A stretch of DNA of 64,000 bases from an uncultured Prochlorococcus sp. (GTDB lineage: Bacteria > Cyanobacteriota > Cyanobacteriia > PCC-6307 > Cyanobiaceae): the NCBI GenBank assembly GCA_902519235.1, contig CABYJE010000003.1, forward strand, positions 1-64,000, in the 5' to 3' direction. Position numbers and translations under genes: made by a program. Numbering within the stretch: position 1 is the stretch's first letter; each line of letters starts with the position of its first letter. Positions 1-64,000 of this stretch are shown here, piece after piece. The notes under the pieces are model-generated. The model did no database searches. It was not told where the DNA came from and saw only the letters and a program-made list of their open reading frames with translations.

Positions 1-368
1 CAGCTATCATAAAAATAATCATAATTTCTTTTATTACCTGGGTTAGTCATTAAAAGTACGAATAAAAAAGTTGGGTAAAAAGAACAATTTATTTTTTGGC
101 TATTAAGTAGGTAATTTCTATCATATTCAAATCCATCTAGGTCATTGAAATCTGACAAATAAAAATTAGAAATAGCTCTTAAGAAATGAGCTTTTTCTTT
201 AGAATCTGAAGTTATATCTTTAATATCAGAGAATCTCCTTAATCTTTCTAAGCGGATAAGATACTCTGAAAGATCTGATTTCGCTTTTCTATATTTTTCA
301 TTATAAAAGTGAATTTTTCCTCTTGCAAAATAATCCTCATAATCTAATTTCCCCTTTTGAAGATTCAT
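1..368 (-). CDS. TPR-like protein, partial (runs off left edge)
   Basis: Reverse complement from ATG at 368 is open to base 1: MNLQKGKLDYEDYFARGKIHFYNEKYRKAKSDLSEYLIRLERLRRFSDIK... It is absent from the ORF track because it is truncated by the edge. The N-terminal repeat unit resembles that of the 2021..2236 product. Confidence 0.7.
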   Translation of the reverse strand, partial: MNLQKGKLDYEDYFARGKIHFYNEKYRKAKSDLSEYLIRLERLRRFSDIKDITSDSKEKAHFLRAISNFYLSDFNDLDGFEYDRNYLLNSQKINCSFYPTFLFVLLMTNPGNKRNYDYFYDS

Positions 369-517
369 TTATATTATGTAAAAAAAGCTATTTTCTTTTT
401 AGTTCTATAAAAACATAATGATTCCAGATTAATTTTTATAAGATTTAAAACCTTTTTTAGATTTATATTTTATAGTTCCTAAATTATTGTCCAGATTACA
501 AATTATTCACTTTTGTC

Positions 518-874
518 ATGATTCTAATTAGTGTTGTTTATGGAATGTATTCATTATTCAAAGCCTTTGCACTTTATAGCTTTTGGGCCTTATTGTTAAT
601 ACCTTTATGGATAATATTTTGTGGTTTTACAGGTATTCCAAATATTATTAATCTTTTAAGAGTATCAAAGCTTTTTACTTCCAAAGAAATAACTAGGGGT
701 TTGATTGCAAATATTATTACAGCAAGCTTTATTTTTATTTTACTAAAACTATTAAATGCTGAAGAGATAATATCAAATTTCTTTATTGGAGGAATCCTAA
801 CTTCTTTTGCCATGCCAAAAGAGTCCTTAATTAGTGAAAGACTTGATCAAATAAAAGAACAAAAAAGTAAATAA
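518..874 (+). CDS. Small membrane protein, hypothetical
   Basis: 118-aa ORF with several hydrophobic segments. Confidence 0.55.
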   Translation: MILISVVYGMYSLFKAFALYSFWALLLIPLWIIFCGFTGIPNIINLLRVSKLFTSKEITRGLIANIITASFIFILLKLLNAEEIISNFFIGGILTSFAMPKESLISERLDQIKEQKSK

Positions 875-875
875 T

Positions 876-1162
876 CTAATAAAAAGAAATATTATCCCCA
901 TTAGGTTTGCTAATCGTAACTCTTGTTGAGAATTGACCTAGTTCAAAGTTTTTTAATAAATAAGTACTCAATTGTATTTGATTCGTATTATTAAAATTTA
1001 TATTTTTAAATAAATCACTATACTCATTTTCCTTTAATAAAATTTCAATTATGTTTCGGGATTCATTATCTTTGCTCTTTTGATAATTTAAACCTAAATC
1101 ATCTAATGATTCTTCGCAATCAATATCAATATCTATAAAAACATAATAATTTTTTTATTCAT
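876..1162 (-). pseudogene. Hypothetical protein with apparent frameshift in an A7 run
   Basis: ATG AAT AAA AAA at 1162 reaches a stop after 9 codons. The next frame reads NYYVFIDIDIDCEESLDDLGLNYQKSKDNESRNIIEILL...ISFY* to 876 with no canonical start of its own except a late TTG. One extra A restores a ~95-aa ORF. Confidence 0.5.
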
Positions 1163-1223
1163 TATTTAATGGCAAAGTAATTATAAGATTCTTTTAGTAC
1201 TTAAAAAATTAATTGATTCCAAA

Positions 1224-2236
1224 CTAATCTTTAATAGATACATTGAATCTTATTCTTATAATATTTTTTATTCCTTCATCAATATTCTGAAATACTTTCT
1301 TATACTTTTCTGAACAATTTTTATCTAAAGCCAATCCTAATCCCATGTCCTCTATACCATCTTCAACATTCTGATAACGAATTTTTGAATAACCTCTAAG
1401 AATATAGGCATATGCCTTTGAAGTTATTTTAGAGCCTCTATAAAATCTACCTAAAATTCCTATTTCTTCATCGAACATACTAATTGCCATATTAAAATTC
1501 GAGAACCTAATATGAATACAACCCATTAAAAAATATTCTTTATAATTAAATACATTATTTTTACAAGTTGATTTACTAGTTGCTTTATTGATATCTTTTA
1601 TTGCATCTAAAAAATTTCCTTGTTTAAAATGCAGATATGCTTTTTCAGTATATAGCCGAGGTAGAGAATGTGATGGAGGGTTATTAATAATACATCTATT
1701 AAAGTCCAAGAGTGCCAGTTTTATTTTTTTTAATCTCTTGAATGTAAATGCTCTCATACAGTAAATCTTATACAGAAGTTTTCTTCCTACCTCTTTTGTT
1801 TTTTTATTTAATTTATATTTAGTAGGGTTGTTTATAAGCTCTAAAAAAATTGTCAATGAATCAGCAGCATTTCTAATGTAAGAATTACTTAGATCATGGG
1901 AATCAAAAAAAATTGATAAATTTGCATATTTATTTTTAAAAAAATGATCATATATTTCATTTTCATTTTTCCTTATTTTTAAAGTTTTTATAAAGTCTGA
2001 AGCCGCTATTGAATAATTCTCTAAATGATAATTTGTAATGCACTTAATAAAAATAAATGAATATATTTCTCTTCTGAAATAACGAAATCTTTCTTAAAAG
2101 AAATTCTCGTTAATTCATCAAAATACTTTTTTGCTTCTTCATATTTCTTGGCATTAAGTTCTCTAATACCTTTTTTAAGCAAATATTCTGATAAATCATT
2201 GTCATTTTGAAAATTCTCTCTTGATTTCACTAACAC
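1224..2236 (-). pseudogene. TPR-repeat protein, interrupted by a single frameshift near 2050-2075
   Basis: Track ORFs 2021..2236 and 1224..1856 are joined by an uninterrupted frame upstream of the second ORF's Met (…EIYSFIFIKCITNYHLENYSIAASDFIKTLKIRKNENEIYDHFFKNKYANLSIFFDSHDLSNSYIRNAADSLTIFLELINN…). TPR-like helical repeats. Confidence 0.6.
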
Positions 2237-2338
2237 AATAAATATTAATTTTTGAATAACTATCAGTTAAATAGTTAGGGATGCTTATTAATGATTCCTT
2301 TAAGTTCTTAAATTATTAAGCGTTTCATTTTTTAGAGG

Positions 2339-2488
2339 TCATTTTGAAGGTTCAATACCCAAAGCTTCTGGATTGACTCTATATAAATTGGCTTCTAACT
2401 TATCAAACTGTTCATCAGTAATTAAAAGACTTCCCATCCTTTAATTGTGGTCATACCATTCGACTCTTTCTTCTAAATAAGTGATCAT
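2339..2488 (-). other. Small ORF (50 codons) with one in-frame TAA; overlaps int stop codon (ATGA)
   Basis: MITYLEERVEWYDHN*RMGSLLITDEQFDKLEANLYRVNPEALGIEPSK*. Confidence 0.35.
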
Positions 2489-3630
2489 AACTTCTTTGCT
2501 CCTTTTATTGCATCTATTTCTTCATAAGTAGAGTTATAAGTTTTCATGTGTATCGCTTGGCTATGACCTAAAGATTTACAAGCAATTCTAATTTCCATAT
2601 TTGCATGAATAGACCTTATACCCCAGTAATGTCGCATATCAACTAAACCAAATTTTAAAGTTCTATTTTTAGCTAACCATTTTGTCCATGCCTCAACTTT
2701 TTTTTTCATTTCATTGGAATCATATAAACCATTATCTAAATCCCAATAAAAACAATCTTTTGGTCTATTTAAAATATCCCATCTTTTAATTAACAATTCA
2801 GGTTTATAGTCATCTTTTTCTAATCCCAAAGCAATTGGAAATTTAATAGCTTTTTCTTCTGCTTTGGGACAATTGACCGCTTTGGCAATTCCATCTTTTT
2901 GAGGAATCAAGCTAAATGCCTCATTTGGACGACATCCATATATAAATACAGCAGCAGTTAACCAACCATATTTTTTGTGATCTCTTACTTTGTCTATTTC
3001 TTCTACTATTGCAGCATCATCAAGTCTTATTCTCTTCTTTGGAATATATTTTCCTCTAATTTTATCTAGATCTTTTAAATCACTTTCTATGAAGAATAAT
3101 TTACCTAATCTTTTAAATATTTTGCACATATCTTGTCTGGGCTTTGTATTAGGACTGCTTTTTTCCTCGATAACTGTTCTTAGAAGTTCTGGAGTAAGTT
3201 CTAAATCATTATATTTTTCTAGTTTTCTTAGTTGGTCGCTATAGCTAATAAGAGTCCGTTTAGATTCTGAAGTTTTTTCTTCTTCACTTGGATTGCCTTT
3301 AGATTCCCAATAATCTTCTTTAAATTTCTCTATTCCATATTCAACAGTATTTTTCCTAACTTCCTTAACTTCTAAAGTTTTATTCCAACTAAATAATTTA
3401 GGAAGATGCCCTTTCTTCTCATATTCAAGATAAAAGTCTCTTATTCTGTCTCTGCAAGTAGTAAAGTCATATATTTTTGCATTTAAAGCAATTTCTTTTC
3501 TTACTCTCTTACCATCAGCACCTAAAAAAGTTCCTCTTATATATACGGCATCACGTTTTGTCCTAATACTAGCCTTATAGTTAGCCGAATCTAATATCTG
3601 ATTTAAGCGATAAACGTTTTCAGAGGACAT
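2485..3630 (-). CDS. Tyrosine recombinase/integrase (outer element)
   Basis: Catalytic-like motifs: YGCRPNEAFSL (Arg I), VDMRHYWGIRS (H-x-x-R region), LGHSQAIHMKTY (H/W…Tyr). Confidence 0.88.
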   Translation of the reverse strand: MSSENVYRLNQILDSANYKASIRTKRDAVYIRGTFLGADGKRVRKEIALNAKIYDFTTCRDRIRDFYLEYEKKGHLPKLFSWNKTLEVKEVRKNTVEYGIEKFKEDYWESKGNPSEEEKTSESKRTLISYSDQLRKLEKYNDLELTPELLRTVIEEKSSPNTKPRQDMCKIFKRLGKLFFIESDLKDLDKIRGKYIPKKRIRLDDAAIVEEIDKVRDHKKYGWLTAAVFIYGCRPNEAFSLIPQKDGIAKAVNCPKAEEKAIKFPIALGLEKDDYKPELLIKRWDILNRPKDCFYWDLDNGLYDSNEMKKKVEAWTKWLAKNRTLKFGLVDMRHYWGIRSIHANMEIRIACKSLGHSQAIHMKTYNSTYEEIDAIKGAKKL

Positions 3631-3664
3631 TGGTAGGATTTATCTATAGCAATATTGCAAAAGA

Positions 3665-3684
3665 TGTTCCCCATATGTTCCCCA
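3665..3684. repeat. Direct repeat TGTTCCCCA x2, 11-bp pitch, upstream of outer integrase
   Basis: gatgTTCCCCAta tgTTCCCCAc; copies at 3665-3673 and 3676-3684. Confidence 0.7.
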
Positions 3685-3808
3685 CTTTTGAGTTTAAAGT
3701 CAACGACTATTCACGAAATGGTAACAACGGTTGAGATTGGCTAAAATATTTATCTAATACCTGTCTAGCTTGGAATAACTGAGTTCTACTAGGGGAACTG
3801 GGTTGATG

Positions 3809-3814
3809 TATAAT
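3809..3814 (+). promoter_or_regulatory. -10 box (TATAAT) upstream of tRNA-Ser half gene
   Basis: Perfect TATAAT about 30 bp before the half-tRNA; no clear -35. Confidence 0.45.
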
Positions 3815-3842
3815 AGTCTACGAGGACAATTTAATCTCATCC

Positions 3843-3887
3843 TTGGAGGGGTGGTCGAGTGGTTTAAGGCTCTAGTCTTGAAAACTA
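3843..3887 (+). repeat. att direct repeat: 5' part of tRNA-Ser(TGA), truncated after the anticodon arm
   Basis: ttggaggggtggtcgagtggtttaaggctctagtcttgaaaacta is identical to 10802..10846. Confidence 0.95.
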
Positions 3888-3928
3888 AAAACTACTATAG
3901 TATTTGCAAGCGATCTCAGAGATATTTT

Positions 3929-3959
3929 AAAAAGTGGCCTCCTATGGGTGGCCTTTTTA
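3929..3959 (+). terminator. Possible intrinsic terminator (overlaps GTGGCCT repeat pair)
   Basis: GGCCTCC-TATG-GGTGGCC imperfect stem flanked by A-rich 5' and T5 3'. Confidence 0.4.
3934..3955 (+). repeat. GTGGCCT x2, 14-bp pitch (left candidate integrase arm sites)
   Basis: GTGGCCT at 3934-3940 and 3948-3954; same pair and pitch at 10614-10634. Confidence 0.6.
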
Positions 3960-4035
3960 TTACAAAGTGTGTCTCTAGTCTTTAGAACTAGAGGCTTTAC
4001 TAATATTTACAGTTGATTTTATAAAAAAATAACAG

Positions 4036-4049
4036 TACCATTTGTGGTA
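4036..4049. promoter_or_regulatory. Operator-like inverted repeat TACCA-tttg-TGGTA
   Basis: Perfect 5-bp arms upstream of the element's + strand operon. Confidence 0.3.
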
Positions 4050-4060
4050 ACTATGAAAGC

Positions 4061-4172
4061 TTGGTTGTCCAAGTGAGGTTTGTACCGTTTAGTAGATCAT
4101 TTGCTGGAGACGGTGAAAGATCGGGAAAACTGATAAGAAATTATTAGTTTGAATCTGCTATTGGTTGTCCAA
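4061..4172 (+). repeat. TTGGTTGTCCAA x2, start positions exactly 100 bp apart
   Basis: Copies at 4061-4072 and 4161-4172. Confidence 0.6.
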
Positions 4173-4242
4173 TACCTACTCCTCGCGACTCTAAATTTTT
4201 AGAGATTTAAAGCAGAAATTATAAACCGATTAAATTTAAAAA

Positions 4243-4572
4243 ATGGCTACTTCTAAGCAACCTTCACAGGTCAATTCTGTCGTATATCCTGTGCGACCTT
4301 CTAAAGCTGAACGCTACCAAATCGAAAGGGAAAAAGATGCACTATTTGCAAAAATTCCTCAAGATTTAATTACCGAGTATTTTGATCTTATTGATGAAAA
4401 GAAAAGTATTGAACATAAAGAAACAATGGAAATAGAAATTATTAGAAAAGCGACAAAATATAATTTACAAAAAAATTTAGAACAACTTGAAGTTAATCAA
4501 AAAAAGCTTACTTCAATATCTAATCTTGATTTATTTGATTTACTTTCTCGTTTAAAGAGGGGTGTTAAATAA
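4243..4572 (+). CDS. Hypothetical element protein (charged, coiled-coil-like)
   Basis: 109-aa ORF, first gene of + operon. Confidence 0.65.
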   Translation: MATSKQPSQVNSVVYPVRPSKAERYQIEREKDALFAKIPQDLITEYFDLIDEKKSIEHKETMEIEIIRKATKYNLQKNLEQLEVNQKKLTSISNLDLFDLLSRLKRGVK

Positions 4573-4574
4573 TC

Positions 4575-4961
4575 ATGCCCAGTTTAGAATTTACAATTTC
4601 TAATCTGCAAAAAGATGTGGCTGCCGTTTTACAGGCAGTCAACACTTTGACAGATTCACATAACATCTCGAAAGATGAGTTAAAACAATTAAGAGTTGAT
4701 TTTGACTTAGCCCAAGAACAAAATCCGTTTAATGTTAATGTCTGGCTCAAGCCATCTGAACTTGCTGCACTTTTAAAAATTAGTACTTCAACAGTTACTA
4801 AATATAGAAATGAAGGTAGGTTCAAAAAGACTTCTGTGAAAGAAGTAGATAGAGGTAAAAGAACTGATTTCTACTATCACAGAATTAATGCAGTTAAAGA
4901 CGTATCAAAAATAAAACCAATACATATAGCTAAGAAAAATATCCTAGATAGATTTGTATGA
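4575..4961 (+). CDS. Helix-turn-helix DNA-binding protein, excisionase/MerR-like
   Basis: WLKPSELAALLKISTSTVTKYRNEGRFKKT typical of Xis/HTH_17-type folds. Confidence 0.7.
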   Translation: MPSLEFTISNLQKDVAAVLQAVNTLTDSHNISKDELKQLRVDFDLAQEQNPFNVNVWLKPSELAALLKISTSTVTKYRNEGRFKKTSVKEVDRGKRTDFYYHRINAVKDVSKIKPIHIAKKNILDRFV

Positions 4962-5836
4962 TCAATACCGCTTCAAAGGGCGGTAATAAAAAGAGAAAAC
5001 CTACTCTGATTGATCAGGCTCAATGCCTTCGCCCATACGAGGAAATATTTGCATTTTTACCATGCAATAACAAAAAATATCCTCCCATCAAAGGTTGGCA
5101 AAATAAATCTTTTTCTATTGATGAAATAGCTGGATTTAATTTTGTTGCTGCTATAGGTGTAAGAACAAAAGTTGGGAATCTATTTTGTATTGATATTGAT
5201 GGCATTACTGCTGTTGATTATCTATATGAAAGAAACCTAATTCCTCAACATTGCAAGACTTGGCAAGTTCATAGATCCAACCATAACTGGAAGATGAAAT
5301 TGTTATTTCAGCTAAGACCAGATCAACTTCAAGCACTACAAAGAAAAGAGTTTGAAGAATCGAGAGCAACAGGTGCAGAGGAACAATTAGAGTTCTTTTT
5401 TCATGGTGGTTGTCAGGTTGTTGTATTAGGTGAACACCCCAGCAGAGGGAGGTATTTTAGCCCTAGAGGATTTGAAGTTGATGCACTAACTTCACCTCCT
5501 GATGATTGGTTCAAACTAATATTGGAGGCATCAAAAGGGCAACAACAAGTAAGAAGAGGATCTTCAAATAGTAAGGATTGGATCAGGTTAGATTTTTGCC
5601 CAATATGCAAAAGAGAAGAGAATCCAGTTTGCAGTATTCATAAAGATGGAAAGACCCTGAGATGTTTTTGGGGAGGCCATCACTACCCACCAAAGAACCT
5701 TAAAAGGGGACAAGTAGTGGAGCAAGAATGGGCATTTTCAAGTGTCGTTCTAAGCGTACCCATAGGAACATTTAGCCATTTCGTAAAACACCAACCAACC
5801 CCAGCACAACAACTCTGGAGAGATTTACATGGGTAA
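4958..5836 (+). CDS. Primase-polymerase-like replication protein
   Basis: N-terminal PrimPol-like FCIDIDG and GGCQVVVLGEHPSRGRYFS motifs; overlaps the preceding gene by ATGA. Confidence 0.72.
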   Translation: MINTASKGGNKKRKPTLIDQAQCLRPYEEIFAFLPCNNKKYPPIKGWQNKSFSIDEIAGFNFVAAIGVRTKVGNLFCIDIDGITAVDYLYERNLIPQHCKTWQVHRSNHNWKMKLLFQLRPDQLQALQRKEFEESRATGAEEQLEFFFHGGCQVVVLGEHPSRGRYFSPRGFEVDALTSPPDDWFKLILEASKGQQQVRRGSSNSKDWIRLDFCPICKREENPVCSIHKDGKTLRCFWGGHHYPPKNLKRGQVVEQEWAFSSVVLSVPIGTFSHFVKHQPTPAQQLWRDLHG

Positions 5837-7040
5837 CATTTACAAGTCTTGGGAATTTAGAGAAGGCTGGAAAATTAATTCCAAAGGAGAGCAAATACCA
5901 TCAATTCTTCATGTTGGTGTATGGGCTGAAATAATAAAACAAAGCATTAGTAAACATCTTAGATTTAATGAGATAACTATGCTTGCAGAGTTGCATGGTA
6001 AACCCATACCACCTGAGATATTAGATGAGTTATACATTGAACTAGGTGAGAGAGGTTGGGAGATAACAAAGGGCAAAGCTAAAGATGCTTTCATAAAAGT
6101 TGCTAGATCCAACTCCTATAACCCCATCACTAAATATCTATTAGAGATAGAAAATGATGCTGGTATTACACCTGTTGATATAGATAAAATTTCTACCAAT
6201 TATTTAAAAACAGATAATTTATTATTTGATCAAATGATGGCAGCTTGTTTGATTGGTGCTGTAGCTAGAGCCTTTGATCATGGCTGCCAAATGGATTATT
6301 TAACTTGTTTAAAAGGTAAGCAAGGTATCAAGAAAAGTACATTCTGGAGAACACTAGGAGGAGAGTATTTTTCAGACACAATGCAAAAGGACATAAAAGA
6401 TTTAAGGCTCTGCATGAATACTTGCTGGTTATATGAATGGGCTGAACTTGAAGTTTGGACTAGCAGAGGTCAGCAGGGAACTTTAAAAGGATTAATAACT
6501 CAAAGAGTTGATGATTTTAGACCTCCTTATTATTCCTCAATGGGTCGATTCCCAAGAAAATCAATATTACTTGGTTCAGTTAATGAAGATAGTTTTCTTA
6601 GAGATAAAACAGGTGCAAGACGATATTGGATTATTGAAATTGATGAAATGATTGATATAGATAAAGTTCTCAAAGATAGAGATGCAATATGGAAAGCTGC
6701 TGTAATTGCACATAGAACAGGAAGGAAACCCATGTTGGCAGATCATCAGGAGCAACAATCATTATTAAATAATCAGATTTATGAAACTGAAGATCCATTC
6801 TTAGAACCTATCCAAAGAAAAGTTGAAAGCTGGAATAAAGGCCATAAATTCTCTACCAGAGATGTATTGATAGATTCTGAACTTAGAGATGGTAATAAAA
6901 TAACTCCAGCAGATATGAACAATGCAGCAAGAATATTAAAAAGCTTGGGTTGTATTCGAGATAAAAACCAAACTAGAAATCCTATTACTGGTGAAAGACC
7001 AAGACTCTGGAATTTGCCTCAGACTGACTCACCCGACTAA
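5829..7040 (+). CDS. VapE/virulence-associated E-family ATPase/helicase
   Basis: Walker-A-like CLKGKQGIKKST, WLYEWAELE and RRYWIIEI motifs typical of VapE/phage helicases. Confidence 0.82.
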   Translation: MGNIYKSWEFREGWKINSKGEQIPSILHVGVWAEIIKQSISKHLRFNEITMLAELHGKPIPPEILDELYIELGERGWEITKGKAKDAFIKVARSNSYNPITKYLLEIENDAGITPVDIDKISTNYLKTDNLLFDQMMAACLIGAVARAFDHGCQMDYLTCLKGKQGIKKSTFWRTLGGEYFSDTMQKDIKDLRLCMNTCWLYEWAELEVWTSRGQQGTLKGLITQRVDDFRPPYYSSMGRFPRKSILLGSVNEDSFLRDKTGARRYWIIEIDEMIDIDKVLKDRDAIWKAAVIAHRTGRKPMLADHQEQQSLLNNQIYETEDPFLEPIQRKVESWNKGHKFSTRDVLIDSELRDGNKITPADMNNAARILKSLGCIRDKNQTRNPITGERPRLWNLPQTDSPD

Positions 7041-7314
7041 CTAGGTTGAGTCACTTCAAAATGACTTAGTAGCAATGGATTAAAAGATTTTGTCTCATTA
7101 CTCACTTCAAAAAATAAAAACTATATATATTAAATAGTTATTGTTATTGGAGGGATAGAGAAAGTGGGTGAGAGGTTGAGTTTTTAGTTCTAAAACACCA
7201 AAAGCGAATTGTTCTTACGACAGTACTACCAACAGTTTTGGCAAGATTTATGAGATTGGCTCACCATACTCACTACGATCTTCAGAGAGTGAGATGAGAA
7301 TTAGACAGAGTGAG
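7028..7314. repeat. Cluster of CTCAC/GTGAG motifs between convergent operons
   Basis: Seven exact copies (7028, 7101, 7168, 7260, 7269, 7289, 7310) plus longer shared contexts such as TCACTTCAAAA x2. Confidence 0.45.
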
Positions 7315-7378
7315 ACTAAAAATTGGACATAAAAAAGTTGTTGGACACGACCCATTCTCAAAGATCACATGAGACTCA

Positions 7379-7747
7379 TTAACCTCGATAGTTACCATGA
7401 AAAGTTTTAGCGGTATTTGATTTTGGTTTATTTTCAGCAATTCCCATTTTCCAAATCAGGTTTAGACAACCAGTAGCAGCACTATATTGCTCAGCTTCGA
7501 CAGATTTTAAATACACCTGTTGAGTTTGATACAAAAGCCATGCGAGAAGGTCGTGACGTTCATGCTTTGTGTGGTTCTGGACTAACTTAGCTGATGCCCA
7601 TTGAATGTCGAGATTTGCGGATCTTCGGGTAATTTTGTAGTCGTGGACTAGATAGTTTATGGTTTGACCCACCCCCCAGCCTTTTTCCATCTTTCGGAGA
7701 GCATCATTACGTCTAGCAATCCTTTCTTTTCTAGTAGTTAAAGCCAT
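7379..7747 (-). CDS. HTH protein, possible phage small-terminase-like
   Basis: MALTTRKERIARRNDALRKMEKGWGVGQTINYLVHDYKITRRSANLDIQWA...; ATG at 7747 preferred to the track start at 7777 because it overlaps the upstream small ORF. Confidence 0.5.
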   Translation of the reverse strand: MALTTRKERIARRNDALRKMEKGWGVGQTINYLVHDYKITRRSANLDIQWASAKLVQNHTKHERHDLLAWLLYQTQQVYLKSVEAEQYSAATGCLNLIWKMGIAENKPKSNTAKTFHGNYRG

Positions 7748-7904
7748 GTTTCTTCTCCCATAATTCTTCCACTTCATTAAGGTAAACGACTATTGAAAGT
7801 TGGGTATATTTCATTAACGCTGCAAGTTCACCTAAAGCATCAGGCATACCCGCGTAACATTCACACGCTTCATAGAATCGAACCTTTGAAGCAAGAAAAT
7901 CCAT
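7731..7904 (-). CDS. Small protein (57 aa), possibly a -1 frameshift extension of the 7928..8302 product
   Basis: MDFLASKVRFYEACECYAGMPDALGELAALMKYTQLSIVVYLNEVEELWEKKHGFNY*; frame is open back to an A9 run at the end of the upstream gene. Confidence 0.5.
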   Translation of the reverse strand: MDFLASKVRFYEACECYAGMPDALGELAALMKYTQLSIVVYLNEVEELWEKKHGFNY

Positions 7905-7927
7905 AATTTGAATTAGGTGTGGATCAA

Positions 7928-8302
7928 TTAAATCTCTTGTAGGTTCAGTTTTTTTTTAGATTCCAGGAGTATTTCTTTTAACCTTTCACTCTTCATTTCT
8001 AAAGAACCCTTTTCAGTCTCCCAAACTTGCATTTGGTTTCTCATAGCTCTATCAATATTTGCAGCTTTCATATCTAGCTCTTCAATTTCAACTTCAACCT
8101 GTTTTCTATAAAACTCATCATTGCAGAGTTGTGGTAACTGTTCATTCCAGAACCAATGATTTGTTTCAGGTGTAATACCTGAGAATGTTGGATCTTCTTT
8201 TGACCTAGCTTGAGAATCTTCTTTGACTCTTTGCAATGTAGTGGCATAAATATTGCCAGTTACTTTTAAGAAGTTTGCTAGTGGGTGTGATTTAGAAATC
8301 AT
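7928..8302 (-). CDS. Hypothetical coiled-coil protein ending at an A9 run
   Basis: 124-aa ORF; start overlaps the upstream stop; ...LKEILLESKKKLNLQEI*. Confidence 0.7.
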   Translation of the reverse strand: MISKSHPLANFLKVTGNIYATTLQRVKEDSQARSKEDPTFSGITPETNHWFWNEQLPQLCNDEFYRKQVEVEIEELDMKAANIDRAMRNQMQVWETEKGSLEMKSERLKEILLESKKKLNLQEI

Positions 8303-8688
8303 ATTCTTGGCCTCCCATAATGATCTAAGTTGCGAACACTTCTATATTCTCTTTTGGCCTTTTCTTCTAAGTTTCTTTGTCTTAACGCTTCAGTTTTTTC
8401 AACCATTGATGCAACCATTTGATCATATTCATCTTTTTCTTTTAACTTACGTTCCCAATAGCCAGTTGAGATTTTTAAGTAAGCTGCAAGTTCTTTATGG
8501 TTACGTTCAATAATTGATTTTAAGGTTAATCCAAATTTAGTTGGATCTACTGGTTGGCCATAAGGCCTCTTTGGTAATAGACCAGCAGAACCTTCAAAAG
8601 AATTAATTAGAGTTTCAATTTCTCTAGCCTCATGTTCAACCTTTTGTTGGTCATCAAAGGACTTAAATAAGCGTTCTTCTAAACTCAT
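8299..8688 (-). CDS. Hypothetical element protein
   Basis: Start MSLEERLFKSFDDQQKVEH at 8688 preferred; coupled to the next gene. Confidence 0.65.
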   Translation of the reverse strand: MSLEERLFKSFDDQQKVEHEAREIETLINSFEGSAGLLPKRPYGQPVDPTKFGLTLKSIIERNHKELAAYLKISTGYWERKLKEKDEYDQMVASMVEKTEALRQRNLEEKAKREYRSVRNLDHYGRPRI

Positions 8689-8852
8689 AGACGTAATAAG
8701 AAAAGGGACATTCCTGAGTCCCAGAGAGAGGCAGTTCAAAGGCTACACTAAGACCCCACACCTATTGTAGTTACTGGGTTCTAGCTATGTTTTAAGTCAA
8801 CTTTTATGTACTAATATCTACAGGTAAACCAAGTAAAATATGAAGCAATATG

Positions 8853-9047
8853 TCAGCGTTTTAGATAATAATTAGGTTTAGTTCTCTTAAAAGGTTTTTT
8901 AAATACTACTAACCATTTTAAAAATTCTTTCCAATCTTTAGCCTTACAAAATGCCATGTGAATCTCATGCCGTTGACTTACTGAATAACAGCGTTGGTTC
9001 ATTATCTTTGCAAGAGTTCTTGAATGAAGTGGAATTTCGTCTCTCAT
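8853..9047 (-). CDS. Small basic hypothetical protein
   Basis: 64-aa ORF whose start abuts the upstream stop. Confidence 0.5.
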   Translation of the reverse strand: MRDEIPLHSRTLAKIMNQRCYSVSQRHEIHMAFCKAKDWKEFLKWLVVFKKPFKRTKPNYYLKR

Positions 9048-9355
9048 TAGTAATCACACTCCCTCTCTAAACAATCAGGCGGATAATAGATTTTATAATC
9101 ACACTCCACACAAGCCCATTTAGCTGAAGGCATTTCTAAAGTACAGCCCATAATTGCCCATTTACCAGAGTGAGCAGCTTCAGCAGTTGGCATACCCCAA
9201 AGACAAGGTTTAATAGATTTTTTTGCTTTGCATTTTGGACAGTTTTGAATTTTATGCCAGCGATATTCGCCATCAAAAAGCTTGTAGCAATTTTCCATTA
9301 ACTTTCCTCGAAAGTACCAAGTGTCATCAATAGGTGGTGGATCTTTTCTTTTCAT
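9047..9355 (-). CDS. Zinc-ribbon-like small protein
   Basis: CPKCKAKKSIKPC ... WACVECDY paired CxxC motifs. Confidence 0.65.
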   Translation of the reverse strand: MKRKDPPPIDDTWYFRGKLMENCYKLFDGEYRWHKIQNCPKCKAKKSIKPCLWGMPTAEAAHSGKWAIMGCTLEMPSAKWACVECDYKIYYPPDCLERECDY

Positions 9356-9357
9356 AA

Positions 9358-10593
9358 TTATTGTTGTTGCTGTTGTTGTTGACGTAATAATTTTGCTGTT
9401 AGTAGAGCATCATTTTTGTTATATGCTTTCTGATAAGTTGAGGAATGAATGTCCTCGCTATGACCCATAAATTTTGAAGCTGTAGCAGTATTGATATTTA
9501 AATTTGCGGTTCGATAGCCATACGCGTGTCTCAAGTCATACGGCTCAAACCCTGCATCACATTTACCAGCAAACCATTTTGTATATGTGTTATTTACCTT
9601 CTTTAAAACTTTTGAATCATATTCACTAGCGTGATCTATAGAAAAAATCTTATTAACTTCTAAGATATTTAATTCTCTTGCCCAATCCTGATGTAAGGCT
9701 AAAGCAACTCTCCATTCAGTTGGTTTTTTATTTTTTTCTACAGTTAATATTTCTGCAAAAATTTCTCCTTCTTCCTCAAATGGTTTAATACTCCATACTT
9801 CAGATGTTCTTGCACCAAATACAAATTGAGCAGCTAATGCCCAACCCCATTGTCTCTGGGCTGGCAAAAATGATTTATCTTTTCTAGTTCTTACATTCTG
9901 AACGTCATCTCTTAAGGCTCTAACAATTTCAAGATATTCCTCATCAGTTAATCTTTTTCTAGCTCTTTTCTTGAGTTCTGTATTGTATGCCTGTTGTGTA
10001 GCTGTTGCCCACTCCCCAAGTTTTTTTAAATTAGAAATCTCTGCAAACTTTCCAACCAATAAACAATATTTAGCAAAATCTGCTTTTTTCTTTGAAGCCT
10101 TTGGAAATGTATTACCAAGTTCAAAAATATTTTCAGTATTAAAAATTTGATGTTTTTCTAGCTTATTAATATAGTGCTGAATTTGATACCAGTAACCTTC
10201 ACTAGTTTTATCTTTATCTTCCTGACTCCAGAAATACTTTTCATACCTTTTTAGAATATCTCCAACTTTTTTACTAGCTGGTTTTAATTCAATAACTTCT
10301 TCCTCCTCCTTCTTTTGCCAGTTCTCCCATTTAAAAGAACCACCAATTTTTTCATCACTTAATTTTTTAGCTAACCTATGAGCCTCATCAAGATTTTTAA
10401 TATCAGCTTTTAAATTTATTGGAACTCTTTGCTGGATAGTCTGATTAGATTCTGGATTAGTTTTACTTGGCAAATAAGCTCTAAGGGTAAATCCATCTTT
10501 CCTAATCTGTATAGTTACTCCTCTTCTTTCACTCTTCAAAAGCCTATTTCTAGCATCAAGCTTTATATCTAATATTTGTTGTGAATTTGCCAT
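9358..10593 (-). CDS. Tyrosine recombinase/integrase (inner element), polyglutamine C-terminus
   Basis: FGARTSEVWSI (Arg I), YDLRHAYGYRT, MGHSEDIHSSTY motifs; ends RQQQQQQQ. Confidence 0.9.
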   Translation of the reverse strand: MANSQQILDIKLDARNRLLKSERRGVTIQIRKDGFTLRAYLPSKTNPESNQTIQQRVPINLKADIKNLDEAHRLAKKLSDEKIGGSFKWENWQKKEEEEVIELKPASKKVGDILKRYEKYFWSQEDKDKTSEGYWYQIQHYINKLEKHQIFNTENIFELGNTFPKASKKKADFAKYCLLVGKFAEISNLKKLGEWATATQQAYNTELKKRARKRLTDEEYLEIVRALRDDVQNVRTRKDKSFLPAQRQWGWALAAQFVFGARTSEVWSIKPFEEEGEIFAEILTVEKNKKPTEWRVALALHQDWARELNILEVNKIFSIDHASEYDSKVLKKVNNTYTKWFAGKCDAGFEPYDLRHAYGYRTANLNINTATASKFMGHSEDIHSSTYQKAYNKNDALLTAKLLRQQQQQQQ

Positions 10594-10612
10594 TGTTCGG
10601 ATAGAAAAAGTT

Positions 10613-10635
10613 GGTGGCCTTGTCTCGGTGGCCTT
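10613..10635 (+). repeat. GGTGGCCTT x2, 14-bp pitch (right candidate integrase arm sites)
   Basis: Copies at 10613-10621 and 10627-10635. Confidence 0.65.
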
Positions 10636-10703
10636 ATTCTAACCAATATGTACAAATAGGTGCAAGTTGACCTATATTCTGTCAATCAAAAAATGTTTTC
10701 ATT

Positions 10704-10731
10704 TTATAACCCCTGAGAACCCTAGTTATAA
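10704..10731. repeat. Inverted repeat TTATAAC-N14-GTTATAA near right att core
   Basis: Perfect 7-bp arms between int and the tRNA. Confidence 0.4.
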
Positions 10732-10803
10732 CGTGAATTGCTTGACTATGACTGACTTCTTATGATATATATTAATGGTTCGGATACAACTGAATAACCC
10801 GTT

Positions 10804-10890
10804 GGAGGGGTGGTCGAGTGGTTTAAGGCTCTAGTCTTGAAAACTAGCGTGTCTGCAAGGGCACCGTGGGTTCGAATCCCACCCCCTCCG
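10804..10890 (+). tRNA. tRNA-Ser(TGA)
   Basis: GGAGGGG/CCCCTCC acceptor stem, class II long variable arm, CTAGT-cTTGAaa-ACTAG anticodon arm, GGTTCGAATCC T-arm. Confidence 0.96.
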
Positions 10891-10994
10891 TCCTATAAAT
10901 TAATTTCAAAGATCTTAAAATTTAATTTAAAAACTTTTTACAATTTATTTTAATTCAAATTTTTCAATAATATTTCCTAAGTTTTTCCCAAAAA

Positions 10995-11717
10995 ATGACG
11001 AATCAAGGTGAGAATATTACAAAAGATAGGATTGGTTTCGAGAAGTCGAATATAGCATTAGGTTTTTTATATAAGGAATGGTATGAATTAATTTCAAAGT
11101 TTCTTTCTGAAATCGAAGGATTAAATATTGAACTGGGATGCGGTGCAAGTTTTATAGATCAGGTTAATAAAAGCATAAAAAAAACAGACGTTTTTTTAAA
11201 TGAAAATACTGATTTCAAACTTGATGCAATAGATATTGGGAAAGACTTTGAAAACAAAATATCAAATTTAATCTTGGTTAATGTTTTTCATCACATAAGC
11301 GACCCAGAATTATTTTTGAAATCAGCAGAAAAGTCTCTCTTGCCAGGAGGAAGAATAATAATGATTGAACCAAGCAATAATCTATGGAGTAGATTGATCT
11401 ATAACTTTGTAGGTCACGAACCCTTTGATACAAGTCAAGTTGGATGGAACTTTCAATCTAAAGATCCCTTATTAGACTCAAATCAAGCTCTTTCATGGAT
11501 AATTTTTGAAAGGGATTACAAAAAATTCAAAAATTTATTCCCTATGTTTTCTTTAATTCAAAAAAAGAATATAATGACATTTTCATATTTATTAAGTGGA
11601 GGCCATTCTTTCAATACGAGACTTGGTAAGTTGATTAAATTAACCAGAATTATTGAGAAATTCTTCTTTGATAAATATTTAGGGATGTTTAATTTAATAT
11701 GTTTAGAAAAAATTTAA
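10995..11717 (+). CDS. Class I SAM-dependent methyltransferase
   Basis: NIELGCGASF..., LILVNVFHHISDPELFLKSAEKSLLPGGRIIMIEP. Confidence 0.75.
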   Translation: MTNQGENITKDRIGFEKSNIALGFLYKEWYELISKFLSEIEGLNIELGCGASFIDQVNKSIKKTDVFLNENTDFKLDAIDIGKDFENKISNLILVNVFHHISDPELFLKSAEKSLLPGGRIIMIEPSNNLWSRLIYNFVGHEPFDTSQVGWNFQSKDPLLDSNQALSWIIFERDYKKFKNLFPMFSLIQKKNIMTFSYLLSGGHSFNTRLGKLIKLTRIIEKFFFDKYLGMFNLICLEKI

Positions 11718-12247
11718 ATTTCAAATCAACAATATTTAAAATTTTCATATTTTATATAATAATTTATTTTTTTGCTCTCTTTCTTCGATATAGCAATGGG
11801 TTTGAGAATTTAATAATCGATATTGAGTATAGATATTTAGTACTAATAAATGTTATTTCTATATTTCTTGGTCTACCGCTATCTATTGTATTTGACTTAT
11901 TATTGATGAAGTTTTTAGGTTTAAAATATATTGTTTTTTTTGCGCCAATTTTAACTACTTTAGGGGTTGCTCAAATCATAATTTTCAGGAAAACAAATTT
12001 CAGATTGTCAAAAAATATGCCTTTCATACAAAATATTAGAAATCAAGGAATAAAGCATAATTTTGCAAATATTACTTTTAGACCAATTTTCATATTTATA
12101 ATACGCTCTTTCCCAATTTTACCTTTTTCTTTGGGAAGTTATTTCATTGCATCATCAGAGATAAATAAAAGATTGATAATAGTCAATTCACTTATTGGGT
12201 CATACTTTTATTATTTTTCTCTTTTTTTCATTATCCAAATTGTTTAG
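11699..12247 (+). CDS. Integral membrane protein (possible VTT/SNARE-associated-like)
   Basis: Multiple TM segments; ...FRPIFIFIIRSFPILPFSLGSYFIA. Confidence 0.55.
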   Translation: MFRKNLNFKSTIFKIFIFYIIIYFFALFLRYSNGFENLIIDIEYRYLVLINVISIFLGLPLSIVFDLLLMKFLGLKYIVFFAPILTTLGVAQIIIFRKTNFRLSKNMPFIQNIRNQGIKHNFANITFRPIFIFIIRSFPILPFSLGSYFIASSEINKRLIIVNSLIGSYFYYFSLFFIIQIV

Positions 12248-12354
12248 TACATTAAGACCTTTTCATTATTAATTATTTTGTATTTAGAAAGATATTTTCT
12301 TATTCTTCATTTCGCAATTGATATAGAATATTTTTATAAAATATAAATTAAATT

Positions 12355-13035
12355 TTGAAATCAGTGAAAACCCCTTGGGGTGAGATCTCTCCAGAAGTTA
12401 ATCTATTCCCCATTTATTACATAATTTTTATTTATGGATTTGTTTATATCCTTCCTTATGGGGAAAATATTATTGGTTCAACATGGTTTAATTTTTTAAA
12501 AATTGAAGATGGTCCTTTAGAATGGCTTCAGTTTATTGAATACTTAATTTCATCAATATTTGGCATTTTTATCTATTTCAGAAGTAAAAATAAAAGTACA
12601 ATAAATTCATTTATTTGGTTAATTCTCAGCGCTTTTTGCTTCTTCGTTGCCGCCGAAGAAATAAGTTGGGGTGAAAGGATAACAGGTTTTTCTCTTAATT
12701 CTTTAACAGAGATAAGTATTCAAAGTGAAACTAATTTACATAATCTTCCATTTTTCCATGATTTCTTTCTTGATCCTATTTTGGTTGCGATTTGTATTTT
12801 ATTTGGTTGGATAGGTTGGAGAAAATGGCCATATTTGAATTCAATCCCTAACAAAAAATTAAGCTTATTTTTCTTGATAACTGCTTTATATATTTTCTAT
12901 TATGAGATATCGTGGGCCTCTACCGTTGAACATATAAGGAATGATTTAGAAATTTATGAATTTTTACTTTCAACTGGGATATTTTTACATTTTTGGAACA
13001 ACTTGAAATTATTTGTTAACGGAAATTCTAAATAA
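12355..13035 (+). CDS. Hypothetical integral membrane protein
   Basis: 226-aa ORF, TTG start, several TM segments. Confidence 0.6.
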   Translation: MKSVKTPWGEISPEVNLFPIYYIIFIYGFVYILPYGENIIGSTWFNFLKIEDGPLEWLQFIEYLISSIFGIFIYFRSKNKSTINSFIWLILSAFCFFVAAEEISWGERITGFSLNSLTEISIQSETNLHNLPFFHDFFLDPILVAICILFGWIGWRKWPYLNSIPNKKLSLFFLITALYIFYYEISWASTVEHIRNDLEIYEFLLSTGIFLHFWNNLKLFVNGNSK

Positions 13036-13206
13036 TTTGAATTTAACTTTTTTTAATGCAAAATTAATTAAATAAAATACAAAGTTCTTTAAAACTATCT
13101 TGACAAGAATAATTGGCAGAATTAAGTCACTAAGAATCAAAATTTATCAGCAATTTTTACGCTCTTCTTTTTTATTTTTGTTAATATATAATTTTGTTAA
13201 AAACTA

Positions 13207-13407
13207 ATGAGCAAAGGATTCGCAGATAATACATACAAGTCCTTAAAAGCAAAAAAATTTACTTCTTCTAGTGAACCTCAAGGAAGATTAATTCCTTGGT
13301 CACCTTGGCCCCCTGCTAATTTTCAAACAAGATATCCAGCTTTTCCTTTTGTTCTTACAGTACTAATCTTAATAGTTGGTCAATGGTATTTTTCTCTTCT
13401 AAGATGA
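13207..13407 (+). CDS. Small single-TM hypothetical protein
   Basis: 66 aa with C-terminal TM helix. Confidence 0.55.
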   Translation: MSKGFADNTYKSLKAKKFTSSSEPQGRLIPWSPWPPANFQTRYPAFPFVLTVLILIVGQWYFSLLR

Positions 13408-13460
13408 CTTGAAAATGGCTTTTTATTAACATTTAAGTTGAATTTATTTTAAAAATTATT

Positions 13461-14045
13461 TTGTTTTTTTCAATATTATTATTAGCCCATTTTCAAGCAG
13501 CAGTCATCCCAATAGTATTAGGAATAAAATCAATCAATCAATTCAGGCATATAACAAAGAACAAGTTGATACCTTTTGGTTTTATTTTTTTAGGATTAGC
13601 TTCAGTTTCTGAAATGATAGATCATACACAAACATCTTGGATTTATATTGATCATTCCTCTCTATTTAATTGGCTATTTTATTCTTTTCTATCTTTAGGA
13701 CTAACATGTTTATCAATATCAGTTATAAAAAATAAACTTATTCAAATATTTAACTTTTGTATTGCTTTATGTTCAATAACCTCATACTTTATATTTGATA
13801 AAAAAATTGCTCTTTTTTTTCAAGTTCTCATAAGTATTTTTCTAATATTTAATTGGCAAAGAACTTTTAAAGATTGGCTGTTAATGCTTTACCCGATATT
13901 CGGAATTGTATTTACAACATTCTTTGGAACAAATCTCTCAATTAGTGGTGATCAATTTTGGCATATCTTTATAGGACCCTCTGGAACAATAAGCGTCCTT
14001 GTATTTTATTTAATATTAAAAAGGTCGAGCAAAAAATTTATTTAA
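13461..14045 (+). CDS. Hypothetical integral membrane protein
   Basis: 194 aa, many TM segments. Confidence 0.6.
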   Translation: MFFSILLLAHFQAAVIPIVLGIKSINQFRHITKNKLIPFGFIFLGLASVSEMIDHTQTSWIYIDHSSLFNWLFYSFLSLGLTCLSISVIKNKLIQIFNFCIALCSITSYFIFDKKIALFFQVLISIFLIFNWQRTFKDWLLMLYPIFGIVFTTFFGTNLSISGDQFWHIFIGPSGTISVLVFYLILKRSSKKFI

Positions 14046-14052
14046 GATTCTC

Positions 14053-14382
14053 ATGAAAATGATTATATATACGGGTTTTGTAATATGTTTAATCACAATC
14101 ATCTCTCCAATTCAGATTTTTGCTGATACTGCTTTAGATGTTTATATGAATGATTTTTACTCTAAATCGAATGAAGCTAGCCAGATTCTTAAAGAAATTG
14201 AAAATAGTCTAAAAGAGGGATCAAGAAAAAAAGTATGCTCTAGGCAAAGAGAGGCAGCAAGATTAGGCCTATTAGCTAATAAATCATTGATTAAAGCCTT
14301 TGAAATAGAGGGGGCTAATCCACCAATGGGAGCAATAAAGGCAAGTCAACAAAGATGGGAATCTATTCTGAATGAGTGCTGA
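14053..14382 (+). CDS. Secreted/periplasmic small hypothetical protein
   Basis: N-terminal signal-like MKMIIYTGFVICLITIISPIQIFA. Confidence 0.6.
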   Translation: MKMIIYTGFVICLITIISPIQIFADTALDVYMNDFYSKSNEASQILKEIENSLKEGSRKKVCSRQREAARLGLLANKSLIKAFEIEGANPPMGAIKASQQRWESILNEC

Positions 14383-14409
14383 AGAAAGTCAGTAAATCTA
14401 TAAATCCTT

Positions 14410-14844
14410 TTAAATTTGCATTCTAACAGATTTACTAATAAATGGTATTTCAGGTTCAATTCCATAAATACATTGAAAAATCGAATATATAAAAATACAT
14501 AGTGTAAATATAAAAATAATTGAGCCTAATTCAACTATGGGAAATATTCTCAAGAGATATGAAATTATTATCAAAGCAATATCAATGAGTAATGCTTGGC
14601 ATGCGTTATATCTAACGAAATAAGGGACTTTTGGATTCCTTGCTAATCCAGCAAACAAAATTATAAATAATAGAAAACCACCAAAAGGCAATGATTTCTC
14701 AATTAATGCTATTGGGAAAGTTAGAAATAATAGTATTTTTAAAAATGAATATTTATAGAACAAATAATATCCAAAAGGTATTGATGCCTTTAATGGCAAA
14801 GTATACAAAAATACTGATGAGAGTCTCTGGAATATCTGATTCAA
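14410..14844 (-). CDS. Tic20-like membrane protein
   Basis: NPKVPYFVRYNACQALLIDIAL motif typical of cyanobacterial Tic20 family. Confidence 0.75.
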   Translation of the reverse strand: MNQIFQRLSSVFLYTLPLKASIPFGYYLFYKYSFLKILLFLTFPIALIEKSLPFGGFLLFIILFAGLARNPKVPYFVRYNACQALLIDIALIIISYLLRIFPIVELGSIIFIFTLCIFIYSIFQCIYGIEPEIPFISKSVRMQI

Positions 14845-14977
14845 TATATTATTTAAATTTTGTATTCATATTTTAGCCTAATTTTTCTGAACTTAATAAA
14901 TGACTTAGCTTCGAAAAAATCAACTTTGGCAGATGGTTATTAAATATTAGATAATTGATTAAGGTTCATAATTCAAA

Positions 14978-15367
14978 ATGCGTATTCTACATACAATGTT
15001 GAGGGTTGGAGATTTAGATAAATCCATTGATTTCTACGTTAATAGATTAGGAATGAATTTATTAAGAAAAAAGGATTACCCTCATGGAAAATTCACTTTG
15101 GCATTTGTTGGTTATGGCTCAGAAAAAGAAAACACAGTAATTGAATTAACTTATAACTGGGACAAAAAGTCTGAAGACTATGAGCTTGGTGATAAATATG
15201 GTCATATAGCTATTGGAGTAAAAGATATTCATTTAATTTGCCAAGGATTAGAAAATAATGGATGCAAAGTAACAACCAAACCTAAAACAATGAAAAACAG
15301 TACTACTGTCTTGGCTTTTGTTGAGGATCCTGATGGATATAAAATTGAACTTATTGAAAGAGATTAA
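14978..15367 (+). CDS. gloA: Lactoylglutathione lyase (glyoxalase I)
   Basis: [35 protein letters not shown]...[13 protein letters not shown]. Confidence 0.92.
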
Positions 15368-15568
15368 AAGTTCAGAAGTCTCTAATTAAATAAATAAATA
15401 ACTAAAATAAAAAATAATTTAAAAGATTCAATTATCTAATAAATCCATATCCAACTACCGAAAAAAATACATATAAAACAATCCTGGATAGACTCTAAAG
15501 TTTAAAGTGTTCAATAACATTATTTCTAATATTCCAGATCAAAACAAAAAAAACTTAAAACTTTATGT

Positions 15569-15615
15569 AATCTATATTAAATCTATATAGATTATGTAGA
15601 CAATCTATTTAGATT
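15569..15615. promoter_or_regulatory. Phased palindromic operator candidates
   Basis: AATCTATATtaaat (15569), AATCTATATAGATT (15580), AATCTATTTAGATT (15602); start spacing 11 and 22 bp. Confidence 0.5.
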
Positions 15616-15645
15616 AAATTATTATATAGTTATCGCATAAAACTT

Positions 15646-16143
15646 ATGCCTAGTAATTGGTCTAAAATAAGAGATGAATGGCTTGATAAAACGGCCATTG
15701 CGAAAGATGATGCTAAATGGGCATTAGAAGCTTTAATTAATTCTGAAGAAGAGTTATTTGAAATAGAGCAGAAAATAAAGAATAAAGAGGACGCTATAAG
15801 CCAAGTAAAGTTTTTGAAGAAAAAGGTTAAAGAAACTATTTCCTCTAAAGAAATTAGTCTCGATGATATTGCATTAAATACTTCAAATTCAAACAAAGTA
15901 CAGATCTCAGTACCATCAAACCTTACTTATCTTTTGAAAGTTTGGGCCGCAGCAGAAGGAAGAGATCTATCAAGTGTTGCTTTTCAATGTTTAGAAACTG
16001 GTATAAGAGAAATGAAAAGCAAAGGTTCAATACCTTCAGTAGCAGTAAATAGATATGACTCGGCCTGTCAAAAAAGGATTGCACTAGCAGAAGTAAACAA
16101 TCTATTGGAGAAATACGAATTAGCTCAGGATGAAATCAAATAA
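15646..16143 (+). CDS. Coiled-coil protein with ribbon-helix-helix-like domain
   Basis: KVQISVPSNLTYLLKVWAAAEGRDLSSVAFQCLETGIREM resembles RHH/CopG-type. Confidence 0.6.
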   Translation: MPSNWSKIRDEWLDKTAIAKDDAKWALEALINSEEELFEIEQKIKNKEDAISQVKFLKKKVKETISSKEISLDDIALNTSNSNKVQISVPSNLTYLLKVWAAAEGRDLSSVAFQCLETGIREMKSKGSIPSVAVNRYDSACQKRIALAEVNNLLEKYELAQDEIK

Positions 16144-16145
16144 TT

Positions 16146-16538
16146 ATGAAAAACAGAAAAATCATTAAAGGATACAAAACATTAATATCATCAAGATTTA
16201 ATGTAGATACTTTTGTAGATAAATACAAAGATGGAATAATTTATACTCTTTATTCTGATGAATTTAATTCACTTAAAGTTGGTTTTGCTGAAAATGATAA
16301 GGTTCTAGAAAAAAAATTATCAAGTGAAGCATTGATATTATTGAATATGAAAAAAGGCAAAAAGAAAGATCTTTGTTTATTAATAACCACTCTAAAAGAA
16401 CTTGGTATCAAATATTCAGATAATTTTTATTTCAAATACTCAAGTTCTTTAATTAGACATTTATCAACTTTAGGTTGGCCTGTTGGAAGATCACTTTACA
16501 AGCAAAGAAAAATTAAAAAAGAACTTGTATGTGCATAA
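16146..16538 (+). CDS. GIY-YIG/T5orf172-like small protein
   Basis: GIIYTLYSDEFNSLKVGFAENDKVLEKKLSS resembles the N-terminal GIY-YIG-like core; 2 bp after the upstream stop. Confidence 0.5.
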   Translation: MKNRKIIKGYKTLISSRFNVDTFVDKYKDGIIYTLYSDEFNSLKVGFAENDKVLEKKLSSEALILLNMKKGKKKDLCLLITTLKELGIKYSDNFYFKYSSSLIRHLSTLGWPVGRSLYKQRKIKKELVCA

Positions 16539-16540
16539 AT

Positions 16541-17014
16541 TCAGCTGTAATCACACTCTAAAGTGTCTCTGGTATCTCTATTTGTGATTGGATTAGTTCC
16601 AGTGGCACTTTCACAAAATTTCCTAATAATATCTTTTGGTAAAAAAACATTTGTGAAGTCTGCGCCTTGTATTTTTACATTTTCAAACTGTGTACTATAA
16701 GCGAATGAATCCTCTAAGTTAGTATTTGATAAATCTGTTCCATCTAAAATAGCCGAGTCTAAAGTTACTTCTCTTAAATTGGAGTTACTTAAATTAGTAT
16801 CTTTCAATTTAGCTCCATAAAGAGTAGCATTTTGGAGCTCACAATCTGATAAATTTGCATCTTGTAAATCAGTTAAATAGAACGTTGCCCCTTTCAAATC
16901 AGATCCAGAAAAATCAGCTCCTATTAAGGATTGTTTACCATAATCCAATGCAGCGTAGCTTCTAGAAGGGAGAGTTAAAACAATCATTAAAACAGTTAAA
17001 ATTATAAATCTCAT
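16541..17014 (-). CDS. Pentapeptide-repeat protein, secreted
   Basis: A(D/N)LxxxxLxxAxLxx repeats with signal peptide. Confidence 0.85.
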   Translation of the reverse strand: MRFIILTVLMIVLTLPSRSYAALDYGKQSLIGADFSGSDLKGATFYLTDLQDANLSDCELQNATLYGAKLKDTNLSNSNLREVTLDSAILDGTDLSNTNLEDSFAYSTQFENVKIQGADFTNVFLPKDIIRKFCESATGTNPITNRDTRDTLECDYS

Positions 17015-17120
17015 TTTTTGAGTAATATTTCAATAAATTCTAACTTCTCAAGCTGAAATCTAAAAATTTATTATTTACTGAATGCTATATTTATTGAAAT
17101 AACAAATCACGAACTAGGTT

Positions 17121-18761
17121 TTGGATATAAGTCCTTATGATGCAATTGTTGTTGGTTCTGGAGCTACTGGAGGAATAGCAACACTTACATTGGCAGAGCA
17201 GGGGATAAAAGTTTTAGTTATAGAAGCAGGGCCTCAAGTTAAGAGGCATGAAGCTACTAATAATGAGCCTAAAAGTACATTGAAAAGATTATCAGGAGTT
17301 TTAACAAAAAAACATACAAATCAATGCCAACATCCTGGTTATTGGAAAAATAATCCTGACTTATATTCAAATGAATTGAAGCATCCTTATGACTTTCCAC
17401 CAAAAAAGCCATTTCTTTGGACCCAAGGCAAACAATTTGGTGGGAGATCATTAACGTGGGGAGGCATAACATTAAGACTTTCCTCAGAAGATTTTCAACC
17501 GGCTAAAAAAGACGGATTCGGACCAAACTGGCCTATTTCATACGATGAACTATCCCCTCACTATGATTTCATTGAAAATTTATGTGGCATATATGGACGA
17601 AAAGATGACATTAAAGAAGTTCCAAACGGTAAATATAGTGGTGAAATACCTCTTACAGAAAACGAAAATATTTTTGGCAGCAAAGTTAAATCAAAATTAA
17701 ATTATCCATTTATGCAATCAAGGGGATTTGACCGAAATTCATCAGTAAAAGATAAAAATTGGCCGAGATCCTCTAGTCTAGGAAGCACTTTTAAAAAAGC
17801 CTTAGATACTGGGAATGTTCAAATAATTTCAAATCACCTAGTGGAATCTTTTGAGATTAACAAGATCACAGAGCTTGCATCAAAACTAACGATTGTAAAC
17901 TTAGAAAATGGACACAAAGAAGTATTGAATTGTGATTTAATTCTTCTTTGCGCATCAACAATTTCAACACTCAGAATACTACTGAACTCAGAATATAAAT
18001 CAAATTCCTCAGGTTTTAAAGATAATTCTGGGAAATTAGGTAAATATCTTATGGACCATATATCTATCTGTAGATTTTTTTCAGTCCCAAAAACAAATAA
18101 CGCAGGAAAAACATTAGATAATACTCCCGATCTTTCAGGAGCAGGCAGCTTCTTTATTCCATTCGGTTCAAATTTACCAAAAATTGACAACATCAAATTC
18201 CATAGAGGTTATGGGATCTGGGGGGCAATTGATCGATTAGGGATACCTAAATTTTTGCAAAAAGACATAAACAAATCCATTGGCTTTCTTATCGCCCATG
18301 GCGAAGTCCTTCCTAGAGAAAAAAACTCAGTTTCTCTCTCAAGAAAAACAGATGAATGGGGTATCCCAATTCCCTACATTGAATTCGAATGGAGCGAAAA
18401 CGAGTTAAACATGGCTAAACATATGGAAAATACAATACGAAAATCAATCACAGCTGCAAATGGAGAAATAAAAAATATTAATGAACTAATGAATATCCCA
18501 GTAGGGAGTTTTTTTACAAAAAAATTGATCGCATTTTCAGATAGTCCTCCTCCTCCAGGGTATTACATTCATGAAGTAGGGGGCGCACCAATGGGGATTA
18601 ATGAAGAAAATAGCGTAGTTGATAAATTTAATAGATTATGGAGATGCAAGAATGTACTTGTACTAGATGGAGCATGCTGGCCCACATCATCTTGGCAAAG
18701 CCCCACACTTACAATGATGGCTTTAAGTAGAAGAGCCTGTTTAAATATTAAAAAGACTTAG
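17121..18761 (+). CDS. GMC-family oxidoreductase
   Basis: AIVVGSGATGGIATLTLAEQGIKVLVIEAGP FAD motif; C-terminal WPTSSWQSPTLTMMALSRR; TTG start. Confidence 0.9.
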   Translation: MDISPYDAIVVGSGATGGIATLTLAEQGIKVLVIEAGPQVKRHEATNNEPKSTLKRLSGVLTKKHTNQCQHPGYWKNNPDLYSNELKHPYDFPPKKPFLWTQGKQFGGRSLTWGGITLRLSSEDFQPAKKDGFGPNWPISYDELSPHYDFIENLCGIYGRKDDIKEVPNGKYSGEIPLTENENIFGSKVKSKLNYPFMQSRGFDRNSSVKDKNWPRSSSLGSTFKKALDTGNVQIISNHLVESFEINKITELASKLTIVNLENGHKEVLNCDLILLCASTISTLRILLNSEYKSNSSGFKDNSGKLGKYLMDHISICRFFSVPKTNNAGKTLDNTPDLSGAGSFFIPFGSNLPKIDNIKFHRGYGIWGAIDRLGIPKFLQKDINKSIGFLIAHGEVLPREKNSVSLSRKTDEWGIPIPYIEFEWSENELNMAKHMENTIRKSITAANGEIKNINELMNIPVGSFFTKKLIAFSDSPPPPGYYIHEVGGAPMGINEENSVVDKFNRLWRCKNVLVLDGACWPTSSWQSPTLTMMALSRRACLNIKKT

Positions 18762-19005
18762 AGGGTTTAAATAATTGATTTAAATAGATTTCTGAGACAG
18801 AATTATCTGTACAACCGTTTTGAACGAGAAAAGTAGCTAATGCTGAATTTATAAGCTTATATTCATCCCAAGTCGGGTTACTTAATACGAAATCTTTCAT
18901 AGTGTTGTAAAGAGTTTCTGAAAGCTCTGTTTCTAATGAGACTTTATTTGAAGAGCACTCTAAGAGTTTCTTATCAGTTAAATTTGATTGGCTGATTTGA
19001 TCCAT
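18748..19005 (-). CDS. Conserved small hypothetical protein
   Basis: 85-aa ORF convergent with the GMC gene. Confidence 0.55.
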   Translation of the reverse strand: MDQISQSNLTDKKLLECSSNKVSLETELSETLYNTMKDFVLSNPTWDEYKLINSALATFLVQNGCTDNSVSEIYLNQLFKPSKSF

Positions 19006-19386
19006 AAATTTATTCTTACTTCACAAACAATAATGATATTTTTCTCTAAAAATTTCAAGAAAAATCCTCTGGTAAACTTTTCAAATTATCAAATAAGACT
19101 CATGTTATAAGTAGGTTTTTAAAAAACTTCTTTTTCAAATAAGGAAATTGAATAGATCTTAAAAAAAAGTCAACAATAATGTTGAAGTCCTGTTTTTTTT
19201 GAAAAATACTGCCATTTCTAATCAAGTGTGGATTTGGACGTGGAAAACAACCTGCAAATTGTGGAAAATCTAGCTCAAAATACTTTCACGATTTTATATT
19301 AAGAATACTTATATATACTGAGTCTATTAAGACTAAGTCAAGAAAGAGACAGGTGATTCATTGATTTCAACGGATTTTCTTAAGAT

Positions 19387-20517
19387 TTAGTCTTTATTAG
19401 GCAAGCGAAGCGTGACAGGTCCTAAAGGGTGTTTTGAATTTGGATAAATACTATGGTGATGGTGATGGTGATTATGTTCATGTTGATGAGCCTCTAAATG
19501 TTCATGTTCTAAGCAATCACCTCCTCCTGTGTATGATTTTTCTTGATTATGAGTTGGGATTTGATTTTGTATTTCACAAGCACCATTACATTCAGGATCA
19601 CATAAATCACAGCTGATACCTAAGCCCTCTACATGGTCATGATGACTTTCTTGTACCATTCCAACTTCTTTCTCAAAGCCAAATAAATTTGACCTATATT
19701 TACAAGTTGAGCAATTCATGAAATTATTACCTTCGTTATTAAGAATCTCTTCAATCCTTTCTACAAAAGTGTCGACCACATAAGGCTGTGACGAAAGATA
19801 TTTTGCATGTATAAATGAAATATTTGGATTATTAATCGCAACTAAATCACTTTGCCTTTTTATTCTTGTAACAAGGACACCTGAGAAAAGGAAATAAGGG
19901 AAAACAATTATATTTTTATAACCAAGTCTCACAACATTTTTCAAGCCAGGTTCAACAAGAGGGAAAGTTACTCCAGAAAAGACTGTTTCCCCCCACCCTA
20001 AACCAATACCCTCTACGATCATTCTCGTAATTTTTGAAACATTGGAATTCGCATCTGGGTCAGAAGAGCCTCTACCCACAACAACTAGTAATGACTCTTC
20101 AGGTTTGAGATTATTATTTTGTTTAAATACATCTTTTACTCTTTCACAAGCTGCACTAATCATTAAATTATTAATACCTAATTCTCTTCCATAAATTATT
20201 TCAATTCCTGTTTTACAAGAATAATTCATAAGCAGGCTAGGAATATCATTTTTTACATGGCCAGCAGCGAAAAGCATTGCAGGTATTGCAATTATTTTTT
20301 TTATAGAAAGATCTTTTAACTTGTCTAAAGCATCAACAATCGAAGGTTTAGCAAATTCCAAGAAACCATATTCAACTAAAAAGTTTGGATATCTTTTTTG
20401 GATGAGATTAGTTAATTCTTGAAATTCAGCAATGGCTAGTTTATTTCTACTCCCGTGTCCACAGATAAGTATCGCGACTTGATTATTTAACTTAGAATCT
20501 AAATTATCCAAAATCAA
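19387..20517 (-). CDS. cbiX: CbiX/sirohydrochlorin chelatase-like protein with His-rich C-terminus
   Basis: AILICGHGSRNKLAIAEFQEL...; Cys motifs and EHQHEHNHHHHHH tail. Confidence 0.8.
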   Translation of the reverse strand: MILDNLDSKLNNQVAILICGHGSRNKLAIAEFQELTNLIQKRYPNFLVEYGFLEFAKPSIVDALDKLKDLSIKKIIAIPAMLFAAGHVKNDIPSLLMNYSCKTGIEIIYGRELGINNLMISAACERVKDVFKQNNNLKPEESLLVVVGRGSSDPDANSNVSKITRMIVEGIGLGWGETVFSGVTFPLVEPGLKNVVRLGYKNIIVFPYFLFSGVLVTRIKRQSDLVAINNPNISFIHAKYLSSQPYVVDTFVERIEEILNNEGNNFMNCSTCKYRSNLFGFEKEVGMVQESHHDHVEGLGISCDLCDPECNGACEIQNQIPTHNQEKSYTGGGDCLEHEHLEAHQHEHNHHHHHHSIYPNSKHPLGPVTLRLPNKD

Positions 20518-20558
20518 GTTATTACTTATACCATAATAGTAAAGAACAATATCATGTA

Positions 20559-21830
20559 GTGAAAAATAATAGTTTACTTGAAGTTCCTAATATCAACTCA
20601 AAGGATGCAAAATTTAAGAAATTAATTTATGACGTTGATGACTCCTTATTTTGTGAGAATAACTATTATGAAGAATTCGAGCACCTTTGCGTATGTAGTG
20701 GAGGTACAACCTCTAGTTGCGCAAAAAATGGTTTTACAACTCTTGATCTAAGAAAAAATTACAGCAAAATTCACCTAGATAGAAAAACCAATTTAGTAAC
20801 AATTGGAGGTGGAGTAATAATGGGGGATCTAATAAATCATTTACAAAAACATAATCGAAGTTTTCCAATCGGACTTTCTAAACTTCCTGGAGCAGGCTAT
20901 ATACTTACTGGTGGAGTAAGCCCGCTTAGTAGAGCCTACGGATTAGCTATTGATAATATTGAATCAATAAAAGGATTCTTGGGAAATGGTACATTTATCT
21001 CTTTAAATAAAAATCAAATAAATCCAGAAGAACAATTGATTTGGGAAGCAATTAAAGGAGCAGCACCCTTCTTTTCAATTATTACCGAAATAGAACTTAA
21101 GACTATCAAATCTAATCCAATAAAGGTTATTGAAGGATTTGTAAATCCAAATGAACTTTCAGAAATAATAAAACTATCAGAGGAATTTCCAGAAAATATT
21201 AGTCTTCAATGGATTTATGCCCAAAAAATTTATATATATATTTTTGCTGAACTCAATAATTTAGAGGATAAAAGAACAGAAGAATACTTAATGCTTCTAG
21301 ACAAATTTCCCGCTCTAGAAAAACAATTTCATGAGAACTTTAACAAAATTAATTTTTTTCCAAAGGAATTGAATTTATATGAGCTGAATGCAAATAACCA
21401 TTCTGAGGTAATTAGTCTTCTTGGAGAAGATTTAAAAAATGATATCCCAATTTTCATAAAATGTTTGAGTGAAATAATGGATAATAAACCTAATAATTCC
21501 TGTTATGTTGCTTCTCAACAATTAGGTTGCAAAACTAAAAAGTTAAATCATGGCTCAAGCTTTTTTGTTCATAGAAAAAGTACTTGGAAACCATGGATAT
21601 ATGCATCATGGAAAAAAAATGATCTTCAAGAAAAAGACGTCGCTCTGGAATGGATTTATAAATCATGGAGCAAGCTAAAAAGGTTTTATCCAAATATTCA
21701 CTTAGCCCAATTGCATAATCATTTGAATTCTCATGAAGAAGAAATTACATTAGCCTTTGGGAATAGAATGAATGAATTAAAAACTTTAAAGAATATTTTT
21801 GACCCACAAGGTGTTTTGCCTCCTTTATAA
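20559..21830 (+). CDS. FAD-binding oxidoreductase
   Basis: FAD_binding_4-like VTIGGGVIMGDLINHL... LPGAGYILTGGVSPLSRAYGLAIDNI. Confidence 0.78.
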   Translation: MKNNSLLEVPNINSKDAKFKKLIYDVDDSLFCENNYYEEFEHLCVCSGGTTSSCAKNGFTTLDLRKNYSKIHLDRKTNLVTIGGGVIMGDLINHLQKHNRSFPIGLSKLPGAGYILTGGVSPLSRAYGLAIDNIESIKGFLGNGTFISLNKNQINPEEQLIWEAIKGAAPFFSIITEIELKTIKSNPIKVIEGFVNPNELSEIIKLSEEFPENISLQWIYAQKIYIYIFAELNNLEDKRTEEYLMLLDKFPALEKQFHENFNKINFFPKELNLYELNANNHSEVISLLGEDLKNDIPIFIKCLSEIMDNKPNNSCYVASQQLGCKTKKLNHGSSFFVHRKSTWKPWIYASWKKNDLQEKDVALEWIYKSWSKLKRFYPNIHLAQLHNHLNSHEEEITLAFGNRMNELKTLKNIFDPQGVLPPL

Positions 21831-21860
21831 GGTAACTTCTTAATTATAAAGAAAATTAAA

Positions 21861-23426
21861 ATGTCAAATTTCTCAAGATATTTATCTAAAAATTGGTTAG
21901 ATGATCCAAAGTCAAATATTCTCTCTGGCTTAGTTGTTGCTTTTGCAATGATCCCAGAAGCAATTGCTTTTTCAGGTATCGCTGGTGTAGATCCTAAAGT
22001 TGGCCTTTTTGGCGCATTTTGCTTATCTATAACAATTGCGATTGTTGGCGGAAGAAGGGGTATGATCACTTCTGCCACGGGTTCAACAGCTCTTTTGATG
22101 ACTGGACTTGTTGCCTATGGAGAATCACAAGCCCCTGGTTTAGGAGTCCCATATCTTATTGCAGCTGGAATATTAACTGGAATTTTCCAAATTCTTTGGG
22201 GATATTTAAGACTTGCCTACCAAATGCGATTCGTGCCAACAGGAGTATTAAGTGGATTTGTAAATGCACTGGCTCTTTTAATATTTCAAGCACAACTACC
22301 ACAGTTAGGAATAGGTATTAAAGAATCAAAAGAATTAGTTGAAGAAACCTTAAGTCAATATCCAGTTAACTCTCAGATTCCAGTAGTTTGGATTCTTTTA
22401 ATCCTAGGATTAGTAATTATCTATGGACTTCCAAAAATCACAAAAGTAATCCCATCTCAACTTATTGCAATAGTAGTAATAACACTTATAAGCATATTCT
22501 TTAATCTAGATGTCCCAACAGTTAGCGATTTGGGTAAATTACCTGATGGATTACCAAGTATTTCTCTTCCTTTTGGATCAATAGAAAATGGAAAAGTACC
22601 TTTTAGTCTTGAAACATTAGGGATAATTTTACCGACCTCGCTCGCAATATCTCTTGTGGGTTTAATGGAAACCTTTTTAACTCAAGACATTTTAGACGAT
22701 GTAACTGATACAAGTTCTAATAAAAATAAAGAAGCAAGAGGACAGGGGATCGCAAATATTGTGGCATCTTTATTTGGTGGAATGGCTGGATGTGCCTTAG
22801 TTGGGCAATCTGTAATGAATACTGAGAATGGTGGTAAATCTAGATTATCAACCCTCTCCTCAGGTATATCTCTACTAATTATGATCATCCTCTTGAAGTC
22901 TTGGATTGGGGCAATACCAATGGCTGCTTTAGTAGCAATCATGATAACGATCGCAATAAGTACAGCAGATATAAATGGATTAAAAAATATTAGAAAGATA
23001 CCTAAAAGCGATACTGCAGTCATGCTTATGACTTTTGCAGTTACTATGCTTACAAAACCTCATAATCTTGCACTTGGAGTTATTGCAGGAGTTGCATTAG
23101 CTGCAATTCTTTTCAGCAGAAAAGTTGCAAAAGTTATAACTGTCTCAAGAGCAAAAGAAAATAATATAACTACCTACAAAGTAAAAGGACAATTATTTTT
23201 TGTAAGTAAAATTTATTTTTTACAAGGATTTGATATTCATGAACATCCAGAAAATATTGTCATTGACATGTCTTTAGCTCATATTTGGGATCAAAGTGGT
23301 GTTGTTGCACTTGAGCAAATTATTAGAAAATTCCAGAATGGTGGTTCTAAAGTTGAAATTGTAGGATTAAATAAAGAAAGTCTTAACTTATTTGAAAGAC
23401 TAGGTGGAATAGAAAGCGCTCATTAA
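21861..23426 (+). CDS. SulP-family anion transporter with STAS domain
   Basis: GLVVAFAMIPEAIAFSGIAGVDPKVGLFGAF, C-terminal STAS. Confidence 0.9.
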   Translation: MSNFSRYLSKNWLDDPKSNILSGLVVAFAMIPEAIAFSGIAGVDPKVGLFGAFCLSITIAIVGGRRGMITSATGSTALLMTGLVAYGESQAPGLGVPYLIAAGILTGIFQILWGYLRLAYQMRFVPTGVLSGFVNALALLIFQAQLPQLGIGIKESKELVEETLSQYPVNSQIPVVWILLILGLVIIYGLPKITKVIPSQLIAIVVITLISIFFNLDVPTVSDLGKLPDGLPSISLPFGSIENGKVPFSLETLGIILPTSLAISLVGLMETFLTQDILDDVTDTSSNKNKEARGQGIANIVASLFGGMAGCALVGQSVMNTENGGKSRLSTLSSGISLLIMIILLKSWIGAIPMAALVAIMITIAISTADINGLKNIRKIPKSDTAVMLMTFAVTMLTKPHNLALGVIAGVALAAILFSRKVAKVITVSRAKENNITTYKVKGQLFFVSKIYFLQGFDIHEHPENIVIDMSLAHIWDQSGVVALEQIIRKFQNGGSKVEIVGLNKESLNLFERLGGIESAH

Positions 23427-23430
23427 AAAG

Positions 23431-24321
23431 TTAATTAAGACTAACTTTTTGATAACAAAACCAAAGCCATTGCTGAAAAAGCAAATTCCTATGAGATCTC
23501 CAAGCGGTTTTTGAACTATTTAGATCAAAATTTTCAGGAGGAGGAACATCTCCCTTTTCTTTGTCTCTTTCAATTTCACTAATAATTCTATGCACCGTAT
23601 ATTCAGGATGACCTAAATGCATAAGTTGTTTTTGATCATTAGATTCAAATATTGTATATCCGACGTTTTCTCCATAAGCCAACAAATTCAATCTCCCCTC
23701 TTTTTGGGCCTTCTCCATCTCCAAATCTGGTAATCCAGCAAATCTACTTTGAGGACAAATAAATTCATCATCTTGTGTACCCATCAAAGGGTGACCAGGA
23801 ACAAGACTTTTTAAAGGAAATACCCCAAATAATTTCCTATCAAAAACTTTCTTATCGACCCCTGCCAAATAAGCCAACGCAAAGCCAGCCCAACATAATC
23901 CAAGAGTACTCGCACAAGAATTTCTGGCGTCATTTACAATTTTCACAAACTCATCCCAATACTTAACATCCTCAAAGGCTAAGTGCTCAATAGGTGCCCC
24001 AGTAATAATGATTCCATCTAAAGGTTCTGGATTATTTGCTTCTTCCCAAGTTATGTATAGATTATTTAGATGATTGAGATCCCATGTTTTATAAGAGTGA
24101 GTTTTAAGCTTTATCCAAACTGGCTCAATTTGGAGAGGAGATAACCCAAGTGGATGTAGTAAGTTAAATTCATACTGCTTGCCAAGAGGCATGATATTTA
24201 AAATCCCAATCCTAAGAGGACGTATATCCTGTCTTTTTGCCAATTCTGGTTCGATCCAAGATATATGATTTTTCTCAACATCACTAATCTTGTGATAGTT
24301 GCTAGGAATTATTAAAGCCAA
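23431..24321 (-). CDS. metA: Homoserine O-succinyltransferase/acetyltransferase
   Basis: RIGILNIMPLGKQYEFNLLHPLG, LGLCWAGFALAY. Confidence 0.88.
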   Translation of the reverse strand: MALIIPSNYHKISDVEKNHISWIEPELAKRQDIRPLRIGILNIMPLGKQYEFNLLHPLGLSPLQIEPVWIKLKTHSYKTWDLNHLNNLYITWEEANNPEPLDGIIITGAPIEHLAFEDVKYWDEFVKIVNDARNSCASTLGLCWAGFALAYLAGVDKKVFDRKLFGVFPLKSLVPGHPLMGTQDDEFICPQSRFAGLPDLEMEKAQKEGRLNLLAYGENVGYTIFESNDQKQLMHLGHPEYTVHRIISEIERDKEKGDVPPPENFDLNSSKTAWRSHRNLLFQQWLWFCYQKVSLN

Positions 24322-24334
24322 TAAATCTCCTTTC

Positions 24335-25678
<1,344 letters not shown>

Positions 25679-25734
25679 CTATTATCCATTTAACTTAAAA
25701 AAGTCCAAAAAAAAAACAAAAAAAAGATAAATAT

Positions 25735-26394
25735 TTATAAATCCTTTTTTAATGAAGGATAATTGTCTTTCATATATAAACTCAAATCCTCTTTTATCGC
25801 AGTTCTGAGCTTCTCAATATTTGTAGAATCAATTATTGGAAAAGTTTTATTTGCCTCAGGATCTTTTTCAGTAATTGATTTCCAATTCTTACCAACATCT
25901 TTTCCAGAGTTGTTTAGAACCTCATCAAAATTGAAACTCTCATCGTTTTTTTCAGCATCAAATTCGCTAAAAGCTTTATTTATGAGCTCTTTTCTTTTTT
26001 CAAACAGATTCTTGGCTTTTAAAGTATCCGGAAGACCCATAACTGGTTGTAACTCCTTAAGAAGTTTTATTTCCTCTTCAATTAAGAGTGTCCAAACACT
26101 ATGTTTATTTTTTGGAAGATTAGAATTACTAAAAGTGTTAATTTCATCAAGATAAAAATTTAACCATAAATAATATGATTTTTCTTCAATAGTTTTTTTA
26201 ACGGATATCTTTTTATTTTGAATCTTTGGGAGTAACTTTTCTGCTTTCTTTAAAAACTGTCTGTCTTCTCTCTCTAAATTTATTAATCCCCATCTTTGAC
26301 TGTAGTCCCATAAATCTTCGTATCTTGTTAAATCTTCTTGATTCCAACCAAGAGCTTTTAGTTCATGAGAACGATGTGATAATTCCTTTTTCAA
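25735..26394 (-). CDS. Conserved hypothetical protein
   Basis: 219-aa ORF. Confidence 0.6.
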   Translation of the reverse strand: MKKELSHRSHELKALGWNQEDLTRYEDLWDYSQRWGLINLEREDRQFLKKAEKLLPKIQNKKISVKKTIEEKSYYLWLNFYLDEINTFSNSNLPKNKHSVWTLLIEEEIKLLKELQPVMGLPDTLKAKNLFEKRKELINKAFSEFDAEKNDESFNFDEVLNNSGKDVGKNWKSITEKDPEANKTFPIIDSTNIEKLRTAIKEDLSLYMKDNYPSLKKDL

Positions 26395-26486
26395 AAAAAC
26401 CTTTTAAAACCATAATAATTCTAACCCTGCAATCAAGATTAGTAAATAAATTAAGAACTTAGCTTTCAAGCAAATTAGACAAGTAA

Positions 26487-27995
26487 TCAATTATTAAAAT
26501 ATTTATTAATAATTTTCAATACATTAATATAACTTGGGTTTTTTTTAGAAATTTGATTATTAGAATCATTATTTTTAAGATAATTTTCTTCTTTGTCAAT
26601 AAAAAATTTCTTGTAAAAGATTTCAATATCATTAAAAAGATAATCACCTTTTAATTTTTCGTTTAGTTCTAAAGATAATTCAGATTTCACAGATTCTTGG
26701 CAAAAATTAGTGATTTCTTCTGCACTAATTAAAACCTTATAAATTTCTTTTTTTTCTTCTGAATTAGCATTAAAGCATAAATAAATCAGATTAATCATTG
26801 AGCAATTATTATTTTTGATTTTGAATTTTTTATAAATGTCTGGCCAAAATTTCAAGGATTTTAGGCCTTCTAAACCGCCTTGACTGAGAGAGTATTTATT
26901 ACAACAATTTACAAATTCTGAGACATCTTTTGGACATCTTTTGAGTTGCAAAAGCATATCTGATAAAACTTGTCCTGCCTGGAAATTCCTTGTTGGTTTT
27001 CCTTCAGTTGGCAGCGTCATGCTCCCTAAAACATCAGCCTTAACAGCATTTAATTGAGAAAAAGTATAATCTCCTTTTTCTAAGTATTTATCATTAATTT
27101 TTTCCTTTGAACTAATTATTTCTTCACCATAACCAAGTTCTTTTAATGAAAGATATTTATTCTCTAATTTATTTTCTTTTCTAACTTGTGATGATACTGA
27201 TGCGGCCTGATCCAAACATTGTGTTAACAAAATCGTATTAATGGTAGGTAGCATTCCTGGCTTGTCAGAATGAAAGTTATTTACAAAACCTGCAAATATT
27301 GATGAGATATTTTTTATTGATTTTATGTATTGACATTCAATATTATGAACTCCAGGAGAAACTTGGATTTTCGGTGACAATTGATTCAAAATTCGAGCTC
27401 CTATTAAAGCAGTCAGGGCATCAGGATGGCAGAAATTCGCAGTAAAACTATCATTAGGATTTCTTAAAGCTCCGTGACGATGAAATCCTGTAAAAAAAGC
27501 TAAATTTGGATATTTATTACAGAGAATAAAGGGGTTTTTGTTTTTATTGTCAATGCAAAAAGAACCGACGAGACAGCCAAGAACCACATTTTCTCTTTTT
27601 AAAGTTTTTCTTAGTTTTAAAGCATGTTTAACATCATCTTGTATGTGATTACTGTTTGAAGCAAGAATAACTATCTCACACTCCAAGAGAAGATCTTTTA
27701 GATCAAAAGACTTTCTTATTCCTTCTGAAGAATAATGTCCCATTCTCTTAATTTTTTCAATAATCTCATTATCCATATCAGAAAGAACATCATTTGAGAA
27801 AGCGCCTAATAAATCTCTATCTTCCCTAGGAGCTAAGAGAATATTATTTGATTTTCCATGCATAGCACAGTTATATGCTAATGATGCAGGATATAAACCA
27901 ACACTGTAGAATCCAACTTTGCTATTCTCTAAATCTTCAATCAATGAATAAAAATATTTTTCATCACTTATGTTTTCTATAAAATTATTCTTCAT
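26487..27995 (-). CDS. NAD-dependent glycerol-3-phosphate dehydrogenase-like hypothetical protein
   Basis: VGFYSVGLYPASLAYNCAMHG, CEIVILASNSNHI weak Rossmann-like pattern. Confidence 0.5.
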   Translation of the reverse strand: MKNNFIENISDEKYFYSLIEDLENSKVGFYSVGLYPASLAYNCAMHGKSNNILLAPREDRDLLGAFSNDVLSDMDNEIIEKIKRMGHYSSEGIRKSFDLKDLLLECEIVILASNSNHIQDDVKHALKLRKTLKRENVVLGCLVGSFCIDNKNKNPFILCNKYPNLAFFTGFHRHGALRNPNDSFTANFCHPDALTALIGARILNQLSPKIQVSPGVHNIECQYIKSIKNISSIFAGFVNNFHSDKPGMLPTINTILLTQCLDQAASVSSQVRKENKLENKYLSLKELGYGEEIISSKEKINDKYLEKGDYTFSQLNAVKADVLGSMTLPTEGKPTRNFQAGQVLSDMLLQLKRCPKDVSEFVNCCNKYSLSQGGLEGLKSLKFWPDIYKKFKIKNNNCSMINLIYLCFNANSEEKKEIYKVLISAEEITNFCQESVKSELSLELNEKLKGDYLFNDIEIFYKKFFIDKEENYLKNNDSNNQISKKNPSYINVLKIINKYFNN

Positions 27996-28158
27996 TTTTG
28001 GAAATTCTTGATAAATTTTTAATTTCTAACCCATACCAACATTCTTCTACATTAAAGTAATTCTTGACCATAGCAAATTATTTATTGTAAATAATGAATT
28101 TTTTAATTTATAATTTCTGGGAAATAGAAATTAAATTAAAAGAGAAATAATTATATAT

Positions 28159-29379
28159 ATGGAATATATGGCAAGTAATTTAAAGGCACAAAAACAATTA
28201 ATTTCTTCTAAAAATATCTTAATTATTCAAGACATTGACGGAGTTTGTATACCTTTAGTTAAAGATCCAATGACTAGAGAATTAGAATCAAAATATATCT
28301 ATGCAGTAAAAGAATTTGCGGAGGAATTCTTTGTATTAACTTGCGGGGAACATGAAGGCCCGAGAGGCGTTAACAGAATAATAGAAAGGAGTTTAAGAAG
28401 CACTACTGAGCCTAAAAACAAAGAACTATATTTAAGAGGTTTAGCAGCCTGTGGAGTAGAGTATCAAGACAACAATGGTGAAATAAGTTTCGAAGGAGTC
28501 TCAGAAAAAGAACTAAATTTTTTATCTAAAGTACCTAGTTTAATAAGACCAAAGTTTAATTTTATAGTTAAGAATATTTTTCCTGAACTTAGCCAAGAAG
28601 ATATCAATTTTCACGCAGTAAAATCAATATGCGAAACACGCTTCTCGCCAACGATTAATTTCAATAGTCTCTTTGATTTAGTTAATAATGATTCTGATAA
28701 AAGAAAGCTTATTCAAATAAGTTTTGAAAAAATGATGAATGAAATCATCTTAAAAGCTGAATCCGAAGGCCTTAAAAACTCATTTTTCCTGCATATTTCA
28801 CCAAATTTAGGAAATAAAAATGGTAAAGAAACAATTAAACTTTCTTCTAAAGATGATATTGGATCAACAGATATACAATTACTTATTAAAGGAGCAGTTA
28901 AAGATTCTGGAGTTTTATTTCTTTTAAATAAATTTATTGCTGATAAAACTGGTAAAGCTCCTTTTGGAAATAATTTTAATTTTAAAAATTCTCCAAATTC
29001 TATTACGGGAAAAATTGATTTATGCAAAAGAACTATTCAAACAGAAGATATGCCTTTGATTGTAGGAGTTGGTGACACAATAACATCAAAGAAAAATAAT
29101 GGTGAAAAGGGTTATTTGAGAGGCGGAAGTGACAGATCTTTTTTAGAATTTATACAAATATTAGGTAATGAATTTGGTATTAATAATAAAATAATTTTTG
29201 TAGATAGTAGTTCTGGTGAAGTTGAAAGACCTTCTACAAAAAAAACTGGTTTAACAGGGATAAGTGATCTTTATGACAAATTAAAGTTTGACTTAGTTTT
29301 TCAAAATGGTCCCAAAGAATATATAAGTTGGTTTATTGAACTTGCTAATAAAAGATCAAACTTTAGAAAAAATAGTTGA
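28159..29379 (+). CDS. stpA: Glucosylglycerol-phosphate phosphatase-like (StpA/GgpP)
   Basis: LIIQDIDGVCIPLVKDPMTRELESKYIYAVKEFAEEFFVLTCGEHEGPRGVNRIIE. Confidence 0.75.
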   Translation: MEYMASNLKAQKQLISSKNILIIQDIDGVCIPLVKDPMTRELESKYIYAVKEFAEEFFVLTCGEHEGPRGVNRIIERSLRSTTEPKNKELYLRGLAACGVEYQDNNGEISFEGVSEKELNFLSKVPSLIRPKFNFIVKNIFPELSQEDINFHAVKSICETRFSPTINFNSLFDLVNNDSDKRKLIQISFEKMMNEIILKAESEGLKNSFFLHISPNLGNKNGKETIKLSSKDDIGSTDIQLLIKGAVKDSGVLFLLNKFIADKTGKAPFGNNFNFKNSPNSITGKIDLCKRTIQTEDMPLIVGVGDTITSKKNNGEKGYLRGGSDRSFLEFIQILGNEFGINNKIIFVDSSSGEVERPSTKKTGLTGISDLYDKLKFDLVFQNGPKEYISWFIELANKRSNFRKNS

Positions 29380-29419
29380 CTTTTTAATTTTCGAATGACA
29401 ATTTAAAAATAATAGATTT

Positions 29420-30352
29420 ATGAAAGAAAAATTCCCCTCAATATATAAAGAGCCTATAGAAACATTGCAAATTAACATAGGTTATAAATGCAATCAGGCT
29501 TGCAAGCATTGTCATGTCAATTCAAGTCCCCTAAGGACTGAAAAGATGTCCAATGAAATGATATCTCTTATTCCAAAGATAATTGAAAAATACAAAATTA
29601 AGACTTTAGATATTACGGGTGGTGCGCCAGAACTTCACCCAGAATTTAAAAACCTAATAAACAGTTTGAGCACAAAACAAGTTGATATTATTGATAGGTG
29701 CAATTTGACAATTTTCTTTGAAGAAGGTTATGAAGATCTTCCTCAATTTCTTGCAAAGAATAAAGTGATAGTTACTGCTTCGCTACCATGTTATGAAAAA
29801 AATAATGTTGATTTTCAAAGGGGTTTTGGCGTTTTTGAAAAAAGTATTAATGCCATAAAAATTCTTAATGATTTAGGCTATGGAAAGGAAGAAAATGGAT
29901 TACAATTAAACCTTGTTTACAATCCTGTAAGCCCAATCCTCCCTCCCTCTCAGGAAATTTTGGAGAAGGATTATAAAAAAATACTATTCGAAAAATACAA
30001 TATCGTTTTTAATAACTTATATACAATAACTAATATGCCAATAAATAGATATGAAGAGTCTCTTAGAAGAGAAGGGAAACTAAATACTTATTACAAACTA
30101 CTAAAAGAAAATTTTAATGAAAAAAATTTAGAAAATCTTATGTGTAAAAAGACAATTAGCGTAAATTGGCTAGGAGAAATTTATGATTGTGACTTTAACC
30201 AACAGATAAATTTCCGAGATGATAAAGGTCCAAAGACACTTTTTGATCTATTGGATGAATCTATTACATTTGACTACGGGGTAGCTGTAAAAGAACATTG
30301 TTTTGCTTGCACTGCAGGCGCAGGCTCAAGTTGTGGGGGGACTTTAAGTTAA
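29420..30352 (+). CDS. Radical SAM protein, arsenosugar biosynthesis ArsS-like
   Basis: INIGYKCNQACKHCHVNSSP CxxxCxxC; YDCDFNQQINF; C-terminal CFACTAGAGSSCGGTL. Confidence 0.82.
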   Translation: MKEKFPSIYKEPIETLQINIGYKCNQACKHCHVNSSPLRTEKMSNEMISLIPKIIEKYKIKTLDITGGAPELHPEFKNLINSLSTKQVDIIDRCNLTIFFEEGYEDLPQFLAKNKVIVTASLPCYEKNNVDFQRGFGVFEKSINAIKILNDLGYGKEENGLQLNLVYNPVSPILPPSQEILEKDYKKILFEKYNIVFNNLYTITNMPINRYEESLRREGKLNTYYKLLKENFNEKNLENLMCKKTISVNWLGEIYDCDFNQQINFRDDKGPKTLFDLLDESITFDYGVAVKEHCFACTAGAGSSCGGTLS

Positions 30353-30358
30353 AAACTG

Positions 30359-30811
30359 CTAAATGCAATTAGGACAAATAGCTCTTACATTTAAAGAGGA
30401 TTCAATTAGTTTAAAACCATTAACTTTTGCTGCAACTTTGCCTGCCTCTAAAACTTCGTCATTTTCGAATTCTTCTGTTCTTCCACACCTAATACAAATC
30501 AAATGATGATGGTCTGGTGTGTCGTTACTAAGCAATTCATATCTATGTCCACCCTCACTGAGTTCTAATTCATGAAGCAAACCCATTTCTACTAAAAGTC
30601 TTAAAGTTCTATAAATTGTTGCTAGTGAAACTTTGGAGCTTGTTTTGACTAACTTTTCATGAACCTCTTCAGCACTAAGATGCTTTCCAGAGCCAATATT
30701 TTCAAATAAATTAAGAACCTTTAGCCTCTGAGGAGTTAACCTCTTCCCATCTTTATGTAAACCATCACCAAGAGGAGATGTAATGACATTGTATTGAGAG
30801 GATAATGACAA
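30359..30811 (-). CDS. fur: Fur-family regulator
   Basis: RLTPQRLKVLNLFE, HHHLICIRCGRTEEF. Confidence 0.85.
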   Translation of the reverse strand: MSLSSQYNVITSPLGDGLHKDGKRLTPQRLKVLNLFENIGSGKHLSAEEVHEKLVKTSSKVSLATIYRTLRLLVEMGLLHELELSEGGHRYELLSNDTPDHHHLICIRCGRTEEFENDEVLEAGKVAAKVNGFKLIESSLNVRAICPNCI

Positions 30812-30927
30812 AATTAACCAATGGCTATTCTCAATAATAACTGTAGATGAGAGTAAAACAACTTATTGATTTAAAATGTTTACTAAAGTTCTTCAAAATA
30901 TTATGTTAAATGTATCTTTATGTTTAA

Positions 30928-31497
30928 ATGATGAATGATCAAGAAATCTCTTCTGACAAATTATCAGCGAAAGTAAACTCCTTGCTAATTATTGATATTC
31001 AGGAAAAAATAATAAGACCAATTTTTAATAAGGATTCAATAATCAAAAACATCAAAAAGCTAACAAATGCTTACCAAATTTTAGAAGAAAACATATTTAT
31101 ATCTGAACAGAACCCACTTAAATTGGGGGCAACGATAACTGAATTATCACCCATAGCAAGATTTAGAAAATTTGAAAAAATGGAATTCAGCCTAGCTAAA
31201 TTAGAAGAATTTTTAAAAGAACTTAAAGATAAGAAAATTACTAATTTGATAGTTTGTGGGATCGAAACACATATTTGTATTCAACAAACAGTCTTAGATT
31301 GTTTACAAAAAGGATTTGAAGTTATTCTCATATCAGATGCTATGGGAAGTCGAAATAGAGTAGATCATGAAATAGCTTTACAAAGAATGACTCAGAGTGG
31401 AGCGATCTTAACAACAACTGAATCAATAATTTTTGAATTATGCAAAACTGCCGATAGAAAAGAATTTAATGAAATTAGAAATATAATAATGAGTTAA
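30928..31497 (+). CDS. Isochorismatase-family hydrolase
   Basis: LLIIDIQEKI, NLIVCGIETHICIQQTVLDCLQKGFEV. Confidence 0.88.
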   Translation: MMNDQEISSDKLSAKVNSLLIIDIQEKIIRPIFNKDSIIKNIKKLTNAYQILEENIFISEQNPLKLGATITELSPIARFRKFEKMEFSLAKLEEFLKELKDKKITNLIVCGIETHICIQQTVLDCLQKGFEVILISDAMGSRNRVDHEIALQRMTQSGAILTTTESIIFELCKTADRKEFNEIRNIIMS

Positions 31498-31569
31498 AAA
31501 AAAATAAAGACTGGTTTGTTGTTTAGAGATAATTTAAAATTTTATAAGAGATAAATTTTTAGTGTTTAT

Positions 31570-32607
31570 TTGAATATGAAATTAGTTACTGAAAACTTCC
31601 TTCTGGCAATATCTATTTTTTTTATTGGAATTTTATTGTCGATAATAATTTCTAAACTTTCAAAAATATTTTTTAAAAAGATTTCCAAAAGAACAAAAAC
31701 AAATTTCGATGATTTTATTTTTGAGGTGATACATGGAATTATAAAACCTATAGGTTTCCTCCTCTCATTTTATTTTTCAATTGACTATTTTTTTGCTGAT
31801 GAAATAACTTTCATCTCTGTCTTATTGAATATTTTGAAATTATTTATATTAATAATCATCATAAAAGCTCTCAACAAAGTTTTAATAAGATCTTTAACAG
31901 AATCGACCTCGAAAATTAATGATTCCTCAATTAGTTCAATGGTATCTTCACTAACTCCATTGATAAAAGCATTAACATGGACTATTGGCTCAATATTTTT
32001 CTTACAAAATATAGGTGTTCAAATGACTGCTATTTGGGCTTTACTAAGTGCAGGAGGAATTGGAGCGGGATTAGCTTTGAAAGATCCAGTTCAGGAGTTT
32101 TTTGAATATATAACAATTTTGCTTGATAAACCTTTTCAAAAAGGTGAGTTTATAAAATCTGATGGAGTCCTCGGGATGGTTGAGAGAGTTGGAGTACGAT
32201 CCTCAAGGATAAGAAGTATTAATGGAGAAGTAATAGTAATGAGCAACAGCGCTCTAACAAATGGAATAATTTCAAATTACGCACAAATGGAAAAAAGAAG
32301 GTTAGTGCATAAATTAGGAGTTGTTTATGAAACCTCTCCAAAACTTATGAAATTGATTCCAATAATAATTAAAAAAATAGTTGAAGAGACAAAAGATGCA
32401 TCTTTTGATAGATGTCATTTCACAGATTTCGGCGACTTCAGTCTTAATTTCGAACTTGTTTATTACATCCCAACAAATAATTATCTCGCTGCAATGGAAG
32501 CTCAACAATCTATAAATTTAAGAATTATTGAGGAATTTGCGGTTAATAATATAGAGTTTGCATTCCCAACACAAACCTTAAATATTGAAAGTAACAAAGC
32601 CAAGTGA
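31570..32607 (+). CDS. Small-conductance mechanosensitive channel (MscS)
   Basis: AGGIGAGLALKDPVQEFFEYITILLDKPFQKGEFI. Confidence 0.88.
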   Translation: MNMKLVTENFLLAISIFFIGILLSIIISKLSKIFFKKISKRTKTNFDDFIFEVIHGIIKPIGFLLSFYFSIDYFFADEITFISVLLNILKLFILIIIIKALNKVLIRSLTESTSKINDSSISSMVSSLTPLIKALTWTIGSIFFLQNIGVQMTAIWALLSAGGIGAGLALKDPVQEFFEYITILLDKPFQKGEFIKSDGVLGMVERVGVRSSRIRSINGEVIVMSNSALTNGIISNYAQMEKRRLVHKLGVVYETSPKLMKLIPIIIKKIVEETKDASFDRCHFTDFGDFSLNFELVYYIPTNNYLAAMEAQQSINLRIIEEFAVNNIEFAFPTQTLNIESNKAK

Positions 32608-33579
32608 TCTACAAATCTCTTCACTTAAAATCCAGAGTTTTGAAGCCAACTCAGAGTCATTTGCCTCATCACTAACCTTACTTTCAACTAATTTATGTTT
32701 TTTAAAAGATATAAGTTTATTACTTAAATGAACGTAACCAATATTATTTAAATTTGAATCAAAAACAATTTCTGAAAGAATCTTACCAGCATTTTCTACA
32801 CTTTCAGAAATTCCTAAAATATTTTTTGCAACTTTAGAAAAAATAAAATATCCAGAGAGATTAAAACGTTTGCTATATCTAAAGAAACCTGAATCATCAT
32901 TTGGTATTACAAGACCAGGAGCCCAAGTAATTATAGAAATTTTACTAGAGGATATTTTTAATTTTTTTACAAGTTCTTTAGCAAACAAAATATTACATAA
33001 CTTACTATTTTTATAAGATTCATCAGCATTAAAATTTAAAAATTTACCTGTAACTTTCTTTCTAAAATCAATTAAATTATTAAGCCCTGCTTTCTTTCCT
33101 ATATTTCCACCTGAGCTTTTAGGGTCGTGAACATCTGATGATGTAATAATGATTCTTGATTCTTCATTATCTCTAACAAAATCTTTTAAGATATTAACCA
33201 AGTAAAAATGTGCAAGATGATTAACCGCAAAAGTTAGCTCTACGCCTTGTTTTGATACTTTAGGGTAAAAAGAACCTGTATATTGCAATCCTGCATTTAA
33301 AACAATTACATCTAAAAAAATCTTTTTATTATAAAAATAATTTTTAATATTTTTAATATTCTCTAAATCTGAAAGATCACAATTTTCAATAATATTTAAA
33401 AATTTACTAAGGTAATTTTTATCAAAATATTTATCAATTTTTTTAAGAAATTGATTCTTTCTAAATTCGTTTTTTATTACAACATATAAAATATTTTTCG
33501 TCTTCAGTAGATTAATAATGGCAAAAAACCCGATTCCTGAATTACCTCCAGTAATTAAAATGTTTTTATTTTTAATCAT
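32578..33579 (-). CDS. Short-chain dehydrogenase/reductase (POR-like)
   Basis: NILITGGNSGIGFFA, LDVIVLNAGLQYTG; tail overlaps mscS-like gene by 30 bp. Confidence 0.82.
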   Translation of the reverse strand: MIKNKNILITGGNSGIGFFAIINLLKTKNILYVVIKNEFRKNQFLKKIDKYFDKNYLSKFLNIIENCDLSDLENIKNIKNYFYNKKIFLDVIVLNAGLQYTGSFYPKVSKQGVELTFAVNHLAHFYLVNILKDFVRDNEESRIIITSSDVHDPKSSGGNIGKKAGLNNLIDFRKKVTGKFLNFNADESYKNSKLCNILFAKELVKKLKISSSKISIITWAPGLVIPNDDSGFFRYSKRFNLSGYFIFSKVAKNILGISESVENAGKILSEIVFDSNLNNIGYVHLSNKLISFKKHKLVESKVSDEANDSELASKLWILSEEICRSLGFVTFNI

Positions 33580-33803
33580 TTAAATTGCTATATTTTTTTT
33601 ATGATAAAAAAATAAATAAAGTTTTTTTTATTTTGTAATCTTATAAATTATTGTTAAAACACTGAAAACTTAGTCACTAGTATTTGAGTAATTTGATTAT
33701 TATTAACCTACTCTCATTACAAGTATTGGATGAAAAATATAACTTTAGGCGCAGAAGTAATAATTTTTTCCATAAATTTCTTGAATCATAAGAATTACAT
33801 TTA

Positions 33804-35087
33804 ATGTCAAAAGAAAATATGCCAGATGTTCTTGTTTTAGGTGCAGGGCCTGCAGGTATGGCTATTGCCTCAGCTTTAGGGAAAGAAAAATTAGATGTTG
33901 AAGTGCTTTCTCCAAATGGACCAGATGAACCTTGGCCAAATACATATGGCATTTGGGGGAAAGAAGTTGATCAACTCGGGCTTCAGGATTTACTTGAATA
34001 TAGATGGAAGAATACTGTAAGTTTTTTTGGGCATGGCGCTTTAGAAGAGCAAGACGACGAGAATAAAGCCACGGAACATTCACTAGATTATGGACTATTT
34101 GATAAGAAGAAACTCCACAATTATTGGTTTAATGAATGCAATAAGTCTTTTATTAAATGGCATCAAGGCTTTGCAAACAAAATACATTTTGAAAAATACA
34201 AAAGTACAGTAACTACAAAAGATGGCAAAACTTACTCTGCAAAATTAGTAGTAGATGCAACAGGATATGATCCTGTTTTTCTTAAATTAAAATCTTGTGG
34301 TCCCTTAGCGGTCCAAACTTGTTACGGGATAGTAGGTAATTTTAGTAAACCTCCACTGAAGAAAGGGCAGTTTGTATTAATGGACTATAGAAATGACCAT
34401 CTTAACGATGAGCAAAAAAAAGAACCGCCAACTTTTCTTTATGCCATGGATATGGGGGATGGGAAATATTTTCTTGAAGAGACATCTCTTGGTTTAGTAA
34501 ATCCTCTAACAATGGAAAATTTAAAAGAGAGATTAGAGAAGAGGCTTTCTTATCGAAATATATCAATCACAAGCATGCAGCACGAAGAGCTTGGCTTATT
34601 TCTGCCCATGAATATGCCAATCCCAGATTTCAAACAGCAAATACTTGGATATGGTGGTGCTGCTTCAATGGTACATCCTGCATCTGGATATTTAATTGGT
34701 AATGTTTTACGAAGAGCTCCACTTGTCGCCAAGGCAGTCTCAGAAGCAATTAAAAACAAAAATCTAAGTACCTATAATATTGCTAGAAAAGGTTGGGAAA
34801 CTTTATGGTCAAAAGAATTAATTAGGAAGAAATCCCTTTACCAATTTGGATTAGAAAAACTCATGAGGTTTGACGAGAAACTATTAAGAGAATTTTTTGG
34901 CAGTTTTTTCCAACTACCTAAAAATCAATGGTATGGTTTTCTAACTGATACTCTTTCTTTAAAAGAGATTGTATATGCGATGTGCGTAATGTTTATAAAG
35001 GCTCCATGGAGTGTAAAGAAAGGTCTTATGATAATGCATGGTAGAGAATTTAAAATGTTGCTTAGGATAATATTTCCAAACATATAA
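33804..35087 (+). CDS. Lycopene cyclase, CrtL type
   Basis: DVLVLGAGPAGMAIASALGKEKLDVEVLSPNGPDEPWPNTYGIW. Confidence 0.88.
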   Translation: MSKENMPDVLVLGAGPAGMAIASALGKEKLDVEVLSPNGPDEPWPNTYGIWGKEVDQLGLQDLLEYRWKNTVSFFGHGALEEQDDENKATEHSLDYGLFDKKKLHNYWFNECNKSFIKWHQGFANKIHFEKYKSTVTTKDGKTYSAKLVVDATGYDPVFLKLKSCGPLAVQTCYGIVGNFSKPPLKKGQFVLMDYRNDHLNDEQKKEPPTFLYAMDMGDGKYFLEETSLGLVNPLTMENLKERLEKRLSYRNISITSMQHEELGLFLPMNMPIPDFKQQILGYGGAASMVHPASGYLIGNVLRRAPLVAKAVSEAIKNKNLSTYNIARKGWETLWSKELIRKKSLYQFGLEKLMRFDEKLLREFFGSFFQLPKNQWYGFLTDTLSLKEIVYAMCVMFIKAPWSVKKGLMIMHGREFKMLLRIIFPNI

Positions 35088-35094
35088 TTAAAAA

Positions 35095-35802
35095 ATGAGA
35101 ACCATATTAATAAGTGGAGCCAATAGAGGTATTGGACTAAATATTGCACATAAAGAATTAAAAGAAGGCAATAGAATTAGTGTTGGCATAAGAGATTTAG
35201 AATCATTAAAAGGTAGCGCTATTGATCCAAAGAGATGGCCAGAAGGAAAAATTTTGATCAACCATTATGATGCGTTAAAAAAAATTACAGCCGAAAATTG
35301 GATAAAGAATACCGTAGATGAATTTGGAGGATTTGATTCATTAATAAATTGTTCTGGAGTATTATCGAAAGTTCCTTTCTTATACAAAGATGGTGATGAA
35401 AAAGAAATTTTAGATACATTAAACATCAATTTTTTGGCAATTTGGCATTTATGTAGGCTTTCTTGGGATCATTTATGTACCTCTGGAAGAGGAAGGATTA
35501 TTGTTTTAGTTTCAATGAGTGGGAAAAGATCTAAAGGTGATTTAGCAGCTTATTCCTCTTCTAAGTTTGCTTTGATGGGATTATGTCAAACGATGAAAAA
35601 TAAAGGTTGGGATAAGAATATAAGGATTTCAGCAATTTGCCCAAGCTGGGTTAATACAAAAATGGCCCAAAATATCTCTTCCTTAGACAAATCAAGCATG
35701 ACACAACCTGAAGATATTGCTGAAATATGCTCAACAATTCTTAAGTTACCTACCCAATCAGTTCCATTTGAAATTGCCTTAAATTGTAACTATGAAATTT
35801 AA
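35095..35802 (+). CDS. Short-chain dehydrogenase
   Basis: TILISGANRGIGLNIA ... YSSSKFALMGLCQTM. Confidence 0.9.
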   Translation: MRTILISGANRGIGLNIAHKELKEGNRISVGIRDLESLKGSAIDPKRWPEGKILINHYDALKKITAENWIKNTVDEFGGFDSLINCSGVLSKVPFLYKDGDEKEILDTLNINFLAIWHLCRLSWDHLCTSGRGRIIVLVSMSGKRSKGDLAAYSSSKFALMGLCQTMKNKGWDKNIRISAICPSWVNTKMAQNISSLDKSSMTQPEDIAEICSTILKLPTQSVPFEIALNCNYEI

Positions 35803-36341
35803 CCTAAATTAAAAATTAAGTAAGCCATTGAAAGCATTGCAATTGCAATAAATAAACCTTTGATTCGATTAGTTAACAATGAAAAAAGAGATAAATCTTC
35901 AGAAAAATATCCGCCAAAACTACCTGTAATAAATAATATAACCATTGGTAGAGAGGCAATTCCGAAAGAATAAGATATAGATCTTACAAATCCAAAATTT
36001 AAATAATTAAAAATAAAGGAACCTAATGAAAACAATAAAAAAGATGCAAATAGAGTTATGGAAACTTCAGCATCTAAAGTGTGAGGTAAGCTACCCTTTA
36101 ATTCAAATTGCTTTTTACACTCTCTAATTTGTCTTTTAGAAAGCTTTAAATAACCAGTTTCAGGAATTCTTTGCGACTTATATTTTCTTAGTAATCTTGC
36201 TTCAAGAGTTTCTGGCTCCTTAGTCATAATTGATGTTAATAATTCATCTGGCTTTAATTTTTTAATTTTCTTTTCGAGATTATCTGTTTTCCCAATCCTA
36301 TAAAGATCTCCTACTCTAATAAGGTAAACATATCCCGACAT
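35799..36341 (-). CDS. GIY-YIG/T5orf172-like domain fused to transmembrane helices
   Basis: GYVYLIRVGDLYRIGKTDNLEKKIKKL then C-terminal TM segments. Confidence 0.65.
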   Translation of the reverse strand: MSGYVYLIRVGDLYRIGKTDNLEKKIKKLKPDELLTSIMTKEPETLEARLLRKYKSQRIPETGYLKLSKRQIRECKKQFELKGSLPHTLDAEVSITLFASFLLFSLGSFIFNYLNFGFVRSISYSFGIASLPMVILFITGSFGGYFSEDLSLFSLLTNRIKGLFIAIAMLSMAYLIFNLG

Positions 36342-36415
36342 TTGCGTTGTAAAATTAATACTGTTCCTATTTAAATAATACTAAAAGAATTAAGGAAATT
36401 AAAAGTTTTTACAAT

Positions 36416-37075
36416 ATGAAAAACGATATTTTATATTCATTTCGAAGATGTCCATATGCAATTCGTGCAAGATGGGCTATATTAATTTGCGAAATAAAAG
36501 TAGAGATAAGAGAAATTGATTTAAAAAATAAACCTCTAGATTTTTTAAATAATTCAAAGACGAAAACGGTTCCAATTCTTATAAAAAAAAATTGTGAAGT
36601 TATTGAAGAAAGCCTTGAAATCATCCTTTGGGCTCTGTCAGAGTCGAAAAAGGAAAACATCAAATTAATTTATTTTCCTGAGAACAAAAAGGAAGAAATT
36701 TTTGAAATAATTAATGAAAACGATAACGAATTCAAATATCATTTAGACCGATTTAAATATGCCACAAGATATAAAGATAGTGATGAAGAATTTCATTTCA
36801 CAAATGCTATTAAATTTATAAAGAGATGGAACGAACTACTTACAGAAAACAAATATTTTTTTGGAGATATCCCCACAATCGCTGATTGGTCTGTTTGGCC
36901 TTTTGTAAGACAATTTAAAATCGCTTGTGAAAGTCAAAAAAGGATAAATTATTTTGAACCCTCGATAAAAAACTGGTTAGATTCATTTGAGAAAAATAAA
37001 GAATTTAAAACCTTAATGTATAAATACGAATTATGGGAACCAAATTATAGAAAGAATTATTTTCCTTTTAATTAA
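36416..37075 (+). CDS. Glutathione S-transferase-like protein
   Basis: LYSFRRCPYAIRARWAILICEIKVEIREIDLKNKP. Confidence 0.82.
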   Translation: MKNDILYSFRRCPYAIRARWAILICEIKVEIREIDLKNKPLDFLNNSKTKTVPILIKKNCEVIEESLEIILWALSESKKENIKLIYFPENKKEEIFEIINENDNEFKYHLDRFKYATRYKDSDEEFHFTNAIKFIKRWNELLTENKYFFGDIPTIADWSVWPFVRQFKIACESQKRINYFEPSIKNWLDSFEKNKEFKTLMYKYELWEPNYRKNYFPFN

Positions 37076-37329
37076 CTTTCTAACAACTTCCTTTTTTCAA
37101 TAATTCTTGCTAACTCCAAAAAATATCCTGCAGTCCTAAATTTTCCAATATTTTTTTCCTTAAAATCAAGATCGCTTCTAATTTCTGCAGTCTCCGCCAT
37201 TAGCAAATCTAAATCATTTGATCCAAGACTATACAATTCTCCTAGTTCGATTTCCCTTCCGAGTAAATGACTCCTGAACCACTTCCCTTTATTTTCTTGG
37301 GGTGGAATATCGTAGGGAGTAAATGACAT
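37072..37329 (-). CDS. Conserved small hypothetical protein
   Basis: 85 aa. Confidence 0.55.
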   Translation of the reverse strand: MSFTPYDIPPQENKGKWFRSHLLGREIELGELYSLGSNDLDLLMAETAEIRSDLDFKEKNIGKFRTAGYFLELARIIEKRKLLES

Positions 37330-37365
37330 TAAAATAAAATTTAGGCTAATACTATTCTAGGGTTC

Positions 37366-38754
37366 TTATTGAAACTTTTTCATCTCTACTCTATTAAAAA
37401 TCAATGCAATAAAAAGAATTGCGAATGTAATTAGGGCACAAATTTCTGTCCAATAATCTAACCCAATTTTAGAAATCATTAATGGTGCAAGAACTGTAAA
37501 TAGTCCCCCAGAAAGAATTAACTGAGCGAAAAGCTGTTTTGACGTAAAAATTGGTAAAGTCTTAGAAATATTTTTAGGATCTGCAAGCCTTAAAAGAAGT
37601 AACCCAGAAGCTACTACACCTGTAGAATTCCCAAACTCTATCAAGCTTTTTTCAAACCAATAATCATCAAAAATAAAGTATGCGAAATAAGCAATGCAGA
37701 TTAAATTCCAAAATAAACCGAAAATAGTAAAAACTAAAATAAGTATCCAATTATCAAAAACAACTACAATATCTAAACTCGCCATAGCTGTAAAAATCAA
37801 CAAATCTGTGGATAAAATACCAATCTCCCTCTGCAGAATATTTGAAATAAATTCCGTATTTTTGGTTTTCTCTAAAATATATCTTATAAGGAGCGAACCT
37901 ATAAGGATAAAAGGGAATACTGGTAGTGAAAAAATAATTTCCTTCGAAAAATCTCCAAAAGAACTTGAAATATACCTTAAAAATTTAAGTAGCAAAATTC
38001 CAAAAGAAATTGCCAAACCAGAGAATCCAAGATTTATTATAAAAATTCTTAAATCTGCAAAAATTCCTGTCTTATTTTCTCCTTTTAGAGTATCTTTTTG
38101 TTCAAGAATTTCCTCAGTATCTGATAGGCCTAAAGTCCTTCCAAGAAAGATAAATACGCTCCCCAATATCGAAGAGGATAAAAGACCCATTGTTGCCATA
38201 GCCAAACCGAGATCTAAACCATTTTGGAAACCAAGTTTATTAAAACTTTCTCCAATTATTGATGCAGCTCCATGACCACCCTCAAAACCTACTTCTATTA
38301 AGCAACTCATTAGAGGATTTGCATCCATAGATGGAGGTAGAAAGTATTTAACAACAAGACCACCGACAAAAAATTGCCCAAAACCTAGTGAAAGAGCTAA
38401 TAGAAATTGATTAAAAATTGGTTTAACTAAACCATTTATATTAGGGATAGGTCTTCCCATCATTAAAGTTGCGAAGACTAATGATAAAAGAGGAGTAGGA
38501 AAATTACTCCAAACATTGATTGTTTCTTTTGGTAAAAAGTGTATCGCCCCAAATGGGCCTATGGATATACCTAAAATTCCTGATATAACTGCAATCGGTA
38601 ATCCAAATCTCTCAAGTTGAACAGCTAATTTAAATTTCCTTCCAAAAATCAACAAAAAAAATATAATTAATAATCCAAAAAAACTTATTAAGAGAGAATT
38701 TGAAAAAATATCTTTATTTTGTAGAGAAAAAATATTCAATGATTTCAAAAACAT
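37366..38754 (-). CDS. Sodium/glutamate symporter GltS-like
   Basis: EVGFEGGHGAASIIGESFNKLGFQNGLDLGLAMATMGLLSSSILGSVF. Confidence 0.82.
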   Translation of the reverse strand: MFLKSLNIFSLQNKDIFSNSLLISFFGLLIIFFLLIFGRKFKLAVQLERFGLPIAVISGILGISIGPFGAIHFLPKETINVWSNFPTPLLSLVFATLMMGRPIPNINGLVKPIFNQFLLALSLGFGQFFVGGLVVKYFLPPSMDANPLMSCLIEVGFEGGHGAASIIGESFNKLGFQNGLDLGLAMATMGLLSSSILGSVFIFLGRTLGLSDTEEILEQKDTLKGENKTGIFADLRIFIINLGFSGLAISFGILLLKFLRYISSSFGDFSKEIIFSLPVFPFILIGSLLIRYILEKTKNTEFISNILQREIGILSTDLLIFTAMASLDIVVVFDNWILILVFTIFGLFWNLICIAYFAYFIFDDYWFEKSLIEFGNSTGVVASGLLLLRLADPKNISKTLPIFTSKQLFAQLILSGGLFTVLAPLMISKIGLDYWTEICALITFAILFIALIFNRVEMKKFQ

Positions 38755-38797
38755 ATAATTATCAATCTAAATTAATAAACAAAATTTTTCAAATAAA

Positions 38798-38825
38798 AAA
38801 GGCCCTTTAGAGGGCCTTTAATTTA
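38798..38825 (-). terminator. Intrinsic terminator of pcb
   Basis: AAAGGCCCT-TTAG-AGGGCCTTT perfect 9-bp stem after the pcb stop. Confidence 0.7.
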
Positions 38826-38842
38826 AAGATTAACTTGAGAAT

Positions 38843-39901
38843 TTAATCCTTGAGAGTAATTGTTGCACTATCAATATTACTAATAGCATTAGTAACTCTC
38901 TTGAAATCAAAGCCTAATGCTCTTAGAGCATGCCAAAGGTGGCCTTGAATAAAGAAGAAACCAAAGTAGTAGTGAACATTTGCTAACCATGCCCTTGATG
39001 TAAACTCACCATCAGGAAGATCAACAGTATCAATCCAATATGGAGAAATACTAAACTTCAACTCTAGTGGTTCACCAAAATATTCAACAGGATATACAGT
39101 TGTATTCGCTGCACTCCAGAAAGCTGCAATAATAGCCATCCAGCCTATACCGGCTAATGACCAAGATAGAACAGCTTCGGCTGAAAGAAGACCTTTACCT
39201 TTAAACTTAGTAAATTCTCCTACTTGCTTAGTAGCAATATGCCATGCACCACCTGTTATCTCAACAAAAGCTAAGAATGCATGACCACCCATAACCTCTT
39301 CCAGACTATCTATAGTCAAAAAGTCTGTTTGATGATTCCAAATTTTTGCTAAGTTTAATTCGTATTCAACTTGTCTTACAGCACCAATAGCTGGATCATA
39401 AATCCCATGGACTCTGGCCCATTCAACGAAAGCAATAACTGCAAATCCTAAGAAGAGTAGATGATGTCCAAGAATAAATGTCAATTTGTCAGGATTATCC
39501 CATTCAATATTGAATTTTCTTGCTCTAGCAATATCTGAATCTTCTAAATTTCCTGGAAGAAGTAGAGAGTGTAAAAGGCCTCCCGCGGCTAAAACCATAG
39601 AAGAAACTAAGTGTACAATTGCTATCGCAAGTACAGGTTTAGTATCTCCCATTGCAACGCCATTAGCGTCAAACCCTATTCCTAGAGTTGCTAAGTGTGG
39701 AAGAACAATTAAAGGTTGATGACCCATAGGAACACTAGGATCAAATCGTGAAAGTTCAAAAAGGGTGAAAGCACCAGCCCAGAAAACAATTAATCCTGCA
39801 TGAGCTACATGAGCAGCGATAAATTTTCCTGAGCGATTAGCTACACCTGAATTTCCAGCCCACCACCCGTAAGTGGTATCTGGATTACCGTAGGTTTGCA
39901 T
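38843..39901 (-). CDS. pcbA: Divinyl chlorophyll a/b light-harvesting protein Pcb
   Basis: [60 protein letters not shown]. Confidence 0.93.
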
Positions 39902-40229
39902 TTAGGAAATGATTAGCTTAAACGTTTTGAGAATACTTTAATTTTCATCAAACAGTTGAATTCACAACAAAATTGTAAAAATTAGTAATCCTAAGAAAAA
40001 AAAATCAATTAATTTACCAGAACGATTAACAATAAAAGAAGTAAGATTTCAACAGTAAAGTTATTGTTAGAGAATAGATTACACATCAATTAAAAAGAGT
40101 TTTAAGTTTAGTTTATTTTTATTAAATTTCTTTTTGCTGACATAAAACGATGTTTTGTTTCATTACATCATGAAGTTTATTGCCTCATTTTCAAACAATT
40201 ATTAAAAAGGGGATAACAGATCAAATATT

Positions 40230-40406
40230 ATGACTACTTCTCAAGGTTCTTCTGGAAAAATTTCACTAGAAATGAAATCTGAAGTGCATTACAAAAAGGC
40301 TGCAAAATCTTACAGAAAATCGCAACAATACATAAAAATGATTAATTTATATCCAACTTTGCAAAACACTCTTATTGAGTGCAAGGATGAAAATCTTATC
40401 GAATAG
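40230..40406 (+). CDS. Small hypothetical protein (58 aa)
   Basis: MTTSQGSSGKISLEMKSEVHYKKAAKSYRKSQQYIKMINLYPTLQNTLIECKDENLIE*; below ORF-track cutoff. Confidence 0.45.
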   Translation: MTTSQGSSGKISLEMKSEVHYKKAAKSYRKSQQYIKMINLYPTLQNTLIECKDENLIE

Positions 40407-40452
40407 AATTCATAAATATCTTTCCAAATTAATTTTCAAAAATATATTATTT

Positions 40453-40686
40453 TTAGGCTGCAATATTTTCGTCTTTTATAAGATAAAAATTATTAATTAC
40501 TTTTTTGCACATATTAATGTTAAAAAGTGCTTTGGGTTTCCAAGGTTTATTCTGACCTTGAGGAGAACTTTTCCAATGAATACCAGGCTTAAGTATTCCA
40601 TTTTCACGGAAATAGGAAAGTTGAATTTCAGTTATTCCTAGTTTTTCCGCGGTGAACTCAGATGAGCTCCATATATCCCCTAACAT
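40453..40686 (-). CDS. Small HTH-like hypothetical protein
   Basis: FTAEKLGITEIQLSYFRENGILKPGIHWKSSPQ. Confidence 0.55.
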   Translation of the reverse strand: MLGDIWSSSEFTAEKLGITEIQLSYFRENGILKPGIHWKSSPQGQNKPWKPKALFNINMCKKVINNFYLIKDENIAA

Positions 40687-40823
40687 TGAATTAGTTAAAT
40701 ATTATTAATCCTTGATAACGCTATTTTTATTTTTTTGAAAGGGGTAAAACTTTTAAATAATTATTAAATAAACAAAAAACCTTGTATTTATTAAGAAAAG
40801 TGATTTGAAAGATTTATATCAAA

Positions 40824-41123
40824 TTAAGAAATATTAAATAAAGAATCTTCATTAATGAATATCTTATCGATACCCTTTCCTTTATTGATGGATTTAAAGT
40901 TAACGTATTCTTCTGTAATAGATTGATTCTTTGAAAGATTGATCCAACCCTTGTGCCAATTTCCGCTATTTATTAATTCTTCGTATGTAGTTGTTAAGTT
41001 GATTTCAGAATCAAGGACAGAAACCATTAAAAAACTTATATTTCCTTTTTCTTTAGTCTCATTAACTAAAACAAAATGTCTCAATCCATTTATGGTTTTA
41101 TTACAAGTCCAGTATTTTTCCAT
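40824..41123 (-). CDS. Conserved hypothetical protein
   Basis: 99 aa. Confidence 0.5.
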   Translation of the reverse strand: MEKYWTCNKTINGLRHFVLVNETKEKGNISFLMVSVLDSEINLTTTYEELINSGNWHKGWINLSKNQSITEEYVNFKSINKGKGIDKIFINEDSLFNIS

Positions 41124-41125
41124 AA

Positions 41126-41419
41126 TTATTTTTTCTTAATATTCCCCTCAGGATTTTTCCCAGATATTTTCTTATATTCATTTCTAATTTCGTCTAATAA
41201 AAGTTTTCTTCTATCCATATAGTTAACAGAATCTTGTTTAGATAAGTTATATCTTTCTTTTTTAGTTAAATTCATCCAGTTATTAAAATTCTTTTTATTG
41301 AAAGTTGTTAATTTTTTAGCATTCAAAACTTTTTGTTTTCTATTTAATTTAAGAAAATTCCTTAAATAAAAAAAAATAAATATAAAAAGAAAAATTATCA
41401 CAAACTTTAAGAGCATCAC
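41126..41419 (-). CDS. Small membrane-anchored hypothetical protein
   Basis: N-terminal TM, basic C-terminus; overlaps the hisS stop. Confidence 0.5.
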
Positions 41420-42696
41420 TTCGCAATTAAATTGTTATTTATCCATTTTTCCAATTCATTATCATTCTCAAAAGATATAACCTCTTCTTCATTCCCATTA
41501 CTTGATTGATCAAAGAGCCTTATAATAAATTCACCTTTAACTGCCTCATCATCACCAATTACAATAATACTTTTAGATTTTAGTTTATTTGCCTTTTTAA
41601 ATTGTTTAGAAAATGAGGCTCCACTTAAATCCAACTCAACTATCAAATCATAATTTCTTAATTTTCTAGATAAATCCAAAGCTAAGGATTCAGCAATTAA
41701 GCCTTGATTAATAATATAAATATCAGTATTTCTTGGAACTTCAAGATCTTTTCCCGCTAGTAGAATTAATCTTTCAAGACCAATAGCAAATCCAATTGCC
41801 GGGGTATTTGGCCCTCCCATTTGTTTTATTAAATAATCGTATCTTCCTCCACCACAAACTGTAGCTTGGGAACCTAGAGCTCCACTTGTGATTTCAAAAG
41901 CAGTATGGGTGTAATAATCTAAACCTCTTACTAAATTAAAATTTTCTACATAAGGTATTTTTAAAACCTCTAATTGTTTTTTTAAGTCTGAATATCTGTT
42001 ATGACTTTTTTCAGACAAAAAATCAAATAATCTTGGTGCATTTTTAAGAGCTTTTTTTGTTTGAATATTCTTTGAGTCCAAAATCCTCAAAGGATTTTTA
42101 GTAATCCTATTCTGAGAATCTAAATCTAGAGAATCTTTATTTATTTCTAGCCATTTTAAAAAGGATTTTTGAAAATTTGATCTGTCATTTGTATCACCTA
42201 AAGTATTTATTTCAAGATTGAGTTCTTTAATTCCTAATTTTCCTAAGATATCCCAAGCTAAAGCAATAATTTCAACATCACTTCTAACTGAATCATGTCC
42301 TATAAACTCAACACCTAATTGATGAAACTGTCTTTGCCTGCCTGCTTGAGGTCTTTCGTATCGAAACATAGGACCCATGTACCAAAGTTTTTGAAGAGGA
42401 TTAGACGATATTCCATTTTGTATTAACGCTCGTGCGACTGAGGCTGTTCCTTCAGGTCTTAGAGTGCAAGATCTCCCCCCCCGATCAAGAAATGTATACA
42501 TTTCCTTACTGACAACATCTGTTCCTTCACCAATTCCTCTTATAAATAACTCGGTCATTTCCAGTATTGGTGTCCTTATTTCTTTGATGGATGCTCTTGA
42601 AAGCTGTTCCAATAAAATTTTTTCAACATTTTGCCACTTTATTAATTGATCAGGCAACAAGTCTACTGTTCCTCTTAGATTTTTTAAGTTATTCAA
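41416..42696 (-). CDS. hisS: Histidyl-tRNA synthetase
   Basis: [11 protein letters not shown]..., [22 protein letters not shown]. Confidence 0.95.
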
Positions 42697-42794
42697 AGTT
42701 CTAAAAAATAATTCAAAATTTTTAATTCATCTAGAAATTAATCTTTGATTAGTTATTCTATGAGACAATTTTAATTTAACATTTAGAAAAACTA

Positions 42795-43217
42795 TTGGGA
42801 ATTAATAAAAGTAAAGAGAATCAGCATTGCGGTACAAAACCAAAGAAAATTGCTTTTGGAATTGCACCTCTTGGTATAGTTTCAATAGGCATAGTGCCAA
42901 TGGGAGTAATAAGTATAGGGGTAGTCCCGATGGGAGTATTTTCTTTTGGTGCAGTAGCAATGGGAATAGTCAATTTATCAGTAGTTGGGATGGGAATTAT
43001 CTCTGCCGGTGTTACTACTATGGGAATATGGGAGTATTCACCTAATTCTCATAACAATCATCATAATCATTCCAAACAAATTTCAAATTCAAATAAGGAA
43101 AATACGATTTCAGATCTATTTAACACTAAACAAGAGGCTGAAAAGGCTGCTTCAAAATACGGATGTATTGGAGCACATAAAATGGGTAATAAATGGATGC
43201 CTTGTAAGATGCACTAA
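42795..43217 (+). CDS. Glycine-rich 10-aa repeat membrane-like protein with Cys/His C-terminus
   Basis: PLGIVSIGIV/PMGVISIGVV/PMGVFSFGAV/AMGIVNLSVV/GMGIISAGVT; TTG start; KYGCIGAHKMGNKWMPCKMH end. Confidence 0.65.
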   Translation: MGINKSKENQHCGTKPKKIAFGIAPLGIVSIGIVPMGVISIGVVPMGVFSFGAVAMGIVNLSVVGMGIISAGVTTMGIWEYSPNSHNNHHNHSKQISNSNKENTISDLFNTKQEAEKAASKYGCIGAHKMGNKWMPCKMH

Positions 43218-43247
43218 ATATTTTCCTAGTCAAAAATTTATTAAATA

Positions 43248-44027
43248 TTAATTCAAAATCTCAACTCTAAAATCAAGATTTTTTGCCTCATCAGTAGTTA
43301 ATTTTCTTGACCAAGCTCCTTGCACAGGACTATTCCATGTGAACCCAGCATTTTTAGCTAAAGACCTATCTTCATAACTAACCAAAGCCTTGTATAAAAA
43401 CCTCGGTTCAGTAGCTTTAAGTAAAAGTTCCTCTAAGTTGTCGCATTTTTTGAAGACCTCAGATATATAAAAGCAATCAGATAAAGCTCTATGTAAATTC
43501 CAAACTGGTATTGAAAAAGATAAGGCTAGATCAGTTACTGAAGGTCTTGTTTTTAGTGATTTTTGAAAAGACCAATTAATATCCTCTAAACTACATATCC
43601 ATTTCTTATTAAGCTTAGGCAATCTTCCTTTGCCAAACCATTTCTTATCAAACTCCACATTATGAGCAACGATAAAATCTGAAGAATCAACAAGTTTTAG
43701 AAAGAAATTCAATCCATCTTCCCATGGTTGAGAGATATTAGTTACTTCTGCAGATATACCATTTACATGTTCGGCTTCATTATTATTGACCGGGAATAAA
43801 AATGAGACCTGTGAAAGTACACATTTATGAGATACATCAAACAAAATACAGCCTATCTCTAATACTTCATCTTTATTTTCATCTAAACCTGTTGTTTCAG
43901 TATCAAGAATTAAAATTTTTTCTATTTTTTTATTCTGATTAGCAACACTATGGTCTGATGGATAACTGATATCTTGATCATGAAGAATATCCAATTGATT
44001 TAATTCTTTTTTGTTAGATAGTTCCAA
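43248..44027 (-). CDS. 3'-5' exonuclease, DnaQ/RNase T-like
   Basis: ILILDTETTGLDENKDEVLEIG, FIVAHNVEFDKKWF. Confidence 0.82.
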   Translation of the reverse strand: MELSNKKELNQLDILHDQDISYPSDHSVANQNKKIEKILILDTETTGLDENKDEVLEIGCILFDVSHKCVLSQVSFLFPVNNNEAEHVNGISAEVTNISQPWEDGLNFFLKLVDSSDFIVAHNVEFDKKWFGKGRLPKLNKKWICSLEDINWSFQKSLKTRPSVTDLALSFSIPVWNLHRALSDCFYISEVFKKCDNLEELLLKATEPRFLYKALVSYEDRSLAKNAGFTWNSPVQGAWSRKLTTDEAKNLDFRVEILN

Positions 44028-44143
44028 TTAGCTGAAAACTCTTTCATTTATCTTGACGCATTTAATAAAAATTTCTCTTAAATTAATATAAATTAAGAAA
44101 CATGATTAGAAAATAATTTTGAAACATTTTTAGTTTATGAAAG

Positions 44144-44866
44144 ATGACTTATACAAAATATCAATTTAATAATTTTTGTTATTGGCCTTCAAATCCTAAA
44201 AAAATTGTGGAATTTATTGGTGGAAGTTATCTAGCTTCTAAACCAGATTTAACTTATAGAAGATTCATTGAGAGTTTAATTAATAAAAACTATGCAGTAC
44301 ATGCGTATAAATACACTCCACAATTCGATCACCAACAACTTGCTATTAAAGCATGGAGGGATTTCAAGAATTGCCGAATATCTTTATCCAAGAGAATAGG
44401 AGCATCAATTCCTTCAATAAGAATTGGTCATAGCCTAGGCTGCAAACTTCATCTAATTTCCCCAGATGGCGGAAGAAATTGCGAAAAATTCATATCAATA
44501 AGTTTTAATAACTTCAGTGCTAACAAATCTATTCCATTATTGAAACAAATTTCTCAAAAATTAGAATTCCAAAGTGAATTCAGTCCAAGCCCTGAAAGAA
44601 CTTTGCGATTAATTCAAAAAACATATAATCAAAAAAATAACTTTCTAATAAAATTCAACTCAGACGAATTAGATCAAACAGATAAATTATTTTCTTGTCT
44701 GAAAGCAAGAAAAGAAGATAATTCTAAGGGGGTAATGTTAAAAGGTACACACACTATAATTGCAAGCGCAGGACTAAGAGAAAATTTTTTGGGAGACTGG
44801 GCCGATGATGAATTCAAAAGAAATACTATAAAAAAAATTTCCAATTTAATTGATGAATCTGATTAG
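44144..44866 (+). CDS. DUF1350-like alpha/beta hydrolase-type protein
   Basis: [25 protein letters not shown] ... [14 protein letters not shown]. Confidence 0.7.
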
Positions 44867-46845
44867 GATAATTCTTTCAGCTTTTCCAAAACAGAACTAT
44901 CTTCAAGAGTACTTATATCACCGCTAATTTTTTCTCCAGCAGCCAAAGATCTTAAAATACGCCTCATAATTTTTCCACTACGTGTTTTAGGAAGAGAGTC
45001 AGAAATTATAATCTTTTCAGGCTTTGCAATAATTCCAATTTCATTAACAACATGTTTCTTTAGATCCTCTACTAATTCTGAAGAACCGTTCACGTCTTTC
45101 TCTAGAGAAACAAAAGCAACTATAACTTCACCTTTTAAATCATCTTTTTTGCCAACGACTGCAGACTCTGCAACTGATTTATGACTTACCAAAGCAGATT
45201 CTATTTCCATTGTTCCTAGCCGATGTCCTGAAACACTTATTACATCATCAACTCTTCCCATAATCCATATATATCCATCTTCATCAATGCGTGCTCCGTC
45301 TCCAGCAAAATAAACATTTTTTTCTCCTTTAAAGGAAATATATTCCCAATAACTCTCCAAATATCTATCTGAGTTTCCGTGAATTGTTCTCATCATTCCT
45401 GGCCAAGGTTTTTTAATAATTAAATAGCCTCCCTCGTTCTCCTTAACCTTATCTCCATTCTTATCGACAATTTCAACTTCGATTCCTGGTAGAGGGAAAG
45501 TAGCTGAACCTGGCTTTGTAGCAACGACTCCAGGCAAGGGACTTATCATGACACCACCAGTCTCAGTTTGCCACCAAGTATCAACAATAGGGCATTTATC
45601 TCTACCAATAACATCCTTGTACCAGATCCATGCTTCAGGATTAATTGGTTCTCCAACTGTGCCCAAAAGTCTGAGACTTTCCAAATTATATTTATCAGGT
45701 ATTTCACGCCCAGACTTCATAAATGCTCTTATTGCAGTTGGTGCAGTATAAAAAATAGAAACCTTATATTTTTCAACAATTTCCCAAAAAGCTCCTAGAT
45801 TTGAGGGTCTTGGCACTCCCTCATACATTAAGGTTGTAGCACCATTAGATAAAGGCCCATAAACTATGTAACTATGACCTGTAATCCAACCAACATCAGC
45901 AGTACACCAGTAAATATCGTCATCTTTTAAGTCAAAAATCCATTTAAATGTCAAATGGGACCAAAGATTGTAACCACCTGTAGTGTGAACGACACCTTTG
46001 GGCTTTCCTGTAGAGCCTGAAGTATAAAGAATAAAAAGTCTATCTTCGCTATTCATTATTTCTGGTTCACAGTGCTCTTTTTGATCTTTTAATAATTCGT
46101 GCCACCAAAGATCTCTATCATTAACCATCGAAATATTTTTTTGGGATCGTTGAACAACAACTACTTTTTCAACAACTTTATCTGCCCCACTTTCAATGGC
46201 CGCATCGACTGCTTTCTTAAGTTCAATCACCTTATCTTTTCTAAAGCCACCATCAGCAGTAATAACAAATCTGGCGTTTCCATCAATTAACCTATCTTTT
46301 AGAGCTTCTGAAGAAAATCCTCCGAAGACAACTGAATGAGGAGCGCCAATTCTTGCACAAGCTAACATCGCAAACATCGCTTCAGGAATCATAGGCATAT
46401 AAATACATACCAAATCTCCTTTTTTTACCCCAATTGCTTTTAATGCATTAGCTGCTTTACATACCTCTTTTAGAAGTTCTTCGTAAGTATATTTTTTGCT
46501 ATCTCCGGGTTCACCTTCCCATATAAGTGCAGTCTTTCCTCCAAGCCCTCGCTTAATGTGTCTATCTAAACAGTTATATGTAATATTGAGTTTCCCTTCT
46601 TTAAACCATTTAAAAAAGGGTTCATTATCTGTATCTAATACAGTTTGAAATGGCTCAAACCAATCTAATTCAGATTTTGCAAAAGATTCCCAAAATTGAA
46701 TAGGATTATCTGAAGCTTGCTTTTTTAGACTTAATAGTTCTTCTTTAGAGCTAATATTTGAGTTTTCTAAAAATTTTTTTGATGGAGGGAAAATTCTTTT
46801 TTCTTCAAGTATGTTATTGATTGAATTTTTTTTATCTAATGACAT
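44863..46845 (-). CDS. acs: Acetyl-CoA synthetase
   Basis: [40 protein letters not shown]. Confidence 0.95.
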
Positions 46846-46940
46846 TAAATAAATCTATGCATAATAAACTTAGTCGAAAAAATTATGATTTAAAAAAATT
46901 TTAATATTAATTAAGCTGGAATAATTTATTTTTAATATTT

Positions 46941-47912
46941 CTAATAAATACGGCTGAGAACAAATTCTGGGAGAGCCAGCAAAGCTCTCTTGTACTCCGA
47001 ATCAGGAAGCCAGGCTATAGCTTCTTTAGAAAGCATTGCAAAATCCTCAGCTAGTTTTCTAGAACTTTCGATAGCATTTGAATTCATAATGATACTAAGA
47101 GCATCATCTAAATCATCTTTTTCAGCAAGTTCTCTGTTTATAAGAACTGATAATTTCTTATCTTCTTCTAAGGCATATAAAACTGGCGCAGTAAGATACC
47201 CACTTGCAAGATCACTTACCGCAGGTTTTCCAAGTTGTTTATCGTTTCCAGTAAAGTCAAGTATGTCATCAACAACTTGAAATGCTAAACCAATATTTTT
47301 GCCAAAATCGTACAAAGAGTTCAATTTTTCATCAGTAATCCCACTCAAAACTCCAGCGGCCTTACAACTATTTGCTATTAATGATGCTGTTTTACAATAG
47401 CTTTTATTGATGTATTTGGAAAAAGATTGAGCCGAATCAAATCTATTTAAATTTTGTTTGATTTCTCCTTCTGCTAAATCCATTATCACTCTACTGAGTA
47501 ATTTGACTACATCTACATTATCAAGATTTGCTAGGTGCCAACTTGCTTGAGCAAATAAAAAGTCACCCGCTAGAACAGCTACTCTTGTATTAAATCTACT
47601 ATGTACTGTATCTACTCCTCTTCTCGTGGATGCCTCATCAACAACATCATCATGAACTAATGAAGCTGTATGAATCATCTCAGTTATTTCAGCAAGCCTC
47701 TTATGTTTATTTGTCAAAGAAAATTCATAGGATATTGCTTTTGATATTAATAAAACAATACCTGGTCTCAGTCTTTTTCCCCCAGCGCTAAAAAGGTGTT
47801 CCGCTGCAGCTTGAAGAATTGGATGACCAGCTCCTATTAAATTTTTCAGTTCTAAAATAAGATCATCAAGATCATTTTCAACTGGTTGTAGTAGCTTTGT
47901 TACTGTATTCAT
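46941..47912 (-). CDS. Polyprenyl (solanesyl) diphosphate synthase
   Basis: GGKRLRPG, LVHDDVVDEASTRRG, FQVVDDILDF. Confidence 0.92.
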   Translation of the reverse strand: MNTVTKLLQPVENDLDDLILELKNLIGAGHPILQAAAEHLFSAGGKRLRPGIVLLISKAISYEFSLTNKHKRLAEITEMIHTASLVHDDVVDEASTRRGVDTVHSRFNTRVAVLAGDFLFAQASWHLANLDNVDVVKLLSRVIMDLAEGEIKQNLNRFDSAQSFSKYINKSYCKTASLIANSCKAAGVLSGITDEKLNSLYDFGKNIGLAFQVVDDILDFTGNDKQLGKPAVSDLASGYLTAPVLYALEEDKKLSVLINRELAEKDDLDDALSIIMNSNAIESSRKLAEDFAMLSKEAIAWLPDSEYKRALLALPEFVLSRIY

Positions 47913-47939
47913 GTTTGACCTCTCATATATATTAAAGAA

Positions 47940-48734
47940 TCAAACATTACTTCGGAGGTTAACCAACCTAATTTCTTTATTAATTCCAAGCCAAAGTTTT
48001 ACTTTTTTAGAAAACTTATCGCTTTCGGAAGTAACATAAAATTTTACATTTTCGAGGGAAATACTCTCATAGTGGTCAGTTTTTGGAATAGTAAAAAATT
48101 TATTAAATTTTTTTATCAATGCTTCCGATGGATCAATAATTTTTATATTTGAGTTTATTTTTTTTCTTAAAAAGTCATAAATCAGCGGATAATGACTACA
48201 TCCGAGTATTAATTCTTCAATATTTTTACTTAATAGTGGTTTTAAATACAAATCAGAAAGATTATTTAATTTTAAAAAATCAAGCTTTTCTTTTTCAATT
48301 TCTGATACAAATTCTGGACATTCTTTTTGAAATATTTTCAAATTATGCTTTTTAGAGTTAATAGCTTTTTTGTAATATGAAGATCTAACTGTTGTTTGCG
48401 TTGCTAAGACACCAATTATTTGCTTATCAACTATTTCAGATACAGAGTTTATAAGATCAAAACAAGGAATTCTTAAGTTTTTTTCTAGAATATCAAGTGC
48501 ACATGCATTTGTAGTGTTACAAGCTATTAAAAGGGCATCTAAATTCTTATCTTCAAAAAAATAGCAAATCTCTTTAGCAATTAATCTTATTTCTTTAAAA
48601 TTTTTATTCCCAAAAGGGATTCTTTTTGTATCCGCCAAATAAAAAACTTCTACATCTTTACGAGTTTTTAGTAAAGAATTAAGGATAGTAAAACCACCTA
48701 TACCACTATCAAATATACCTATTTTAAGCTTCAC
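47940..48734 (-). CDS. murI: Glutamate racemase
   Basis: IGIFDSGIGGFTIL, LLIACNTTNACAL, LILGCSHYPL. Confidence 0.93.
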   Translation of the reverse strand: MKLKIGIFDSGIGGFTILNSLLKTRKDVEVFYLADTKRIPFGNKNFKEIRLIAKEICYFFEDKNLDALLIACNTTNACALDILEKNLRIPCFDLINSVSEIVDKQIIGVLATQTTVRSSYYKKAINSKKHNLKIFQKECPEFVSEIEKEKLDFLKLNNLSDLYLKPLLSKNIEELILGCSHYPLIYDFLRKKINSNIKIIDPSEALIKKFNKFFTIPKTDHYESISLENVKFYVTSESDKFSKKVKLWLGINKEIRLVNLRSNV

Positions 48735-49816
48735 CCTATTTTGTAAAGATATTCAAGAATGCCTTTTGCGATTGCATAAGCTAATCTTTTACGATGGGTT
48801 GATTTTTCTAATCTTCTTGCATCTAATCTTCCTGTTAAAAAACCAATTTCCACAAGCACCGCTGGCATCCTAGTATTTTTAATTACATAAAATCTACCTT
48901 GTTTAACTCCTCGATCAGGACTACCAGGTGAAACTCTAAGAATTTGTTTTTGAATTTTTTTAGCAAGATATTTACCTTTCCAACCTCTATAGTAAAAGGT
49001 TTCTAACCCATTAATATCCCTTCTTTTACCTCTTGAGGCATTTGCATGAATACTTACAAAAATATCTGCATCCATATTGTTAGCGAAGGAAACTCTAGGA
49101 GGTAAATCCAAATCAACTTCGTTTTTTCTAGTTAACCTTACTCTGACACCTTTCTCAGAAAGTAATTTTTTTACTATTTTGGAAACCTCCAAAACAACAT
49201 CAGTTTCCCTAATACCTGCAATACCTACTGCTCCTGGATCAGGACCTCCATGCCCTGGATCGATAACAACCAAAAATTTATTTCGTTTTACTTCTGGTAA
49301 TTTTAAATAATTAGAATTTCTTTTCTTATTATATATTGAGTTTTGTTTTGATTTAATATCTCCTTTTCTCTTAACAACTAAACCTTCACCAATCTTTTTA
49401 AATGAATATTTGGGGGCAAATAGTTTAATTCTCCACCTGTTTTGATCTAAGCCAACCATTCGCCAAGTCAAAGGTTTCAAATAAGTCTCTTCATTAAATT
49501 CAATTACTAGTCTTGTTTTACCAGGAATTGGTTTACCTAATCTAATTTCTTTTATTGGGCCATTACCTTTTATTGATCTAGGATTTTTTAATTCTCCGGG
49601 AAAATCTATCCAGAATCTATCTCCAGATATTTGGTTAGCCTTTTGAAAATATGCTTTTAAATTTGTGTTTGTCTTAGTTCTTAATTCTAAAACCCCATTT
49701 TCTTTTATAGCCCATGCTGCAAGAGCACTTGAAGATTTAACTGGAGGGATTGCAGAATTTAAAAATAAAAAAACCGATAAATAACGAACAAGTTTATTAT
49801 CTAAAAACCTTATCAT
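48731..49816 (-). CDS. N-acetylmuramoyl-L-alanine amidase
   Basis: VIDPGHGGPDPGAVG, FVSIHANAS, AVLVEIGFLTG. Confidence 0.92.
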   Translation of the reverse strand: MIRFLDNKLVRYLSVFLFLNSAIPPVKSSSALAAWAIKENGVLELRTKTNTNLKAYFQKANQISGDRFWIDFPGELKNPRSIKGNGPIKEIRLGKPIPGKTRLVIEFNEETYLKPLTWRMVGLDQNRWRIKLFAPKYSFKKIGEGLVVKRKGDIKSKQNSIYNKKRNSNYLKLPEVKRNKFLVVIDPGHGGPDPGAVGIAGIRETDVVLEVSKIVKKLLSEKGVRVRLTRKNEVDLDLPPRVSFANNMDADIFVSIHANASRGKRRDINGLETFYYRGWKGKYLAKKIQKQILRVSPGSPDRGVKQGRFYVIKNTRMPAVLVEIGFLTGRLDARRLEKSTHRKRLAYAIAKGILEYLYKIG

Positions 49817-50643
49817 TAGTTTGAAAACAATTTGTTTTTTCTATGTTTAAGGCTTGGCATCTGCTCCCTAATTTTCTTTACTCTTTCTTTATCTGCAGGT
49901 GCGATTGCAGCTCCCTGAGTTTTCCCCGCGTCAGACAAAACTGTACCCCATGGGTCAATTACCATTGCATGGCCATGACTTTGCCTTCTGCCGTAATGAA
50001 CCCCCGTTTGAGCTGGAGCAACTACATATGCTGTATTCTCAATTGCTCTTGCTTGTAACAAAATTTGCCAATGATCTTTTCCAGTAAATGCGGTAAAAGC
50101 TGCAGGAATCATAATTAGCTCTGCCCCATTTGAAGACAAGTATCTATAAAGTTCAGGAAATCTAACGTCGTAACAAATCGATAATCCTATTTTGCATAAG
50201 CCTGGAACTTCTACAACAGGTGGGTACTCCTCCCCAGATAAAATTGTAGATGATTCTTTATATAAATTTCCATCTGGCAAATCAACATCAAATAAGTGAA
50301 TCTTGTCATATTTTGCAAGAATCTGTCCATCCTTCCCAAATAGTGCTGACCTATTAAAAGTATGAGTGTCATCACCTGCAGGAACCGGATACCCTCCTCC
50401 CAAAAGAAATACTTGATATCTTTGCGACATAGTTTTGAGGAAATTTGTACACTTCACTGACAGTTCAGAAGCCAATGTAAGTTTTTCATCATCTCCTCCT
50501 AAAAAAGCAAAATTCTCAGGCAATCCTATTAACTCAGCACCTCTTCTAGCGGCTAGTTCAATCTGTTCTTCTGCTTCAACAAAATTTGCATCAACATTCG
50601 AAGTACTCGTAATTTGCAATGCAGCAACCAAAAAATCAGTCAA
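49816..50643 (-). CDS. Carbon-nitrogen hydrolase (Nit1-like)
   Basis: ELIGLPENFAFLG, IGLSICYDVRFPELYR. Confidence 0.92.
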   Translation of the reverse strand: MTDFLVAALQITSTSNVDANFVEAEEQIELAARRGAELIGLPENFAFLGGDDEKLTLASELSVKCTNFLKTMSQRYQVFLLGGGYPVPAGDDTHTFNRSALFGKDGQILAKYDKIHLFDVDLPDGNLYKESSTILSGEEYPPVVEVPGLCKIGLSICYDVRFPELYRYLSSNGAELIMIPAAFTAFTGKDHWQILLQARAIENTAYVVAPAQTGVHYGRRQSHGHAMVIDPWGTVLSDAGKTQGAAIAPADKERVKKIREQMPSLKHRKNKLFSN

Positions 50644-50673
50644 GGCTTTACTCCAAGTGAACCAATTAGTAAT

Positions 50674-51408
50674 TCATGAGGCACGAATCACACCTCTTTC
50701 AACTTGAGCTGGAACAATATCTAAGCAATCAAGTTCAGAGCAACATTTAAAATCATCCTCATAATCTCCAAGACTTGTCAATCTTTTGCCATGGGTTGCA
50801 GTTTTTAAACATTTCAAAATATCATTTTTCCAAAAATCCCAAAGTGCCAAAGCAGCTTGTAATTCGTCATTCAGAATATTAATTTCAAAATCACAGTTCT
50901 GTTTTAGGTATGAGGCCAAAGCACCAGCAGCTAAAGAATCCTCAAGTGAATAAGAACCTTCCCAACCACTGCCAAGTATTAAAACATTTTCACTTTTTAA
51001 TGAAATGATTTTTTCGGCAACTGCTTTTCTATTTGGGAGACCCATAGCAAATAAATGCTTAGCATTTTGAACTTTTTGCAATGATTTAGTCCCATTAGTC
51101 GTACTCATAAATAGTCTTTTACCATTAACAACTTTTTTTGTAACTGATAGAGGAGAATTCCCTAAATCAAAGCCCTCAATCTTCTTTCCGCCTCTCTCTC
51201 CAAGCATTAGTCTCTTTTCAGCTTGCCACTTAATTGCAGATTCTTTTAATAAATCTAAATCTGCAAAAACTTGTATTGAATCAGCTCCATTTTTTAAAGC
51301 CCAAGAGATTGTGGTTGTAGCTCTTAAAACATCAATTACTACTGCAATGTCTGGACTTATTTCTGGAACATCCTTTGCAACGTGATAATAAGTAAGATTA
51401 ATAATCAA
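50674..51408 (-). CDS. comB: 2-phosphosulfolactate phosphatase ComB-like
   Basis: VVIDVLRATTTISWALKNGA, MSTTNGTKSL. Confidence 0.85.
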   Translation of the reverse strand: MIINLTYYHVAKDVPEISPDIAVVIDVLRATTTISWALKNGADSIQVFADLDLLKESAIKWQAEKRLMLGERGGKKIEGFDLGNSPLSVTKKVVNGKRLFMSTTNGTKSLQKVQNAKHLFAMGLPNRKAVAEKIISLKSENVLILGSGWEGSYSLEDSLAAGALASYLKQNCDFEINILNDELQAALALWDFWKNDILKCLKTATHGKRLTSLGDYEDDFKCCSELDCLDIVPAQVERGVIRAS

Positions 51409-51540
51409 GTCCTTTTTTTCTGATTTTATTATAGAAAAGAGTTACTTAAATTGATTATTTTTTTTTTAAAACAAACTTATTGATAATATATAACTAATTT
51501 GTTTTTACAGAAATCTTATCAAGTATTTAATTTGAAAATG

Positions 51541-52848
51541 AATAATATCCGCACAATAAAAGGTGGAATTAATTTAAAAGGAAAAGTAAAAGTACCTGGA
51601 GATAAATCTATTTCTCATAGAGCTTTAATAATAGGCAGTATTGCTGAGGGTGAGACGACTATTGAGGGGTTTTTACATTCTGAAGATCCACTTTCAACTG
51701 CTGATTGTTTAAGAAAATTAGGTGTAAATATTCCAGAAATAAAAAAAAATGAGTCTTTTACTATTTCAGGTTTGGGTCTTGATGGGTTAAAAGAGCCGAA
51801 AGAAATTTTAAATTGTGGGAATTCGGGAACCACCATGAGATTATTAATGGGGTTACTTGCCGGTGAAGAAGGCAAGAATTTTATCTTAACAGGAGATATT
51901 TCTCTTAATGAAAGGCCAATGGAGAGGGTAGGCAAACCATTATCATTGATGGGCGGCAAAATTTTTGGTAGAGAAAAAGGAAACAAAGCTCCAATCTCAA
52001 TTAATGGGAACAAACTAAAAGGATGTGTTATTGGAACCCCTGTAGCTAGTGCTCAAGTAAAATCAGCAATCTTATTGGCAGGCCTAAAAGCTTCTGGAAC
52101 CACTTCTGTTATTGAACCAGCATCTTCAAGAGATCATACTGAAAGAATGTTAAAAGCATTTGGAGCAAACATCAGTATTCGAGGAGAATTAGGAAGGAAT
52201 ATAGTTATTAAGTCAGGGGGCAGCTTAATTGGCCAGAGAGTATTGATTCCTGGAGACATAAGCTCTGCTTCTTTTTGGATGATTGCTGCATCTATTGTTC
52301 CAAATTCAGAGGTTTTAATTCAGAATGTCGGATTAAATCCGACTAGAACAGGGATTTTAAATGTAATGGATTCAATGGGGTGTAATTATGAGATCTTAGA
52401 TAAATCGACTATTGCAGGTGAACCTATTGGATCTATTAAAGTAATAACTTCAAATAATTTAAGATCATTCACTATTGAAGGAGATATTCTTCCAAAACTT
52501 ATAGATGAGATTCCTATCCTTACTGTGGCTGCCTGTTTTTGTAATGGAGTTTCTGAAATTAAGGATGCAAAAGAATTAAGAGTTAAGGAGACAGATCGAT
52601 TAAAAGTCATGGCACGACAGTTACAAAAATTCGGTGCTGAAATAATAGAAAAAGAGGATGGGTTAATTATTAATGGGCAATCAAAATTTCATTCTGCAGA
52701 GGTAGATAGTGAGACAGATCATAGAGTAGCAATGAGTCTTGCTATTGCTTCGCTTCTTGCCAAAGGCACCTCAAAAATCATGAGGGCAGATGCAGCTAGC
52801 GTCTCGTATCCCACTTTTTGGGAAGAGCTTGCCAAACTAACTAACTAG
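51541..52848 (+). CDS. aroA: 3-phosphoshikimate 1-carboxyvinyltransferase
   Basis: [29 protein letters not shown]; internal start [10 protein letters not shown] at ~51538-51541 more likely than 51499. Confidence 0.95.
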
Positions 52849-52858
52849 GCTAAAGCTT

Positions 52859-53770
52859 TTGTCTGAATTAATAGAAGTTTTAACTAAAGATGGTAGTTAC
52901 TCTTTAAGAAGTGAGTTTTTTCAAGAGAACTTCCATAGTTTATTAGGCGCATTGGAGGAAACAAAGTTGAAGTTTACATCTTCCTCTAATTTGCAAAGAT
53001 TTAAGGGTAAATCTATTAATGTTTTGGATATATGTTTTGGTTTAGGATACAATTCCGCTTCTTTATTAGATGAATTAATTAAACAAAAATCGTATTTAAA
53101 TTTATATGCATTGGAGATTGATAAAAAGCCTCTTGAATATTCACTTAGAAATGAATCTTTCCTTAATTTATGGGCTCCAAAAGTCAAAACAATATTTGAA
53201 TCACTATATCGAAAAGATTACTTTGAGGATCAATTTTTTAAGTGCAGTGTTTTGTGGGGTGATGCTAGAGAAAAAATCAAAATTATTCCTTCATCTATTA
53301 AATTCGATCTGATTTATTTAGATGGGTTTTCTCCTCAAAAATGCCCACAAGTATGGACAATTGAATTTTTATCTAAAGTCGTAGAAAATCTTAATTCTCA
53401 GGGTTATTTAATAACTTATTCTTCTTCAGCGGCAGTAAGAAAAACTTTAAGAAATCTTGGATTAGAAATTTTTAGTATTAAGCCAAGTTTTAAAAACAGA
53501 ACTTTTTGGAGTCTGGGAACTGTCGCAATATCAAAATTTGATAAGAATAAATTGAAACCTAATTTCAATTTTGAAAAGTTATCTTTAATGGAAGAGGAAC
53601 ACCTCTTAACTAAAGCTAGTATTCCATATAGAGATCAAGATTTAAACTCAAGCAAAGACGATATAATCAATAGAAGATTAAATGAGCAATTATTCTCAAA
53701 TTTATTATCTACAAATAAATGGAGGCACAAGTGGGAAATGACGAAGTTATCCGTTAAGAGTAAGATTTAA
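52859..53770 (+). CDS. MnmC/MnmD-like tRNA methyltransferase domain protein
   Basis: VLDICFGLGYNSASLLDE, FDLIYLDGFSPQKCPQVWTIEFL. Confidence 0.82.
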   Translation: MSELIEVLTKDGSYSLRSEFFQENFHSLLGALEETKLKFTSSSNLQRFKGKSINVLDICFGLGYNSASLLDELIKQKSYLNLYALEIDKKPLEYSLRNESFLNLWAPKVKTIFESLYRKDYFEDQFFKCSVLWGDAREKIKIIPSSIKFDLIYLDGFSPQKCPQVWTIEFLSKVVENLNSQGYLITYSSSAAVRKTLRNLGLEIFSIKPSFKNRTFWSLGTVAISKFDKNKLKPNFNFEKLSLMEEEHLLTKASIPYRDQDLNSSKDDIINRRLNEQLFSNLLSTNKWRHKWEMTKLSVKSKI

Positions 53771-53789
53771 ATAAGGATTTCCAATAAAC

Positions 53790-55139
53790 ATGTTAAGTGT
53801 TGCGATATTAGCGGCAGGCAAAGGCACTAGGATGGAAAGCTCATTGCCAAAAGTTTTACATAAAATTTCTGGTAAAAGTCTTCTGCAAAGAGTAATTGAT
53901 TCATGTGCCGAATTAAAACCTGATCAAATTTTCGTAATTACTGGACACAAATCAAAAGAAGTCCAAAAGTCAATACCAAACGATAAAAAAATCCATGTTG
54001 TTATTCAAGAACCTCAATCAGGAACGGGTCACGCTATCCAGGTACTTTGTAGAGAAGTAAAAAAACATGAAGGCAAACTTTTGGTACTTAACGGCGATTT
54101 GCCACTTATTAGGCCTAGTACTCTAAAAAGACTTTTATATTTACATGATTCAAAAAATTCTGATGTTTCTTTAATTACTACAAAGAAAACAAATCCTCAT
54201 GGATATGGCAGAGTTTTTTTGAAGGGGGATTTTATAGAGAGAATTGTTGAAGAGAAAGACTGCAATGATCTAGAGAGAGAAACCCAGTTAATAAATGCAG
54301 GTGTTTACTGTTTTAACTGGGGTAACTTGTCAGAAATAATTAATACCTTGCAAAGTAATAATAATCAAAAAGAGATTTACTTAACAGATACAATATCTTT
54401 GCTAAAAAATTCCTTAAGCCTCGAGGTAGAGGATAATGGAGAGCTTCAAGGTATTAATAACAGAATTCAACTATCCGAGTGCGAGGAAAGTATTCAGAAT
54501 TTAATTAAAGAAAAGCATATGCTTAATGGTGTAACTTTTATAAATAAAGCAAGTTGTTCAATTAGTGAAGAAGCTGAAATTGGTAAGGATGTGATTATAG
54601 AGGCTAATACACATATAAGAGGAAATACCAAAATAAATAGTCATTGCATTATTGGACCAAATACTTTTATTGAGAATTCTATTGTGGGATTAAATTGTGA
54701 AATTTCAAACTCTACTGTTTATGCTTCTCATATAATGGATAATATAAAAATTGGCCCTTATAGTCATATAAGACCTAATTCCAAAATATCTTCCTTTAGC
54801 AAAGTAGGAAATTTTGTTGAAATCAAAAATAGTCAATTAGAGGAAGAATCTAAAGTAAACCATTTAAGTTATATTGGCGATTCTATTATTGGAAGATCTA
54901 CAAATATTGGAGCGGGTACTATTACTGCAAATTTTGATGGTCAGAAAAAACATCAAACGAAAATTGGTAAAAATTCCAGTATTGGTGCAAATACAGTTTT
55001 TGTAGCGCCAATAAATCTCGGGGAATCAGTTACAACAGGAGCTGGTTCAGTGATCACTAAAGACTCCAAAGATAATTCGTTAGCAATATCAAGAACTAAG
55101 CAAGTAAATATAGAAAATTGGGAAAGAAAGAAATCCTGA
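53790..55139 (+). CDS. glmU: Bifunctional GlmU
   Basis: [23 protein letters not shown], hexapeptide repeats, [11 protein letters not shown]. Confidence 0.95.
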
Positions 55140-55140
55140 T

Positions 55141-56514
55141 CTAATTGATTAATTCAATAATTTTTTCAAGTTGCCAACATCTACTCCCTTTTATAAGAAT
55201 AGAATCACCTCTTTTTGTGGATTTATTTATCTCTTTAGGTACATCGTTGATATTATTAAAAACTAAAAATTTTTTCTTATCTTTTAGATAATCGCTATAA
55301 ATCTTTTCATTTTTTTTATCGCAAATAAATAAACACTTTTCTATGTCTGAATTATTAATTAAGTTGAATATTTCTTTATGAAATTTTTCAGATTCTTTTC
55401 CCAATTCTTGCATACTTCCAAATATAAAAAATTTATTTCTCGGTTTTTCAAGCAGGTTTTCAATACATGCTTTAACTGACTCTGGCGAAGCATTATATGT
55501 TTCATCATATATATTTGTTTTTACTGATTTAAGAATTTTATTCCTTCCACCTAAAATCGCAAAATCAAATTTATTAAAACTTTCAAAATCAATGCCTAGC
55601 TCTTTGGCAACTGCATAAGCAAATAAGAAATTCGAAGCATTGTGAAAACCCTCAAATGGAATTTCAAAGGTATTTTCATCGATTATTATTGTTTTATTCG
55701 AACGATTATAAAATCCTCGCAAATTATCATCTTTCCTGAAACTTTCCTTTTGATTTTCTATATTTAATAGTTCTACTTTTATAAGTCTACCTTTCCAAAA
55801 TTCCTTTAAAGTTTTTTCTAGGAATGGATCATTTGCGGGAATTATTACGACTCCTTCCGGATTTAAGAACTTACTAATTTCACATTTTGCAAAAGTAATA
55901 TTTTTTTTTGAACCTAATAATCCAATATGAGCTGAGCCTATGTTAGTAATAACTGCAATATCGGGTTCACTATATTTAGATAAATTCTCAATCTGTCCAA
56001 GGCCTCTCATCCCCATCTCAAGAACTAAAGCTTGATCTTCTATATCTGTAGAAAGAATAGTAAGGCCAACTCCAATCTCATTATTAAAATTTGCATGAGA
56101 TAATTTAATTTTTCCAAGTTTATTTAAAACTCCCCCAATCATTTCTTTTGTAGTTGTTTTACCCACTGAACCAGTTATTGCGATAATAGGGATATTTAAT
56201 TTTTTTCTTTTTAGCAATGCTAATTTTTGAAATGCCTCTAATGTGTCATTTACAACCCAATAAGGAAAATTACTAGGAAGTAATCTCTGCATCCCTTTTT
56301 TAATTACTACTGATTTAACTCCTTTATCTAAAACATCTGGAAGGAAACTATGTCCATCAAAGTTTTTACCCCTTATAGCTATAAAAAGATCATTTTTTAA
56401 TAAAGTTCTACTATCAATACTTATATTTTTAAAATTTAAAAAATCTCTTTTGCCCTCGCTCAGATTTTTAATATCCCCCAAAACATTGTTTAATTCTGAT
56501 AAAGAGAATTCCAT
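55141..56514 (-). CDS. murF: UDP-MurNAc-tripeptide:D-Ala-D-Ala ligase
   Basis: AITGSVGKTTTKEM, DETYNASPESV. Confidence 0.93.
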   Translation of the reverse strand: MEFSLSELNNVLGDIKNLSEGKRDFLNFKNISIDSRTLLKNDLFIAIRGKNFDGHSFLPDVLDKGVKSVVIKKGMQRLLPSNFPYWVVNDTLEAFQKLALLKRKKLNIPIIAITGSVGKTTTKEMIGGVLNKLGKIKLSHANFNNEIGVGLTILSTDIEDQALVLEMGMRGLGQIENLSKYSEPDIAVITNIGSAHIGLLGSKKNITFAKCEISKFLNPEGVVIIPANDPFLEKTLKEFWKGRLIKVELLNIENQKESFRKDDNLRGFYNRSNKTIIIDENTFEIPFEGFHNASNFLFAYAVAKELGIDFESFNKFDFAILGGRNKILKSVKTNIYDETYNASPESVKACIENLLEKPRNKFFIFGSMQELGKESEKFHKEIFNLINNSDIEKCLFICDKKNEKIYSDYLKDKKKFLVFNNINDVPKEINKSTKRGDSILIKGSRCWQLEKIIELIN

Positions 56515-56526
56515 GAAAAGATTAAG

Positions 56527-57978
56527 TCAAACCTTTTTTAAAGATGGATCAGCCGATTGTCCGTAAGAGAATTTTTCAACTTCAGCAAAATCTGGAGATG
56601 GTTCTTTTATTCCACAAACATCTTTATACATGACTTCGTATTCCAGTGCGGATCTTTGCCAACTAAACTCTTGGCTCATTGCTCTTTTTTGCAATAACTC
56701 CCAACTCTCTTTATGCCTAAAGGCCTCCCATGACCTTACTAAAGATGTATAGAAATCTATAGGTTCAAAGCGATCGAAGCAAAAACCAGTTCCACTATTA
56801 TTTTCTGGATCATAAGGTAAAACTGTATCAACTAAACCTCCTACTCGCCTTACTATTGGAATAGAACCATATCTCATAGCAAGTAGTTGACTAATGCCAC
56901 AAGGTTCGAATCTACTTGGCATTAAAAATGCATCAGACCCACCATATATAAGTCTTGATAAAGAATCATCATATGTAAGGAATACTGAAAATCTTCCTGG
57001 GTAATCTAATGCAAGTTGCCATAATCCTGACTCTAAATATCTATCTCCAGTCCCTAAAACAACTATTTGCGAATCTGTATATGCTAAAAGTCTTCTTGAA
57101 ACTTGTAGAAGTAAGTCAACCCCTTTCTGATCAACTAACCTACTGACCATACCTAAAAGATATTTTTTAGGATTAACTTCAAGACCCATTTCTCTCTGCA
57201 GAATTTTTTTATTTTCTAGCCTATTTTCTAAATTCTTAATACTAAATTTTGCAGGTAAAACTGGATCTTTGCCTGGATTCCATTCATCAAGATCAATACC
57301 ATTAAGAATTCCCCTTAATTTACCTGAAATGTAATTAAGTAATCCTTCAAGGCTTTCTCCGTATTCATGAGTTTTAATTTCATCCGCATAAGTAGGAGAA
57401 ACAGCATTGACCCTATCTGCATACAACATAGCCGCAGCCATTGTGTGGTCACCATGCATATACCAAGGACACCAAGTCATTTTTTCAAGTTTCCATCTCC
57501 AAGGGCCTTGGTATTTTAAATTATGAATTGTGAAGACAGTACTAATTTCAGGGTCCTGATGCATCCACACAGGAATCATTCCAGTGTGCCAATCATGGCA
57601 ATGGAGAACTTGAGGTTTCCAACAATTCCAGGCAAATTCTGCAGTGGCACTGGCAAAAAATGTAAAGCGCCAGTCCTCATTTTCGCCTCCATATATTTGG
57701 TCAGAATCAAATATTGGATGACCCACTAGGTAAATCACATAATTATGTATGGGATGTTTTGCTTCATATACGGCGAAATCAGTGCCCATTGTATTTGCTC
57801 TAAAGACTGGTTCATTCGATACCTCTAAAAGACTCCACAATTTACCGTATCCTGGAATTATTACCCTTACATCGTGGCCAAGTTTTATCAAAGATGGAGG
57901 TAACGAACCAACCACATCTCCCATACCTCCAACTTTGATCATTGGAGCACATTCAGCAGCGGCAAGAAGAATTCTCAT
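56527..57978 (-). CDS. glgA: Glycogen synthase
   Basis: [37 protein letters not shown]. Confidence 0.95.
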
Positions 57979-58012
57979 TGATAATTATTTAAAAAGTTCT
58001 TTTGAAAATAAA

Positions 58013-58870
58013 CTAGGGTGTCCACTTATAGTCAGAAAAGTCTGGTGGACGCTTTTCAAGAAAGGCATCTCTACCTTCTTGAGCTTCTTCAGTCGAATAA
58101 AATAATTGGGTAGTGTATCCAGATAATTCTTGAATACCCGCAATCCCATCATTCTCCGCATTGAATGAAGCTTTAAGAATACGAATAGCAGTTGGACTAT
58201 TTCGTAAAATCTCTCTTGCCCAGATTACACCCTCAGCTTCTAATTCTTCAATCTTTGTAATTGCATTTATCAAGCCCATATTAAGAGCTTCTTTGGAATT
58301 ATATTTTCTACATAAAAACCAAATTTCTTTTGCTTTTCTTTGACCAACAATTCTTGCCAAATAACTAGATCCAAAACCCGCATCAAAACTACCAACTCTT
58401 GGACCTGTTTGACCAAATATTGCATTTTCAGAGGCGATACTGAGATCACAAATTAAATGTAGTACCTGCCCTCCTCCAATTGCGAAACCAGGTACTAAAG
58501 CAATAACCACTTTAGGCAAACTTCTTATTAATCTTTGAAGTTCAAGTACATTTAATCTTTGCTTCCCCTCATCATTTTTATATCCATTTTTACCCCTTAC
58601 ACTCTGATCACCTCCAGAGCAAAAAGAATAAATACCTCTCTTGTCAGGTCCCGCACCTGTAAAGAGAACTACGCCAATAGTTTCATCATTTCTTACGATA
58701 TCAAATGCGTCAATGAGTTCATCTACAGTTTGTGGCCTAAATGCATTTCTTTTTTCAGGCCGATTAATTGCAATTCTCGCGATTCCCTCATCTGATTTGT
58801 GAAACAATATATCCTCATAAGATTTGCATTCTGACCAATTTAAAGTTGTTTTTCCAGGTAATACTTTCAT
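58013..58870 (-). CDS. menB: 1,4-dihydroxy-2-naphthoyl-CoA synthase
   Basis: [39 protein letters not shown]. Confidence 0.95.
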
Positions 58871-58904
58871 GAAATCTAATTATTAAAGATAGAAAATGAT
58901 AAAT

Positions 58905-60668
58905 TTAACTGCCAATTATTTTTTCTAGCAAGGCATTTTTTTCACAAATTTCATTTTCTGGATCAACATCAACTTTAATTATTACAGATTTCTGTATAGA
59001 AATGCTCCAATCTAATGCCTCTCGTAATTTTTTAAAATTTGCCACACTTTTAAACTTTACTTGATACCCCTCTGCGAGTTTTGGCCAGTTTATTTCTTTT
59101 GGCATAAGAAATAGTTTTTTTAATTCATCTTCTTTTAAATTTTTTTTATAAATACGATTAAATATATTTCCGCCATTATTATTTATTAGAAGAATTATTA
59201 AATTCATATCAATTGAATTTTCAATCAGCCAACCGTTTATATCATGAATAAAAGCCAAATCTCCAGTCACAAGAAGTAGAGGATTTTTAATTCTAGAAAT
59301 ACCTAATGCAATAGATAAAGTACCGTCTATGCCGGAAGCGCCCCTAAAGCTGAAACAATTTCTTGTTAAAGTACCATTTTCTGAAAATGTGAGCCAATCT
59401 CTAATCGGGCTACTCGCCGAGAGCATTATTGGATTTTCAGCTGGCCAAAGTTTTGGAACAAGATTTGCAAGCATATACTCAGTAATTTGATGATCATCAG
59501 TAATTTTCTCTTTTAAAATTTTTTTAATCAGCTCGCCTTCCTCCATTAGACCTAGAGCCATGGGAGTAAGAGGCTTTTTATTTTTATCGTTAATTGATAA
59601 TTCTGCTAACAAGAGAGTAGTAAAATTTGATAGCCCAAAATCATATTCAAATGATTTTTTTAAAGGGTCCAATTTTCTGTAGTTTTTTTCTTTTATAAGA
59701 ATTTGTATCCCTTTGAAGTTTAATAAAAACTTCTCCAAATCAATTGAGGATGACATAGGGCCAATCCTCAAAAGTTGATGACAATTTATTGAATTTTTAT
59801 TTTTTTTTAAGACTAATTCCCAATTCACGACTAGTCCTCTCAAACCAGAATAAACACCTGAAACAGGATCAGCAAATACTGGCCAACCAGTAATCTGTTG
59901 TAATCTTTCTAAAGACTTATTGAAAGAAGTTAAATCATTTATGGAACCTTGATAGGGACCTACCAAAATAATGCCGGATTTATCTAAATTTAAATTTTTT
60001 GAAATTTCGAAGAATTTGTTTTTATCAGACTTTATTTCAACTTCCTGAAATATATATTTTTTCTTTAAATAAATTCTCTCAAAAACCTTTAAAACATTTT
60101 TTTTATTTAAAAATGAAATATCTAAAGGCTTATCTATTGGAATATTTAAATGAATAGGACCAGGGAAGGTTGATATTTGTTTCTCAATAGTTCGAACTAA
60201 ATTCAAGATTTCATTTTCTTGTGTTTCATGAAGTCCATCTAGATTTGTACTTAAAACTCTTCTGCAGACTGAACTCAAAAAATCTTCTTGATTTACTGTT
60301 TGATTGGCGCCACAATTTTTTAATCTTAAGGGTCTATCAGCAGTAAGAAATATAATACCTTTACAAGATCGGTCTGCCTCAACTGCTGCTGGCAATAAGT
60401 TACTTACAGCAGTCCCAGAAGTCGTAATAACTAAAGAAAGATTCCCTGATGCAGCAGAAATTCCAAGAGAATGAAATCCCGCAGATCTCTCATCTATCGA
60501 ATTAAAAATATTTACCAGTCCTAATTTATTTAATTCTCCAGCAGCTATTGCTAAAGGTGCTGATCTACTTCCAGGACATATTATTAAATTTTGAACTCCT
60601 ATTTTTATAAGAAGATTCAAAAGTTGTAAACTTCTAAGAAAATTTTTGCATTCAATAGATGATGTCAT
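58905..60668 (-). CDS. menD: MenD (SEPHCHC synthase)
   Basis: [42 protein letters not shown]. Confidence 0.95.
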
Positions 60669-60718
60669 AATTTATATAAATGCTTTGGGATTTTCCTTAT
60701 AACTGAATTAAATAAAAC

Positions 60719-61303
60719 ATGGCTACAACTCAAGAAAAAAGAAATTCAATAATAAAGGATTTAAAAAATCTTTTAATCTGGATATTTATAGCTTTAATTA
60801 TACGATGGCAGGTTATAGAGCCAAGATGGATTCCATCTGGTTCAATGCTTCCAACTCTTCAAATACAAGATAAAATTCTTGTTGAGAAACTAACCCCCAA
60901 AATCACATCCAAATCAAATCTTTCAAAATTAAAAAATAAAATAGTTGTTTTTAACGTTCCAGAACAATTAATTAATGCTGGTTATAAAGCAGATACTGCA
61001 CTAATAAAAAGAGTAATTGCAATACCTGGAGACAAGGTAGAAGTAAGAGATGGTAACCTTTTCTTAAATGATATCGCTCAAAACAATTACGTTTTTGACA
61101 AAAATATTAATTATTCAATGGGGCCATTTATTGTCCCTGAAGAATCATTATGGGTGATGGGAGATAATAGAAATAACAGTATGGACTCACATATTTGGGG
61201 ATTTTTACCATATGAAAAGGTTATTGGTAAAGCTATTTTTAGATATTGGCCTTTCAACAAAATTGGACCTATTCGGTTCCCTGCCCTTAATAATTTAGAT
61301 TAA
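60719..61303 (+). CDS. lepB: Signal peptidase I
   Basis: IPSGSMLPTLQIQDKILVEK, LIKRVIAIPGDKVEV, MGDNRNNSMDSH. Confidence 0.94.
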   Translation: MATTQEKRNSIIKDLKNLLIWIFIALIIRWQVIEPRWIPSGSMLPTLQIQDKILVEKLTPKITSKSNLSKLKNKIVVFNVPEQLINAGYKADTALIKRVIAIPGDKVEVRDGNLFLNDIAQNNYVFDKNINYSMGPFIVPEESLWVMGDNRNNSMDSHIWGFLPYEKVIGKAIFRYWPFNKIGPIRFPALNNLD

Positions 61304-61348
61304 TGGGTACGTGATGTTGTAGGGTTTTTATATCTTGAAGTTGTAGAA

Positions 61349-61684
61349 ATGTTTAATCCAGAATTTCTTGCTACTGAAAATAATGATCCAAACGATGAGA
61401 ATGATCTAATCCAATATTTACAAAAACAATCTCCAGAAGTTCTGCAAAGAGTAGCAAAATCAGCTAGTGAAGATATTCAAGAAATTATTAGACATAATGT
61501 TCAAGGTCTTCTTGGAATGCTTCCTTCTGATCAATTTGATGTAAAAATAACATCTTCAAAAGACAACATTGCTAATTTATTATCTTCTGCAATGATGACA
61601 GGATATTTCTTAAGACAAATGGAGCAAAGAAAAGAGCTTGAACATACTCTTAAAAATGATGAAAACATGTCTATTGAAGAATAG
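61349..61684 (+). CDS. DUF760-like conserved cyanobacterial protein
   Basis: VLQRVAKSASEDIQEIIRHNVQGLLGMLPSDQFDVKI...MMTGYFLRQMEQRKEL. Confidence 0.75.
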   Translation: MFNPEFLATENNDPNDENDLIQYLQKQSPEVLQRVAKSASEDIQEIIRHNVQGLLGMLPSDQFDVKITSSKDNIANLLSSAMMTGYFLRQMEQRKELEHTLKNDENMSIEE

Positions 61685-61687
61685 TTT

Positions 61688-62860
61688 TTAAAGATTAACT
61701 TCTTCAGGAATTATTCCTAGTTCAAACAACTTTTTATATAAACCCATTAAAAATTTATTATCCTCAGGAAGTTTGTCCCACTTTTGGGAATTAATTTCAT
61801 TAATTAATTTTTGACAATCTTCTATTGTAAATTTTATAGGGGCTGTAAAATGAGCTGGAATTAAATATTCCATATCTTCAAAAGACTTGATATTTTCTAA
61901 CCATTTAAGTAAAACTTCTTTTGAACGCGGAAAAATTAATTTTTGTAAAACTGGTGCAATTTGAATCTTAGGAGTATCTTTACCCATTATTTCAATAAGA
62001 GAGGATTCCCAATCTTCATCCCATAAAAAGGGATAAATACCGAAATGAGATCTCCAATTTCTAAGGTCTTTTTTGAATGAATTATCAAATATTTTTTTTA
62101 AAGGTGGAATATTTAATTTTCCTGGTTTCAAAAAAGAAGAAAACAAGACTAACCTTTTCCATCCTTTTTTTCTTTGTTCGATGGAGTCAATCAAAGGTTC
62201 ATCTCCTCTCTCTCTAGCATGAAAAAGAAGTGGTGTTGGATCAAAATTAAATATCTCAGGTGGTGTTGAGTCTATTCCAACTATTGCATCTGTTACATGC
62301 AGAGTTTTTGTAGGATAATGAAAACAGCTTATCTCCTGATATCTTCCAAGACCTAAATTCAGTGGACCTAATGAAGACCATTTAAAGGCGTTTGAATGTG
62401 GAGTACCATCCTCAAAAAGTAATCTTGATCTTTTTGATGGAATTCCTAAAAAATCTAGTGGGAGATTTATGGGAAAACTCCATTGTCCAGGACAAAGCCA
62501 AATTTCAGCATCTTTAAAAATTCTTGAAAGAGCTGGCAGTCCGATTTTATGTTCTAGTCCAGAGGCACTCGGTAGAATTATTGTTTTTACTTTGCCGTGA
62601 ATCGCAATTAGTTTTTCTAACTCATTTATTAATTCTTTTGTCGGAGGTAGTGGATTTATTAGCATCAATCCATCATCAACCTTTATTACCGTCATTCTTA
62701 TTGGAACCGCCACATAATAAAGTCCCTGTATTTGTTCCAAGGACCATATTTGATCAGGAATTAATTCTCTGAAAATTGTTTTCTTTTTTCCATAAGGATA
62801 TAAGGGGAATAATGGCCACCAATTCCATTTTTTATTTAAAGTTTCTTCCACCACTATCAT
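61688..62860 (-). CDS. DUF4336-like conserved protein
   Basis: WSLEQIQGLYYVAVPIRMTVIKVDDGLMLINPLPPTKELINEL. Confidence 0.7.
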   Translation of the reverse strand: MIVVEETLNKKWNWWPLFPLYPYGKKKTIFRELIPDQIWSLEQIQGLYYVAVPIRMTVIKVDDGLMLINPLPPTKELINELEKLIAIHGKVKTIILPSASGLEHKIGLPALSRIFKDAEIWLCPGQWSFPINLPLDFLGIPSKRSRLLFEDGTPHSNAFKWSSLGPLNLGLGRYQEISCFHYPTKTLHVTDAIVGIDSTPPEIFNFDPTPLLFHARERGDEPLIDSIEQRKKGWKRLVLFSSFLKPGKLNIPPLKKIFDNSFKKDLRNWRSHFGIYPFLWDEDWESSLIEIMGKDTPKIQIAPVLQKLIFPRSKEVLLKWLENIKSFEDMEYLIPAHFTAPIKFTIEDCQKLINEINSQKWDKLPEDNKFLMGLYKKLFELGIIPEEVNL

Positions 62861-63729
62861 TTATACCCATTAAATAATTTCTTTAACTTAAATATTCCGT
62901 ATCTTGGAGCGAATAAAAAGGCAAATAAAAATATAAAAGTTTGTGCTAAGACAATTGATCCACCTGTTTCAAGATCAAACCAAAAACTAACATAGATTCC
63001 TATTAGGCTTGAGATAATGGCACTTAATACTGAAATTACCGTCATATTATCGAACTTATCCGTCAGTAAATATGCTGTAGCCCCTGGTGTAATCAACATT
63101 GCAACTACTAAAATAATTCCAACCGACTGTAAGCCCACAACAGCTGCCAAAGATAAACATGTGAGCAGTAAATAATGAAGAAAAAACACGTTAATCCCAA
63201 CTGTTTTTGCATGCCTGGGATCAAAACAATAAAGCATTAAATCTTTTCTAAAAATTGATAAAAGGATTACTACCAATAAAGAAATGAATATGGTTTGTTT
63301 TACATCTGAAAGTGATATTCCTAATGGACTACCAAAAAGAATAGAATGCAGATCAATATTACTTTTAATCTTAGAAACCAATACGATTCCAAGAGCGAAA
63401 AATCCAGTAAATACCAACCCAATAACAGTATCTTCCTTAACTCTAGATTTCTGCTTAATAAACCCTATCAAGGCAACAGAACCAACCCCGAAAATAAATG
63501 CCCCTAATGAGAAAGGAAGACCTAATGCATAAGCAACCACAACACCAGGCATTACCGAATGTGAGACTGCATCTCCCATCAAAGCCCATCCTTTAAGAGT
63601 CAAATAACTTGAAAGAAAGCCACAAACAGCTGCAACTAATGAACTCATAAGAAGTGCTTTTCTCATGAAATCATGAGTTAAAGGATCTTTGATGAATGAA
63701 TCTAAAGTTAAAAAAGAACAGAGCTCCAT
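62857..63729 (-). CDS. Mn/Zn ABC transporter permease
   Basis: ALLMSSLVAAVCGFLSSYLTLKGWALMGDAVSHSVMPGVV. Confidence 0.9.
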   Translation of the reverse strand: MELCSFLTLDSFIKDPLTHDFMRKALLMSSLVAAVCGFLSSYLTLKGWALMGDAVSHSVMPGVVVAYALGLPFSLGAFIFGVGSVALIGFIKQKSRVKEDTVIGLVFTGFFALGIVLVSKIKSNIDLHSILFGSPLGISLSDVKQTIFISLLVVILLSIFRKDLMLYCFDPRHAKTVGINVFFLHYLLLTCLSLAAVVGLQSVGIILVVAMLITPGATAYLLTDKFDNMTVISVLSAIISSLIGIYVSFWFDLETGGSIVLAQTFIFLFAFLFAPRYGIFKLKKLFNGYK

Positions 63730-63741
63730 ACAATTTAAAAT

Positions 63742-64000
63742 TTAGGATTCAGGTCCAAACAAGGAATCAGGTGAGATCCCTCCAAAAGTGGTTGTAATAT
63801 TTTCCGGGGTAAACACTTCAGAGGTTTCGCCATAAGCTACAACAGTTTTATTTATTAAAAGAACCAAATCACAAAATTCACGGACATGAATCATATCGTG
63901 CGTTGATAATAATATGGTTTTCCCCTCATTTTTAAATTGAATAAATAATTCCGAGATAAGTTTCTCAGTTCTTATATCAACACCTGAAAAAGGCTCATCA
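63742..64000 (-). CDS. Mn/Zn ABC transporter ATP-binding protein, partial (runs off right edge)
   Basis: Reverse-strand C-terminus ...DEPFSGVDIRTEKLISELFIQFKNEGKTILLSTHDMIHVREFCDLVLLINKTVVAYGETSEVFTPENITTTFGGISPDSLFGPES*. Confidence 0.88.
   Translation of the reverse strand, partial: DEPFSGVDIRTEKLISELFIQFKNEGKTILLSTHDMIHVREFCDLVLLINKTVVAYGETSEVFTPENITTTFGGISPDSLFGPES

Follow-up and report, generated by a model that had tools for sequence, protein, structure and literature searches.

The two small adjoining genes studied here, preceded by a row of short palindromic sites set at helical intervals, raise the question of what kind of unit they form: a toxin-antitoxin (TA) or defence module, as had been proposed from the sequence, or a resident operon that controls its own expression. 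The window, that is the whole stretch of 64,000 nucleotides that was analysed, comes from the single-cell genome G000 (1.17 Mb, 71% complete), which is probably a high-light (HL) Prochlorococcus, and its closest database relatives are titled Prochlorococcus. Our literature searches found no paper on the unit. A glyoxalase gene lies upstream of it, and a convergent pentapeptide-repeat gene and a GMC oxidoreductase gene lie downstream. Its features are as follows, with conservation given for 104 distinct HL upstream regions and promoter positions counted from the ATG.

15569 to 15579, plus strand: operator box 1, the half-site AATCTATATTA, read from the sequence; T at -75 is 99% and C at -74 97% conserved.
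15580 to 15593, unstranded: operator box 2, the perfect palindrome AATCTATATAGATT; C at -63 is 100% and G at -56 98% conserved in HL.
15591 to 15601, unstranded: putative degenerate slot of the 11-bp array, placed by the 11-bp register; its TAGA falls in the -35 hexamer.
15597 to 15602, plus strand: predicted -35 hexamer TAGACA, from a consensus scan; conserved in HL.
15602 to 15615, unstranded: operator box 4, the palindrome AATCTATTTAGATT, between -35 and -10; C at -41 is 98% and G at -34 100% conserved in HL.
15620 to 15625, plus strand: predicted -10 hexamer TATTAT, 17 bp past the -35, from a consensus scan; TAT[C/T]AT is conserved in HL.
15646 to 16143, plus strand: gene 1 (P0001, 165 aa), with a predicted helical N-terminal region, a ribbon-helix-helix (RHH) domain at about residues 81-128 and a C-terminal helix; a predicted autorepressor.
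16146 to 16538, plus strand: gene 2 (P0002, 130 aa), a neighbour of gene 1 throughout the family; residues 26-115 or so may form a degenerate T5orf172/GIY-YIG-like domain.

The sequence-only reading had described phased sites upstream of gene 1 with starts 11 and 22 bp apart, and this spacing holds for two perfect palindromes and a half-site. AATCTATATTAAAT begins at 15569, AATCTATATAGATT occupies 15580-15593 and AATCTATTTAGATT occupies 15602-15615; in the window the site at 15569 is only a half-palindrome, and the last site is followed, after a gap of 30 bp, by the ATG at 15646. The palindrome AATCTANNTAGATT occurs without mismatch twice in the window, and these are the sole copies in the 1.17-Mb assembly, while in 19.2 Mb simulated with a first-order Markov model such palindromes arose at 0.04 per 64 kb and never as a pair within 40 bp. 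The array is fixed in the 104 HL upstream regions: the box C/G positions -74, -63, -56, -47, -45, -41 and -34 are 97-100% conserved, and letters between the boxes, for instance at -65 and from -52 to -50, vary freely. Since the conserved C residues follow each other at 11- and 22-bp steps, the three palindromes are better described as a four-slot array of 11-bp units, of which slot 3 is degenerate and overlaps the -35. This slot varies in HL except for TAGACA, G at -47 and C at -45 being 100% conserved. Beyond what had been noted earlier, the sites are thus part of an 11-bp phased array, and this array spans a predicted sigma-70-like promoter (TAGACA-17 bp-TATTAT), a consensus prediction in a region whose count of promoter-like sites is not above that of shuffles.

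The proposal of phased operators depended on the palindromes being conserved upstream of homologues, and it passed this check, since the array is kept there. In low-light Prochlorococcus, where gene 1 identity is 50-62%, TCTA/TAGA boxes stand at the same place. In marine Synechococcus 5-10 consecutive AGYNRCY units follow each other upstream at an 11-bp period, compared with a mean of 1.9 and a maximum of 5 in shuffles. Autocorrelation at lags 11/22/33 gave z = 18.7/13.6/12.5 in Synechococcus, with all other tested lags between -3.3 and +2.7, and z = 21/26/17 in high-light Prochlorococcus, where 11-bp multiples are strongest and other lags deviate too in the AT-rich sequence; these z values describe effects and are not probabilities, because the shuffles ignore relatedness. 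Low-light Prochlorococcus showed z = 10 at lag 11, again with other lags deviating in AT-rich sequence. The middle of the predicted DNA-contacting strand of gene 1 changes from Gln (K-x-Q-x-S) in Prochlorococcus to Thr (K-x-T-x-S) in Synechococcus, and we infer that the box letters co-evolved with this change, from TCTA/TAGA to AGYNRCY, with the geometry kept. The unchanged 11-bp geometry under changed letters is the most striking result of this work, and the array offers a natural experiment in co-evolution, in which the geometry stays constant and the box letters are replaced.

The protein that would read such an array is encoded by gene 1, for which an RHH-like segment had been suggested, and profile comparison agrees. 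HHalign of gene 1 against RHH_5 proteins gave a probability of 96.6% (E 6e-10, 58 columns; shuffled controls <0.2%), with a comparison set that came mostly from HL genomes and in which one row (L190) was itself found with gene 1. Pfam RHH_5 was matched by 4 of 22 gene 1 members, the best E of 2e-4 falling short of the curated cut-off. The sequence profile of an RHH_5/CopG-like protein, a beta-strand followed by two helices, is present in gene 1. In Synechococcus gene 1 is shortened to ~78-83 aa, which corresponds to the RHH part. This part has a dN/dS of 0.009, compared with 0.10 in the N-terminal region and 0.13 in the C-terminal one, and by these estimates, which ignore relatedness, it is under extreme purifying selection. 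An RHH protein with boxes in register within its own promoter, conserved in homologues, is what would be expected of an autoregulated RHH repressor with an operator array, and profile and array conservation together support that part of the sequence-only reading.

Gene 1 was considered as the MED4 'copG', whose transcript is raised in darkness (PMC5082946), and this was not adopted: another RHH_5 protein of ~100 aa fits far better (E ~1e-17), and the paper text carries no locus tag. One strong ~100-aa RHH_5 protein was present in each HL genome checked, near 100 kb, for example L276 in the window's own assembly, and in MED4 expression papers the name 'copG' more likely refers to such a protein than to gene 1. 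One Synechococcus has, immediately upstream of the unit and in the opposite orientation, a gene for a small RHH/ParG-like protein other than gene 1 (L180:1385-1780, minus strand), with Pfam 56B_RHH and ParG matches below cut-off.

Within the pattern searches and the 800-kb sample of one HL genome used to assess exclusivity, gene 1 appears to be a regulator dedicated to this one promoter. The palindrome pair spaced by 22 bp occurred exactly once, at gene 1, in 13 of 15 HL genomes, and a PWM of the HL array scored 68 at the promoter and 2.7 at the next place in the 800-kb sample. In 20 Synechococcus genomes the strict 3-unit pattern was found at the unit's own promoter in 10, and at 4 places elsewhere compared with 5 for the reversed control. 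The second-best PWM match (L284:9606-9655, ~249.6 kb, HL genome G243) lies upstream of an ntcA-like gene and may be a chance match. Exclusivity is not absolute, because of this weak possible second site in one HL genome.

The distribution of the unit bears directly on its nature. Of 151 genomes of the genus, 112 contain gene 1, and so do 48 of the 51 that are at least 90% complete; among 196 near-complete genomes of the family 67 have it, some few by weak matches. Nearly every HL Prochlorococcus and many marine Synechococcus carry the unit, with gene 2 directly behind gene 1 in almost every genome. Synteny is kept in Prochlorococcus, with the pentapeptide gene downstream and often the GMC oxidoreductase, and the Synechococcus loci lack these neighbours. 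Phage records and IMG/VR contigs gave no homologue at the sensitivity used, the gene 2 alignment being too variable for a viral scan, and nothing convincing turned up in PADLOC, NCBIfam or PHROGs. The unit is a core, vertically inherited host operon and not a mobile TA or defence cassette.

Another genus of the family (g31) provided a natural control: three of its genomes (L255, L256 and L257) carry gene 2. The gene 1 profile at E up to 1 matched nothing in them, one being a 99%-complete single contig, and the 11-bp periodicity is absent upstream of their gene 2. The three genomes without gene 1 are also without the array, and the array therefore follows gene 1, in a control that is small (n = 3) and where a very diverged gene 1 may have been missed. 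In L256, a TCTATATTAATAGAC-like stretch ahead of a possible -10 may be an operator remnant.

Taken together, these results make it likely that the unit is a vertically inherited operon of marine picocyanobacteria, autoregulated by the gene 1 RHH repressor on a phased array, with gene 2 as its partner. A type II TA-like unit, in which gene 1 supplies an RHH antitoxin to neutralise a toxin from gene 2 and the two together repress the operon, would account for several of the same features. Gene order, sizes (78+140 aa in Synechococcus) and the RHH autoregulatory operator of this short operon follow the classic layout (PMC4803016, PMC2812701), and in most genomes the genes overlap by 4 bp or are separated by 2 bp, the latter as was described for the window, where the last base of gene 1 is 16143 and the first of gene 2 is 16146. 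However, the unit is core and syntenic in Prochlorococcus rather than patchy and mobile, gene 2 keeps no catalytic signature and matches no known toxin family, and the searches described above gave no phage homologue and no convincing PADLOC match. Nor does the putative toxin occur only with its antitoxin, since gene 2 is kept in the three genomes with no detectable gene 1, a sign that it need not be neutralised. We regard a TA-like function as unlikely, and the earlier suggestion of a TA or defence module was probably wrong.

An autoregulated resident operon could also mark a place on the chromosome. It is conceivable that gene 1 wraps the 11-bp repeats into a superhelix that marks one locus, as a centromere-like (parC-type) or nucleoid-anchoring element, and that autorepression is a side effect. 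ParR of plasmid R1 belongs to the RHH proteins, and the direct repeats of 11 bp to which it binds lie on either side of its own promoter (PMC9426499, PMC5016525); here, too, a protein of RHH type is paired with direct repeats next to the operon promoter, and there is one array per genome. In addition, 24 complete Synechococcus genomes, despite differing record starts, all have the unit at a distance from dnaN of 0.40-0.58 of the circle, a distance computed for ten of them. Core genes commonly keep a constant distance from the origin, however, and the value for HL Prochlorococcus is ~0.37, with the unit some 200 kb away from the skew maximum and with arrays of four slots only. The unit contains no ATPase or filament gene: the genes next to gene 1 are gene 2, which matches no ATPase, and the pentapeptide-repeat gene. 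We consider a centromere-like role quite improbable. Equally slim is the chance that, besides self-regulation, a superhelical complex of gene 1 on 5-10 boxes near the Synechococcus terminus, with gene 2 as partner, organises the chromosome or cell-cycle state. Terminus anchoring was set aside as the main explanation on account of HL Prochlorococcus, where the terminus position is not shared. The unit is close to the skew-derived terminus in the one Synechococcus genome checked (G260).

The self-regulating operon has as its second product a protein that is far less constrained than gene 1. Gene 2 has a dN/dS of 0.39, and its identity outside the genus is 16-32%. It had been described as GIY-YIG/T5orf172-like, and HHalign of its full profile against a T5orf172/MUG113 set built here gave probabilities of 42-72% (P 3e-5 to 3e-4), with scores above 60/60 column-shuffled and 60/60 block-shuffled controls; the Synechococcus-only profile matched more weakly (5-14%). 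A Pfam scan of 22 gene 2 members, on the other hand, found no family match, GIY-YIG included, no invariant Arg or Glu stands in the columns aligned with the catalytic Arg and Glu of T5orf172, and the GIY-YIG motif is lost in several low-light members. The resemblance is suggestive, and a degenerate GIY-YIG-like domain in gene 2 is plausible. AlphaFold2 models of both proteins were poor because only close relatives could be aligned; that of gene 1 (pLDDT 46.6) did not model the beta-strand, and that of gene 2 (pLDDT 46.7) had a strand-strand-strand-helix-helix order compatible with the T5orf172 fold. Foldseek with these low-confidence models, which we do not count as evidence, returned nothing below E 0.2, and profile searches of PDB sequences with both alignments returned chance matches only. 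That gene 2 is an active GIY-YIG nuclease under repression by gene 1, with a part in DNA repair, mobility or phage restriction, would fit its T5orf172 match and its GxxY..IG-like start, but with the catalytic columns not conserved, no Pfam or PADLOC nuclease match and fast divergence, this is the least probable of the explanations considered.

Elsewhere in the window, positions 35799-36341 on the minus strand encode a 180-aa protein, distinct from gene 2, with an N-terminal T5orf172/MUG113 (GIY-YIG) domain above the curated cut-off (MUG113 E 1e-11), followed by hydrophobic segments.

The autoregulated operon would then work as follows, its biochemistry, from cooperative binding and repression to the role of gene 2, being what we infer from sequence. 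Gene 1 dimers would occupy successive boxes, each displaced from the last by one helical turn (11 bp), a spacing that would place neighbouring dimers on one face of the DNA and in contact with each other. In Prochlorococcus the row covers the -35 to the -10 of the operon's sole predicted promoter, and a bound row may shut out RNA polymerase, so that both proteins would limit their own production. Cooperative stacking of dimers could buffer the expression of gene 1 and gene 2, and a long array could give steep, threshold-like repression, holding the operon low for as long as gene 1 is neither removed nor modified. RHH proteins may, however, act as activators as well. Gene 2 would be a small, fast-evolving partner, possibly with a degenerate GIY-YIG/T5orf172-like fold, and a natural candidate for input or co-repressor; its role is most likely ligand or protein sensing, or co-repression that tunes gene 1 binding, rather than catalysis. 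As a co-repressor it would parallel RelE, which acts in this way with RelB (PMC2812701). The sequence-only reading was right about the sites, probably right about RHH autoregulation, and possibly right about the GIY-YIG relationship. The very abundant photosynthetic cells of Prochlorococcus and marine Synechococcus have few transcription regulators. A core one that apparently serves a single two-gene operon must do something worth keeping in a streamlined genome.

Comparison with known systems places the unit beside several of them. Gene 2 shares with T5orf172/MUG113 proteins of the GIY-YIG superfamily the order of predicted elements and the GxxY...IG-like start, but differs in its catalytic positions and in its lack of a Pfam match, as noted above. 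Gene 1 and its array resemble ParR/parC of plasmid R1 in the RHH protein, the direct 11-bp repeats by its own promoter and, as proposed here, autorepression (PMC5016525, PMC9426499). Unlike ParR/parC, the unit here is chromosomal and core, has no ParM-like ATPase and carries an unrelated partner gene, and its boxes are palindromic units that in HL sit on the promoter core instead of flanking it. The half-sites of Arc are spaced 11 bp apart. In the Arc repressor and RelB operators, adjacent RHH dimers bind cooperatively on one DNA face to boxes over the promoter (PMC2812701), as is proposed here, but there two dimers occupy one 21-24 bp operator, whereas the Synechococcus array runs over 5-10 successive turns and gene 2 matches no known toxin family. 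The omega repressor of pSM19035 is alike in that RHH dimers polymerise along a repeat array at target promoters (PMC4803016, PMC9499535); its repeats are 7-bp heptads, and it is plasmid-borne with many targets, whereas the units here are of 11 bp and apparently serve one target. TrcR of Anabaena, which is reported missing in Prochlorococcus, is likewise an RHH protein of cyanobacteria and acts as a repressor at the -10 of its own promoter (PMC10272220), comparable to the autorepression proposed here, but TrcR has one 18-bp motif and a regulon of several genes, whereas the promoter described here carries an array.
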